Below, one piece after another: positions 1-43,309 of a stretch of 43,309 nucleotides of DNA (within the stretch, counting starts at the first letter, position 1; each line of letters starts with the position of its first letter). The stretch comes from a virus. The notes under the pieces were generated by a model. It ran no database searches, had not been told where the DNA came from, and saw only the letters and a list, made by a program, of their open reading frames with translations. Both the position numbers and the translations under genes were made by a program. The DNA lies in the IMG/VR virus record IMGVR_UViG_3300042516_003060, positions 1-43,309 of that record. One strand, written 5' to 3'.

Positions 1-127
1 GTCAGGCGGAAGTTGTGGGGCAGACCCGGGCGGCGGCCGGGGCCTCGTTTGTGCAGGACAGCCAGGCCGTGAGCCAGGCGTATCAGGAGGCCTCGATGCA
101 GGAGGCGGTGGCGATGCAGCAATACCG
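1..127. repeat. Left copy of 127-bp exact terminal overlap
   Basis: These 127 bases are identical to 42955-43081, at an offset of 42954. The frame of the gene running off the right end continues exactly into this copy, so the window represents a circular or circularly permuted molecule. The first mismatch is at position 128. Confidence 0.95.
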
Positions 128-566
128 GTGGCGGGCGCTGCAGGCCCGGGCCTCGGTGCAGGCGATGAACCAGGAGGGGCGCTCGATCGACCGGATCGTG
201 AACGACTACGCCCGCCAGGAGGGCGACTACATGACGCTGATGGACATAAATCAGCGGCTGCGCACCAGGCAATACAACCGCGAGCAGGCGGCCCAGGTGG
301 CGCAGTACCTGAGCCGGTGGAACAGCCAGCAGTTCTACGAGGAGCAGCCGTACATCGACCCGATCCCGCCGTTTGCGCCGCTGCCAACGCTGCTGACCCC
401 GCCGCCGCCGTCGATGACAGGCAGCGGGCCGAGCGCTGGCGCAGCGTTCCTGAATGTGGGCACCTCGATCCTGGGCGGGATCAACACAGCGGTGTCGATG
501 TCCAGCCAGCTCGGCACTCTCCGAACCCCCTCGGCCTCGACGGGGCCGGGCACCCCCGGCAGGTAA
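3..566 (+). CDS. Internal virion protein, gp14-like (C-terminal part)
   Basis: This is the 3' part of the gene that begins at 42684 on the far side of the circle. Joined across the overlap (42684-43081 then 128-566) it gives a 278-residue protein. It is rich in Ala, Gln and Tyr, with a long helical body (QAVSQAYQEASMQEAVAMQQ) and a Pro-rich stretch (PIPPFAPLPTLLTPPPPS) before a Gly/Ser-rich C-terminus. Its place after the tail tube and gp13-like genes and before two very large virion genes matches T7 gene 14, whose product is an internal core protein ejected into the cell. Assignment rests on gene order and composition, since I cannot align it. The GTG at 15 is inside the gene and is not its start. 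Confidence 0.8.
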   Translation, partial: QAEVVGQTRAAAGASFVQDSQAVSQAYQEASMQEAVAMQQYRWRALQARASVQAMNQEGRSIDRIVNDYARQEGDYMTLMDINQRLRTRQYNREQAAQVAQYLSRWNSQQFYEEQPYIDPIPPFAPLPTLLTPPPPSMTGSGPSAGAAFLNVGTSILGGINTAVSMSSQLGTLRTPSASTGPGTPGR

Positions 567-569
567 GCC

Positions 570-3503
570 ATGGCAGAACGCACCCTCCCCCAAGGCCAGA
601 TCACGCCCGTTGCGCGGCCCATCGGCGCGTTTGTGCAGCCTGGCGTGGCACAGCCGGCGGCCCCGGCCCGGCCGGCGCAGCTGGATGCACCGATCGGGAT
701 CAGCACGATTGCGATCAGCGGCACCAGCAACGTCACTGGCTTCAACCAGTTCGAGCAGCTGGCGCAGGCCCTGGCCCCCTTCAACCGTGCGCTGACCGAG
801 ACGGTGGGGCAGGGCTACCTGAACTACCGGAAGGGGCAGATCGAGGAGGGCTACTTCGATGAGCTCAAGAACCAGCAGGCCAAGGCCGTGCTGTCCCTGC
901 AGGTGCAGGCCGAGACCGGCGCGGCCGATGCCGCCAGCCAGATCGGCGAGCTGGAGAAGAAGGATCCGGTGGCAGCGCAGCTGCTGGCGGAAACGAACCC
1001 GTGGAAGCTGATCGGCCGCCGGCGCGCTGCAGCGCAGCTGGCCGGGTCGCAGATCAGTGGGGTGCTGGAGGACGACCTGAGCACGAATGCAGGCCTGCTG
1101 GCCAGCCTGCCGCCCGACAGCCCGGAGGTGGAGAAGCGGCGGGTGCAGCTCACCGCCCAGGTGCTCGACAAGTTCGGGCTCACCGGCGACGAGCCGGAGG
1201 TGCAGTTCTATGTGACCCCGAAGCTGAACCAGGCGTGGGACAGCTACCGGGACCAACAGCGGAAGTTCTACGACGCGGCGGTGGAGGAATCCACCCGCAA
1301 CACCACGGTGGCGGCCACGGTGGCGACGCTGGAGCAGATGCTCACCCAGGGGGTGACAATCAACGGGCAGACCTTCCAGCGGGGCACGCCGGAGTGGCAG
1401 CAGTACGGGGCGGCGGCGATCACCTACGGACTGGACCAGCAGCTGCGGCTGCTCAGCCCTGACGCCAGGAGGAAGACGATCCAGTTCCTGCGCGAGCAGG
1501 TGATCGGCACCTTTGGCAGCGACCCGGTGGCGGCGGCCCTGCTGCAGCAGGTGCGTGGCGGCGACCCGTCGATGCCCTACGAGAAGCGGCCGACGTGGGG
1601 GGCGATGGCCCCGCTGGAAACACTGGAGCTGCAGGTGCGGGGCCAGGAAGCGGTACAGAAGACGTTTGACCTGGGGCAGCAGACGATCGAGCGGAAGCTC
1701 GATGAGCTGTGGTATGCGGGCCCTGGGCAGTTCGACCCTGCCGACCCGGGCTATCCGGCCGCCCTGCTGGAGTTCAGGAACAAGGCTCTGGGGATGGGCT
1801 ACCTCAAGCCAGAGGAGTACATCGCAGGTCGTGCGAAGGACCAGAGCGAGTTCACCCAAGTTGTAAGGCCGCCTGATCCGTTCGCGGTGGAGGACTACAT
1901 CGCCGCGATCGAGCAGGTTGGCCCCAGCACCTGGACCGACGACCCGCAGGCGTATCAGAACGCCCTGCGCAACGCCAAGGAGATCGCCAATCTCAACCCC
2001 ACGCCGGAGGGTCGGCGGGAGGACTACCAGCGGATGGTGGCCGCCATCAACAAGGCCCGCGAGGGCGCGTCCGACTTCGATCCAGGCGTCAAGGATCGGG
2101 TCACGTCTGCCGTGCTGCAGGACCTCGACAGCCAGGCGGTGCGGGAGATCAAGAACGGCCAGAAGGTGAACGGCCGCAGCGGCGATGCCCTGGCGCAAAT
2201 CGTGGCCCAGCAGCTGGCCGGCGGGTCAACGGCAACGCAGGCAGTTTCAGCGGCCTACCAGAACACCAAGCTCACGGCGGCGGCCAACCGGCTGACAGCG
2301 CTCTACGAACGTGAGCTGTCGAAGGCGATCCGCAACTGGAAGGCCGAGCGGCCAGGCCAGGTGATGAGCCCGGCGGCCCGCAGCGTGGTGATGTCTGAGG
2401 CCGAGGCGGCGGTGCGCAAGACGCCGCAGTGGGCCCAGGTGATGAAGGAGCTCACCGGCCGCAACCCCGGCGAGGTGGGCCCGGCCACGGTGGGCCCGGC
2501 CACGGTGGGCACCGACCCGAAGAATGCGCGGGGCGTGGCCAGGGCCGGGGCCAAGTCGCTGCCGGATTCGACCGTGCGCAACTACCAGCAGCGGCCGGTG
2601 ATGGATGGCAAGTGGGTTCTGAGTGACCTCCAGAACCTGCAGAAGAACAAGCCGGTGAGCCCTGAGCTCTACAACCTGGCGAACAGGGCCGGCACGAGCA
2701 CCTTCCGCTACCTGCTCGAGCAGCTGAAGTTCTACCCGAAGCTCGATCCCAGCGGTGATGCGAAGCGCTGGCTGGAGGAGAAGGTGAAGCAGCAGCGTGC
2801 CGCGCGCACGGTGTCGAGCAGCCAGCTGCCCAGCATCCAGGGCGCGCGGATGAGCGCTGCGCCCTCTGGCTACAACCCATTGGCCCCGGGTGGCTGGTGG
2901 ATGCGCATGTTCACGCCGCCGGCCGCTGCCGCGACCCTGCCGGCCTCCTACCTGCGGCCACCCAGCCGGCAGGCCCCAATCCCTTCTGGAGGAAGTGGCA
3001 TGAATGGTCTCCTGGCCATGATCCGCAGCGGCGAAGGCGGATGGAACTCAGCGAACCGTGGCGTGGCTGGCGACACGCCGGGCGGCATCGGCAACCTCAC
3101 GTCGCGCACCATCGGCTCGCTTGAGCAGATGCAATCGAAGGGGCAGGTGTTCGCGGTAGGGGCCTACCAGTTCACGCCTGGGGTGCTGGCCCGGGCCCGC
3201 CGCGAATCTGGCCTGTCGCCAAACGCACCCTTCACGCCGGAGAACCAGAACCGGCTGGCGATGGCGCTGATCACCGGCAGCAAGCGGCCGGCGCTGGCGG
3301 CCTACATCACGGGCCGCAGCAACAACCTCAACGAGGCGCACTGGGACATCGCCAGGGAGTGGGCGGCCCTGCAGGCGCCGAACGGTCGCGGCGTCTACGA
3401 CGGCGACAAGGGAGGCAACAGGGCAAGCATCTCGGCCTCAAAGGTGCGAGCAATGCTCGAGCAGGCCCGACGCGAATACCTGTCCCGGCAGCAAAGGAGC
3501 TGA
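570..3503 (+). CDS. Internal virion protein (gp15-like) with C-terminal lysozyme-like domain
   Basis: The product has 977 residues and starts with ATG 3 nt after the gp14-like gene, with AGGTAAG just upstream. Residues 1-800 are a Gln/Ala-rich, largely helical body as expected for an ejection or core protein in the gp15 position. Residues 811-970 differ: they begin MNGLLAMIRSGEGGW and contain SKGQVFAVGAYQF and ENQNRLAMALI, the layout of a small lysozyme or transglycosylase domain, with E822 in SGEGG as the likely acid. In T7 the cell-wall-cutting activity lies at the N-terminus of gp16; here it is at the C-terminus of the preceding protein. It probably opens the peptidoglycan during DNA entry. 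The fold assignment is from motif resemblance only. Confidence 0.8.
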   Translation: MAERTLPQGQITPVARPIGAFVQPGVAQPAAPARPAQLDAPIGISTIAISGTSNVTGFNQFEQLAQALAPFNRALTETVGQGYLNYRKGQIEEGYFDELKNQQAKAVLSLQVQAETGAADAASQIGELEKKDPVAAQLLAETNPWKLIGRRRAAAQLAGSQISGVLEDDLSTNAGLLASLPPDSPEVEKRRVQLTAQVLDKFGLTGDEPEVQFYVTPKLNQAWDSYRDQQRKFYDAAVEESTRNTTVAATVATLEQMLTQGVTINGQTFQRGTPEWQQYGAAAITYGLDQQLRLLSPDARRKTIQFLREQVIGTFGSDPVAAALLQQVRGGDPSMPYEKRPTWGAMAPLETLELQVRGQEAVQKTFDLGQQTIERKLDELWYAGPGQFDPADPGYPAALLEFRNKALGMGYLKPEEYIAGRAKDQSEFTQVVRPPDPFAVEDYIAAIEQVGPSTWTDDPQAYQNALRNAKEIANLNPTPEGRREDYQRMVAAINKAREGASDFDPGVKDRVTSAVLQDLDSQAVREIKNGQKVNGRSGDALAQIVAQQLAGGSTATQAVSAAYQNTKLTAAANRLTALYERELSKAIRNWKAERPGQVMSPAARSVVMSEAEAAVRKTPQWAQVMKELTGRNPGEVGPATVGPATVGTDPKNARGVARAGAKSLPDSTVRNYQQRPVMDGKWVLSDLQNLQKNKPVSPELYNLANRAGTSTFRYLLEQLKFYPKLDPSGDAKRWLEEKVKQQRAARTVSSSQLPSIQGARMSAAPSGYNPLAPGGWWMRMFTPPAAAATLPASYLRPPSRQAPIPSGGSGMNGLLAMIRSGEGGWNSANRGVAGDTPGGIGNLTSRTIGSLEQMQSKGQVFAVGAYQFTPGVLARARRESGLSPNAPFTPENQNRLAMALITGSKRPALAAYITGRSNNLNEAHWDIAREWAALQAPNGRGVYDGDKGGNRASISASKVRAMLEQARREYLSRQQRS

Positions 3504-3506
3504 CCC

Positions 3507-6500
3507 ATGCCCGCTTTCAACCTGGCTCCCATCGAGGACGACTCGGCATTTGAGCCGGTGATTCCCACTGCGCCGGCCCAGGGCGGCGGCGGTGGTGGTG
3601 GCAGCAAGCCGCAGCAGCGCAAGCCCGTCACCAGGGCTGAGGCAAACCAGCGCATCGAAAAGGCGGCCGGCCCACTCAAGCCCTTGGCGCAGTTCGTGAA
3701 TGCCCTGGCCTCCCCCGACGCCAAGGCTGGGCTGGTGACGGGGCCGATCAATGCGATCAGCAAGCTCGGCAACGCCATCGGTGACGCCATCCAGCGCAAG
3801 CCGATCGACACCCGCGATGCCTGGCGGATCCCTGATGCCGCAGCGCGGGCGGTCAACCCCTTTCGCATCGGGCCCACCTATGGGGAGGTGACGCCGGCCG
3901 ACGAGGCGGGGATGCAGCTCGGCGGGGCGATCGGCGGCGAGATTGTTGGCGCAGTCACCGGCACCACCCTGCTGCGGCGGCTGGGGCAAGTGGCCCAGAT
4001 CAAGCGAGCCGGTGACGCCCTGAAGGCCACCAGGGCGGTGCGCGGCCTGGCCGTGGCCCAGCGGGCCAACCCGGCCCTGCGCACTGGCGTGAGCGTCACG
4101 CAGAAGGTGGGCGAGGCCCTGGTGGGCACCACCGCTGCGGTGCCGTTCATCGACATGGACCAGAACCTCGCCAACCTCGGCGATGCGTTCGGGCTGCGGC
4201 TGCCCGGCCGTGCCGATGAGACCGACAACTACCTGACCCGAGTTGGCAAAGGCCTGCTGGTGGAGGGCATCGCCCCCACGCTCAGCGTGATCGGTGCCGC
4301 CAGCTTTGTGCCGGCACTGCGCCGGGCCATGTTCGGCGGGCCCACCCTGCTCGACGACCTGGCCGACGCCGAGCTGGCCCCCTACATGTACCGGGGCACG
4401 GACGCCCCCCAGCTGCCGCCCGGCGCCGAAACGCCCCAGCTGCCGAGCACGCAGATGCAGGCCGCCGCCAATGGCGGGCCGATCACCCCAGCACGGATCG
4501 AAGTGGATGCGCCAGGGCGGCCCCTGCCTGGCACCCCTCCAGATGCCCCGGCCCTGCCCACCTATGAGCCGGGCGGTGCGCTGGTGCCCACCACCCCCAA
4601 CGGCAGCGCGATCGAGCGCTACCTCGACGAGAGCACGCAGATCCGCCAGGTCGAACAGCAGCGCGAGCGGTTGGCATCGGCCGGGCTGGTTGAGCAGGGC
4701 GAGGCGGGCCAGCTGCAGCTCAACGTGGGCGCGGCGGTGGATCCAGAGATCAAGCTGCAGATCCGGCAGCTGCAGACCCAGCGGGGCCTGCTGCTGCGCC
4801 AGGCCCCCGAGCGGCCCGAGGCGATCGAGGAGATCGCCAAACAGCTCGACGAGATCGACCAGCAGATCGCCGACCTGAACCTGGCCGGCAGCACCGAGGA
4901 GTTTCTGGCGCCGCGCGGCAGCCGCCAGGGTGAGCTGGATCTCGACACCAGGCCCGAGATCGACACCTATCTGGCGCAGCTGGATGAGCTGGATGATTCC
5001 CAACTGCGGGACATCCACTCCCGCGTGTACCGGCAGGAGGGCGAGGCGCGCAACGCCGAGGAGCTCACGGCCACCCAGCAGCGGGTGGATGAGCTGACGC
5101 AGCGGGTGGCCGACATCGAGGCGCGGCAGGCCTCTGGTGAGCTCACCCCCCGCGGCGCGAAGGGGCAGCTCACACGGGCGCAGCGCGAGCTGCAGATGGC
5201 GCAGCAGCAGCTGATGGCAGTGCAGCAGCGGCTGCGGGTGCCCGAGACCCTGGTGGGCGACCAGCTGGAGCTGACCATTCAGCAGCAGCTGGGCCTCGAC
5301 CTGGTGGACCCGATCGAGCTGCCCCCGATCCCGCAGTCCATGCAGCGGGGGACGGAGTTCGGCTACCAGACCCCCGATGACTACCGGGGGGCCCTGCAGG
5401 CCTGGCCGCGTGATCTGCTGCGCCGGCTGGCGATGCCCGACTCATCGCCGGAGGTGGCGGCCCTGGTGAAGGCGCGCACCGGCCGCCGGGTGTGGCAGGC
5501 CAAGAAGGGTGACATCATCGACGCCCTGGTGGAGCTGAGCGAGCGGCGGGGCCGCTACCTGCCGCCGGAGCCCGAGCAGCTCACGGCGCCGTTGACCACC
5601 AACCTGGCCGGTGCTGATGGCGCCCCGCTGCTGGATGTGCCGGCTGATCTCTCCACCACGTCGCCGATGGGGCGGATTGTGGATGCAGACGGCAACGAGG
5701 TGACGGTGCCGGTGGCTGAGTTCCAGCCGCGGGGCATGGATGCCGAGACGCGCGAGCGGCTGAAGATGGAGATCCTGCGCCGTGCGATCGACAACGGCGA
5801 GGTGCAGGCCCCGATCACACCGATTCCAAACCGGCCGGCCGAGCCCGAGTTCTTCCAGCAGCAGAACTTCGTCGATGACTTACTGAGCGACGAGACGGGC
5901 CAGATGGCGATGCTGTTCAACAGCGATGCGCTGCCCCCTTACAAGGCGGGCGGGAAGAACGCCGATGCGCTGATCGACGAGATGCGGCTGCGCTTCGAGT
6001 ACAACCTGCTCGATGCCAAATCCATGCAGGCGCAGAAGGATGCGCTGATGGCCGCCTACGGGTGGGACCGGCTGAGCTGGGAGGAGAAGAAGCGGCTGGG
6101 GCTGATGGGTCGCGGCATCTTCCGCATGAGCCGCGATGAGCTGACCAGCCCGGTGGATGTGGTGCGGCCGGCCACGCCTGGGTTCAACCCTGAGCTGCCT
6201 GTCAGTGGCGAGCGTGCGCCGCAGCCGTATCGCGGTGATGGTGTCGAGACCCCGCAGTTCACGCCTGAGCTGCAGCCCAAGCCCCAGCGGAAGCCGGCGG
6301 TCTACGACACCAAGAGCGTCTACGTGAGCATCAACGGCGAGGCGATGGTGGTGCCCAAGGAGGCGGTGCCGGCCCAGCCGAAGCCCGCCGCGAAGGGCAA
6401 AGGCAAGGCCAAGCCCACCACGGCTGAGGCCAAGGCCGCGAAGGCTGCGCTCAACGACGTGGCCAAGACGCGGGCCGAGCTCGCCAAGCAGCTTGAGGAG

Positions 6501-6533
6501 CTGCGCAAACAATCCCAAGGAGGCTCCTGCTGA
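3507..6533 (+). CDS. Large internal virion/ejection protein
   Basis: The 1008-residue product starts with ATG 3 nt after the previous stop and overlaps the next ATG by one base. A Gly-rich linker (about residues 25-36) is followed by Ala/Gly-rich helices around residues 120-170 and 260-280 that could contact membrane. Next come a Pro-rich segment and a long charged coiled-coil-like region (about 370-590) full of Glu, Gln, Arg and Leu. The C-terminus is Lys/Ala-rich and ends in a coiled coil (KAALNDVAKTRAELAKQLEE). I do not recognise a catalytic motif. Its place among the ejection proteins supports a structural or DNA-ejection role. The gp15/gp16 boundary does not map cleanly to T7. Confidence 0.75.
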   Translation: MPAFNLAPIEDDSAFEPVIPTAPAQGGGGGGGSKPQQRKPVTRAEANQRIEKAAGPLKPLAQFVNALASPDAKAGLVTGPINAISKLGNAIGDAIQRKPIDTRDAWRIPDAAARAVNPFRIGPTYGEVTPADEAGMQLGGAIGGEIVGAVTGTTLLRRLGQVAQIKRAGDALKATRAVRGLAVAQRANPALRTGVSVTQKVGEALVGTTAAVPFIDMDQNLANLGDAFGLRLPGRADETDNYLTRVGKGLLVEGIAPTLSVIGAASFVPALRRAMFGGPTLLDDLADAELAPYMYRGTDAPQLPPGAETPQLPSTQMQAAANGGPITPARIEVDAPGRPLPGTPPDAPALPTYEPGGALVPTTPNGSAIERYLDESTQIRQVEQQRERLASAGLVEQGEAGQLQLNVGAAVDPEIKLQIRQLQTQRGLLLRQAPERPEAIEEIAKQLDEIDQQIADLNLAGSTEEFLAPRGSRQGELDLDTRPEIDTYLAQLDELDDSQLRDIHSRVYRQEGEARNAEELTATQQRVDELTQRVADIEARQASGELTPRGAKGQLTRAQRELQMAQQQLMAVQQRLRVPETLVGDQLELTIQQQLGLDLVDPIELPPIPQSMQRGTEFGYQTPDDYRGALQAWPRDLLRRLAMPDSSPEVAALVKARTGRRVWQAKKGDIIDALVELSERRGRYLPPEPEQLTAPLTTNLAGADGAPLLDVPADLSTTSPMGRIVDADGNEVTVPVAEFQPRGMDAETRERLKMEILRRAIDNGEVQAPITPIPNRPAEPEFFQQQNFVDDLLSDETGQMAMLFNSDALPPYKAGGKNADALIDEMRLRFEYNLLDAKSMQAQKDALMAAYGWDRLSWEEKKRLGLMGRGIFRMSRDELTSPVDVVRPATPGFNPELPVSGERAPQPYRGDGVETPQFTPELQPKPQRKPAVYDTKSVYVSINGEAMVVPKEAVPAQPKPAAKGKGKAKPTTAEAKAAKAALNDVAKTRAELAKQLEELRKQSQGGSC

Positions 6534-9500
6534 TGGCTGACTGCAACAACCTCGCCCAACAGATCGCGGAGATCGAGGCGAAGCTCCAGCAACTGGACGA
6601 GATCGAGGCCACGGCCAGGGCGATCCTCGAGGTTGAGGACCTGCCGGCAGCGGGCAAGAGCGTGGCCCGGCTGCGCACCTACACCGGCGAGGAGGTGGGC
6701 GTCTCCAACGAGGCGTGGATCAAGCAAGGCGAATCCGACCTGATTGCCAAGGGCGTCAAAACGGTGCGCGACCTTGTGGACATGGGCTTTCGCAGCAACC
6801 AGGGCCCCCGTGGCAGCAGTGGCCGAATGGTGAACTACCGCCAATTCGGCATCGACTACAGCAAGCTGGCGCCCACCGACGAAAACTTCGCGGCCCTGCT
6901 GGAGGTGATGGGCCTCAAGCGTGCCAACACCCCCAAGGGCGTTGAGCTGAAACGGGCGTTCAGCGAATCGGCCGCGATGCAGGCGTTGATGCGGAGGGCC
7001 CGCGAGACCGGAGGAGATGTCCGCGAAATCGCCACCAGCCTGGCGCGCCGATTCAAGGGAATCGACTCCTTGCCAAGCGCCGTTGTCGAGGCTGCCAAGG
7101 CTCGGTGGGATTCCGTCAGCCAGTACGCCGACAAGCTGGAGGAGGTGGCCAACGCCATGGAGGTGGGGGCTCTGACCGATGAGCTTCGGATAGAGCTTGG
7201 AAACTCGGCTCAGTCGGCCCACTTCTTCGAGAATCTGGACGCGGCAGTGCGGCGCCGGATTGGCCAATCCCTTCGGGGCCTGCAGTTCAACCTCAATGGC
7301 GGCGACTTTGAGCTGATCACACCCGATGCCGACTGGGGCCGGCTGACCATGGCCGACATCAAGGGCGAGACCCTGTTGGGTCAAACCCTGGAACACGTCG
7401 AGCGTGGCGACTTCTTGAAGCTTCGGCAGCTGGCGGCCGTCGTTCGCACGAACCAGCTCACCCGCACGAACATGAATCAGGGGCGGCTGATGTCGCAGAT
7501 CGCCCTGCTCAACAACTTCCGGCGCAACAACATGCTGCTGTCGCCAGGCACATGGCTGGCGCGCAACCCGGTCAGCGGCGCCCTGGTGGCCTTTCACCAC
7601 GGCGTCGAGGACGTCTTCGAGGGCGGTCTGCGGGTCGGAATGATGGACGGCCTCAAGGCAGCAGCCTTCGCCAATCGAGCTGCTCTTGATGCGACCCAGA
7701 TGGCCTGGAAGAACGCCATCACTTACCTGGGCACGGGCAAGGCGCGGATGGGGCTTGAGAACGCCATGGAGGTGGCCCCCGACCTGATCGAGAACGAGAA
7801 GCAGCAGATCATCGACGCCCTTACCACGGGCTTTGCACTGCTGCGGGATCCCTCCTACTGGCGCAACACGGTCGGCGCGGGACCAGCTGTGACGCTGATG
7901 AACGTGCTGAACGCGGCCACCAGCCTGACGCTGGGCAAGCTGGGCGAACGTTTCGGCTGGAACGGCGGCTACCTCCCTGCCTTCCGACTGCTGGGGGCTG
8001 GTGATGAGGCGATCCGCAGCATGGCCTACGCCTGGAAGGTGAACCACGAGGCCTACCTGCGGGCCGTGCAGGAGGGCGCCGAGACCGTGGACGAAACCGG
8101 CCGGCGCATGGGCTCCGACTGGGTGGCCAGCCGGGCCGAGCAGATGGCAGAGGAGTCGCTGTTCAGCGGCTACATGAGCCAGGAGGACCTGGTGAAGTTC
8201 CGCCGCGAGCGGGGCATCCCCATGGGCGATGAACTCCCCGACGACGTGCTGCGACTGCAGGCCTTCAACGACCTCAAGGGCGTGCCCCGGGCTGACACCG
8301 AGCTGGGCGCCATGGGCCTGCAGCGGGCGGCCGATGTGACCTTCACCAACACGATCAAGGATCCGATCATCCAGGGCCTGGGGCTGACCCGTCAGAACGC
8401 CCTGGTGGCATGGCAGCTGCCGTTCTTCAAGACGCCGCTCAACTCCCTGCTGTGGAGCATTGACCGCACGGTGGTGCCCTCCGTGGTGAAGGCCCTCGGC
8501 GCCCAAATGGACAACGCGGCGCCGGAGGTGCTGGCCCAGGCCCGGGCCCAGGCAATCATGTCGCTGATGTTCTTCACGGCCGGCAGTGCCCTGATCGCCA
8601 ACGGCGGATTTGTAGGCGGCGGCCCCTCCGACCCAGAGGAGTACGCCCGCTGGCGCCGGCTCAACACCCCCTACAGCTTCCAGCTGAACGGCAAAGTGAT
8701 CCCGGCGGCACGATTCCGCTCAGGAGGGATCGACCCCATCGACATCTGGGGCCTCTACGCCGACATCCAGCAGCTGGTGCTCGAGGAGGGCATCAGCGAG
8801 GGCGACGGCACCAAGGCGCTGCAGGGGCTGACCATGGCCCTGGCGCGGATGTTCAACAACAAGGCCAGCCTGCTCAACACCACCACGGTGCTGAATGCCA
8901 TGACTCAGCCCGACCGGGCGGACATGGCCGACATCCTGGCCACGCAGATGGGCGGGATCATGCCGCTGTCCGGTCTGCTGTCGATGGTGGCCCGCGCTGG
9001 CCGCGGCGCACTGGAGGCGACTGATCGCCGTCGCTTCCTCACCAAGGACGAAAAGAAGGCGATGGAGATGGACCCGATCTATGTCGAGCACATCGCCCCA
9101 GTGGTCGAGTTCCTGCAGAAGGTGGGCGAGAAGTGGGCCCGGCCGATCCCTGGCCTGAACCAGGTGCTCAAGGCGCCGACACGCTTCGACTGGCTGGGCA
9201 GCGAGATCAAGCGACCGTTTGGCATCCCCAGCGAGGCGGTGATCCCCTTCATGCCGGTGCTGCAGCCGCAGGACGACCTCTACCAGTGGCTGAACGATGC
9301 AGGGGTGACGAGCAAGCCACGGCCTGATGGGACGGTGGCGCTGCCCAGCCCCGGCGGCGAGGGCGACGTGGGCCTCACCATGACGAACGAGGAGGAGGCC
9401 TTCTACCGGGTGCAGATGCGCACCATCAAGGCGGACATCCCGGCAGCCCAGATGCTGGGCAAGGAGCCCTACATCCCCATCGACGGGTTCATTCAGGGCA

Positions 9501-9814
9501 AGGACATGATGGGTGCGCTGCGGGCCCTGAAGAACAACGCCGGCTACCGGCAGCTGATCGCCAAGGACCCGATGGGACCGGACAAGCGGGCCAACAATGC
9601 CAAGTTCTCGGATCGGGCGCAGACCGAGCTCTACAAGCCGATCCAGGACATCATCAACTACTACGACAAAGCGGCCCTGATCCAGCTGCTGACGAACCCC
9701 GACCCGGTGGCCCAGGGCTTCGCCAAGCGCTACGGGGCGATGGTCAAGTACCGCTCGACGCAGCTGCAGCAGCGCATGGAGGCCCTGTCGGTGCTGGGGG
9801 TTGGCCGGCAGTAG
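6533..9814 (+). CDS. Very large internal virion/ejection protein (gp16-like)
   Basis: The 1093-residue product has its ATG overlapping the upstream stop (TGATG). A short N-terminal coiled coil (residues 5-30) is followed by a long helical body. Around residues 620-700 the pattern FFKTPLNSLLWSIDR, then SLMFFTAGSALIANGG and GGGPSDPEEYARWRRLNTPY, resembles the 'permitted for the cell membrane' region of large ejected proteins in podoviruses, with a hydrophobic stretch near residues 676-700. T7 gp16 has an N-terminal transglycosylase that is absent here; the lysozyme-like domain sits in the protein two genes upstream. It probably forms part of the trans-envelope ejection tube. The gene ends the ejection operon and is followed by a candidate promoter. 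Confidence 0.82.
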   Translation: MADCNNLAQQIAEIEAKLQQLDEIEATARAILEVEDLPAAGKSVARLRTYTGEEVGVSNEAWIKQGESDLIAKGVKTVRDLVDMGFRSNQGPRGSSGRMVNYRQFGIDYSKLAPTDENFAALLEVMGLKRANTPKGVELKRAFSESAAMQALMRRARETGGDVREIATSLARRFKGIDSLPSAVVEAAKARWDSVSQYADKLEEVANAMEVGALTDELRIELGNSAQSAHFFENLDAAVRRRIGQSLRGLQFNLNGGDFELITPDADWGRLTMADIKGETLLGQTLEHVERGDFLKLRQLAAVVRTNQLTRTNMNQGRLMSQIALLNNFRRNNMLLSPGTWLARNPVSGALVAFHHGVEDVFEGGLRVGMMDGLKAAAFANRAALDATQMAWKNAITYLGTGKARMGLENAMEVAPDLIENEKQQIIDALTTGFALLRDPSYWRNTVGAGPAVTLMNVLNAATSLTLGKLGERFGWNGGYLPAFRLLGAGDEAIRSMAYAWKVNHEAYLRAVQEGAETVDETGRRMGSDWVASRAEQMAEESLFSGYMSQEDLVKFRRERGIPMGDELPDDVLRLQAFNDLKGVPRADTELGAMGLQRAADVTFTNTIKDPIIQGLGLTRQNALVAWQLPFFKTPLNSLLWSIDRTVVPSVVKALGAQMDNAAPEVLAQARAQAIMSLMFFTAGSALIANGGFVGGGPSDPEEYARWRRLNTPYSFQLNGKVIPAARFRSGGIDPIDIWGLYADIQQLVLEEGISEGDGTKALQGLTMALARMFNNKASLLNTTTVLNAMTQPDRADMADILATQMGGIMPLSGLLSMVARAGRGALEATDRRRFLTKDEKKAMEMDPIYVEHIAPVVEFLQKVGEKWARPIPGLNQVLKAPTRFDWLGSEIKRPFGIPSEAVIPFMPVLQPQDDLYQWLNDAGVTSKPRPDGTVALPSPGGEGDVGLTMTNEEEAFYRVQMRTIKADIPAAQMLGKEPYIPIDGFIQGKDMMGALRALKNNAGYRQLIAKDPMGPDKRANNAKFSDRAQTELYKPIQDIINYYDKAALIQLLTNPDPVAQGFAKRYGAMVKYRSTQLQQRMEALSVLGVGRQ

Positions 9815-9833
9815 CGGGGCCTCTAGCATGAGA

Positions 9834-9849
9834 GCTGCACAGGTGGAGA
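9834..9849 (+). promoter_or_regulatory. Candidate phage promoter dyad upstream of tail fibre
   Basis: GCTGCA-CAGG-TGGAGA, preceded by TAGCATGAG; the same 9 bases precede the copy at 39063. GGTGGAGA can also serve as the Shine-Dalgarno for the GTG at 9856. It lies in the 41-nt gap between the ejection operon and the tail fibre gene. Confidence 0.65.
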
Positions 9850-9855
9850 TCTCTC

Positions 9856-11856
9856 GTGCCGCCCTTTTCCTACGTCCAATACGAGGGCGACGGGGCCGCG
9901 AAGACGTTCAACGTCCCATTCCCGTTTCTGCGGCGGGCGCATGTCAGCCTTGCCATCAACTACGACCTGTTCACGAGTGAGGCCGATAGCACTCTCGTTG
10001 AGGGTGTTGATTATGCCTGGCTGAGCGATACACAGATCAGGGTTGAAGTTGCGCCGACATCAACACAAGAGCTGACGATTCTGCGCACCACGCCCAGAGA
10101 TGCGAGGCTTGTTGATTTCGCTGATGGCAGCAATTTAATCGCAGACGATCTCGACACCGCAGATCTGCAGCTGCTTTATCTGCTGCAGGAGATGACAGAT
10201 CGCAGCGATTATGCGCAGCAATCTGGCGTCGCCAATCTGGCCGAGCTGGCCAACGCAGCGGTCAGGCTGCAAACAGCTCGGCTGATCAATGGCGTGCCGT
10301 TCAACGGAACGCAGAACATCTCGATCAGCGCCCCGCCAAGCCATTCGGTTTACAAGACCCTCTACGTTTCACCTGGCGGGAACAACAGCTCTACAGGCCG
10401 GAATGAAGATCGGCCGGTGGCCTCCATTGAGCGGGCACTGGAGATTGTCGAGGCCCAGGCCGAGCCCACCGGTTGGACCGTCAAGCTGCTGGGCGACGTG
10501 AACACGGCGGGGGAAATCCCCGTGCCCGACTTCACCACGATCATTGGCGCCAATATGCAGCGCCGAACGGTGCTGCGGCCCACATCCGGCAATCAAGAGC
10601 GCAACGTCTTCCTGTGTGGCAACGGTGCGCACCTGTACGGGATCAAGTTCTCGGGCTGGCAGATCGACGACTTCGACGACCCCACCAAGGGGTTCGCCAT
10701 GGCCTTCCGCCCTGGGGCGATCATCCTCCCCGGCGGCGTGCCCTATGGCCAGAACTGCGTGGTCACGAGCGCACTGACGGAGGTGCCCACGCCGCTGCCG
10801 ATGGATGCTCGGAACGGCAACCCGGCGCAGCCCCGCGGCGGCGGCTGCGTGCTGGCCGATGCCTCGGTGCTGTCGGCCTATTCGGTGTTCCCGAACATCA
10901 TGACCTGGGGCTTCACCCCAAGCAGCCACAACGGCCTGGGGTACGTGGCCCGGAACCGTGGCTTCATCAACCCGGTCAACGCCATTGGCGTGGGCGCGCA
11001 CCGGCACTTCATGTGCCTCGATGGCGGCCAGATGGTGGTGTCCGGCAGCAGCTCCCAGTTCGGCGACTACAGCTTTTGGAGTGAAGGCAGCACGCAGCAG
11101 GTGCTGCCGCTGAAGGTGAACCCGGCCGTGCTGACCACGCAGGCCAATGCCGCGACGGTGATCGCTGCGGCCAAGACCAGCCTGATCAACAACGTGTGGG
11201 CGTTCCTGCTGGCGAACCATGGCGCCGGCAGCTGGCCGGCTGGATACGAGGCGCTGACCCGCAAGGACAGCGGCCTGTTCCTCGATGCCCTGGCTGCATC
11301 GCTGGTGCATGGATTTGAGCGGCCGATGCTCAACTTCGCCGAGGGGATGTTCGGCTTCGACGGGGTTTGCGTCTACACCTACGCCTACCACGCGGCATTC
11401 AAGGCCAGCTGGGATCGGCTGGCGGCCCAGCTGATTGCTGGGGGGCAGCTCACAACTGGGGCCGTGGCGATGGTGAACGCCCTGGTGGCGCGGCTCAAGG
11501 CCACGCTCGACAACTACTGGTTCGAGCTGGGGCAAGGGTCGGCACCATCGCCGGTGGAGCCGGTGCGGCGAAAGCTGCGCAGCCTGATCACCGCCATCAA
11601 CCACCAGTGGACGGCACCGATGGCCGGGGTGGAGTTCTACCGGGTGCCGCCGGCCAAGGCCTCACGGCGCATTCAGCGCAGCATCGTGCAGCGCGACGGC
11701 GGCCGGGTGCGGTTCAGCGGCCAGGACGACGCCGGCAATGCGGTGTTCGTGGGCGGGCTGGTGATCGACGCCCGCAGCGGCCAGCTGGGCGGCCCACCGT
11801 TCGACTCGGCCATTCGCGGGCGCGTGACCCGCGCCGTGATCTCCAGGAGCTACTGA
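9856..11856 (+). CDS. Tail fibre protein (T7 gp17-like N-terminus)
   Basis: The 666-residue product starts at GTG 9856, with GGAG 7 nt upstream. Residues 1-115 (YVQYEGDGAAKTFNVPFPFL, VDYAW, TILRTTPRD, DGSNLIADDLDTADLQLLYL) follow the T7 gp17 N-terminal domain that joins the fibre to the tail. From about residue 170 (YKTLYVSPGGNNSSTG) the sequence looks like a right-handed beta-helix of the pectin-lyase type, followed by a helical part and a beta-rich C-terminus. The protein would mediate host binding at the tail. It is followed 3 nt later by another fibre-module gene, in a co-transcribed run to about 13.7 kb. Confidence 0.92.
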   Translation: MPPFSYVQYEGDGAAKTFNVPFPFLRRAHVSLAINYDLFTSEADSTLVEGVDYAWLSDTQIRVEVAPTSTQELTILRTTPRDARLVDFADGSNLIADDLDTADLQLLYLLQEMTDRSDYAQQSGVANLAELANAAVRLQTARLINGVPFNGTQNISISAPPSHSVYKTLYVSPGGNNSSTGRNEDRPVASIERALEIVEAQAEPTGWTVKLLGDVNTAGEIPVPDFTTIIGANMQRRTVLRPTSGNQERNVFLCGNGAHLYGIKFSGWQIDDFDDPTKGFAMAFRPGAIILPGGVPYGQNCVVTSALTEVPTPLPMDARNGNPAQPRGGGCVLADASVLSAYSVFPNIMTWGFTPSSHNGLGYVARNRGFINPVNAIGVGAHRHFMCLDGGQMVVSGSSSQFGDYSFWSEGSTQQVLPLKVNPAVLTTQANAATVIAAAKTSLINNVWAFLLANHGAGSWPAGYEALTRKDSGLFLDALAASLVHGFERPMLNFAEGMFGFDGVCVYTYAYHAAFKASWDRLAAQLIAGGQLTTGAVAMVNALVARLKATLDNYWFELGQGSAPSPVEPVRRKLRSLITAINHQWTAPMAGVEFYRVPPAKASRRIQRSIVQRDGGRVRFSGQDDAGNAVFVGGLVIDARSGQLGGPPFDSAIRGRVTRAVISRSY

Positions 11857-11859
11857 TCC

Positions 11860-12363
11860 ATGCCCCGCATCAACACCGACCAACCATCGAGCGGCAAACC
11901 GCTGCTGCTCTACATCCCCTCGACCGTGAACAGCGGTTTCGTGAACACCACCTGGACGACGATCGCGGAGGCACCGGACTTCTCGATCCCGGCGTCTGGC
12001 GACGATGGAACGACACCCGACCCGGCGGACAACGGGCGGGAACTGCGGCCTGGGGAGGTGTTCTTCGAGGCCCCGTTGCAGGCCCTCAACATGAGCGCCA
12101 CTACCCGCTGGGTGGAGCTGCAGATGCTGCTGCAGGGCACCAGCGGCCAGGCCATCCCGGTGACACCCCGGGTGCCGGTGCCTGCTGGTGAATCGGTCTA
12201 CCTGGCGATCCAGGGCCTCAGGCTGCTGAAGACCGACCTGACGAACACCCAGCCCGGCGGCCGGCTGCAGGTCCAGGCGGAGGTGGGGAACGCGATCAAG
12301 GTGATCGGCTCTGCGATCGAGCTGGAAGCACTCAACCACGCGCCTGACACGGAGGCGGCCTGA
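11860..12363 (+). CDS. Tail-fibre-module protein, unknown
   Basis: The product has 167 residues and its stop overlaps the next ATG (TGATG). It is beta-rich, with Thr/Ser/Pro-rich strands (TTWTTIAEAPDFSIPASGDD, GEVFFEAPLQALNMS, LQVQAEVGNAIKVIGSAIEL) and no signal peptide or catalytic motif. Position directly after the tail fibre and the absence of hydrophobic helices suggest a virion or fibre-associated protein. I do not recognise the family with certainty. Confidence 0.75.
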   Translation: MPRINTDQPSSGKPLLLYIPSTVNSGFVNTTWTTIAEAPDFSIPASGDDGTTPDPADNGRELRPGEVFFEAPLQALNMSATTRWVELQMLLQGTSGQAIPVTPRVPVPAGESVYLAIQGLRLLKTDLTNTQPGGRLQVQAEVGNAIKVIGSAIELEALNHAPDTEAA

Positions 12364-13223
12364 TGGACAAGATCAGGACGGGATCGGGCCGCGCCTTGCG
12401 CACCGCATCGCTGGCTCCTACGGCATTGCCGGTGCCCTACGACCCCGCGGCGATGCCTGGCGCAAGCGTGCTCGGAGCTGATGGGAGGGTTTACGCATCC
12501 GTCAAGCAGCCTGAAAGCGGCTTGTATGCGTGGTCGCAGCTAATTACGCAGGCAAACGGAGGCGGGGTTCTTGTCAATCTCGATGTTTCGCCGACTCCTT
12601 ACAACACTGGGATTGCGATTGCGGGCAAGGTCGGCGCGGTCACAACGGGGACTGGGCCGGCGCGAGTCATTCTCCTGCCAGAGCTGGAGCCCAGCGCATC
12701 AGCAACTGGATTCCTGGGAAGGATTGATTTCTGTAGCAGGTCAATCATCAACGCTGATGATGCGCTGGGCTCGCCTGCATACGTGGCCGCGATTGCCGAA
12801 GTGAACGATGGCGGCTGGTCAGCATCCAGCCACCCAACAAGCCTGGTGTTTGTTGCGATGGGCGCCAACACGCCGAGCCATGCAGTCCGCTGCAGGATGA
12901 GGTGGGACGGTCGGTTCGACATCAATAACTCAGCCGGCTCGCTGATGATGAGAGTAACGAATGATGGCAATGTTTTAATCAATAACACTACCGGAACCGA
13001 GCGGCTTTCTGTAAACGGAAACATTCAGATCACCAGCGCCGCAAACAGTTTCAGGGTGGGCAGTGATAACGTTGTCGGCTCACGCAAAACAGGCTGGACG
13101 GCCGCGACCGGGACGGCCACGCGCGGGACATTTGCAACCGCAAGCGTGACTCTGCCGCAGCTCGCGGAACGGGTCAAAGCCCTGGTTGACGACTTAATTT
13201 CACACGGACTTATTGGAACATGA
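12363..13223 (+). CDS. Putative second tail fibre / virion appendage protein
   Basis: The product has 286 residues. The N-terminal 60 residues carry a short basic start and a Pro/Ala-rich stretch; the middle and C-terminal parts are beta-rich with NNTTGTERLSVNGNIQIT and SAANSFRVGSDN, repeats typical of phage fibre shafts. The last 30 residues form a helix (LPQLAERVKALVDDLISHG) that could trimerise. Bases from about 12530 to 13230 are clearly more AT-rich than the surroundings, as expected for an exchanged host-recognition gene. No S74 chaperone motif is seen. Confidence 0.7.
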   Translation: MDKIRTGSGRALRTASLAPTALPVPYDPAAMPGASVLGADGRVYASVKQPESGLYAWSQLITQANGGGVLVNLDVSPTPYNTGIAIAGKVGAVTTGTGPARVILLPELEPSASATGFLGRIDFCSRSIINADDALGSPAYVAAIAEVNDGGWSASSHPTSLVFVAMGANTPSHAVRCRMRWDGRFDINNSAGSLMMRVTNDGNVLINNTTGTERLSVNGNIQITSAANSFRVGSDNVVGSRKTGWTAATGTATRGTFATASVTLPQLAERVKALVDDLISHGLIGT

Positions 13224-13381
13224 ACCCTAAAGAATTACTGATTTCAATTATCAACACCTATGCCGCCGCTCGCACAAGCGGCGATCCGCCATTGCAGCAG
13301 TTTGCTGCAGAGCGACTTCAGGCTTTCCTGAATGGCGTAGAGATCACCCCCATCCACACCGAGGAGGACATGGATGCCTGA
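13220..13381 (+). CDS. Small protein in fibre module
   Basis: The 53-residue product starts at an ATG overlapping the upstream stop (ATGA) and runs into the next gene, overlapping it by 8 nt. The sequence begins MNPKELLISIINTYAAARTS and ends in an acidic tail (HTEEDMDA); it is predicted to be helical and soluble. Function is unknown. Tight overlaps on both sides argue that it is a real gene. Confidence 0.65.
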   Translation: MNPKELLISIINTYAAARTSGDPPLQQFAAERLQAFLNGVEITPIHTEEDMDA

Positions 13382-13733
13382 ACCCGTTGTCACTTACACC
13401 TGGCTAATCGAACGGCTTGATGCCACTCCTGCCGAGGGGGTGCTTAGCAATGTGGTGCACAAGATTCATTGGCGGCTGCTCGCCACCGATGGCGCCAAAA
13501 CCGTTGACACCTACGGGGACGTGCGGCTGAGCGCTGCCGATCCCGAGAACTTCACTCCCTACGGGGAGCTGACCGAGGGCGACGTGATCGGCTGGCTGGA
13601 GGCGGCCATCGACGCCTCTGCCGGCGAGGGGGAGCCAACCGTGGCCCAGATGAGCGCATATCTAGCCGATGTGCTTGCGGCCAAGGCCCTGCCCGTCCCG
13701 GTTCCAGTGGCGCTGCCGTGGGCGGCCCAGTAG
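13374..13733 (+). CDS. Fibre-module protein, unknown
   Basis: The 119-residue product starts at an ATG inside the end of the preceding gene. It contains YTWLIERLDATP, VVHKIHWRLLATDGAKTVDTYG and ENFTPYGELTEGDVIGWLEAAI. This beta-then-helix layout appears in small proteins next to phage tail fibres, but I cannot name the family securely. The C-terminus is a Pro/Val-rich tail (PVPVPVALPWAAQ). The gene ends the first fibre operon and is followed by a candidate promoter. Confidence 0.7.
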   Translation: MPEPVVTYTWLIERLDATPAEGVLSNVVHKIHWRLLATDGAKTVDTYGDVRLSAADPENFTPYGELTEGDVIGWLEAAIDASAGEGEPTVAQMSAYLADVLAAKALPVPVPVALPWAAQ

Positions 13734-13741
13734 CGATCTGG

Positions 13742-13757
13742 TCTGCACATCTGCAGA
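13742..13757 (+). promoter_or_regulatory. Candidate phage promoter dyad, near-perfect copy
   Basis: TCTGCA-CATC-TGCAGA is a perfect 6-bp inverted repeat around a 4-nt spacer. It lies in the 61-nt gap after the 13374-13733 gene and before the ATG at 13795. It is one of the two copies with both half-sites in the consensus form (the other is at 39063). Confidence 0.7.
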
Positions 13758-13780
13758 ATAAAGGCAACGCCACACGCGAG

Positions 13781-13789
13781 CTCGCTCTA
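13781..13789 (+). repeat. CTCGCTCTA start-proximal element
   Basis: CTCGCTCTA lies 5 nt before the ATG at 13795. The same element precedes the starts at 32801 and 33030. Confidence 0.4.
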
Positions 13790-13794
13790 CAGCC

Positions 13795-14103
13795 ATGCCA
13801 AACCCCCACTACGGATCTGTCATCGCTGAAACGCTGGGGCAGCCGAGCGTTGCCAGGCAGCTGGCCGCCGGGGCCACGAGTGCGAACACAGCGCTGACGG
13901 CAAGCTGTCGGCGAATCTCGATGCGAGCGCGAGGGGCGGACATCCGTTACAGCATCGGCACGACAGCGCAGACAGCGAGCGCGACGAGCCACTTCATCGC
14001 CAACGGTGAGCGGTTGGATGTATCGGTGCCGGAGGAGGCGAATATCGCCGTGCGGCGGGATGGCTCGACCAGCGGAACCCTCTGCGTGTCGGAGCTGATC
14101 TGA
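13795..14103 (+). CDS. Small virion-associated protein, unknown
   Basis: The 102-residue product starts with ATG, with no clear Shine-Dalgarno but with the CTCGCTCTA element 5 nt upstream. The C-terminal half (RRISMRARGADIRYSIG, TATSHFIANGERLDVSVPEE, ANIAVRR, GTLCVSELI) is a beta-sandwich-like pattern seen in small phage tail or head decoration proteins. The ATG of the next gene overlaps its stop (TGATG), so it is likely co-expressed with the CBM-type fibre. Function is inferred from context. Confidence 0.7.
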   Translation: MPNPHYGSVIAETLGQPSVARQLAAGATSANTALTASCRRISMRARGADIRYSIGTTAQTASATSHFIANGERLDVSVPEEANIAVRRDGSTSGTLCVSELI

Positions 14104-15416
14104 TGAGGCTGAGCGGCACACGGGCTGCAGCCATCTCCCAGGGGAGCGGCCTGGGGGATGTGCTTTGGGACCTTGCCGGTGAGCTGCCCAGCCTGGACCA
14201 GCGCTTTGCCGAGAGCCGGAGCCTGATTGATGCGGTAAGCGGCCAGCAGCTGATCACTTTTACCCGTGCCAGTGACGGGACGTTTGTCGGTAGCAACGGG
14301 CTGATTCAGACGGCGGGCACGAACGTGCCGAGGTTTACGCACGATCCGGTGACGCTGGAAAGCCTGGGGCTGCTGGTGGAGGAGCAGAGAGCGAATCTGC
14401 TGTTGAGGAGTGAGGAGCTTGAAACGACATGGGGATCCAACAACTATACAATTACCTCTAACTTAACGGCAGCTCCCGATGGCGCAAATACAGCAGATAA
14501 GCTCATCAGGAATACCTTAGATGCTACTGCACCTGTTTCTCAAAACGTAACCGTATCTGCGTCTACTGCCTACACTCTATCGCTGTATGCCAAAGCAGCC
14601 GAATGGGGAAAGATCGGATTGCGGGAGGGTTCCACCACTGGCAACTACGTTACCTTTGACCTAGCTACTGCTTCTGTCGTTAGCACGCAAATAGCAACCG
14701 GTTCTATTGCATCAGTGGGAAATGGCTGGTTTAGGCTCACAATGACGATGACGACCTCAGGCGGTCAGTCGTCATACGGTGTTCGCGTTATCCCGCTTCC
14801 TCCGTCCTACACCAGCGGAACACCCAACTATAGCTTTGCTGGCGACGGCACCAGTGGCCTGTTTATCTGGGGCGCCCAACTAGAAGCCGGCGCGTCTGCC
14901 ACTTCGTATATCCCCACCACTACTGCGACCGTCACCCGCAGTGCTGACGTGGTGAGTATCACGGGGAGTGCGTTTAGCTCGTGGTATCGGCAGGATGAGG
15001 GGACGGTGTTTGCACACTTCAACTCAACAACCTGGAATGCAGACCCTAACTTCCCCAAGCCATTTGTAGCTGGAACGGACGATAACAACTCATTTTGGAT
15101 TGGAGGCACCACCGATGATAACCAATACAGATACAGGGTTAGAACTGGTGCGGTCAATCAATTTGGCGCGGCAAATATTACGCGAACGCCAACTATTAGC
15201 AATAAAGTTGCTATGGCTGTCAAGGCTGCTGATTTTGCCGTTGCTGCTGATGGAGGAAATTTAGCGACAGGATCTTCTGGAACGATGCCAGCTAGCAATC
15301 AGATTTACATTGGACAAGATTTGGCGGCGACCAACTACATAAACCAACCTATCCGCCGCCTGACCTACTGGCCCCAGCGCCTGTCCAACACCACGCTGCA
15401 GGCCCTGACCCAGTAG
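14103..15416 (+). CDS. Tail fibre/receptor-binding protein with carbohydrate-binding-like domain
   Basis: The product has 437 residues. Residues 45-110 (LITFTRASDGTFVGSNGLIQ, PRFTHDPVTLESLGLLVEEQ, NLLLRSEE) match a widespread phage fibre module, followed by a beta-sandwich like carbohydrate-binding modules (residues 110-285). The C-terminal part (EGTVFAHFN, FWIGGTTDDNQYRYR, IYIGQDL, PIRRLTYWPQRLSNTTLQAL) is a concanavalin-like jelly roll. The middle of the gene (about 14420-15340) is much more AT-rich than its neighbours and its codon use differs, a sign of recent exchange. It likely binds surface sugars of the host. Confidence 0.82.
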   Translation: MRLSGTRAAAISQGSGLGDVLWDLAGELPSLDQRFAESRSLIDAVSGQQLITFTRASDGTFVGSNGLIQTAGTNVPRFTHDPVTLESLGLLVEEQRANLLLRSEELETTWGSNNYTITSNLTAAPDGANTADKLIRNTLDATAPVSQNVTVSASTAYTLSLYAKAAEWGKIGLREGSTTGNYVTFDLATASVVSTQIATGSIASVGNGWFRLTMTMTTSGGQSSYGVRVIPLPPSYTSGTPNYSFAGDGTSGLFIWGAQLEAGASATSYIPTTTATVTRSADVVSITGSAFSSWYRQDEGTVFAHFNSTTWNADPNFPKPFVAGTDDNNSFWIGGTTDDNQYRYRVRTGAVNQFGAANITRTPTISNKVAMAVKAADFAVAADGGNLATGSSGTMPASNQIYIGQDLAATNYINQPIRRLTYWPQRLSNTTLQALTQ

Positions 15417-15418
15417 CC

Positions 15419-15754
15419 ATGTTTTGTTTTCGCTTTCCCGACCGCGAGACCTTCCGCAGCCTGGCCAGGGCTGAGGGGCTGATTACGGAGGCTGGGGACC
15501 TGATCACCGCCAGCCACACGCACGCCATCGACGAGGTGGGCACGATCTACAAAGGCGGCAGCTACGACCCTGAGACCGGCGAAGTGATCACCCCGCCCGT
15601 CGCGCTCGACGGCTGGCACGTCAACCTCATGGCCGCCGATGCCCCTGAAGCCTGGGATCCCTACCTCTGCATCGTGAACCATCCGGTGCGGGTCTTCGCT
15701 GGTGGTCCTACCCAGGCGCCCGCCACTGACGTTCTGGAGGAGATCGTGCAATGA
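15419..15754 (+). CDS. Conserved phage protein near fibre genes, unknown
   Basis: The 111-residue product starts with ATG 2 nt after the fibre gene. The N-terminus MFCFRFPDRETFRSLARAEG and the segment THAIDEVGTIYKGGSYDPET, followed by GWHVNLMA, are the pattern of a small protein common next to tail fibre genes in podoviruses and myoviruses; its role is not known to me. The stop overlaps the next ATG. Confidence 0.75.
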   Translation: MFCFRFPDRETFRSLARAEGLITEAGDLITASHTHAIDEVGTIYKGGSYDPETGEVITPPVALDGWHVNLMAADAPEAWDPYLCIVNHPVRVFAGGPTQAPATDVLEEIVQ

Positions 15755-15963
15755 ACCCCTACCTTCGCGCTGCTGCCCGCAACGAGGCGCTCAGGCTGCA
15801 GGCCTTGGAGAAGCTGCAGGCCCGGCAGGCAGAGGCCGTGGAGTCGATCGAGACCGTGGATGTGCAGGTGATTGAGCGGGCCCGCGATTCCGAGACCGGC
15901 CAGTTCCTGGCCGATGACCCCACCACGCCGGATGTGGATGAGGCCTGGGTGGTGGTGGAGTAG
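15751..15963 (+). CDS. Small protein with GQF-DD-EAW tail
   Basis: The 70-residue product starts at an ATG overlapping the upstream stop (ATGA). The N-terminal 45 residues form an Ala/Glu/Arg-rich helix (ARNEALRLQALEKLQARQAE), probably a coiled coil. The C-terminus, TGQFLADDPTTPDVDEAW, is nearly the same as the tail of the small minus-strand protein at 19476-19706, although the rest of the two proteins differs. The shared tail could be a docking signal for a common partner. Function is unknown. Confidence 0.75.
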   Translation: MNPYLRAAARNEALRLQALEKLQARQAEAVESIETVDVQVIERARDSETGQFLADDPTTPDVDEAWVVVE

Positions 15964-16004
15964 GGCCTGCTGCAGCCGATTGCCCCAGGCCGCCCCGTCG
16001 TTAC

Positions 16005-16020
16005 GCTGCACCTGTGCAGC
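16005..16020 (+). promoter_or_regulatory. Candidate phage promoter dyad before lysis genes
   Basis: GCTGCA-CCTG-TGCAGC is a perfect 6-bp inverted repeat around 4 nt. It lies downstream of the 15963 stop and upstream of the small membrane protein genes. A GTG at 16014 falls inside the dyad. Confidence 0.65.
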
Positions 16021-16031
16021 TGTCCTGCCCT

Positions 16032-16208
16032 GTGGATCCGGTCACAATCTTTTCGGTGATGGGGGGCGGTTCAGGCGTCCTCGCACTTTGGAAAATCGCC
16101 AATGGTCTGGGGCGGTTCGAGTCGCGCACCACAACCATCCTCGAAGGCGTGAACACCATGCTGAAGGACCACGAGGACCGGATTCGCAACATCGAGCGGA
16201 GCATGTGA
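16032..16208 (+). CDS. Small membrane protein with C-terminal coiled coil, holin-module
   Basis: The 58-residue product, as drawn, starts at GTG 16032. The segment PVTIFSVMGGGSGVLALWKI is a probable single transmembrane helix, followed by RFESRTTTILEGVNTMLKDH and EDRIRNIERSM, a short coiled coil. This layout (one helix plus an XhlA-like coil) fits an accessory holin or a membrane anchor. The start is uncertain: the in-frame GTG at 16014 lies inside the promoter-like dyad and the ATG at 16059 would cut the helix. It is followed 1 nt later by another small membrane gene. Confidence 0.6.
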   Translation: MDPVTIFSVMGGGSGVLALWKIANGLGRFESRTTTILEGVNTMLKDHEDRIRNIERSM

Positions 16209-16209
16209 C

Positions 16210-16434
16210 ATGGACGCCAACCAGGAGCTGCTCATCGGCCTGGGCCTGTTTGTCCTCTCCGAGCTGATCGGACTCTCCAAGCTGCGCGACAACTCGGTGC
16301 TGCAGCTGCTGCTGCACATGGCCAGCGAGCTGTTCCCGTACGAAATCCACCGCCGCGAGCCCGCCACCAAGCAGAACCGGCCCCGCACCAAACGCGACGC
16401 CAGCGGGCGCTTCACCAGCGGCAGGAAGCCATGA
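16210..16434 (+). CDS. Small membrane protein, holin-like
   Basis: The 74-residue product starts with ATG. Residues 5-22 (QELLIGLGLFVLSELIGLS) form a hydrophobic helix, residues 27-45 (NSVLQLLLHMASELFPYEI) an amphipathic or second membrane helix, and the C-terminal 30 residues are strongly basic (KQNRPRTKRDASGRFTSGRK). Small size, hydrophobic N-terminus, basic tail and position just before an endolysin gene are typical of holins. Which of the three small membrane proteins here is the holin cannot be decided from sequence. Confidence 0.65.
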   Translation: MDANQELLIGLGLFVLSELIGLSKLRDNSVLQLLLHMASELFPYEIHRREPATKQNRPRTKRDASGRFTSGRKP

Positions 16435-16640
16435 GCGTTCACTGGGGCTGGGACGACGTGCGGATCGTCGGAGACATCCTGATCGGCTCCCTGCTGGCCT
16501 CTGGCGTGCGGCTGGTGGTGGTCAAGGCATTCCTTGAGCCGGCGGCCGTGTTCATCGGCCAGCGGGCCTACAGGGGCGTGGACAAGCTGTCTGGCGATCG
16601 GCTGCCCGACCTGTTCGCGGCCCCGGGGCCTGATCAGTAG
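16431..16640 (+). CDS. Small membrane protein, holin-like
   Basis: The 69-residue product starts at an ATG overlapping the upstream stop (ATGA). Residues 10-36 (VRIVGDILIGSLLASGVRLV, VVKAF) form one or two hydrophobic helices, followed by LEPAAVFIGQRAYRGVDKLS and a polar tail. It overlaps the minus-strand endolysin gene tail to tail by 7 nt, ending the long plus-strand late run. It is a candidate holin or T7 gp17.5-type lysis protein. Confidence 0.65.
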   Translation: MSVHWGWDDVRIVGDILIGSLLASGVRLVVVKAFLEPAAVFIGQRAYRGVDKLSGDRLPDLFAAPGPDQ

Positions 16641-17251
16641 TCCCAGCGCACGCGCGGCCGGCCCTTGCGGATCCCCAGGTGAACGAACCCCCGTGGCGCG
16701 CCATAGCCGACGCTGCACGGCCAGTTGGCATCGCACCAGTCCTGCACGGCCTTGACCGACACGCCCTCGATGAAGAAGTCCACGGCACCCACTCCAGGGG
16801 CGTTGAACAGGTGCTCGGACTGGCTGGCGCCGCCCACCGCCCGGTTGATGGTCGGCGGCCGGTAGCCGGAGGTGATGATCACCGGCTTGCCGCCGAAGTG
16901 CGAGCGGCACCTCTCCAGGAACGCCCCCAGCTCGGCTGCGGTATCGACCTGGTGCTGGTGATCGAACCGCCGGCTCTCCTGCCACAGGGCCAGCTCGCCG
17001 AGCTGAATGTGCGGGGTGAGCCGGGCTGAGAACGGGCTGGAGGGGGTGAGCTTGGCGGGCTTGCGCTCGGCCTCGACGGGCCGATCCCAGTCATCCATCC
17101 AGTCGGCCCCCTCCACCAGCAGGGAAGGGTCTGCCTGTTTGATCTGCCGGCCCAGCTTGATGATGGCCTTCTGCTGGTGTTCGAGGCCCTTGTAGTTGTC
17201 CCAGAACTGCAGCCACCGCTCATCGGTGAACTGCACCTGATCAATGGCCAT
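16634..17251 (-). CDS. Peptidase M15-type endolysin
   Basis: The product has 205 residues. The C-terminal domain (about residues 75-200) carries VIITSGYRPPTINRAVGGAS, then SEHLFNAPGVGAVDFF and FVHLGI, which give the zinc ligands H147, D158 and H191 of the M15A peptidase family (D-Ala-D-Ala or L-Ala-D-Glu cleaving). N-terminal residues 1-60 are helical and unrecognised. It would cut the peptide cross-bridges of host murein for lysis. T7 lyses with an amidase instead. The gene lies on the minus strand, convergent with the holin-like genes and divergent from terS. ATG 17251 was chosen because the upstream extension (MRDQPRLHGWRALPI) lacks family character and enters the regulatory dyad. Confidence 0.85.
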   Translation of the reverse strand: MAIDQVQFTDERWLQFWDNYKGLEHQQKAIIKLGRQIKQADPSLLVEGADWMDDWDRPVEAERKPAKLTPSSPFSARLTPHIQLGELALWQESRRFDHQHQVDTAAELGAFLERCRSHFGGKPVIITSGYRPPTINRAVGGASQSEHLFNAPGVGAVDFFIEGVSVKAVQDWCDANWPCSVGYGAPRGFVHLGIRKGRPRVRWDY

Positions 17252-17263
17252 GATGGGCAAAGC

Positions 17264-17279
17264 TCTCCACCCATGTAAC
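17264..17279 (+). promoter_or_regulatory. Candidate phage promoter dyad between endolysin and terS
   Basis: TCTCCA-CCCA-TGTAAC directly abuts the GTG of terS at 17281 and lies 12 nt upstream of the divergent endolysin start. Read on the minus strand it gives GGTGGAGAG, which could aid endolysin expression. Confidence 0.5.
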
Positions 17280-17280
17280 C

Positions 17281-17574
17281 GTGGCTGATCTCGCAAAGGA
17301 ACTCGAGGAGCTGCACGCCTCCGTCGTGAAGGAAGTGCGCCAGCGGATTGATCTCGGCAGCTACGACGACGAGGGCAACCTGGTGCCCACCAGCACCGAC
17401 GATCTGCGCGTGGCCCTGCAGCTGCTCAAGCAGAACAGCATCACCGCCACGCTGAGCCAGGACGACACCGCCAAGCTGCGCTCGAAGATGGCCAGCAAGC
17501 TCGATTTCTCGGCACTGAAGGACAAGCCCAACGTGGTGCCGATGGTGCGGCCGGACGACGCTGCTAGCGCCTGA
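17281..17574 (+). CDS. terS: Terminase small subunit-like protein
   Basis: The 97-residue product starts at GTG, next to a promoter-like dyad. It is all-helical: LAKELEELHASVVKEVRQRI, an acidic loop, then TDDLRVALQLLKQNSITATL and a Lys-rich helix. The pattern 'basic helix, then DLRVALQLLKQN.I' is that of T7-type small terminase (gp18-like) proteins, which recognise DNA for packaging. It is the only plus-strand gene between two minus-strand genes and overlaps the end of terL by 11 nt, tail to tail. Identity is supported by pattern and by proximity to terL. Confidence 0.75.
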   Translation: MADLAKELEELHASVVKEVRQRIDLGSYDDEGNLVPTSTDDLRVALQLLKQNSITATLSQDDTAKLRSKMASKLDFSALKDKPNVVPMVRPDDAASA

Positions 17575-19372
17575 TCCCCCCGTGGGCGACGGCCCTGGGC
17601 TGGGGTTTCCAACCCATCGCCAGGGCGTCGATACTGGCCCCGGTCTCATCGAACCAGGCTTGCCGCATCGTCTCCTCGAGTTCGTCCTGACGGGCGGCCT
17701 TGGCTTTCTGCTGATCCTGGGCAGCCGCATCAGTGAAGAACTGGACACCCAGGGCCGCCGCGTCGATCCGGTCGTCGAACTTCAGTGACCCACGCTCAAC
17801 CGTGATCCGGCTGAGCTGATACATCAGCGAGCGCTGGTGCCCCGTCTCCGGGTCCCGCTCAGCATCGTGGTAGTCGCGCTTGATCAACTCGCTGCTCACC
17901 ACCAGCCGGTGCTGCTGCACCAGGGGGGCAAGGGTGTCAACCATCCGCCGTTCCTTCTGCTGGCTCACCCGGACCTCCTCGATCGAGACCGGATGCACCC
18001 GGGCCATCACCGGCGACAGCAGGGCGGTGAACATGCCATCGCCCATGTTGCTCTCTGCCACGCAGTAGTTCACGTTCCAGCGCTTGGCTTTCTCGGCCAG
18101 CAGCTGCAGCACCTCCGCCTCGTAGCCGCGGGTGGTGCCGCCGCTCTCCAGCAGGAACATGTTGCCGTTGAGCTCGGCGATCACCGCCCAGGCGAGCTCG
18201 TCGCTGCCGCGGCCAGAGGGGTCGATCGCCAGCACGCACCGCCAGGTCTCCTCCTGCGGCACCCAGCCATTCACCACCGCCGGGCGGTGATAGAAGCGGT
18301 CGGCACCCATGCCCACGCAGAGCAGGTTCTGGATGCGCTGATCCGGCCCCGAGGCCCACACCACCACCTCCGGCAAGGCCTTGCCGTCCAGGTCCATCAC
18401 CAGCAGGTCGCCCAGCCGGATCGGGTAGCGATCCAGGGTGCTCAGCCGGCAGTTCAGCTGGAACTGCAGCTGCACCGCTGAACGTGTCATGCGCGTCTCG
18501 CGCTTCAGCAGCTCGTGGTGGCCAAACCGCTCAGGGTCCGTTGGCTCACCCTTCAGCAGGGGGTTCTCCTCCACGGCCGCGGCGATGGCCGGCGCCAGGT
18601 TCCCCTCGTAGCAATCCCACTCATCCGGGTCAGCTGGGTCGGGGAACCGTGCCGGCCAGAACCGAATCGAGTAGTTCCGCTCACGCACCAGCCGTAGGTA
18701 GAGCGAGCTCTCAAGGTGCGGAGTCCCCAGATACCGGATCTGTCTTGGGAAGATCTGCCGCATCCCCCCCTGGGTGTAGTCCCTAGGGGCATCGGGATCA
18801 AACCCTGGGTCGTCGGGCTTGATGATCGCCTCCAGCTCGGTGACGGCCTGGGCCAGCCGTTCCTGCTTCAGCGGCGTGATCGAGTTGTTCAGTGTCTCGA
18901 TGTCATCCGGCAGCGCCAGCGTGCAGCGCTTGCCGGTGAGCGACGGGCTCAAGATTCCCACCGTGCGGACACTCGGGCTCTGGTCGATCACCGCCGGCCC
19001 CACGTCGAAGGCCTTGATCGAGGACCGGCCATCAGGCCGCGGCTCAAGGCACCTGAGGATGTCCACGTCGCGGATAGACCGGGCCATGAAGGTGGCCACC
19101 TCCTCGGCCTTCTCGGCGGTGGCGGCCGGGATCAGGATCTTCTCGGTGAACGGGTCGTGCCGCAGCCGCCACAGGGCATAGCCGCCCGACTCGAAGCTCT
19201 TGCCCAGGCCCCGGTAGGCGGTGGTGATCGAGCGATCGGGGCCGGTCTCGAGCCAGTCCGCCACCTCCAGCTGCCGGAGGGTGGGGGTGTCGGCCAGGTT
19301 GAGCTCCCGCAGCAGGTAGCAGAGGAAGTGCGGGAAGGGCCAGAGCTCAGGCGGCAGCGGTTCCCACTTCAC
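17564..19372 (-). CDS. terL: Terminase large subunit (T7 gp19-like)
   Basis: The 602-residue product is drawn from GTG 19372; T7 gp19 has 586. ATPase motifs are clear: Walker A TTAYRGLGKSF and Walker B TLALPDDIE, with SFDVGP-type text between them (KAFDVGPAVIDQSPSVRTVG). The RNase-H-like nuclease follows, with AIDPSGRGSDELAW, CVAESNMGDGMF and DDRIDAAALG, each matching T7 gp19 from memory. It cuts and pumps DNA into the prohead. A TTG at 19411 would add 13 residues but begins in a CA-repeat element; the GTG has a G-run 8 nt upstream. The gene is on the minus strand, opposite to the other morphogenesis genes and to terS. Confidence 0.95.
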   Translation of the reverse strand: MKWEPLPPELWPFPHFLCYLLRELNLADTPTLRQLEVADWLETGPDRSITTAYRGLGKSFESGGYALWRLRHDPFTEKILIPAATAEKAEEVATFMARSIRDVDILRCLEPRPDGRSSIKAFDVGPAVIDQSPSVRTVGILSPSLTGKRCTLALPDDIETLNNSITPLKQERLAQAVTELEAIIKPDDPGFDPDAPRDYTQGGMRQIFPRQIRYLGTPHLESSLYLRLVRERNYSIRFWPARFPDPADPDEWDCYEGNLAPAIAAAVEENPLLKGEPTDPERFGHHELLKRETRMTRSAVQLQFQLNCRLSTLDRYPIRLGDLLVMDLDGKALPEVVVWASGPDQRIQNLLCVGMGADRFYHRPAVVNGWVPQEETWRCVLAIDPSGRGSDELAWAVIAELNGNMFLLESGGTTRGYEAEVLQLLAEKAKRWNVNYCVAESNMGDGMFTALLSPVMARVHPVSIEEVRVSQQKERRMVDTLAPLVQQHRLVVSSELIKRDYHDAERDPETGHQRSLMYQLSRITVERGSLKFDDRIDAAALGVQFFTDAAAQDQQKAKAARQDELEETMRQAWFDETGASIDALAMGWKPQPRAVAHGGIRR

Positions 19373-19374
19373 AA

Positions 19375-19408
19375 GGAGAGCCCCCCTGCCGAAACAGAAG
19401 GGCTCTCC
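19375..19408. other. Inverted repeat at terL start
   Basis: GGAGAGCCC (19375-19383) and GGGCTCTCC (19400-19408) form a perfect 9-bp stem with a 16-nt loop just upstream of the terL GTG. There is no T-run, so it is probably a leader structure and not a terminator. Confidence 0.5.
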
Positions 19409-19423
19409 CAACCACCAACCACC
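19409..19423 (+). repeat. CAACCACC repeat near terL
   Basis: CAACCACCAACCACC on the plus strand, without a plus-strand gene after it. It lies upstream of terL on the minus strand. The same repeat precedes many genes at 20.9-24 kb. Confidence 0.55.
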
Positions 19424-19475
19424 GTTGACCGGTAGCTGGAACGCAACGGCACCACCCGTCCACGCATTTCAGAGC

Positions 19476-19706
19476 TTAGGCGCTCGGTTCTTCCCACGCC
19501 TCATTGGTGTCAGTCGTTGCCAGGTCGTCGCCCTGGAACTGGCCCTTGTCGGTGCGTGCCCGCTTCTTCGTTGAGGGCTTCGCCGCTGGGGCAGGGCAAG
19601 CACCTCCAACCAGCGCAGCTTCAGCCGCCGCCACCACGTCGTCGGGGACATCGCTGCCGTAGCCCAGCAGCCCGAGCCGGATTCGATCGGCATTGCTGAG
19701 ATACAC
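19476..19706 (-). CDS. Small protein with GQF-DD-EAW tail, upstream of terL
   Basis: The 76-residue product starts at GTG 19706. An N-terminal helix (SNADRIRLGLLGYGSD) is followed by DVPDDVVAAAEAALVG and a basic linker (KPSTKKRARTD). The tail, KGQFQGDDLATTDTNEAW, matches that of the 15751-15963 protein. It is transcribed towards terL and its start codon lies within a copy of the promoter-like dyad. Function is unknown; a packaging or head-related role is only suggested by its neighbour. Confidence 0.65.
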   Translation of the reverse strand: MYLSNADRIRLGLLGYGSDVPDDVVAAAEAALVGGACPAPAAKPSTKKRARTDKGQFQGDDLATTDTNEAWEEPSA

Positions 19707-19715
19707 AGGTGGAGA
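19700..19715 (-). promoter_or_regulatory. Promoter-like dyad upstream of the minus-strand terL unit
   Basis: On the minus strand it reads TCTCCA-CCTG-TGTATC, close to the copy in front of terS. On the plus strand it reads ATACACAGGTGGAGAG, close to the copy at 9834. Direction is therefore ambiguous, but the adjacent gene lies on the minus strand. Confidence 0.45.
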
Positions 19716-19748
19716 GCAGATGGCACAAGGGTAGCGATCTGCTGCGAT

Positions 19749-20123
19749 TCATTCCAGCGAGTCCTTGAACTGCTGCCACAGGTGGCCGCGGCGCTGGGGG
19801 CCGCCCACGGAGGCGAGATAGGGGTTGACGAGGAAGTAGCGCTCGCCGGTGCGTTGATCAATCACCCGGGAGACGAGGTTCTCCTTCTTGAGCCGGGTGA
19901 TGGCGCTCACCGCCACGGGCAGCTTCACGTTGAGCCGCTCGGCGATGTACTTGGCAGAGACGCTGGCCCGACCGCTGCGCCAGTTGACGTAGTTGAGCAG
20001 GACCAGGAACACAGCAGCGTCCCTGAGCTCAAGGCGCCGTTCACCGATCAGGGCAATGGTTGAGTCGAGATCTCGCTGGTGGACCATCACGAAGTTCTCG
20101 TCACCGTCTTCTCTAGGCTTCAT
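19749..20123 (-). CDS. Winged-helix protein, RepL-like
   Basis: The 124-residue product starts with ATG. Residues 30-95 form a winged helix: RDAAVFLVLLNYVNWRSG, VSAKYIAERLNV (helix 2), LPVAVSAITRLKKENLV (recognition helix), then the wing SRVIDQRTGERYFLVNPYLA. The text resembles RepL-type plasmid initiators and related phage regulators. It could be a replication initiator or a repressor. It is the first gene of the minus-strand unit leading to terL, and a perfect palindrome with a larger dyad lies 30-40 nt upstream of its start, which suggests self-control. Confidence 0.75.
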   Translation of the reverse strand: MKPREDGDENFVMVHQRDLDSTIALIGERRLELRDAAVFLVLLNYVNWRSGRASVSAKYIAERLNVKLPVAVSAITRLKKENLVSRVIDQRTGERYFLVNPYLASVGGPQRRGHLWQQFKDSLE

Positions 20124-20124
20124 C

Positions 20125-20159
20125 GAGTCAGTACCAGTGATGCTGACGGACCCTGACTC
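20125..20159. promoter_or_regulatory. Inverted repeat GAGTCAG/CTGACTC upstream of RepL-like gene
   Basis: GAGTCAG (20125-20131) and CTGACTC (20153-20159) are a perfect 7-bp inverted repeat starting 2 nt from the RepL-like ATG and overlapping the ACTCCTAGGAGT palindrome. Confidence 0.5.
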
Positions 20160-20167
20160 CTAGGAGT
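20156..20167. promoter_or_regulatory. Operator-like palindrome ACTCCTAGGAGT
   Basis: This perfect 12-bp palindrome is identical to the one at 23577-23588. A related CACCTAGG follows at 20171-20178. It lies 33 nt upstream of the winged-helix gene start at 20123. Confidence 0.65.
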
Positions 20168-20249
20168 AGACACCTAGGTTTCAAGCTACCCCCTCTGGAT
20201 CCGACCCAGTGGGGGCAGTGGGTCTCGTTCAGCCCAGATTAACCATTAA

Positions 20250-20265
20250 GCAACACGGGTGGAGA
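20250..20265 (+). promoter_or_regulatory. Promoter-like dyad in control region
   Basis: GCAACA-CGGG-TGGAGA, a degenerate copy. No gene follows closely. Confidence 0.35.
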
Positions 20266-20690
20266 ACAACTCCTCTCCCCCAACGCCTCCCTTGCATCGC
20301 CTCTGATCTCTCTCTGGTGGAGAGAACAGCCAGTCCCACAAACCACCCCCAACTGCGACAACCGCCTGCGGCCTTCGGCGACAACCCCACCAACAGCCCG
20401 CGGCAAACCCGCCCCCTCCCCGCGCGCACCTCTGCCAACCCGCAGCGCACTCAGGGCATTTCCCATTTTTGGGTCGCGCGATCTGGTGGGGTATCCCACG
20501 CGGCGCGCCGGGCGTTCCCCCCCGTGCCCCCTGATCGGCCCCTGTGAGCCCCTGGGGCGAGGGTGGGCAGGCATTGGCTTATCGCTGGGGCCGTGGTGCG
20601 GCTGGGGCCGCTTCCTGGCCCTCCTGGGGGGCAGCGCCGCAGCACTGCTGGCGCGTGCTGGCCTGCCTGCAGTGGTGGCCTGGGGTTCCC

Positions 20691-20707
20691 GCGGATTGCT
20701 GATCCGC
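20691..20707. other. Hairpin GCGGAT-TGCTG-ATCCGC
   Basis: A perfect 6-bp stem with a 5-nt loop. Its left arm plus loop (GCGGATTGCT) is repeated at 20745-20754. Confidence 0.4.
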
Positions 20708-20756
20708 AGGGCTGGTGGTGGCCAGCGGCTGGGCTCAGACCGCTGCGGATTGCTTT

Positions 20757-20775
20757 GAGAATGATTCCCATTCTT
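20757..20775. promoter_or_regulatory. Fur-box-like dyad
   Basis: GAGAATGATTCCCATTCTT contains a perfect AGAATG/CATTCT inverted repeat and resembles a Fur-type 19-bp box. A TTGACG hexamer overlaps its end (20774-20779), but no good -10 element follows at the usual distance. Confidence 0.25.
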
Positions 20776-20810
20776 GACGGCTGGCCCTGCCGCTGGCACG
20801 CTTGCCCTAT

Positions 20811-20856
20811 CGGGGGATTGCGAAGTTTTGTGACAGAGGGCGACTGGCATCCCCCG
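20811..20856. other. 8-bp inverted repeat in control region
   Basis: CGGGGGAT (20811-20818) and ATCCCCCG (20849-20856) pair perfectly around a 30-nt loop. A promoter-like dyad follows 5 nt later. Confidence 0.4.
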
Positions 20857-20861
20857 CAAAA

Positions 20862-20877
20862 ATTCCACCCGTGGAGA
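20862..20877 (+). promoter_or_regulatory. Promoter-like dyad upstream of early genes
   Basis: ATTCCA-CCCG-TGGAGA contains CACCCGT, as in the published Syn5 RNA polymerase promoter as I recall it. It lies 74 nt before the ATG at 20952. Confidence 0.5.
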
Positions 20878-20902
20878 GATCTGTGCTAGGAGGGGCAAGT
20901 GC

Positions 20903-20918
20903 TCGCCACTAGTGCAGA
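20903..20918 (+). promoter_or_regulatory. Promoter-like dyad upstream of early genes
   Basis: TCGCCA-CTAG-TGCAGA. The reverse strand also fits the motif (TCTGCA-CTAG-TGGCGA), so the direction is ambiguous. It lies 33 nt before the ATG at 20952. Confidence 0.45.
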
Positions 20919-20924
20919 GCACAG

Positions 20925-20938
20925 CAACCACCAACCAC
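20925..20938 (+). repeat. CAACCACC leader repeat
   Basis: CAACCACCAACCAC, 13 nt before the ATG at 20952. Confidence 0.6.
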
Positions 20939-20951
20939 TGAGACAAGGGGC

Positions 20952-21119
20952 ATGGACTACAGCAACCACTGGGCCGCGGTCAGCACGCCGCCGGCATCGC
21001 GCAACTACTGGTGCGTCGTGTTGCCGAGCGGTGAGCGGTCTCGTTTGTACCGGACAGAGGCCGCGGCCAAAGCGCAGCTACGCCGGCATCCGGCCGGAAG
21101 CACCGTCGCGCTGGTCTGA
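20952..21119 (+). CDS. Small early protein, unknown
   Basis: The 55-residue product starts at an ATG with AAGGGG about 6 nt upstream. The text MDYSNHWAAVSTPPASRNYW then VVLPSGERSRLYRTEAAAKAQL suggests a small beta-hairpin plus helix (a 'read a value, then helix' mini-fold). It is the first gene of the rightward early run and follows two promoter-like dyads. Function is unknown. Confidence 0.6.
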   Translation: MDYSNHWAAVSTPPASRNYWCVVLPSGERSRLYRTEAAAKAQLRRHPAGSTVALV

Positions 21120-21132
21120 AAGCCCACCACGA

Positions 21133-21156
21133 CAACCACCAACCACCAACCACCAC
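21133..21156 (+). repeat. CAACCACC leader repeat (longest tract)
   Basis: Three CAACCAC units plus a trailing CAC, 6 nt before the ATG at 21163. Codons 2-8 of that gene are also ACC triplets. Confidence 0.65.
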
Positions 21157-21162
21157 GGGCTG

Positions 21163-21927
21163 ATGACCACCACCACCACCACCACCGACCTTGTGCAGGC
21201 CAGCGCTGCTGAGCTGGCGCTGATGCAGCTGCAGCAGGAGTCGGCCACTTGTGCGGGCGTTCTGCCGTATTGGCCGATCTGGGCCGCTGCGCAGTTCGCC
21301 AGCACTGACGAAGCAATGCAGCTGCTGCAGTTCGTGCATGTCTGGCGCGATGGCGACTGCTTTCAGATTGAGAGCACCGATGGCCACAGGGCGTTCCGCT
21401 ACCGGTTCCCTGCGTACACCACCGAGACCTACGGCAACGGTGCTGCGATCGGCAGCATGCCCACGCTCTGGCGCGTGCCTGAAGCAGGGCTGCTGCTGCA
21501 CGCCAAAGCGCTCAAGAAGGCTGTGAGCTACGGCAAGTTGCTGACCGTCACGCAAGACCTGCGCGCGGTGTTTCACGGGGGCAAGAAGGAGGCCCTGGTC
21601 GAGCTGAGCTCGGTGAACCTTGCCGGTGTGTTTGCGGTGAACACCGCGGATGACTGCGGCAAGGTCGGCACTTACCCGATCATCAACCAGCTCTGGCCTG
21701 ACAAGTTCAGCAACCAACCCAAAGACGGGTTTGCATTCAACGCGCGCTACATGCGCGAGTGGTGCGCAGTGGTTGAGAAGCTCTCGCACAACGGGGTTAC
21801 GAAAGCGCAGTGCAATGCGGCCGTCACTCCGTTCGTTTGGAACTGCAGCTACGAGCCCGCGATCGGGCAGCACGGGGCCGAGCCACGCCTCGAGCTGCTG
21901 TTGATGCCGGTGCAAATCCGCAAGTGA
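21163..21927 (+). CDS. Beta sliding clamp-like protein (two-domain size)
   Basis: The product has 254 residues; bacterial DnaN has about 366. Motifs recall DnaN: FQIESTDGHRAFRYRF (TDGHR at residues 72-76, as in the bacterial TDGHRLA loop), YPIINQLWPDKF (like YPDYRQLIP), FNARYMREW (like FNxxYLLD) and a C-terminal LELLLMPVQIRK (like YxVMPMRL). It seems to lack about one of the three clamp domains, so it may act as a higher oligomer or as a decoy. It would tether a polymerase to DNA, most likely the host Pol III, because no phage polymerase is present. The start follows a CAACCACC leader and has a run of seven Thr codons. Confidence 0.7.
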   Translation: MTTTTTTTDLVQASAAELALMQLQQESATCAGVLPYWPIWAAAQFASTDEAMQLLQFVHVWRDGDCFQIESTDGHRAFRYRFPAYTTETYGNGAAIGSMPTLWRVPEAGLLLHAKALKKAVSYGKLLTVTQDLRAVFHGGKKEALVELSSVNLAGVFAVNTADDCGKVGTYPIINQLWPDKFSNQPKDGFAFNARYMREWCAVVEKLSHNGVTKAQCNAAVTPFVWNCSYEPAIGQHGAEPRLELLLMPVQIRK

Positions 21928-21942
21928 GCCGGCGGCCGCACT

Positions 21943-21958
21943 GAGCCCTACGGGGCTC
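21943..21958 (+). terminator. Intergenic hairpin element, copy 1
   Basis: GAGCCC-TACG-GGGCTC is a perfect 6-bp stem with a 4-nt loop, followed by TCTGCAG. It lies 16 nt after the clamp-like gene. There is no T-run, so termination is uncertain. It matches the element at 22357. Confidence 0.45.
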
Positions 21959-21982
21959 TCTGCAGCACTCAGCGCTGCCACA

Positions 21983-22007
21983 CAACCACCAACCACCACC
22001 ACCACCC
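21983..22007 (+). repeat. CAACCACC leader repeat
   Basis: CAACCACCAACCACC followed by further CACC units, directly abutting the ATG at 22008. Confidence 0.65.
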
Positions 22008-22346
22008 ATGGCTGTCACCATCGCCCGCGACTTCGCCCCAGCTGATCGCCTCAAGTACGACACCGGCCTTCCTCGGGACTTCGCCCAGCTCGACACCAGC
22101 GAGGACGCCTCCTACTACGGCAACTGGGCCAGCGCCAAACGGCTTGTGCTGTTCTCCTATTGCGAGGGCGACTGCACCACCACCACCTGCGACACCGCCG
22201 AGGAGTTCAGGGAGGAGATCGAAAAATTCCAGGCGTTCTGCGATCGGCTCGGGTACCGGTTTCACGGGATTGATCCCGGCTGGAACCACACCGATGAGCT
22301 GCTGCAGCCATGGCGTGATTGCGGCCTGGCCCATCTCATCCACTGA
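22008..22346 (+). CDS. Early protein, unknown
   Basis: The 112-residue product starts at an ATG directly after the CA-rich leader. It is acidic and aromatic-rich: DFAPADRLKYDTGLPRDFAQ, LVLFSYCEGDCTTTTCDTAE, EEIEKFQAFCDRLGYRFHGI, DPGWNHTDELLQPW. Cys residues occur in C-x3-C-x5-C spacing (EGDC, TTC), which could bind metal, but no known domain is recognised. It is followed by a hairpin and a further leader repeat, so it stands as a separate cassette. Confidence 0.65.
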   Translation: MAVTIARDFAPADRLKYDTGLPRDFAQLDTSEDASYYGNWASAKRLVLFSYCEGDCTTTTCDTAEEFREEIEKFQAFCDRLGYRFHGIDPGWNHTDELLQPWRDCGLAHLIH

Positions 22347-22356
22347 CGCCTGCACT

Positions 22357-22372
22357 GGGCCCTGCGGGGCCC
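22357..22372 (+). terminator. Intergenic hairpin element, copy 2
   Basis: GGGCCC-TGCG-GGGCCC, followed by TCTGCAG and preceded by CACT, as in copy 1 at 21943. It lies 10 nt after the 22346 stop. There is no T-run. Confidence 0.45.
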
Positions 22373-22392
22373 TCTGCAGGCCTCGCCTGCCG

Positions 22393-22412
22393 CAACCACC
22401 AACTACAACCCC
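22393..22412 (+). repeat. CAACCACC leader repeat
   Basis: CAACCACCAACTACAACCCC directly abuts the ATG at 22413. Confidence 0.6.
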
Positions 22413-22589
22413 ATGGACATCAACACAACCTGGGCTCAGCACCACGGCGCCGCTGCTGTCGAGGAGCTGGTTGCCAAATATCCACAGGCCAGCGCCGAAG
22501 GGATCCGAGAAGTGGCAAACCGCTGGCACGCAACCGAGAACCTCCCCGGCTTTCTTGAGGCCTGCAGCCAATGCGCCCCGGAGGCCTGA
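22413..22589 (+). CDS. Small early protein, unknown
   Basis: The 58-residue product starts at an ATG directly after a CA-rich leader. It is helical: MDINTTWAQHHGAAAVEELV, YPQASAEGIREVANRWHA, LPGFLEACSQCAPEA. Size and helix spacing would suit a small binding or inhibitor protein, but nothing is recognised. The next gene follows after 3 nt. Confidence 0.6.
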   Translation: MDINTTWAQHHGAAAVEELVAKYPQASAEGIREVANRWHATENLPGFLEACSQCAPEA

Positions 22590-22592
22590 GCC

Positions 22593-22775
22593 ATGCAGCA
22601 AACCATCCCAACGCTGGCCGCCGCGGCCCTCACCTTCTGGGCCCTGGTAGGCCTCACCGATCACAAGCCACAGCCCACACCACCACAGCCCCGGCCGGTG
22701 CTGGTGGTGCCTGAGCTGCGCAGCGAGTGGCAACACCCAGACCCTCGCACCATCGCCCGATTCCCGGGGCCCTGA
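22593..22775 (+). CDS. Small membrane-anchored or exported protein, unknown
   Basis: The 60-residue product starts with ATG 3 nt after the previous stop. Residues 5-20 (IPTLAAAALTFWALVG) form a single hydrophobic helix, then comes a Pro-rich stretch (KPQPTPPQPRPVLVVPE) and a polar tail. It is probably anchored in the inner membrane with the tail outside. There is no Cys for a lipid anchor. A superinfection or membrane role is possible but not shown. Confidence 0.55.
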   Translation: MQQTIPTLAAAALTFWALVGLTDHKPQPTPPQPRPVLVVPELRSEWQHPDPRTIARFPGP

Positions 22776-22792
22776 CGCCTTGCCCATTGCCA

Positions 22793-22804
22793 CAACCACC
22801 AACC
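22793..22804 (+). repeat. CAACCACC leader repeat
   Basis: CAACCACCAACC, 36 nt before the ATG at 22841 and just upstream of a promoter-like dyad. Confidence 0.5.
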
Positions 22805-22821
22805 GTGCCAACCGTGAGAAC

Positions 22822-22837
22822 ACACCACCCCTGCAGA
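22822..22837 (+). promoter_or_regulatory. Promoter-like dyad before 22841 gene
   Basis: ACACCA-CCCC-TGCAGA ends 3 nt before the ATG at 22841. Its right half (CCACCCCTGCAGAGC) is the same as the copy at 26001. Confidence 0.45.
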
Positions 22838-22840
22838 GCC

Positions 22841-23065
22841 ATGCCGCACATCTCCATGAGTGCAGAAGAAGCCGCCCTGCTGGTCGATCTGCTCAGGCCA
22901 CGGGCTGCCCTGCTGGCTGAGCTGCTCGAGCTGCAGGTGCAGCACAGCCCAGAGGGCTGCAGCGACTGGGCCGACACCGCCGATGCCCTGACGCTGGCCC
23001 AGGGGGCCCTGCTCAAGCTGCAGAACACCGCCATGCAGGGCCAGGCCCTGCGGGAGGTGGCATGA
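22841..23065 (+). CDS. Small coiled-coil protein, unknown
   Basis: The 74-residue product starts with ATG. It is nearly all helical, with Leu-rich heptads (EEAALLVDLLRPRAALLAEL, LELQVQHS) and a second helix (ALTLAQGALLKLQNTAM). It probably dimerises. Its stop overlaps the ATG of the winged-helix gene (ATGA), so the two are probably translated together and may interact. Confidence 0.6.
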   Translation: MPHISMSAEEAALLVDLLRPRAALLAELLELQVQHSPEGCSDWADTADALTLAQGALLKLQNTAMQGQALREVA

Positions 23066-23463
23066 GCAACGCCCTGGCCCTCGCCAGCTTCCTTGGCGCC
23101 TTGCGGCTCAAAAACAGGGCCGTGCCGATCAACGCCGCCGAAGCCCTGCTGCTGATCGCCGCGGGGATCGACAACGTGCCCGATCTACAGAAGGCAATGC
23201 GAGATCTGCATGGCAACGCCCTGCCGGCCGCCACGATGAGCAGGCTGGTTTCCCTGCTGCGGGGCCGGGCCCGCTATCACCAGGGCGCCTGGGTTGAGAG
23301 TCCCTACGGGCTCATCGACGTGCGACCGCACCCGCACCGGCGGGGTATGCAGCTGCAGCTAAGTGATGCAGGTTTGCAGCTGATCCGCACCTATTTTGGG
23401 GAGAACAGTTGTACTATTTGCCTAGGTGTTGAGCCATCCACCTGCGAGGAGAAAAGCCAGTGA
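23062..23463 (+). CDS. Winged-helix DNA-binding protein
   Basis: The product has 133 residues and its start overlaps the upstream stop. The core INAAEALLLIAAGIDNVPDL, QKAMRDLHGNALPAATMSRL, VSLLRGRARYHQGAW, then HPHRRGMQLQLSDAGLQLIR, is helix-helix-recognition helix-wing in the MarR-like style, comparable to the next gene but diverged. It is a candidate repressor or activator of the integration switch. The last 45 bases include a CCTAGGTG site (23421-23428) related to the ACTCCTAGGAGT palindromes. Confidence 0.7.
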   Translation: MSNALALASFLGALRLKNRAVPINAAEALLLIAAGIDNVPDLQKAMRDLHGNALPAATMSRLVSLLRGRARYHQGAWVESPYGLIDVRPHPHRRGMQLQLSDAGLQLIRTYFGENSCTICLGVEPSTCEEKSQ

Positions 23464-23560
23464 GCGTCCACCTTTTGGCGTCGGTCGAGATACCGGCAGG
23501 CCAGTGCCGGCATGGCGTCTGCCTGTATGTGGAGACCATCGGCCGGGGGGTGCGCCTGGT

Positions 23561-23576
23561 TCTGCACCGGTGCCAA
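23561..23576 (+). promoter_or_regulatory. Promoter-like dyad upstream of MarR-like gene
   Basis: TCTGCA-CCGG-TGCCAA has a perfect left half-site. It directly abuts the ACTCCTAGGAGT palindrome, a promoter-plus-operator arrangement. Confidence 0.5.
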
Positions 23577-23588
23577 ACTCCTAGGAGT
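23577..23588. promoter_or_regulatory. Operator-like palindrome ACTCCTAGGAGT
   Basis: This perfect 12-bp palindrome is identical to 20156-20167. It lies 17 nt before the ATG of the MarR-like gene at 23606. Confidence 0.65.
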
Positions 23589-23605
23589 CGCCGCACGTAT
23601 TGCAA

Positions 23606-23923
23606 ATGGATATTCGTCAGCTGGAAAACGCTCTGGCTGCTTTCTCCGCTCTCAGCCCAACGGCGTTCCCGGTCCACCACGCTGAGATCTTCCTGTTTGT
23701 CGCCGGCAAGCGCATCGCCACCTACACCGAAATCGAGGACGCCCTGAACCTCTCCAACTCCACGGTGTCGCGCACGGTTCACGCCCTGGGCGACACCCAT
23801 CGCAGGGGCTACGAGGGCTATGGCCTCCTCGAGACCTACCGAGATCCAGAAGAAGGCCGCCGCTTCGTCGTTCGCCTCACCGCCAAGGGCCACGCCCTGC
23901 TCAGGCAGCTCGAAAAGCTCTGA
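23606..23923 (+). CDS. MarR-like winged-helix regulator
   Basis: The 105-residue product starts with ATG, without a Shine-Dalgarno. HHAEIFLFVAGKRIATYTEI, EDALNLSNSTVSRTVHALGD (recognition helix), then GLLETYRDPEEGRRFVVRLT (wing) and AKGHALLRQLEKL form a compact MarR-type domain. It lies between an operator-like palindrome and the integrase gene. It is a likely controller of integrase and early genes, perhaps autoregulated at 23577. The short length and missing N-terminal dimer helix differ from full MarR proteins. Confidence 0.75.
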   Translation: MDIRQLENALAAFSALSPTAFPVHHAEIFLFVAGKRIATYTEIEDALNLSNSTVSRTVHALGDTHRRGYEGYGLLETYRDPEEGRRFVVRLTAKGHALLRQLEKL

Positions 23924-23932
23924 GCTCTCCAC

Positions 23933-23954
23933 CAACCACCAACCACCAACCACC
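23933..23954 (+). repeat. CAACCACC leader repeat before integrase
   Basis: Three CAACCAC units ending in CACC directly abut the ATG at 23955. No Shine-Dalgarno is present. Confidence 0.65.
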
Positions 23955-24953
23955 ATGGCCGGCTCTGTCCGACGCACCGCTGACGGTTGGGTTGCCGATG
24001 TCACCGTGAACGGCACCCGCAAAACCAGCCTCTGCCGCACCAAGGCCGAGGCCCTCGCACGCAAGCGCGAAATCCTCGAGCTGCTGCTCACCCGTGAAGC
24101 CAAGCAGCCACGCCTCGCACGCATCTTCACTATCAAGGAGGCCCGGGCCCTGAGCCTCCGCATCCGCTGGGCTGGCACGCCCTACGAGCGCACCGCTGCC
24201 ACCTACAGCCGCGAAGCGGTTGAGCACTTCGGCGATCTGTTCCCCGTCAGTGAGGTCACGGCCGCCCTGGTCGATGCCTGGCGCCAGCAGCTGCTGCGCA
24301 AGGGCAACCGCCCCAGCACCGTCAACAAGAAGACTGCCGCCATCCGGGCGATGCTCTCCGATGCCCACCTCCACGGCCACCTCGAGGAGGTGCCGCGGAT
24401 GCCCCAGCAGCTGCGCCTCTCCAACACCCGGGACCGGGTGATGAGCGACCCCGAACGGGACGCCTTCTGCCGCTACTTCCACCAGGTCGGCGAGCCCGCC
24501 GCGGCCGATCTGCTGGTCTTCCTGCTGGAGACTGCCTGCCGCTGGGGTGAGGCCGAGCGCCTGCGCGGCCAGGACGTGGACCTGGCGAAGGGGCGCGTCA
24601 CCTTCTGGAAAACCAAGAACGGCAAGCCCAGGTCAGTGCCGCTCACCCGCCGGGCCCTCGATGCCCTGCAGCCCCACCTGCCAGCCGTTGGCAGCCATCG
24701 GGTTTGGCCCTACCGCTACGAGCGCTACAAGACCCTGTTTCGCAGCGCCAAGGGCGCCATGGGGCTGGCCAATGACGAGGCCCTCACCATCCACACCACC
24801 CGCCACACCTGCGCGAGCAAGCTCGCCAGCCGGGGCATCCCCCTGCACCAGCTGATGGCCTACGGGGGGTGGACCAGCCTCGCCAGCGTGCAGCGTTACC
24901 TGCACCTGCACACCGACGCACTGGCGGCCTGCGTCTCGGCACTGGAGGATTGA
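23955..24953 (+). CDS. int: Tyrosine recombinase (integrase)
   Basis: The product has 332 residues. The N-terminal arm-binding-like part (residues 1-50) is followed by a core-binding domain (60-155) and a catalytic domain with R196 (ETACRWGEAERL), Lys in WKTKNGKPRSVPL, H280 and R283 (HTTRHTCASKL), W306 (YGGWTS) and nucleophile Y315 (VQRYLHL). The set is complete, so the enzyme looks active. It would join phage DNA to a host tRNA-Leu gene; a half tRNA-Leu lies 1 kb downstream. The ATG at 23955 follows a CA-repeat leader. A MarR-like gene sits just upstream and a small membrane gene 3 nt downstream. Confidence 0.93.
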   Translation: MAGSVRRTADGWVADVTVNGTRKTSLCRTKAEALARKREILELLLTREAKQPRLARIFTIKEARALSLRIRWAGTPYERTAATYSREAVEHFGDLFPVSEVTAALVDAWRQQLLRKGNRPSTVNKKTAAIRAMLSDAHLHGHLEEVPRMPQQLRLSNTRDRVMSDPERDAFCRYFHQVGEPAAADLLVFLLETACRWGEAERLRGQDVDLAKGRVTFWKTKNGKPRSVPLTRRALDALQPHLPAVGSHRVWPYRYERYKTLFRSAKGAMGLANDEALTIHTTRHTCASKLASRGIPLHQLMAYGGWTSLASVQRYLHLHTDALAACVSALED

Positions 24954-24956
24954 GCC

Positions 24957-25136
24957 ATGCCCCGCAAGCTCAAGCCCCTCGAGGTGCTCGGCTACCTGGT
25001 CGCCTCCGTGGTGATCAGCGCCGCCGGGCTTTGGGCCCTGCCCTTTGTGATCACCGCCCTGGGCGCCGCGGCCCCCTTTGCCGTTGCCACCCTGTTCATC
25101 CGCTACCTGCTCAGGAGGAGGCCATGGTTTCGCTGA
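24957..25136 (+). CDS. Small membrane protein, unknown
   Basis: The 59-residue product starts with ATG 3 nt after int. Two hydrophobic helices are visible (VLGYLVASVVISAAGLWALP and ITALGAAAPFAVATLFIRYL), with basic ends (MPRKLKP and RRRPWFR), so both termini are probably inside. Its 3' end overlaps the next gene by 13 nt. A holin-like or exclusion role is possible but unsupported. Confidence 0.65.
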   Translation: MPRKLKPLEVLGYLVASVVISAAGLWALPFVITALGAAAPFAVATLFIRYLLRRRPWFR

Positions 25137-25345
25137 TCCTGCTCGCCCAGCTGTCAGGCCCGCCCTGCGGGTACACCTACGGCTGGGAGATCACGCCCCA
25201 GAACATGCCGCTGACCGGTTGCACCGTGCCGACCAAGGGGAACCCCTACGGCACGCGGCTGCGCATGGATCCGTACAGCCCCAGCGGTGTGCGTGCTGAA
25301 CCCGCTGGCCCAACCACCAACCCCTACGACCTCCCGAAGCGCTGA
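25124..25345 (+). CDS. Small protein with possible signal peptide, unknown
   Basis: The 73-residue product starts at an ATG inside the previous gene with a strong AGGAGGAGG Shine-Dalgarno (5 nt). MVSLILLAQLSGPPCGYTYG could be a short signal sequence, with Cys pairs (C15 and C33) in a small Pro/Gly/Tyr-rich body. The end contains a CAACCACCAACC stretch (codons GPTTNP) that lies 23 nt before the next ATG. Function is unknown. Confidence 0.6.
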   Translation: MVSLILLAQLSGPPCGYTYGWEITPQNMPLTGCTVPTKGNPYGTRLRMDPYSPSGVRAEPAGPTTNPYDLPKR

Positions 25346-25347
25346 CC

Positions 25348-25554
25348 ATGGAATGCCCCAACTGCGCAGGCCCCAGCCATCGGGTGCTGCAGACCAGACA
25401 GGAGACCTCAGAGAGCACGATCCGGCACCGGATCTGCCGCAGCTGTGGCCATGAGTTCTACACGGTCGAGGTGGACCTGCCGCCTGGTTCCGTGAAGAAC
25501 AGGCACGACGGCCTGGGCCGGGTCGATGGCTACAAGCGCATCACCTTCAGCTGA
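25348..25554 (+). CDS. NrdR-like zinc-ribbon protein
   Basis: The 68-residue product starts with ATG. MECPNCAGPSHRVLQTRQET, then RHRICRSCGHEFYTVE, is the two-CxxC zinc ribbon of NrdR-type regulators, without the ATP-cone domain. A conserved basic RHR precedes the second pair. It probably binds DNA or a partner protein. A longer protein at 29778-30359 has the same ribbon. The stop overlaps the next ATG (TGATG). Confidence 0.75.
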   Translation: MECPNCAGPSHRVLQTRQETSESTIRHRICRSCGHEFYTVEVDLPPGSVKNRHDGLGRVDGYKRITFS

Positions 25555-25835
25555 TGGCTGACGCCCGGCCCACCTACTGGGCGACGCCCGACCGCTGCAC
25601 CAGCATCACCGTCTGCTTCTACAAGGACAGTGGGCGCCACGCCTTCGTGGTGTTCACAGATGGCCGCACCGCCAGGCTGTGTGCCACCGCCAACGAGGCA
25701 GCCAAGGCGATCCGGTGGCCGGGCAACCTGCCCACCGGTGCCGAGGCCCGCGAGTTCCTGGCCCACTGGGGCTACGAGCCGCCGGCCAAGAAGCCAGCGC
25801 CTGAGCCCAACGACAACACCAAGACGATCATCTGA
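25554..25835 (+). CDS. Small protein, unknown
   Basis: The 93-residue product starts at an ATG overlapping the upstream stop. RCTSITVCFYKDSGRHAFVV and FTDGRTARLCATANEAAKAI suggest a beta-hairpin followed by helix, and GAEAREFLAHWGY another helix; the C-terminus is Pro/Lys-rich (PPAKKPAPEPNDNTKTII). Not recognised. It is the last gene before the tRNA-Leu half. Confidence 0.65.
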   Translation: MADARPTYWATPDRCTSITVCFYKDSGRHAFVVFTDGRTARLCATANEAAKAIRWPGNLPTGAEAREFLAHWGYEPPAKKPAPEPNDNTKTII

Positions 25836-25884
25836 CCTGCGGATACGTCCGATGATCCAGGCCGGCTGCAATTCCTCTGCCGTT

Positions 25885-25912
25885 CTCTGCTTGACTGGTG
25901 ACGGTCAGCAGA
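25885..25912. other. Hairpin upstream of attP candidate
   Basis: TCTGCTTGAC and GTCAGCAGA pair with one bulge around an 8-9 nt loop, just upstream of the tRNA-Leu half. It could be an arm-site or processing structure. Confidence 0.35.
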
Positions 25913-25948
25913 GGATGGGATTTCCCCAAAACCCTTGCGCTGACTGGC

Positions 25949-25991
25949 GGGGGCATGGCGAAATTGGTAAACGCAGCGGACTTAAAATCCG
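25949..25991 (+). other. attP: Partial tRNA-Leu(UAA), candidate attP core
   Basis: 43 bases match the 5' half of a bacterial leucine tRNA: a GGGGGCA acceptor strand, TGGCGAAATTGGTAAACGC (D-arm), and a CGGAC-TTAAAAT-CCG anticodon arm with a TAA anticodon. The T-arm and 3' acceptor strand are absent, so it is not a working tRNA. In P-SSP7 a host tRNA-Leu fragment lies downstream of int in the same way (as I recall it). The sequence runs through the usual site of the cyanobacterial tRNA-Leu(UAA) group I intron, so it would match an intronless host gene. Confidence 0.75.
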
Positions 25992-26000
25992 AATTTCCCG

Positions 26001-26016
26001 ATTCCACCCCTGCAGA
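26001..26016 (+). promoter_or_regulatory. Promoter-like dyad next to attP
   Basis: ATTCCA-CCCC-TGCAGA. Its first 10 bases are the exact inverse of 26067-26076. Confidence 0.4.
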
Positions 26017-26055
26017 GCAATCGAACTATCCGGTTCTGCCGGATAGTTGGCCACC

Positions 26056-26071
26056 TCTCCACATGTGGGGT
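26056..26071 (+). promoter_or_regulatory. Candidate promoter dyad upstream of RNA polymerase gene
   Basis: TCTCCA-CATG-TGGGGT, close to the capsid copy (TCTGCA-CATG-TGCAAC). It lies 33 nt before the RNA polymerase GTG, so the polymerase could drive its own gene. Confidence 0.5.
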
Positions 26072-26093
26072 GGAATTGGTGCCTAAAAACCAG

Positions 26094-26105
26094 CTCTGCG
26101 CAGAG
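26094..26105. promoter_or_regulatory. Palindrome CTCTGCGCAGAG at RNA polymerase start
   Basis: A perfect 12-bp palindrome made of the same TCTGC/GCAGA half-sites without the 4-nt spacer. It overlaps the GTG start. Confidence 0.4.
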
Positions 26106-28516
26106 TGAAATCCAACTTTTTCGTGTCCACCTGCCACTTGGAGAGGCAGAAGCAGACCGAAAAGAGGGAGCGCGAGCGGGCTGAGTGGGATGCGATCAAC
26201 GCCCGAAGCAGGCTCAAGGCCCAGGGCCGCGAAAGCGCCACCGAGTACGGCAGGGACCTGTTTCAGCGGCACGCCGAGACCGTGACGGTGGCCCTGGGCC
26301 TGCTGCTCGAGGAGCTGCTGGCCAACCCAGCCAAGGCCGGCCCGCACTTCGCCGCCTGGCCATTGCTGCTGGGGGTGTCCGACCGTGGCCCCCGCTCGCT
26401 GGCCAGCATCGCCCTGGGGGTGGTGGTCGATCAGATCAGCCAGCGGCCCACCGAACGCAAGCTGGCCGGTGACATCGGCCGCGCCCTGCAGGACGAGCTC
26501 AAGGCCGGCCGGATCAATGCCATCAACCCCGACCTGGTGCGGCTGATCCGCAAGCGCAAGGGGGCCCGGGCCCTCAGCAACAACAAGGTGCTCGAACAGC
26601 TGCGCCTGGACTGCAGCGGCTGGACCGTGGCCGAGCGGGTTGAGGCCGGCGGGCTGATGTTGCAGCTGATCGTGGCCAACACCGATCTGCTGGAGGTGGA
26701 GACCAGCATCAGCAGGGGCCGGACCCGCCGCACCCTGCAGGCCACCGCCGCAGCGCTGGAGGTGATCGCCGCCAACCCGCCGCGGCCATGGCCTGCGCGC
26801 CGCCTGCCCATGCTCGTGCCGCCGCGGCCCTGGGAGGGAATGCACGGTGGCGGCCACCTCGACAACACCCAGCCGCTGGTGCGCAGCCGTGGTGGGCTGA
26901 AGCTCGATCACCTGCACGGGCCGGCGCTGGCCCCGGTGATCGCAGCGGTCAACACCCTGCAGCAGCAGGAGCTGCGCGTCGATCCATGGATCGTGGAGAT
27001 GCAGCGCTGCGCCTGGGACCACAACATTCGTGGCCTGTTCCCCCTGCTGCGCGACCCCAAGCCTGAGCCGCCCAAGCCGACCGAGCTGCTGGGCCCCGAG
27101 GCCTACAAGGAGTGGCAGCGCCAGAAGCTGGAGGCCCAGCGGGACCGGAACGAGGGGGCGAACGAGCGCAGCAGAATCGAGCAGGCCATCCGCCAGTGCG
27201 AGGAGGTGGCCGGGCTGCCCATCTGGTTCGCGTACTGCGCCGACTTCCGCGGCCGGATCTACACCAGCAACCGCTACGCCACCCACCAGGGGCCGGACTG
27301 GGAGAAGGGGGCGATCGAGTTTGCCCATGGTGAGCAGTGCTCAGTGGAGGCCTTCGAGTGGATGCTCAAGGCCGCCGCCGGCCACTGGGGGGTGCGGGCC
27401 AGCTGGGATGTGCGGCTGCGCTGGGGGCAGGAGAACCTGCCAGAGATCTGCGCTGTGGCCGAGGCCCCGCTCGATCGGATTGAGCTGTGGCGTGATGCCA
27501 AAGACCCGTGGCAGTTCCTGCAGCTGGCCCGGGCCATCGCCCAGCAGGTGGCCGAGCCGAACAGCTGCAGCACCGTGCCGGTGCGGTTCGACCAGACCTG
27601 CAGCGGGATCGGCATCGTGTCGGCCCTGGTGCGGGACCGCCGGCTGGCCCAGCTCACCAACATCAGCGGCAAGACCCGCAAGGACCTCTACGAGCATGTG
27701 GCCCACAAGCTGCAGCACATGCTGCGGCTGGACCTGAGCAACGGCACCGAGAAAGAGCAGGCCAAGGCTGCGTTCTGGCTGGAATTCGGCATCGACCGGG
27801 CCCTGTGCAAAGGGCCGGTGATGACCACCATCTATGGGGCCCAGTTCCTGGGCATCGTTGAGGGACTGGTGGCTGCGCTTGAGCAGCGGCGTGGCCGGCT
27901 GCACCTGTCGCAGTGGGCCAGCGGCGATCTGGCGCCGGCCCGCTACCTCGCCCGCAAGTTCGGCGTGCTGCTGGGCGCCGAGCTCAAGAGCTGCATCGAG
28001 CTGCAGCGGTGGCTGCGGGACATGGGCCGGGCCGTGCTGGCCAATGGCATGCCGATCACCTGGGCCAGCCCCATGGGCATGCCGATCCGGCTGGGTGACC
28101 TGCTGGATGCCCGCAGCAACGTGACGACCCTCGCCCATGGCAACCGGCGGTGGCGCACCTGGAAGGACAGGGCCGAGGAGGGCGAGCTGTCGGCACGGCA
28201 GACCAACCGGGCGATCACCGCCAATTTCGTCCACTCGTTCGACGCCGCCCTCTGCCAGCTATTGATCTCCAGGTGTGGGGAGCATGGTGCGCCACTCCTA
28301 ACAAATCACGATTGCTTTGCGACAACTCCGGCGCGCGCCTACTGGCTGCACCACACGCTGCACGACGAGCTGCGCTGCCTCTATGCCACGGATTGGCTGG
28401 CCGAGATCGCAGGCCAGATCAAGGCTGCATCAGGAGTTCGGGGGATCAAGTCGCCGCCGTGCGTAGGCGATCTCTGCCACGGGGAGATCGGGCAGAACAC
28501 GCATTGCTTTTCCTGA
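26105..28516 (+). CDS. T7-like single-subunit RNA polymerase
   Basis: The product has 803 residues; T7 RNAP has 883. Motifs line up: DFRGRIYTSNRYATHQGPDW (T7 DWRGRVY), motif A RFDQTCSGIGIVSALVRD with D496, the O-helix CKGPVMTTIYGAQF with K569 and Y577 (spaced 8, as T7 K631 and Y639), NFVHSFDAALCQLL, and motif C NHDCFATTP with D736. The N-terminus is a basic helix (ERQKQTEKRERERAEWD). It would transcribe middle and late phage genes. GTG 26105 is chosen as the first in-frame start after a palindrome; its Shine-Dalgarno is weak (GCAGAG). The last 200 bases are slightly more AT-rich. Confidence 0.97.
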   Translation: MKSNFFVSTCHLERQKQTEKRERERAEWDAINARSRLKAQGRESATEYGRDLFQRHAETVTVALGLLLEELLANPAKAGPHFAAWPLLLGVSDRGPRSLASIALGVVVDQISQRPTERKLAGDIGRALQDELKAGRINAINPDLVRLIRKRKGARALSNNKVLEQLRLDCSGWTVAERVEAGGLMLQLIVANTDLLEVETSISRGRTRRTLQATAAALEVIAANPPRPWPARRLPMLVPPRPWEGMHGGGHLDNTQPLVRSRGGLKLDHLHGPALAPVIAAVNTLQQQELRVDPWIVEMQRCAWDHNIRGLFPLLRDPKPEPPKPTELLGPEAYKEWQRQKLEAQRDRNEGANERSRIEQAIRQCEEVAGLPIWFAYCADFRGRIYTSNRYATHQGPDWEKGAIEFAHGEQCSVEAFEWMLKAAAGHWGVRASWDVRLRWGQENLPEICAVAEAPLDRIELWRDAKDPWQFLQLARAIAQQVAEPNSCSTVPVRFDQTCSGIGIVSALVRDRRLAQLTNISGKTRKDLYEHVAHKLQHMLRLDLSNGTEKEQAKAAFWLEFGIDRALCKGPVMTTIYGAQFLGIVEGLVAALEQRRGRLHLSQWASGDLAPARYLARKFGVLLGAELKSCIELQRWLRDMGRAVLANGMPITWASPMGMPIRLGDLLDARSNVTTLAHGNRRWRTWKDRAEEGELSARQTNRAITANFVHSFDAALCQLLISRCGEHGAPLLTNHDCFATTPARAYWLHHTLHDELRCLYATDWLAEIAGQIKAASGVRGIKSPPCVGDLCHGEIGQNTHCFS

Positions 28517-28566
28517 TCGCCTAGGTGCCTTGCCCGTTTGCAGCTAGGGGCGTATGGTCTCAATGC

Positions 28567-28582
28567 ACTGCACATGTGGCGA
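28567..28582 (+). promoter_or_regulatory. Candidate promoter dyad upstream of SSB
   Basis: ACTGCA-CATG-TGGCGA ends 4 nt before the SSB ATG. It argues against the upstream ATGs at 28554 and 28563 as the SSB start. A CCTAGGTG site lies at 28520-28527. Confidence 0.5.
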
Positions 28583-28586
28583 GCAA

Positions 28587-29258
28587 ATGGCGCGCACGAT
28601 GTTGACCACCCCCGTAGGCGATGCCTACTGGGCCAAATGCTTCGAGCCTGAGGAGGACCGCTTCCACAAGGACAAGCCCTGCAGCTGGTCGATCAGCTGG
28701 TGTGGCGATCAGAACGACAAGGCCACCCTTGGCCTGATGCAGCAGATCGAGGAGGAGTTCGCTCGCATCCACGGCGAGGGCGCCAAGCCCAGCAAGAACG
28801 CCTGGCCGTTCCGCGAGCAGACCGACAAGGACGGCAAGGCCACGGGCCTGCTGGAGTTCCGCTTCAAGAAGAACGAGACCACCAAGAAGGGGAACCTGCT
28901 CTCGCCGCCGGCCGTCTACGACAGCCACAAGAACCCCTGGCCCGATGGGGTGCTGATCGGCAACGGCAGCAAGGTGAAGGTGGCGTTCTCCGTCTGGGGC
29001 TGGGAGGACCAGTTCGGCAAGAAGGGCGTGAGCCTGAGCTTTGAGGCCCTGCAGGTGCTCGACCTGGTGGAGTACCAGCGGAAGGATCCCGGCGATGCGT
29101 TCGGGGTGGAGAACGGCTACGTGGCCGACACCCCGGCCAATGCCTTCACAGAAGACAAGAAGGAGGAGGAGCTCACCCCCAGCCAGCGGATCCAGCGGCG
29201 TGCCGCTGAGCTGCAGAACGAAAGCCTCTACGACGACGAAGAAGAGGCTCCGTTCTGA
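28587..29258 (+). CDS. Single-stranded DNA-binding protein (T7 gp2.5-like)
   Basis: The product has 223 residues; T7 gp2.5 has 232. MARTMLTTPVGDAYWAKCF resembles the gp2.5 N-terminus; KSVxxSxxxWGWEDQFGKKGVSLSFEALQV (paraphrased) gives the OB-fold strands. The C-terminus is the acidic tail DDEEEAPF, ending in Phe, the hallmark of gp2.5 and bacterial SSB interaction tails. It coats single-stranded DNA in replication and recombination and recruits partners through the tail. ATG 28587 is chosen over 28554 because the promoter-like dyad sits between them. Its stop overlaps the rusA ATG. Confidence 0.9.
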   Translation: MARTMLTTPVGDAYWAKCFEPEEDRFHKDKPCSWSISWCGDQNDKATLGLMQQIEEEFARIHGEGAKPSKNAWPFREQTDKDGKATGLLEFRFKKNETTKKGNLLSPPAVYDSHKNPWPDGVLIGNGSKVKVAFSVWGWEDQFGKKGVSLSFEALQVLDLVEYQRKDPGDAFGVENGYVADTPANAFTEDKKEEELTPSQRIQRRAAELQNESLYDDEEEAPF

Positions 29259-29617
29259 TGCGCACCGCCGACTTCGAGCTCCGCGTTCCGTTGATGTCGA
29301 AGGCCCGGCCCCGTTCCCCCCGGGGCGGCGGCCGGCCCTACATGCCCAAGGCCTACATGCAGTGGAAGGCCACGGTGCGGGCGCTGCTCGCTGAGTGGTG
29401 GACCATCGCCCCGCTGCCCGAGGTGAAGTGCCTCTGCCTGGTGTTTCGCGGGCCGGCCCGGGGCGACCTCGACAACCTCGCTGGCGCGGTGCTCGATGCC
29501 GGCAACGGCCTGCTGTGGACCGACGACCGGGTGGGCGTGATGCCCTGCATGGCCCTGCGCTGGGTGAAGACCGGCCGCGACAACCAATCCATCTACCTGA
29601 AGGTGATCTGGGAATGA
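29258..29617 (+). CDS. rusA: RusA-like Holliday junction resolvase
   Basis: The 119-residue product starts at an ATG overlapping the SSB stop. KARPRSPRGGGRPYMPKAY is the basic N-terminal strand; GDLDNLAGAVLDAGNG then WTDDRVG is the RusA core. D70 and D72 sit at the same numbers as in E. coli RusA, with D89/D90 near D91. The Lys usually found at position 76 (DLDNLLKAV in the family) is Gly here. It cleaves four-way junctions, replacing the T7 gp3 endonuclease, and so helps to process replicating DNA before packaging. Confidence 0.88.
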   Translation: MRTADFELRVPLMSKARPRSPRGGGRPYMPKAYMQWKATVRALLAEWWTIAPLPEVKCLCLVFRGPARGDLDNLAGAVLDAGNGLLWTDDRVGVMPCMALRWVKTGRDNQSIYLKVIWE

Positions 29618-29781
29618 GCCCCTATCCGCCGATCAATGAACAGTTCTGCGGCAACTGCCGGTACTTCCGGCAGGGCGAATGCCGCTGCAAATCGCCGGCC
29701 TACGACTGGGGCGGCCTGTGGCCCAAGCCCCCGGCCTCGTCGTGGTGCGGTGAATGGGCGTCGCCGGAGGTGGCGGCATGA
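29614..29781 (+). CDS. Small Cys-rich zinc-finger-like protein
   Basis: The 55-residue product starts at an ATG overlapping the RusA stop (ATGA), and its own stop overlaps the next ATG. FCGNCRYFRQGECRCKSP and WPKPPASSWCGEW form the C-x2-C, C-x-C, W-C-G-E-W pattern of a small phage family that probably binds zinc. Function is unknown. The tight overlaps place it in the replication operon. Confidence 0.75.
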   Translation: MSPYPPINEQFCGNCRYFRQGECRCKSPAYDWGGLWPKPPASSWCGEWASPEVAA

Positions 29782-30359
29782 AGTGCCCACACTGCGGCCA
29801 CGAGAAAAGCCGGGTCACTGAAACCCGGGCCGGCGATGAGGCCGACCGCCGGATCCGCATTTGCCAGGGCTGTGCGCGCACTTTCCAAACCCTCGAACGG
29901 GTGTGTGTGTTCGCCGGCAGGGCCGCCGGCTACGTGGAGGTGGGTGAGCCAGTCCCTGCCCTGCAGGTGGTGCCTGACCCTGAACCCCAGACCGAGCCCG
30001 CCGCGGCCAAGCGGGCGAACACTCGCCGCTGGCATCCGGTCGGCGTGCCGGAGGGGGTGTGCGAGGAGGCGGCCCCGCTGCTGCTTGAGTGGTGGAACGA
30101 GAGCCGCCGCCTTAAGCACAAGGGGAACGCCGTCTGGTCGGAGAAGGCATGGCTGGCCAGCGTCGAGCGGGTCAAGGCCCTGCCCCCTGCCCAGCAGGTG
30201 GCCCTCTGTCAGGCCGGTGTCGAGCAGGGATGGCAGGCCCTCAAGGCCGATTACCTGCGCGACGGTGCGGCCCGGCTGCCGCAGCTGCCCCGCAGCGATG
30301 GCCGGCCCATGCCGAAGGACCCCTCCATGCTCGCTGCTCTGGAGTCATGGCCAGCCTGA
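29778..30359 (+). CDS. NrdR-type zinc-ribbon protein with helical C-terminus
   Basis: The product has 193 residues and its ATG overlaps the upstream stop. Residues 1-45 (MKCPHCGHEKSRVTETRAGD, RRIRICQGCARTFQTLERV) are the NrdR-like two-CxxC ribbon. A Pro/Ala linker follows, then residues 85-175 form a helical domain (PLLLEWWNESRRLKHKGNAV, WLASVERVKALPPAQQVALC, VEQGWQALKADYL) resembling the C-terminal part of phage replication or primosomal helper proteins. NrdR's ATP cone is absent. Its place beside SSB, resolvase and a loader-like gene suggests a role at the replication fork. Confidence 0.7.
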   Translation: MKCPHCGHEKSRVTETRAGDEADRRIRICQGCARTFQTLERVCVFAGRAAGYVEVGEPVPALQVVPDPEPQTEPAAAKRANTRRWHPVGVPEGVCEEAAPLLLEWWNESRRLKHKGNAVWSEKAWLASVERVKALPPAQQVALCQAGVEQGWQALKADYLRDGAARLPQLPRSDGRPMPKDPSMLAALESWPA

Positions 30360-30910
30360 CGCCCGAGACCTTCCTGGCGGTGGCCGACATGATCGCCGGC
30401 CACCTGCGGCTGAAAGAGGCAGACCGCTGGAGCCCGCACATCTGCCGGCTGAAATTCTTCAGCTTCACCAGTGAGTTCCCCGAGATCAGCGAGGCCCAGT
30501 TCATGTGGGCCGCTGAGCAGTGGATTCAGGGCACCGATGCCTCAGCCTTCCTTCGCTACCCCACCTGGGGTGAGCTCATGGCAGCGCTGTACCGGACAGA
30601 AGGCGGCCGGGCCAATCGCAGCTGGGGCCCGAGGGATGAGCTGCCGCCGTTCGTGCGGTTCAAGCCCGACCAGCTGGCGCTGCTGCCCACTGCACCCCGG
30701 CCGCTGGCCCCGCCGCCAGACGATCGCAACGTCGAGGCGTACCGCACGGTGGGCAGGGCCGGGGAGGCCGAGGCCCAGGGCCTCCCGCTGAAGCCAGCCG
30801 AGGAGCACCTGCTGCCGCCGGCGGTGCCCGGCCTGACCGATGAGCAATGGCAGGCCTACCTCGAGCAGGTGGACAGCCAGACGCTGGAGGAGGCGCCATG
30901 CAACTCCTGA
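30347..30910 (+). CDS. Unknown; possible helicase-loader-like protein
   Basis: The 187-residue product starts at an ATG 12 nt inside the preceding gene. Residues 1-90 are helical: PETFLAVADMIAGHLRLKEA, LKFFSFTSEFPEISEAQFMW, AAEQWIQGTDASAFLRYPTW, GELMAALYRTEGGRANRSW. Helices plus a 'FP-x-ISE-x-QF-x-W ... YPTWGEL' pattern loosely recall G39P-type helicase loader domains. The second half is Pro-rich and disordered, with LPPFVRF and a helical end (TDEQWQAYLEQVDSQTLEE). If it loads the host DnaB, it would explain replication without a phage helicase. This is inference from weak resemblance. Confidence 0.6.
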   Translation: MASLTPETFLAVADMIAGHLRLKEADRWSPHICRLKFFSFTSEFPEISEAQFMWAAEQWIQGTDASAFLRYPTWGELMAALYRTEGGRANRSWGPRDELPPFVRFKPDQLALLPTAPRPLAPPPDDRNVEAYRTVGRAGEAEAQGLPLKPAEEHLLPPAVPGLTDEQWQAYLEQVDSQTLEEAPCNS

Positions 30911-31113
30911 TCGACAGCACTGCGCTGCAGGGCATCCTCGAAAAGGGCCTGGTCGATGGGCTCTGGTCGATCGACCAGTTCAACAAAACCAGCCGCCGGG
31001 GTGAGCCGGTGCTGCCCAGCCCTGGGTTCCTCAGCGAGCACCCGGAGTTCTACGACAAGGGCTTCCGCGACCTGACGGCATTTCGCAGCGGCTGCGGCCG
31101 GCGGGTGCTGTGA
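30898..31113 (+). CDS. Small protein, unknown
   Basis: The 71-residue product starts at an ATG inside the previous gene's end. MQLLIDSTALQGILEKGLVD, then GLWSIDQFNKTSRRGEPVLP, SEHPEFYDKGFRDLTAFRSG. The N-terminal helix is followed by an aromatic-rich body. No family is recognised. The stop overlaps the next GTG. Confidence 0.6.
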   Translation: MQLLIDSTALQGILEKGLVDGLWSIDQFNKTSRRGEPVLPSPGFLSEHPEFYDKGFRDLTAFRSGCGRRVL

Positions 31114-31340
31114 CCTGGACCGATGGCTACGAGATCGGCCAGCCGGTGAAGGTGCGGCACCAGGGCGGCTGGCGACGGGGGCAGGTGGTGGCCATCCGAA
31201 CCCGAAGCTGCATGGTCCTGCTGGTGCGCGGCGGGCAACAAACAACCACCAACATCCACGACCCACGCAACATCGAACCATGCCAAGACGAGAGCCAGAA
31301 CGAACCATTGACATCGAACGATCAGCTGTCGTTCGGATGA
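31110..31340 (+). CDS. Small SH3/KOW-like protein, unknown
   Basis: The 76-residue product starts at GTG overlapping the upstream stop (GTGA). YEIGQPVKVRHQGGWRRGQV, VAIRTRSCMVLLVRGGQQTT are alternating beta strands with G-x-V-x-V-R-H..G..R.G.V, the look of a small SH3/KOW barrel that binds RNA, DNA or peptide. The tail is polar. The internal CAACCACCAAC lies 26 nt before the overlapping gene at 31280. Confidence 0.6.
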   Translation: MTWTDGYEIGQPVKVRHQGGWRRGQVVAIRTRSCMVLLVRGGQQTTTNIHDPRNIEPCQDESQNEPLTSNDQLSFG

Positions 31341-31459
31341 TGGACATGGCCCGCACCCGTGTGGAGGAAGCGGAGAGCGAGGACGCCAACTACGTGTCCA
31401 CCTGGTGGGGGGGCTATCACCGGGCCCTGGAGGACCTGCTCGCCATGGAGAACGAGTGA
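31280..31459 (+). CDS. Small acidic helical protein, unknown
   Basis: The 59-residue product starts at an ATG inside the previous gene (61-nt overlap). MPRREPERTIDIERSAVRMM, DMARTRVEEAESEDANYVST, WWGGYHRALEDLLAMENE. Two helices flank a Trp pair. Its stop overlaps the ATG of the next gene (ATGA), which supports it as real despite its size. CAACCACC occurs 26 nt upstream. Confidence 0.6.
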   Translation: MPRREPERTIDIERSAVVRMMDMARTRVEEAESEDANYVSTWWGGYHRALEDLLAMENE

Positions 31460-31686
31460 TGGCCTGGTCGATGCCCAAGCGGTACGAGTTCGAAGGCCCG
31501 CAGCCGAAGCTGGGCCCAGGCGTCAGCAGGCCCCTGCCAAAAGAGCGGACGCGGCTCTACAGAGTGAGCGTGAAGGTGCCGGGGTCGCCCGCGATGCGTG
31601 TCACAATCCCGGCCGCCAGCCGCGGTAAGGCGATTCAGTATTGCCAGAACCGCTGGCCCACCTGCTCAGCGGAGGTGATCGAGTGA
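31459..31686 (+). CDS. Small basic protein, unknown
   Basis: The 75-residue product starts at an ATG overlapping the upstream stop. MAWSMPKRYEFEGPQPKLGP, KERTRLYRVSVKVPGSPAMR, VTIPAASRGKAIQYCQNRWP. The beta-strand pair followed by a helix (SRGKAIQYCQNRW) resembles small nucleic-acid-binding folds, but no family is certain. It is followed by a hairpin and a leader peptide gene. Confidence 0.6.
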   Translation: MAWSMPKRYEFEGPQPKLGPGVSRPLPKERTRLYRVSVKVPGSPAMRVTIPAASRGKAIQYCQNRWPTCSAEVIE

Positions 31687-31699
31687 CCAGTTCTACTTA

Positions 31700-31720
31700 C
31701 ACAAGACAGGAGGTCTTGTG
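31700..31720 (+). promoter_or_regulatory. Hairpin with Shine-Dalgarno in the loop
   Basis: CACAAGAC-AGGAG-GTCTTGTG is a perfect 8-bp stem whose loop is AGGAG. The GTG at 31718 lies in the 3' arm, so the stem may control start access for the leader ORF. Confidence 0.5.
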
Positions 31721-31765
31721 AACCTGAAAGCAGCTCTTACAAGTTCCCCTATTGAAGAAGACTAA
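31718..31765 (+). CDS. Putative 15-residue leader peptide
   Basis: GTG 31718 to TAA 31765 encodes MNLKAALTSSPIEED. AGGAGG lies 5 nt before the start, and the stop overlaps the ATG of the next gene (TAATG). Its position in a hairpin and the coupled stop-start suggest translational control of the downstream gene. It is very short, so it is tentative. Confidence 0.4.
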   Translation: MNLKAALTSSPIEED

Positions 31766-32289
31766 TGACTGAACTATCACCCGCTGCACAGGCGGTCCTG
31801 ACAGAGATTACACAGCAGGAATATTCCTTAGATCCTGCCGACATCCCAATCGAAGCGGTCCGCATGGCTTACATTGCCGCCGCCGCTCTAGAAGCTGCTG
31901 CAGATCAGGTGGTGCCGGAAGAGCTTGCTTCTTTGAGCAAGTGCCCTGAACGCCATGAAGTGCGCCGCAAACTTCTCGCCATCGCCGCCGAGCTACGCGA
32001 CAACAACACGCCGTACATGATGTTGTCCCACAGCTTGAGGAACACACTAATGGAATGGCAACCGATTGAACTGGCGCCAAAGGATAAAATTATCCTGCTG
32101 TATAGACCGGGGCATTGTGTGCCCTGGCAATCTGTAGCGCCAGGAAAGTACGACGACGATAAGTATGCAAAAAGGCCACGCCCCTTCTGGGTTTCTTGGC
32201 TGCTATGCAGCGGCAAGACCGACGACAGGGCCTATCCACCCACGCATTGGATACCTATGCCAAATCCACCCGCTAGTGAGGAGATCTAG
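31765..32289 (+). CDS. DUF551-like protein
   Basis: The product has 174 residues and its ATG overlaps the leader stop. The N-terminal half is helical (EAVRMAYIAAAALEAAADQV, CPERHEVRRKLLAIAAELRD). The C-terminal half, MEWQPIELAPKDKIILLYRP then THWIPMPNPP, is the DUF551 signature seen in many temperate phages. Its role is unknown. This gene and the next are clearly more AT-rich than the surrounding genes, which suggests separate acquisition. Confidence 0.75.
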   Translation: MTELSPAAQAVLTEITQQEYSLDPADIPIEAVRMAYIAAAALEAAADQVVPEELASLSKCPERHEVRRKLLAIAAELRDNNTPYMMLSHSLRNTLMEWQPIELAPKDKIILLYRPGHCVPWQSVAPGKYDDDKYAKRPRPFWVSWLLCSGKTDDRAYPPTHWIPMPNPPASEEI

Positions 32290-32295
32290 AGGATC

Positions 32296-32529
32296 ATGGA
32301 AAGCATCACAGTCAAGCTCACCTACTTCAAACGTAATGGCAAGTTTTACGACCAAGGGGAGTTTCTGGCATCCGCTCACACCCCGCTCTATCAGATATGG
32401 GAAAACGTAAGAGACATGAGAAGTCTTGGTAAGTTGCCTGGACTGGTTGATGGCGCTGGCCAGGAATTCAACATTCTTGTTGAAGCGCCGGGGCATCCGC
32501 ACGAGCACCCACACATTGTCATGACTTAA
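32296..32529 (+). CDS. Small protein, unknown
   Basis: The 77-residue product starts at an ATG with AGAGGAT upstream. MESITVKLTYFKRNGKFYDQ, GEFLASAHTPLYQIWENVRD, MRSLGKLPGLVDGAGQEFNI. Beta-strand pair, helix, beta; His-rich end (GHPHEHPHIV). AT-rich like its upstream neighbour. Unrecognised. Confidence 0.65.
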   Translation: MESITVKLTYFKRNGKFYDQGEFLASAHTPLYQIWENVRDMRSLGKLPGLVDGAGQEFNILVEAPGHPHEHPHIVMT

Positions 32530-32590
32530 TCAATCCCCTAGTGACCACCACTAATCACCGCCCCTAGAGATTTCAACTTCAGGAACCACC

Positions 32591-32767
32591 ATGGCTGAAC
32601 CTTCCCTGAACCGGGCCGAGCTTGATGGCCGCCGCTGGGTCTGGCATGAGGGCGGATGGCTGGAGCACGACTGCCAGCGCGGAGGCTTCCGCCACTCTGG
32701 CCAGCCCCCGGACACCGCTCACTTTTTCAACCACAAACAGTGGGCTCTCTCCCACCTGCGCCGTTGA
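32591..32767 (+). CDS. Small Trp/His-rich protein, unknown
   Basis: The 58-residue product starts at an ATG with AACCACC directly before it. MAEPSLNRAELDGRRWVWHE, GGWLEHDCQRGGFRHSGQPP, TAHFFNHKQWALSHL. High Trp and His content with a single Cys; it may be a small zinc- or nucleic-acid-binding protein. No family is known to me. Confidence 0.55.
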   Translation: MAEPSLNRAELDGRRWVWHEGGWLEHDCQRGGFRHSGQPPDTAHFFNHKQWALSHLRR

Positions 32768-32783
32768 CCATCAGCCTGTAGAC

Positions 32784-32795
32784 CACTCGCTCTAA
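32784..32795 (+). repeat. CACTCGCTCTAA start-proximal repeat
   Basis: CACTCGCTCTAA lies 5 nt before the ATG at 32801. The identical 12-mer lies at 33018, directly before the next ATG. Confidence 0.5.
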
Positions 32796-32800
32796 TTCCC

Positions 32801-33016
32801 ATGGCTGAAGAGAAACTCCCTGCCGTCGTCGTAGCCGCTCTGGTCAAGGCTGAGTGCGCCCTGGCCGACATTGCCGAGGGCGAAGGGGAGAACGATGACA
32901 CCAGGGCTGATGCTCTGGAGTGGGCTGAGAAAAGGGCAGCCAAGGCGCTGGCCCGCATTCGCCCGATCATGCGCCAGTACGAAATCATCACTTCCGAATG
33001 GCCATCTGCCTCCTAG
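32801..33016 (+). CDS. Small acidic helical protein, unknown
   Basis: The 71-residue product starts at an ATG without a Shine-Dalgarno, after the CACTCGCTCTAA repeat. LPAVVVAALVKAECALADIA, EGEGENDDTRADALEWAEKR, AAKALARIRPIMRQYEIITS. Two long helices with an acidic loop. Not recognised. Confidence 0.6.
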   Translation: MAEEKLPAVVVAALVKAECALADIAEGEGENDDTRADALEWAEKRAAKALARIRPIMRQYEIITSEWPSAS

Positions 33017-33017
33017 A

Positions 33018-33029
33018 CACTCGCTCTAA
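33018..33029 (+). repeat. CACTCGCTCTAA start-proximal repeat
   Basis: An identical 12-mer to 32784, directly abutting the exonuclease ATG at 33030. CTAGAC precedes it, as GTAGACC precedes the first copy. Confidence 0.5.
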
Positions 33030-33770
33030 ATGAAAGCCCTCATCGACACCGAGGTTTATCTCTACCGCTCAGCCGCAGCTTGCGAGTTCGAGGCGGAATG
33101 GGGCCCCGATGACTGGACCTACCTCTGCCGCCACGGCGATGCGCAGGCAGCGTTCCAGGATGCCATCGGCGAGATCCGCGACACCCTCCCCGATCATCAG
33201 CCGGTGCTGGTGTTCAGCGATCGGGTCTCCTTCCGCTATGGCGTCTGGCCCCAGTACAAGGCCAACCGCAAGGCCAACCGCAAGCCCGCCGGCTACCGGC
33301 AGCTGGTGGACTGGGTGAGCAAGGCGGCCCCGGCCCGTGGCTGGGAGGTGATGAGGCTGCCCGACATCGAGGGCGACGACGTGCTCGGCGTGCTCTACGA
33401 GGAGGGCGACGTGATCGTGTCGATCGACAAGGACATGCTCACCCTGCCCGGCCTGCACCTGCGCGATGGTGAGCGGATGGAAGTGAGCCGGCTGGAGGCC
33501 GACCGCAACTTCTACGCCCAGGTGCTGACCGGGGACACCAGCGATAACTACCCCGGCTGTCCGGGCTATGGCCCGGTGACGGCACAGAAGGCCCTGGCCG
33601 GTTGTGATGCAGAGGTGCAGATGTGGGCCGAGGTGCTCAAGGCCTACGACAAGAAGGGCTATGGCGAGGCCTATGCCATCACCCAGGCACGGTGCGCACG
33701 CATCCTTCGCGCTGGCGAGTACGACTTGACGGCCGGGGCTCCCCTGCTATGGAACCCGCCGGTAGCCTGA
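33030..33770 (+). CDS. 5'-3' exonuclease (T7 gp6-like, FEN family)
   Basis: The product has 246 residues; T7 gp6 has 300. LIDTEVYLYRSAAACE gives the first metal-binding Asp; SFRYGVWPQYKANR is the family's basic helix; MRLPDIEGDDVLGVLY and VIVSIDKDMLTLPG give the acidic pairs; LTGDTSDNYPGCPGYGPVTA is the helix-3-turn-helix. It removes RNA primers and degrades host DNA ends. The N-terminal region is complete, so it looks active. The start directly follows the CACTCGCTCTAA repeat, with no Shine-Dalgarno. Confidence 0.92.
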   Translation: MKALIDTEVYLYRSAAACEFEAEWGPDDWTYLCRHGDAQAAFQDAIGEIRDTLPDHQPVLVFSDRVSFRYGVWPQYKANRKANRKPAGYRQLVDWVSKAAPARGWEVMRLPDIEGDDVLGVLYEEGDVIVSIDKDMLTLPGLHLRDGERMEVSRLEADRNFYAQVLTGDTSDNYPGCPGYGPVTAQKALAGCDAEVQMWAEVLKAYDKKGYGEAYAITQARCARILRAGEYDLTAGAPLLWNPPVA

Positions 33771-33776
33771 GGTAGC

Positions 33777-33792
33777 TCTGCACCTATGGAGT
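33777..33792 (+). promoter_or_regulatory. Candidate promoter dyad before head-gene run
   Basis: TCTGCA-CCTA-TGGAGT, preceded by TAGCCTGAG, close to the TAGCATGAG that precedes the copies at 9834 and 39063. It begins the late plus-strand run and overlaps the GTG at 33791. Confidence 0.6.
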
Positions 33793-33976
33793 GCTTCAGC
33801 CACTCGTTACTGACGCACTGATCGAGAAGCTCAGGGCCATCTTCCCCGATGTCCCTGGCCGGTCGATGTCCCATCGGGAGATTGACCACTGGATTGGCCA
33901 ACAGGAAGTGATCAACTACCTCGCCAAGCTGCACGAGGAGCAGCAGTCGGAGCCCCTCAATCTGGAGGCGCTCTGA
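33791..33976 (+). CDS. Small protein before the gp6.7-like genes
   Basis: The 61-residue product as drawn starts at GTG 33791, which falls at the edge of the promoter-like dyad; the true start could be further in. VTDALIEKLRAIFPDVPGRS, then MSHREIDHWIGQQEVINYLA, KLHEEQQSEPLN, helical. Its stop overlaps the next ATG. Function is unknown; small genes occupy this place in other T7-like phages. Confidence 0.6.
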   Translation: MLQPLVTDALIEKLRAIFPDVPGRSMSHREIDHWIGQQEVINYLAKLHEEQQSEPLNLEAL

Positions 33977-34377
33977 TGTGCTTCGGTTCGCCGCCGCCGG
34001 CCACGATCACGATGCCCGACACCGGGGCATACGACCGCATGGCTGATCTGCAGATCGCCGCCATGCAGCAACAGCAGCAGGGCCAGGCGTCGCTCATGCA
34101 GTCCCAGCTCAATCAATCGCTGCGGGAACAGGAGGCGGCGCTGAGCGAGCTGCGCGACTTCAAGGTTCAGCAGGCCAATGACACAGCAGCGAATGCGGCC
34201 AGGCTGGCTGCGCTGATCGGCACGCCGCCGCCGGAGAAAAGCGCGCAGGCCCCGGTGATCGGTTCGTCTCGGCAGGAGGTGGCCAAGCCGAAAGGCAAAG
34301 CCAGCCTGCGGATCGACCGGCCGGCGCCCACCACCCAGGCCGCAGGCACTGGCCTGAACATCACAACCGCCAGCTAG
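33976..34377 (+). CDS. Small virion protein, gp6.7/7.3-like, paralogue 1
   Basis: The 133-residue product begins MCFGSPPPATI and ends SLRIDRPAPTTQAAGTGLNI plus a short tail. The middle is a Gln-rich helix (MQQQQQGQASLMQSQLNQSL). Two following genes share the MC start and the SLRI...G-x-GLNI end. T7 gp6.7 begins MCFSP and gp7.3 ends in a similar SLSV...GGGINI (from memory), and both are minor virion proteins made just before the portal, as here. They are needed for infectious particles in T7. Confidence 0.75.
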   Translation: MCFGSPPPATITMPDTGAYDRMADLQIAAMQQQQQGQASLMQSQLNQSLREQEAALSELRDFKVQQANDTAANAARLAALIGTPPPEKSAQAPVIGSSRQEVAKPKGKASLRIDRPAPTTQAAGTGLNITTAS

Positions 34378-34379
34378 CC

Positions 34380-34775
34380 ATGTGCTTCGGACGACCCAGC
34401 GCGCCTGTCATCCAGTACCAGGGCCCAGACCCCAAGGACGTCGAGCGGCAGAACCAGCAGCTGCAGCTCTACATGCAGCAGTCTGCGCAGCAGCAGGAGC
34501 AGTTTGCGACCTCGCTGCAGCAGCAGATCGACCAGGCCAATGCTGCAGCTGAGGCGCAGCGACGCCAGCTTGACCAAGAGCGGCAGGCTGCAGCGGCGTC
34601 GATGGCGGCACAGCAGCAGTCGGGCTATGCGGCGGCCACTGCGACGCAGACCGACCCCATTGGTGCCCAGGTCACGGAGACCGTGCAACCGAAGAAGAAT
34701 CCAAGGAACAGTTTGCGGATTGCGCCTGGCTCAGTGGCATCGGCAGCCGGCACCGGCATCAACATCGGAGTCTGA
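34380..34775 (+). CDS. Small virion protein, gp6.7/7.3-like, paralogue 2
   Basis: The 131-residue product starts with ATG 2 nt after paralogue 1. It begins MCFGRPSAPVIQYQGPDPKD, has a long Gln-rich coiled coil (QLYMQQSAQQQEQFATSLQQ) and ends NSLRIAPGSVASAAGTGINI. Conserved ends with a variable middle suggest that the ends are functional tags, for instance for packaging into the virion. No catalytic motif. Confidence 0.75.
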   Translation: MCFGRPSAPVIQYQGPDPKDVERQNQQLQLYMQQSAQQQEQFATSLQQQIDQANAAAEAQRRQLDQERQAAAASMAAQQQSGYAAATATQTDPIGAQVTETVQPKKNPRNSLRIAPGSVASAAGTGINIGV

Positions 34776-34777
34776 TC

Positions 34778-35347
34778 ATGTGCCTCGCAACTGGCAAAGC
34801 CAACGTCGATCCTGACCTGGGGCAGACCTACACCCAGTTCACTTCACTCCTCGATGCCAACACGAAGCTGCGGCAGCAGGCGCGGGACGCTGGCCAGCGG
34901 GGAAACATCTCGATGCCGCTGTCGCAGGTGCAGGCCCAGGCCAGCAAGACGATCCTGAAAGAACAGGGCAGGCGGGATGATCTGCGCGCCCAGTACGCGG
35001 CGGCGGAGAAGGCGGCAAACGATCAGCTGAAGCAGATTGCCGAGCAGCAGAAGCAGGCCGCGCTGGCCCGGCAGGCTGAGCTCGCACGCCAGGCGCAGCT
35101 GGCCAGCCAGGCTGAGGCCGCACGGATGGCGCAGCAGCAGCAGCTGGCCCAGGAGCAGCTGGCCACCAACGCCATGTCGGCATCCATGCGGGTGCTGGGG
35201 CAGGCATCGCCCACCACTGGCGCCCCCACCGCGCAGACCACAGGCAGCCGGGGCCGCGGGCGGGTGCGGCAATCGGCGGTGACACAGAGCTTGCGAATCG
35301 GCAGCTCAAGCCAGGCCCCAGGCGTTGGCCTGAACATTGGAGGCTGA
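34778..35347 (+). CDS. Small virion protein, gp6.7/7.3-like, paralogue 3
   Basis: The 189-residue product starts with ATG 2 nt after paralogue 2. It begins MCLATGKANVDPDLGQTYTQ and ends SLRIGSSSQAPGVGLNIGG. The longer middle is an Ala/Gln/Arg-rich coiled coil (AALARQAELARQAQLASQAE). The body therefore resembles the internal gp14-like protein in style. It is translationally linked to the portal gene, 4 nt downstream. Confidence 0.75.
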   Translation: MCLATGKANVDPDLGQTYTQFTSLLDANTKLRQQARDAGQRGNISMPLSQVQAQASKTILKEQGRRDDLRAQYAAAEKAANDQLKQIAEQQKQAALARQAELARQAQLASQAEAARMAQQQQLAQEQLATNAMSASMRVLGQASPTTGAPTAQTTGSRGRGRVRQSAVTQSLRIGSSSQAPGVGLNIGG

Positions 35348-35351
35348 CCGG

Positions 35352-36986
35352 ATGACCTGCGCCAAGCGCTACGCCGCACTCGAAGGGGACCGCAACTACT
35401 ACCTGGAGAGGGCGCGCACGTCGGCCCGGCTGACGCTGCCCTACCTGATCCCGCTCAGCGACGACCCGGCCAGCAGCGATTCACAGGAGTGGTCGCTGCC
35501 GTGGAATGGCATCGGCGCCCGTGGCGTTCACAACCTGGCGAGCCGGCTGCTGCTGGCGCTGCTGCCGCCGACCGAGACGTTTTTCCGCTTCACCATCGAC
35601 GAGATGGAGATGGCGAAGAACGAGCAGGAGCAGATCGCCGCCGGCGCCACGCCGCAGGATCTGGGGCGCGCCAAGAGCGAGTTCGACCTGGCGCTGGCGC
35701 GGCTTGAGCGGGCCGTGCTGCGCAGCATCGAGGCATCGAACGACCGGGTGGCCGTTCACGAAATGCTGCTGCACCTGATCGTGGGCGGGAACGTCCTGCT
35801 CTACGTGTCGGAGGACGGGCTGAAGTGCTACCACCTCAACCGGTACGTGTGCCGGCGCGACCCCATGGGCAACCCCATGGAGGCGATCGTGTGCGAGGTG
35901 CTGTCGGTCGAGGCCCTGCCCGATGCCGCCCGCAAGCTGCTCGACGACCACGACGGCGAAGTGGGTGGCGTGGTGGATGACGACCCCACCCCGCAGTACG
36001 AGCGGACGGTGCGGGTCTACACCCACATCAAGTGGGAGGGCAAGAAGGTCCGCTGGCATCAGGAGCTCAAGGACCAGGAGATCCCCGACACCAGCGGCAG
36101 CGCCGATCTCAGCGAGTCGCCCTGGCTGCCGCTGCGGATGTACCGCATCGACGGGCAGGGCTACAGCCCTGGCTACATCGAGGCCGCGTGCATCGCCGAT
36201 CTGCAGACCGCTGAGGCCCTGAGCCAGGCGATCAGCGAGGGGGCGCTGGCGTCGGCCCAGGTGAAACACCTGGTCAAGCCGAGCGGAATCGCCAACGCCA
36301 AGAAGCTGGCGGAAGCGGCCAACGGGGCCTATCTGCCCGGCAACCCCGATGACGTGTTCACCATCCAGGTGAACAAGGCGGCCGATCTGAATGTGGCGGA
36401 CCAGCGCCTGACGCGGATCGAGGCGCGGCTGTCGCAGGCCTTCATGCTCGCCGACATCCGCGACAGCGAGCGCACCACCGCCGAGGAGGTGCGGCTGCAG
36501 GCGCTGCAGATCGAGAACAGCCTGGGCTCCATCTACGCCATCCTCACTACCGAGTTCCAGCAGCCGTATGTGTCGCGGAAGCTGGGGCTGCTGACCCGCA
36601 AGGGCAAGATGCCCAAGCTGCCGCCGGATCTGGTCAAGCCGGTGGTGAGTGTTGGCCTGGCCGCCGTGGGCCGGGGCAACGACTTGGAGAAGACCGCACG
36701 GTTCATGACGATCCTCCAGCAGTCGCTGGGGCCGGAGGGGATCACCACCTACGTGGTGCCGTCTGAGCTGATCCGCCGCCTGGCCGGCGCGATGGGCATG
36801 GACATCATCGGCCTGGTGAAGACCGAGGAACAGCTGGCTGCCGAACAGCAGCAGGCCCAGCAGATGGCGATGGCGCAGCAGGCGATGGCGGCCGGCATGG
36901 CCGACCCGCAGAAGCTGGCCAACGCCGCCGCCACCAGCCAGGAGATGGCGGCACCACAACCACCCACTGAGGCAGAAGCCGCATGA
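35352..36986 (+). CDS. Portal protein (T7 gp8-like)
   Basis: The product has 544 residues; T7 gp8 has 536. KRYAALEGDRNYYLERARTS, then PLSDD..., SLPWNGIGARGVHNLASRLL and LALLPPTETFFRF, matches the head-tail connector N-terminus. Later YISEDG/LNRYVCRRDP-type and YSPGYIEAACIADLQTAEAL motifs follow, and the C-terminus is a Gln/Ala-rich helix. It forms the dodecameric ring through which DNA is packed. ATG 35352 has GGAGG 8 nt upstream; the in-frame TTG at 35337 lies in the previous gene. Confidence 0.95.
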   Translation: MTCAKRYAALEGDRNYYLERARTSARLTLPYLIPLSDDPASSDSQEWSLPWNGIGARGVHNLASRLLLALLPPTETFFRFTIDEMEMAKNEQEQIAAGATPQDLGRAKSEFDLALARLERAVLRSIEASNDRVAVHEMLLHLIVGGNVLLYVSEDGLKCYHLNRYVCRRDPMGNPMEAIVCEVLSVEALPDAARKLLDDHDGEVGGVVDDDPTPQYERTVRVYTHIKWEGKKVRWHQELKDQEIPDTSGSADLSESPWLPLRMYRIDGQGYSPGYIEAACIADLQTAEALSQAISEGALASAQVKHLVKPSGIANAKKLAEAANGAYLPGNPDDVFTIQVNKAADLNVADQRLTRIEARLSQAFMLADIRDSERTTAEEVRLQALQIENSLGSIYAILTTEFQQPYVSRKLGLLTRKGKMPKLPPDLVKPVVSVGLAAVGRGNDLEKTARFMTILQQSLGPEGITTYVVPSELIRRLAGAMGMDIIGLVKTEEQLAAEQQQAQQMAMAQQAMAAGMADPQKLANAAATSQEMAAPQPPTEAEAA

Positions 36987-37858
36987 GCACCACCGAGCAG
37001 CTGCAGGGCATGGTTGCCCCGGGGCAACAGGATGTCTTCGACGAGTTCCTGCAGGAGGTTGACCAGCAGCAAACCGAGATCGCCGCGGCCGAGCAGGGCC
37101 AGGTCGATGACGGCGAGCAGCTGCTGGCCGGCAAGTTCAAGTCGGTCGAGGAGCTGGAGAAGGCCTACCAAGAAGCACAGCGTCTGATCAGCCAGCGGGG
37201 GCAGCAGCCGGAGCCGCAGCAGAGCGAGCCCGAGCTCACCCCCGAGCAGTACACGCCCGAGATGGGCAAGCAGCTCTATGGCGACACGGTGGCCACCGCC
37301 ATCGAAGCAGCCGAGATCAACCCGCTGGAGATGGCCCAGAAGGTCCAGGCCGGCGAGGACGTGAGCAGCTACGTCGATGCCCTGGTGAACAAGGGCGGGC
37401 TGCCGCGTGAGCTGGTGCAGACCTACCTCCAGGGCGTGGCACCGGCGAAGGCGCCGGCCCCGCAGGAGGCCGCAGGATTCAGCGAGGCCGACATCGCAGA
37501 GCTGAAGGCAGCGGTGGGCGGCGATCAGCAGTTCCAGGAGCTGAGCCAATGGGCCGTGGCCAACCTCGACCCCCAGGACCTGGCCGACTACAACGCGGCG
37601 GTGGACAGCGGCAACAAGGCGGCGGCCCGCTTTGCGCTGAAGCAGCTCAAGGCCCGGGCGACGGCCGGCAGCCAGAGCGCTGAGCCGAAGCTGATCAGCG
37701 GTGGCGCCCCGCCCCGCGGCGACGTGTTCACCAGCGACCAGCAGGCGGTGGAGGCCCGTGGCAAGACGGGCCCTGGTGGCCGCCCGTTGTATGACACCGA
37801 TCCGAAATATCGAGAGTGGTTTGACAAGACTCTCGCCAGATCAAATGTGTTTGTGTAA
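36983..37858 (+). CDS. Scaffolding protein (T7 gp9-like)
   Basis: The product has 291 residues; T7 gp9 has 307. Its ATG overlaps the portal stop (ATGA). It is acidic and Gln/Glu-rich with helices (EEFLQEVDQQQTEIAAAEQ; FKSVEELEKAYQEAQRLISQ, the typical scaffold SVEELEKAY motif) and a basic/Gly-rich C-terminus (SGGAPPRGDVFTSDQQAVEA, KYREWFDKTLARSNVFV) that binds capsid. It directs prohead assembly and leaves before DNA packaging. It is followed by a candidate promoter and the capsid gene. Confidence 0.92.
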   Translation: MSTTEQLQGMVAPGQQDVFDEFLQEVDQQQTEIAAAEQGQVDDGEQLLAGKFKSVEELEKAYQEAQRLISQRGQQPEPQQSEPELTPEQYTPEMGKQLYGDTVATAIEAAEINPLEMAQKVQAGEDVSSYVDALVNKGGLPRELVQTYLQGVAPAKAPAPQEAAGFSEADIAELKAAVGGDQQFQELSQWAVANLDPQDLADYNAAVDSGNKAAARFALKQLKARATAGSQSAEPKLISGGAPPRGDVFTSDQQAVEARGKTGPGGRPLYDTDPKYREWFDKTLARSNVFV

Positions 37859-37876
37859 GGTCGGGGCACGAGTTGC

Positions 37877-37892
37877 TCTGCACATGTGCAAC
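37877..37892 (+). promoter_or_regulatory. Candidate phage promoter dyad upstream of capsid
   Basis: TCTGCA-CATG-TGCAAC contains the perfect palindrome TGCACATGTGCA. It lies in the 108-nt gap before the capsid gene, where the strongest T7 late promoter (phi10) sits in T7. Confidence 0.65.
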
Positions 37893-37966
37893 TGATTGGG
37901 CCTCCTTAGGGAGACACCCCAGTTCAGCCAAGCAATCAGGCAGCGGCTCACTGCCCAACCAGGCCA

Positions 37967-38974
37967 ATGGCCAATGCTTCTCTTGAACGTCTAGGACAAG
38001 TCAAAGGAACCGGTGCAGTTGACACCCTGTTCCTCAAGCTCGGTATTGCCGAGCTGATCTCTGCCTTCGATCGCACCTGTGTTTTCAAAGGCAAGGTGCG
38101 CGAGCGCAATATCAAAGGCGGCAAATCCGCTGCCTTCCCGGTGTCGGGGCGTGCCGCTGCCCGCTACCACGTTCCCGGGACCCCCATCCTTGGCGAGGGC
38201 AACAGCCCTGGCGACCGCAACGAGGAGATCATCAATCTTGATGGTCTGATGATCGCCGATCAGGTCATTTATGACCTTGACGAGGCGATGAATTACTACG
38301 ACGTGCGGCAGGACATCACCTACCAGCTGGGTCAAGCTCTGGCCCGCGAGTGGGATTCCCGGGTTGCCCGCGTGCTCTACGCAGCCGCCAAGCGGACCAC
38401 GGAGCCACTGGGCAAGGCGATCAACAGCGGGCGCGTTGGCAACAGCCAGACTCTTTCCGCTGGCTATGCCACTGCCACCACGGCCGCCAAGGGTGATGAG
38501 CTGATCGCCAGGATCAGCGCCATCAAGGTGGCAATGAAGAAGAAGGACGTGCCGACCTCAGATCTTCTGTGTGTGGTGCCTCCTGATGAATACGATTTTC
38601 TGCTCGATTCGGCCCGTGCCATCAACACCGACTTCAACGGCGGTGGCGGTGAGAACGGCACCTTCGCCAGCGGCCGTGTGCTGCGGGTGAAGGGGATCCC
38701 CGTGATCGAGTCGAACCACGTCACCCAGGCGGCCTACACCAACACCGCCTATGACAAGAACACCGCCTACCAGCAGGATCTGTCGAAGTGCCGTGGCATT
38801 GTGTTCCACCGCGATGCAATGGGTGTGCTGACCCTGCGCAGCCCCAGCCTGCAGGTCACGCCTCAAGGCGGCGACTTCAACATCATGTATCAGGCCAGCC
38901 TGATGGTCGCCCGCATGGCGATCGGCATGAGTGTGCTGCGGGCTGAGTGTGCAGGGGTGATCGAAACCCCCTAG
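37967..38974 (+). CDS. Major capsid protein (T7 gp10-like)
   Basis: The product has 335 residues; T7 gp10A has 345. ELISAFDRTCVFKGKVRERN, then KGGKSAAFPVSGRAAARYHV, INLDGLMIADQVIYDLDEAM, TSDLLCVVPPDEYDFLLDSA and FHRDAMGVLTLRSPSLQVTP match the gp10 fold order. It forms the icosahedral shell. Only one capsid form is visible, and no frameshift extension was found. A Rho-independent terminator follows 36 nt downstream. Confidence 0.95.
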   Translation: MANASLERLGQVKGTGAVDTLFLKLGIAELISAFDRTCVFKGKVRERNIKGGKSAAFPVSGRAAARYHVPGTPILGEGNSPGDRNEEIINLDGLMIADQVIYDLDEAMNYYDVRQDITYQLGQALAREWDSRVARVLYAAAKRTTEPLGKAINSGRVGNSQTLSAGYATATTAAKGDELIARISAIKVAMKKKDVPTSDLLCVVPPDEYDFLLDSARAINTDFNGGGGENGTFASGRVLRVKGIPVIESNHVTQAAYTNTAYDKNTAYQQDLSKCRGIVFHRDAMGVLTLRSPSLQVTPQGGDFNIMYQASLMVARMAIGMSVLRAECAGVIETP

Positions 38975-39010
38975 CCTGAGCTCGTGGGACTCCACGGGTG
39001 AGAGGTGAGC

Positions 39011-39039
39011 GCCCCCTGTGTCACAGCAGGGGGCTTTTT
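39011..39039 (+). terminator. Rho-independent terminator after capsid gene
   Basis: GCCCCCTG-TGTCACAG-CAGGGGGC forms a perfect 8-bp GC-rich stem with an 8-nt loop, directly followed by TTTTT. It is in the position of T7 T-phi after gene 10. Confidence 0.85.
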
Positions 39040-39062
39040 ATTGCCTCGCCGATAGCATGAGG

Positions 39063-39078
39063 TCTGCACTCCTGCAGA
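39063..39078 (+). promoter_or_regulatory. Candidate phage promoter dyad upstream of tail tube A
   Basis: TCTGCA-CTCC-TGCAGA is a perfect 6-bp inverted repeat, preceded by TAGCATGAG. It lies just after the terminator and 6 nt before the tail tube ATG. Confidence 0.7.
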
Positions 39079-39084
39079 TGAGCG

Positions 39085-39744
39085 ATGGGCCTCGCCAGCC
39101 AGGCGGCCACACCAGGCAGGACCACGCTGCTGGAGGCGGTGAACATCTGCCTGCAGAACATCGGCGAGCAGCCGGTGAACAGCCTGGAGGACCAGCAGGT
39201 GCTGGAAGCGGCGATGGCCGAGAGCACCCTGCTGGAGCTGCACAAGGAGGGGCAGACCAGGGGCTGGAGCTGGAACACTGAGCAGGGGTATGAGTTCCAG
39301 AAGGACCTGACTTCTGGCGAGATCAGGGTGCCGGGCAACGTGGTCTCGTTTGCGCCGGATGCCTACCAGTGGGCCGGGCGGTTTCAGCTGCGGGGTCAGC
39401 GGGTCTACGACCGTGAGCAGCGGACGTTCCAGCTGGAAGCGGCGATCACCAAGCTCGAAGCGGATGTGGTGTGGCTGCTGCCGTGGGACGAGAGCCCAGA
39501 GGTGTTCAACCGCTGGACCACCATCCGCTCGGCGCGGGTGTTCGGCGCGCGGGTGCTGGGTGCGGACACGGTCTTCCGCTACACGGCGATGGACGAGCAG
39601 ATGGCGCTGGTTGAGCTGCAGCGCGTGGAGCTTGAGCAGGCCCAGCCGAACAGCCTGACCGGCGGCCCTGGGCTGCGGCCATTCCCCACCTACTCGCCGG
39701 GGCTGGGACTGCTGGGCCGGAACCGGGGGTATCTGCGTGGCTAA
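39085..39744 (+). CDS. Tail tubular protein A (T7 gp11-like)
   Basis: The product has 219 residues; T7 gp11 has 196. TTLLEAVNICLQNIGEQPVN, ESTLLELHKEGQTRGWSWN and FNRWTTIRSARVFGARVLGA are typical of the tail gatekeeper protein. It joins the portal to the nozzle. ATG 39085 lies 6 nt after the promoter-like dyad, with only a weak GATGAG upstream. The next gene overlaps its end by 8 nt. Confidence 0.92.
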   Translation: MGLASQAATPGRTTLLEAVNICLQNIGEQPVNSLEDQQVLEAAMAESTLLELHKEGQTRGWSWNTEQGYEFQKDLTSGEIRVPGNVVSFAPDAYQWAGRFQLRGQRVYDREQRTFQLEAAITKLEADVVWLLPWDESPEVFNRWTTIRSARVFGARVLGADTVFRYTAMDEQMALVELQRVELEQAQPNSLTGGPGLRPFPTYSPGLGLLGRNRGYLRG

Positions 39745-42238
39745 CCTCGCCAGCTACACCATCCCCAACCTGATTCAGGGGATCAGCCAGCAGCCGGACG
39801 CGCAGCGGGAACCGACCCAGGGCGAGATCCAGGTGAACGGGATGAGCTCGCTGGCGGAGGGGCTGCGCAAGCGCGAGCCCAGCCAGGCGGTGGCGAAGGT
39901 CAGCAGCAGCGGGTTTGGGGATGTCTACTTCCACCAGATCCTGCGGGATTCGACAGAGCAATACCTGGTGGTGATCGGCAAGACGGCGATCAAGGTGTTC
40001 GACCTGGAGGGCAACGAGAAGACGGTTTCAGCGCCCTACGGCTACAGCTACCTGTCGTCGGTGGTGAGCGCCAAGAGCGACATCCGGGCCGCCACGATTG
40101 CGGACTACACCTTCGTGTCCAACACCAGGGCGGTGCCGGCCATGGACACGGCGGTGGCGCCGGCGGTGGCCCGGCCCGCTGCCCACGAGGCGCTGGTGTG
40201 GGTGAAGGCGGCCAACTACGGGCAGACCTACCGGGTGACGGTGAACGGGACCGAGGCAACGGTCACGACGCCAGTGGCACCCGTGGTGGTGAATGGCACC
40301 ACGACAACCGAGAACCGGATCAGCGCAGCCGAGATCTGCGACCTGATCGAGGCCGGGCTGTCGAGCATCCCCGGCCTGGGGCATGTGCGCAAGGGCAGCG
40401 TGCTGCATCTGACCTCGGCAAACCCGATCACGATTGCGGCGTCTGACGCGCGGGCCAACGCCGACATCACGGCGATCACCAACAGCGTGCAGGCCTTCAC
40501 CGAGCTGCCAACGATCGCCCCGAAGGGCTACCAGGTGGAGATCGTTGGCGACCCGGGCAACAAGTTCGACGGCTACTACGTGGAGTTCGCGCCGCGCAGC
40601 GGGGCCGGCACGTTTGGGGAGGGGTCCTGGGTCGAGACGGTGAGCCCGGGCGTGGAGTACAAGCTCAACGCCGGCACCATGCCGCATGTGCTGGTCCGGC
40701 TGCCAAACGGGAACTTCTACTTCGGCCCGGCGAACGGCAGCACCCAGGGCGGGGTGGTGATGCCGTCATGGGGTGAGCGGACAGCTGGCGACTACGACAC
40801 CTCGCCGGACCCTGGGTTTCTTGGCCACCCGATTCAGGACGTGTTCATCTACAAGAACCGGCTTGGATTCCTGGCAGATGAAAACATTGTTCTCTCAAGA
40901 AGCAGAGAGTTCTTTGAGTTCTTCCCCGAGACGGTAACGACGGTTCTCGATAGCGACCCGATCGACCTGACGGCAAGCAACAACCGGGTGTCGATCCTTC
41001 GCCACGCGATTCCCTATCAGGACGAGCTGATTATTTTTAGCGATCAGATTCAGTTTAGGTTCAACGCTGCCGAGACGATTCTGACGCCATCCACGGCGCA
41101 GATCACTGTGCTGACGCAGTATGAGATCGACCCAGACTGCAGGCCGATCCCGGTTCAGGGAACGATCATCTTCTGCCAGGCCAATGGCCAGTGGTCGCAG
41201 TTCCGTGAGTTCAGCGTTCGCGGCGCCGGCACGGCACTGGTGGCTGATGCCTCTGATCTGACGGGCTACGTGAGCAGCTTCGTGCCGGCCGGCGTGTTCA
41301 GGCTCACGGCCAACGACACAGGGAATGCGTGGTTCGCCATTTCTGATCGAGATGGCTATGAAGATCGCATCTATGTTTACAAGTATTTCTACCGGAATAC
41401 GGGCGGCGGCGCTGAGCGAGTGCAGAGCAGCTGGAGCTACTGGCAGTTCAGTGGTGCCGATCGGATCCTGCAGATCATGTGCGTGCAGGAGGTGATGTAT
41501 CTCCTGGTGGAATACGGCGCTGACGTGTGGCTGGAGAAGATGCCGGTCGCCGATCGGCTGAGCGACACGCTGCCAAGCCCCTACCCGCTGCTGCTCGACC
41601 GGCGGGTGAGCACCACGACCGAGACACCGGCGGCCATTCGGGTTGCACCAGGCATCTACGACCCGGTGGCGAAGACCACCACCTGGGCCCTGCCGTACAC
41701 GATCAAGGCCCCCACGCAGGCATGGTCGGGCTACAGCGCCACCAGCAACGGCGGGGTGCTGGTGGGCTCAGCCACGAGCGGCAACCAGATCGTGGCGCGG
41801 GGGGACTGGTCGGCGGCGCCGATGTTCTTCGGCGAGAGCTACGAGTTCGTCTACCGCTTCACCCGCTTCAAGCTCTACCGGGAGGTGGGCGGCGGCAAGG
41901 CGGCGGCCAATGTCGAGCGCACGCAGGTGCGGCACGCCAAGCTCCGCTATCACGAGACCCGCTACTTCGAGGCCTGGGTCACGGCCGAGCGGAGGCCTCG
42001 GGCCGTCTACAAGTTCGATGGCACGGTGCTGCGCAGCCGGGATTCGGTGGTGGGCAGCCAGCTGCAGGCCAACAGCGAGGACCAGGAGCGGTATTTCGAG
42101 GGGGTGTTTCGGATCCCGATCGCCAGCAAGGGCGAGAACTGCATCGTCGAGATCCGCAACGCCACTCCCCATCCGTGCAAGTTCAGCACCTGCGAATGGG
42201 TGGGGCTGATCACCGGTCAAGCAAGGAGCCTTCAATGA
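39737..42238 (+). CDS. Tail tubular protein B / nozzle (T7 gp12-like)
   Basis: The product has 833 residues; T7 gp12 has 794. It starts at GTG inside the end of the previous gene. YTIPNLIQGISQQPDAQREP is the classic gp12 N-terminus; later PGFLGHPIQDVFIYKNRLGF, SDPIDLTASNNRVSILRHAI, IIFSDQIQFRF and FCQANGQWSQFREFS repeat the known beta-propeller motifs. It forms the tail nozzle to which fibres attach. Part of the gene (about 40860-41100) is a little more AT-rich but the protein is continuous. Its stop overlaps the next ATG. Confidence 0.95.
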   Translation: MANLASYTIPNLIQGISQQPDAQREPTQGEIQVNGMSSLAEGLRKREPSQAVAKVSSSGFGDVYFHQILRDSTEQYLVVIGKTAIKVFDLEGNEKTVSAPYGYSYLSSVVSAKSDIRAATIADYTFVSNTRAVPAMDTAVAPAVARPAAHEALVWVKAANYGQTYRVTVNGTEATVTTPVAPVVVNGTTTTENRISAAEICDLIEAGLSSIPGLGHVRKGSVLHLTSANPITIAASDARANADITAITNSVQAFTELPTIAPKGYQVEIVGDPGNKFDGYYVEFAPRSGAGTFGEGSWVETVSPGVEYKLNAGTMPHVLVRLPNGNFYFGPANGSTQGGVVMPSWGERTAGDYDTSPDPGFLGHPIQDVFIYKNRLGFLADENIVLSRSREFFEFFPETVTTVLDSDPIDLTASNNRVSILRHAIPYQDELIIFSDQIQFRFNAAETILTPSTAQITVLTQYEIDPDCRPIPVQGTIIFCQANGQWSQFREFSVRGAGTALVADASDLTGYVSSFVPAGVFRLTANDTGNAWFAISDRDGYEDRIYVYKYFYRNTGGGAERVQSSWSYWQFSGADRILQIMCVQEVMYLLVEYGADVWLEKMPVADRLSDTLPSPYPLLLDRRVSTTTETPAAIRVAPGIYDPVAKTTTWALPYTIKAPTQAWSGYSATSNGGVLVGSATSGNQIVARGDWSAAPMFFGESYEFVYRFTRFKLYREVGGGKAAANVERTQVRHAKLRYHETRYFEAWVTAERRPRAVYKFDGTVLRSRDSVVGSQLQANSEDQERYFEGVFRIPIASKGENCIVEIRNATPHPCKFSTCEWVGLITGQARSLQ

Positions 42239-42684
42239 ACTGGGCGGACCCAACAGCTGCACGGGTGGAGCACATCGCCTTGAACCTGCGCAAGCAAGAT
42301 GCTCGGGAGGTGTGGTTCAGTCACCGCAAGACACCTGAGCAGGCGGTGATTGAGAGCTGGAAAAATAGCCAGATCTGTCGTTGCATAGATGGAGACCAAG
42401 GGCAGCCAGTGGGGATCTGTGGGGTGCGCGATGGTCGGTCGATCTGGTTGCTGGCCACCGATGAGCTGCTGGCCACCGGCAGCCATCAGCGGCAGTTCAT
42501 TCGCGGCGGCCGGCGGTGGGTGGACGGGCTGATGGCTGAAGGCCACACGCTGCTGGAGAACATGGCGATGGCGTCGAACCGGCAGACGCTGCGGTGGCTT
42601 GGGCACCTGGGCTTCACGATCGACACGCCGGAGCCGTTTGGCCCATCGGCTCAGCTGTTCTGCCACTTCTGGAGGGCGAGCTGA
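42235..42684 (+). CDS. Virion-assembly protein, gp13-like (acetyltransferase fold)
   Basis: The 149-residue product starts at an ATG overlapping the gp12 stop (ATGA); T7 gp13 has 138. WFSHRKTPEQAVIESWKNSQ, GQPVGICGVRDGRSIWLLAT, MAMASNRQTLRWLGHLGFTI form a GNAT-like fold (strand, 'NxxxxR-WL-x-x-LGF' end) of the DUF2833/gp13 family. In T7 the protein is needed for assembly and is not in the finished virion. The last base overlaps the gp14-like start. Confidence 0.85.
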   Translation: MNWADPTAARVEHIALNLRKQDAREVWFSHRKTPEQAVIESWKNSQICRCIDGDQGQPVGICGVRDGRSIWLLATDELLATGSHQRQFIRGGRRWVDGLMAEGHTLLENMAMASNRQTLRWLGHLGFTIDTPEPFGPSAQLFCHFWRAS

Positions 42685-43309
42685 TGGACCCCTTCTCGAT
42701 TGGCCTGGGCATTGCCAACGCGGCGATGGGTGCCGCTGGCGGCATCTCCAACTACCAGGCGCAGAAGCAGGACTACCTGAACCAGAAGGCCTTTCAGAGT
42801 GCCAATTCGCAGTTTGCGCAGTGGCAGGCGGGCTTCAATGCGCGGCTCACTGATGCGAATGCGCAGTTCAAGTATTGGACTGAGACGGTCAACTACAACC
42901 AGCAGCGGGCCTATACCAACTCGCTGCGCAACTTCGAGCTGATCAAGAGCATCCGTCAGGCGGAAGTTGTGGGGCAGACCCGGGCGGCGGCCGGGGCCTC
43001 GTTTGTGCAGGACAGCCAGGCCGTGAGCCAGGCGTATCAGGAGGCCTCGATGCAGGAGGCGGTGGCGATGCAGCAATACCGCTGGCGTGCCCTCCAGGGC
43101 CGGGCCTCGGTGCAGGCCATGAATCAGGAAGGTCGATCGATCGATCGGATCGTCAACGACTACGCCCGCCAGGAAGGTGACTACATGACGCTGATGGCCA
43201 TCAACCAGAAGCTCCGGGCTCGCCAGTACACCCGCGAGCAGGCGGCCCAGGTGGCCCAGTACCTGAGCCGATGGAACAGCCAGCAGTTCTACGAGGAACA
43301 GCCTTACAT
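42684..43309 (+). CDS. Internal virion protein, gp14-like (N-terminal part)
   Basis: The gene starts with ATG (TGATG overlap) and runs off the right end; it continues at the left end of the window. The N-terminus MDPFSIGLGIANAAMGAAGG is a Gly/Ala-rich segment that could insert in membrane, followed by helices (YQAQKQDYLNQKAFQSANSQ, NYNQQRAYTNSLRNFELIKS). After 43081 the sequence is a second allele of bases 128-355: 31 base changes but only five amino-acid changes in 76 codons. In T7 gp14 is an ejected core protein. Confidence 0.85.
   Translation, partial: MDPFSIGLGIANAAMGAAGGISNYQAQKQDYLNQKAFQSANSQFAQWQAGFNARLTDANAQFKYWTETVNYNQQRAYTNSLRNFELIKSIRQAEVVGQTRAAAGASFVQDSQAVSQAYQEASMQEAVAMQQYRWRALQGRASVQAMNQEGRSIDRIVNDYARQEGDYMTLMAINQKLRARQYTREQAAQVAQYLSRWNSQQFYEEQPY
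42955..43081. repeat. Right copy of 127-bp exact terminal overlap
   Basis: Identical to bases 1-127. From 43082 onward the sequence is a diverged allele of 128-355. Confidence 0.95.

Follow-up and report, generated by a model that had tools for sequence, protein, structure and literature searches.

A short phage DnaN homolog that retains the client-binding pocket of the beta clamp and lacks domain I and half-domain IIIa

The window analyzed here, that is, the entire stretch of 43,309 nucleotides (IMG/VR record IMGVR_UViG_3300042516_003060, positions 1 to 43,309), is recorded as a viral contig, possibly a fragment, and comes from a phage related to the freshwater cyanopodovirus S-SRP02 (77% identity over 53% of the query). 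Its gene content includes a T7-type RNA polymerase, a gp2.5-like single-stranded DNA-binding protein, RusA, a 5'-3' exonuclease, integrase, terminase, portal, and capsid. On the plus strand lie the genes for the single-subunit RNA polymerase (26105..28516; phrog_414, 1.1e-128), the gp2.5-like protein (28554..29258; phrog_112, 2.7e-23), a genuine RusA-like resolvase (29258..29617; phrog_140, 1.9e-11), and the 5'-3' exonuclease (33030..33770; PF02739, 5.9e-13, and PF01367, 9.3e-7, below cut-off). A zinc-ribbon protein encoded at 29754-30359 resembles the N-terminus of NrdR (PF22811, 4.7e-10). At 23600-24953, in its early region, this T7-like phage additionally encodes a winged-helix, MarR-like regulator and a tyrosine integrase, both shared with S-SRP02, which hints that the phage may have a temperate option.

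The gene that concerns us here (21163..21927, plus strand) encodes a protein of 254 amino acids plus the stop codon, with a homologous start region that is conserved in 20 phage sequences. It is the first larger rightward gene after a divergent intergenic region, preceded only by an ORF of 55 codons, and its S-SRP02 counterpart is the first rightward gene there; this position at the start of the early region fits early expression. A promoter scan upstream of the gene found nothing. Just upstream of the start codon, there are two overlapping copies of the leader CAACCACCAACCACC (21133..21154, plus strand). This repeat occurs on the plus strand at 20925, 21133, 21140, 21983, 22393, 23933, and 23940, just 5' of several early ORF starts, with 12 matches at no more than 2 mismatches compared to 0.07 expected, and possibly replaces the Shine-Dalgarno site. 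The exact 14-mer was found in only 2 of the 172 loci compared (three copies in L005 and one in L022).

When searched as a single sequence, the protein produced no match in Pfam or in the PDB, and only weak matches to PHROG 3007 (E = 2.6e-4) and to PHROG 947, a processivity factor family (E = 0.008); E. coli DnaN used as the query had no match in the window, which indicates that the cyanophage branch is strongly diverged. All 20 members of the cyanophage group, which comprises relatives from viral contigs and one metagenome-assembled genome (MAG) contig, match PHROG 3007 (best, 1.7e-18) and PHROG 947 (best, 2.3e-8). E. coli DnaN itself matches PHROG 3007 at 6.5e-24, and the short clamp of the E. 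coli phage Bas81 matches E. coli DnaN in BLASTP at 2e-13; the nearest other phage proteins to the cyanophage group are such short enterobacterial forms. A search of the PDB with the family profile retrieved almost exclusively bacterial beta clamps, and in a fold search these accounted for 50 of the 50 matches listed. The central domain II is clear from profile and fold comparison at the family level; the corresponding Pfam profile, PF02767, does not match the window protein, matches 6 of its 20 close relatives weakly, and exceeds the cut-off in Bcep781 and Vibrio 1.098.O. At the level of sequence, then, homology to DnaN is firm through the family profiles and the chain of intermediates, and weak for the single protein; combined with the architecture described below, the identification of this gene as a real beta-clamp homolog is well supported. 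The DnaN-like motifs noticed in the first-pass annotation accordingly are homologous rather than chance matches and correspond to defined positions of E. coli DnaN: TDGHR to T172-R176, YPIINQLWP to the P242-V247 region, FNARYM to F319/N320/Y323, and LLMPVQ to V360-R365. One close relative of the protein (67% identity) is encoded by the MAG contig RFQY01000156.1, which is called Rhodobacteraceae and probably is a mis-binned phage contig.

Given that E. coli DnaN matches PHROG 3007, this is a DnaN family, mislabeled as a 'RusA-like Holliday junction resolvase'; the genuine RusA of the window phage matches phrog_140. In the sequence records, the family goes by varying names, namely, 'DNA polymerase III beta subunit', 'hypothetical', and, via PHROG 3007, 'RusA-like resolvase'. 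The erroneous name has been inherited by RefSeq and GenBank records (for example, L032, 19977-20513, and L039, 5998-6579). PHROG 12598, likewise labeled RusA-like Holliday junction resolvase, matches 8 of the 20 members of the cyanophage group. In the Edwardsiella phage PEi21 (L043, 2501-3028), a single in-frame stop codon in the record has split the annotation of the gene into two ORFs.

DnaN consists of three domains, each formed by two beta-alpha-beta-beta-beta modules, six in all. It is well supported that the window protein contains three of these modules, IIa, IIb, and IIIb, and lacks domain I and half-domain IIIa, the bearers of the dimer interface; we refer to such proteins as mini-clamps. 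The protein starts with a group-specific, poorly conserved tail (residues 1-29, 21163..21249; pLDDT 37-59) that is absent from relatives of 165-194 amino acids. Module IIa follows (residues 30-83, 21250..21411), with TDGHR at residues 72-76 and the pocket positions L55 and T72/G74/H75/R76, and matches module IIa of the full-length DnaN of Synechococcus phage S-H1 with 32.7 bits and that of E. coli with 14.7 bits. Module IIb (residues 110-152, 21490..21618) is predicted to form strands 110-113, 124-130, 134-139, and 146-152, with the inner helix nearly gone; half-domain profiles gave no sequence match between this region and IIb of E. coli or S-H1, so that in the cyanophage branch this module is putatively assigned, by position and predicted fold only. 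Domain II ends with YPIINQLWP (residues 171-179, 21673..21699), where P172 corresponds to E. coli P242 and the pocket residues Q176/L177 to R246/V247. Then, a short linker (21700..21738) replaces half-domain IIIa, about 57 residues that include those of the dimer interface, and leads into module IIIb (residues 190-250, 21730..21912), where N193/Y196 correspond to N320/Y323 and L246-Q251 to V360-R365. All of these segments are on the plus strand.

Several lines of evidence converge on this arrangement. The spacing between the equivalents of P242 and N320 is 21 residues in the window protein and 19-23 residues in 23 of 23 divergent phage mini-clamps (165-254 amino acids) versus 78 in E. coli. 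The C-terminal part of the window protein matches IIIb (11.9 bits for S-H1 and 5.4 bits for E. coli), not IIIa (at most 0.1 bits), and half-domain profiles of the wider family give 49.4 bits for IIa, 22.9 for IIb, and 24.9 for IIIb compared to 2.3 for IIIa and about -2 for domain I, that is, no match for the latter two. The assignment of the last helix to IIIa, suggested by one MAFFT run, was overturned by these profiles in favor of IIIb. The domain I profile, PF00712, is absent from the window protein and from every mini-clamp genome searched and is present in S-H1; of the domain III profile, PF02768, only positions 68-121 of 121 match in the relatives. The AlphaFold2 model of the window protein (pLDDT 80.8) contains three modules (residues 30-83, 110-152, and 190-247), and so does the model of a 178-amino acid enterobacterial form (pLDDT 87.5), in which IIb has no inner helix. 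The comparison of predicted structures with DnaN that the first-pass annotation called for thus yields a clamp fold, the enterobacterial model superposing on E. coli clamp structures with a TM-score of up to 0.69 and an rmsd of about 4 Å. The domain count given there does not hold: in place of two of the three domains, the protein has one and a half, its length being inflated by the unconserved tail of about 30 residues. Nor does it resemble a two-domain subunit that trimerizes like T4 gp45 or PCNA; with three modules, without domain I, half of domain III, and the listed dimer-interface residues, it does not support this reading, which is rejected on the module count obtained from the models, the spacing, and the half-domain profiles.

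The retained and missing parts differ in what they contribute to the clamp. The client pocket of the E. coli protein is formed by R152, L155, T172, G174-L177, P242, R246, V247, N320, Y323, V344, V360, and M362-R365, and the dimer interface by I78, R103, and F106 together with I272, L273, E298, and E304 (reviewed in PMC11139829). All of these pocket residues fall in the retained parts and all of the listed interface residues in the missing ones. Across 23 divergent mini-clamps, the 18 pocket columns are more conserved than the rest (0.671 versus 0.405, p = 1e-8, in an alignment that included a DnaN construct without IIIa and whose columns are not independent), and pocket residues make up 6 of the 7 most conserved columns. 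In a smaller alignment of E. coli DnaN with eight mini-clamps, there are six invariant columns, all in the pocket (T172, G174, P242, Y323, M362, and P363). The window phage carries the pocket substitutions R152M, L177A, R246Q, M364V, and R365Q. In ordinary DnaN, too, these residues are the most conserved part, so that such conservation attests to the retention of the pocket and does not reveal its clients. Although IIIa is lost from the interior of the sequence, the residue positions suggest that IIIb would border domain II and IIIa the next subunit, so that the retained modules would form a continuous arc, IIb, IIa, IIIb, centered on the pocket. A head-to-tail dimeric ring would not be expected, with the interface residues lying in the missing parts, and the mini-clamp is likely to be monomeric or, at least, not to encircle DNA.

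The mini-clamps are widespread. A tblastn search with the Bas81 protein found relatives in at least 301 GenBank phage records, 289 of these over at least 80% of the query, in phages of Salmonella, Escherichia, Vibrio, Klebsiella, Acinetobacter, Pseudomonas, Burkholderia, and others. In viral contigs, most of the closed ORFs of relatives are 170-268 amino acids long, with a minority of 290-470 amino acids that includes full-length clamps, and the top fold matches in BFVD are mostly short clamps of 178-266 amino acids.

The first-pass annotation had further noted that the phage lacks a DNA polymerase. This stands for the window, where no family-A DNA polymerase (PF00476) was found, but not for the family at large. 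The complete S-SRP02 genome likewise yielded no family-A match; its annotated 'DNA polymerase I' (L011, 22389-23129) corresponds in place and length to 33030-33770 of the window, and this counterpart carries only the 5'-3' exonuclease domains. The 'DNA polymerase' marker used for the published tree of S-SRP02 probably is this exonuclease. Most of the records searched, the window included, contain no family-A match; however, EP23, Bcep781, fFiEco03, and PhiXhv-5 do, and PEi21 encodes another polymerase, so a strict link between mini-clamps and polymerase-less phages was dropped. The mini-clamp gene lies beside the polymerase gene in PEi21 and PhiXhv-5, in the latter between those for the helicase and the polymerase, and next to the primase and methylase genes in IME_EC2 and IME279. 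No canonical clamp-binding motif was found in the five polymerases of carrier phages that were checked or in the identified DNA enzymes of the window phage, which makes host proteins the likelier clients. A phage-encoded partner with such a motif was considered and dropped, the only candidate being QLALL in the protein encoded at 30341-30910, which is changed to QLAAL in S-SRP02. Among the window proteins scanned, there is no clamp loader.

What could a clamp that does not close around DNA accomplish? A monomeric mutant of beta, with an affinity for the clamp-loader subunit delta about 50-fold that of the dimer, does not support processive replication and still binds DNA (PMC11139829). A pocket without a ring can engage clients, yet it would not be expected to tether a polymerase, which favors a diverter of clients over a sliding clamp. 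Since it is precisely the client pocket that has been preserved, the earlier proposal of a protein that captures or poisons the clients of the host clamp is still the best explanation; the function itself is inferred. We give about even chances to the possibility that the mini-clamp is a ringless arc of DnaN modules (IIb, IIa, IIIb) around a pocket for the QLxLF-type clamp-binding motif and acts as a decoy or diverter. Under this scenario, the protein would be made early in infection and would compete with the host clamp for its clients, the candidates being clamp-loader delta, Pol III alpha, Pol II/IV/V, MutS/MutL, and Hda, which would be diverted from the host DNA to the benefit of the phage. 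A phage that relies on the host Pol III would harm itself if all clients were trapped, so that selectivity would be needed; and the carriers with their own polymerase, including PEi21 and PhiXhv-5 where the genes are adjacent, also fit a direct role in replication.

The main rival of the decoy is an adaptor, with the pocket docking host Pol III, the clamp loader, or other proteins, and other surfaces or a phage partner tethering them to phage DNA, thereby aiding phage replication instead of blocking the host. The frequent location of the gene in replication modules (IME_EC2, IME279, PhiXhv-5), the failure to find a polymerase in the window phage and in the complete S-SRP02, and the DNA binding by monomeric beta (PMC11139829) are all compatible with this; however, no partner or DNA-binding module was identified, and carriers with their own polymerase have no obvious need for an adaptor, so that we consider it unlikely, if far from negligible. 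An unusual ring, a true sliding clamp closed by several mini-clamps, for example, four of three modules each, appears improbable: the case for it is the arithmetic of 12 modules and the predicted inter-module arrangement, which follows the E. coli arc, whereas the mini-clamp lacks the known interface residues, the DNA-facing helix of IIb has disappeared from the enterobacterial model and is almost lost from that of the window protein, and no clamp loader was seen among the window proteins scanned. There is similarly little chance that the protein is a processivity or accessory factor for phage DNA enzymes such as a polymerase or exonuclease, as its adjacency to the polymerase genes of PEi21 and PhiXhv-5 might suggest, given the lack of canonical clamp-binding motifs in the five phage polymerases examined and of family-A matches in most of the records. 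A non-functional remnant of a host dnaN gene, as implied by the truncation and by the record of Bcep781-15, which notes a 'DNA Pol III b subunit fragment', is hardly credible in view of intact ORFs in at least 301 phage records with a uniform architecture and conservation focused on the pocket.

Extending the decoy reading to the entire family, we propose, more tentatively and with somewhat less than even confidence, a widespread phage strategy whereby a pocket-only, ringless clamp serves as a soluble trap or diverter of host clients, such as delta, and so gives phages control of the host replisome, with no need for a phage-encoded one. Bacterial replication and repair converge on the clamp pocket, which is also a drug target. 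A protein reduced by nature to this pocket, and carried by hundreds of phages that infect Enterobacteria, Vibrio, Burkholderia, Pseudomonas, Acinetobacter, and cyanobacteria, would offer an off-the-shelf tool to probe or inhibit clamp traffic and, if the proposed function is correct, would represent a new means by which phages take over or shut down host replication. The wrong 'RusA-like resolvase' label conceals many members of the family, which hence is easily missed. The assignment to the beta-subunit family is not new, being already present in GenBank and in the S-SRP02 paper; a search of openly accessible papers found such annotations and no description of the truncated architecture or the function. 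What appears new, relative to this openly searchable literature, is the truncated, pocket-only clamp architecture and the likely mode of action.

Compared with bacterial DnaN (PF00712 + PF02767 + PF02768), the mini-clamps are homologous and share domain II, the second half of domain III, and the client pocket residues but lack domain I, half-domain IIIa, and the dimer interface, and are 165-254 rather than about 366 amino acids long. The full-length DnaN of Synechococcus phage S-H1 (AZB50554.1) is homologous to the mini-clamp in domain II and IIIb and, unlike it, has all three domains. T4 gp45 and PCNA are trimers of two-domain subunits, with four modules per subunit; they have the clamp superfamily in common with the mini-clamp, which, with its three modules, matches DnaN better. 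The direct relative of the window protein is p014 of S-SRP02 (QTP86370.1, 'DNA polymerase III beta subunit'), 38% identical and in the same genomic place, although diverged in the middle part and with an annotation that is silent on the truncation. The window protein belongs with the short clamps of PHROG 3007 (Bas81 gp46, XPK43503.1, Sf11 gp36, Bcep781-15, EP23p08, IME_EC2_14, and fFiEco03 FE3_005), with which it shares the profile match, the short II + IIIb architecture, and the motifs; the cyanophage group differs from the others, of 165-225 amino acids, by the extra N-terminal tail of about 30 residues and a longer connection between IIa and IIb.
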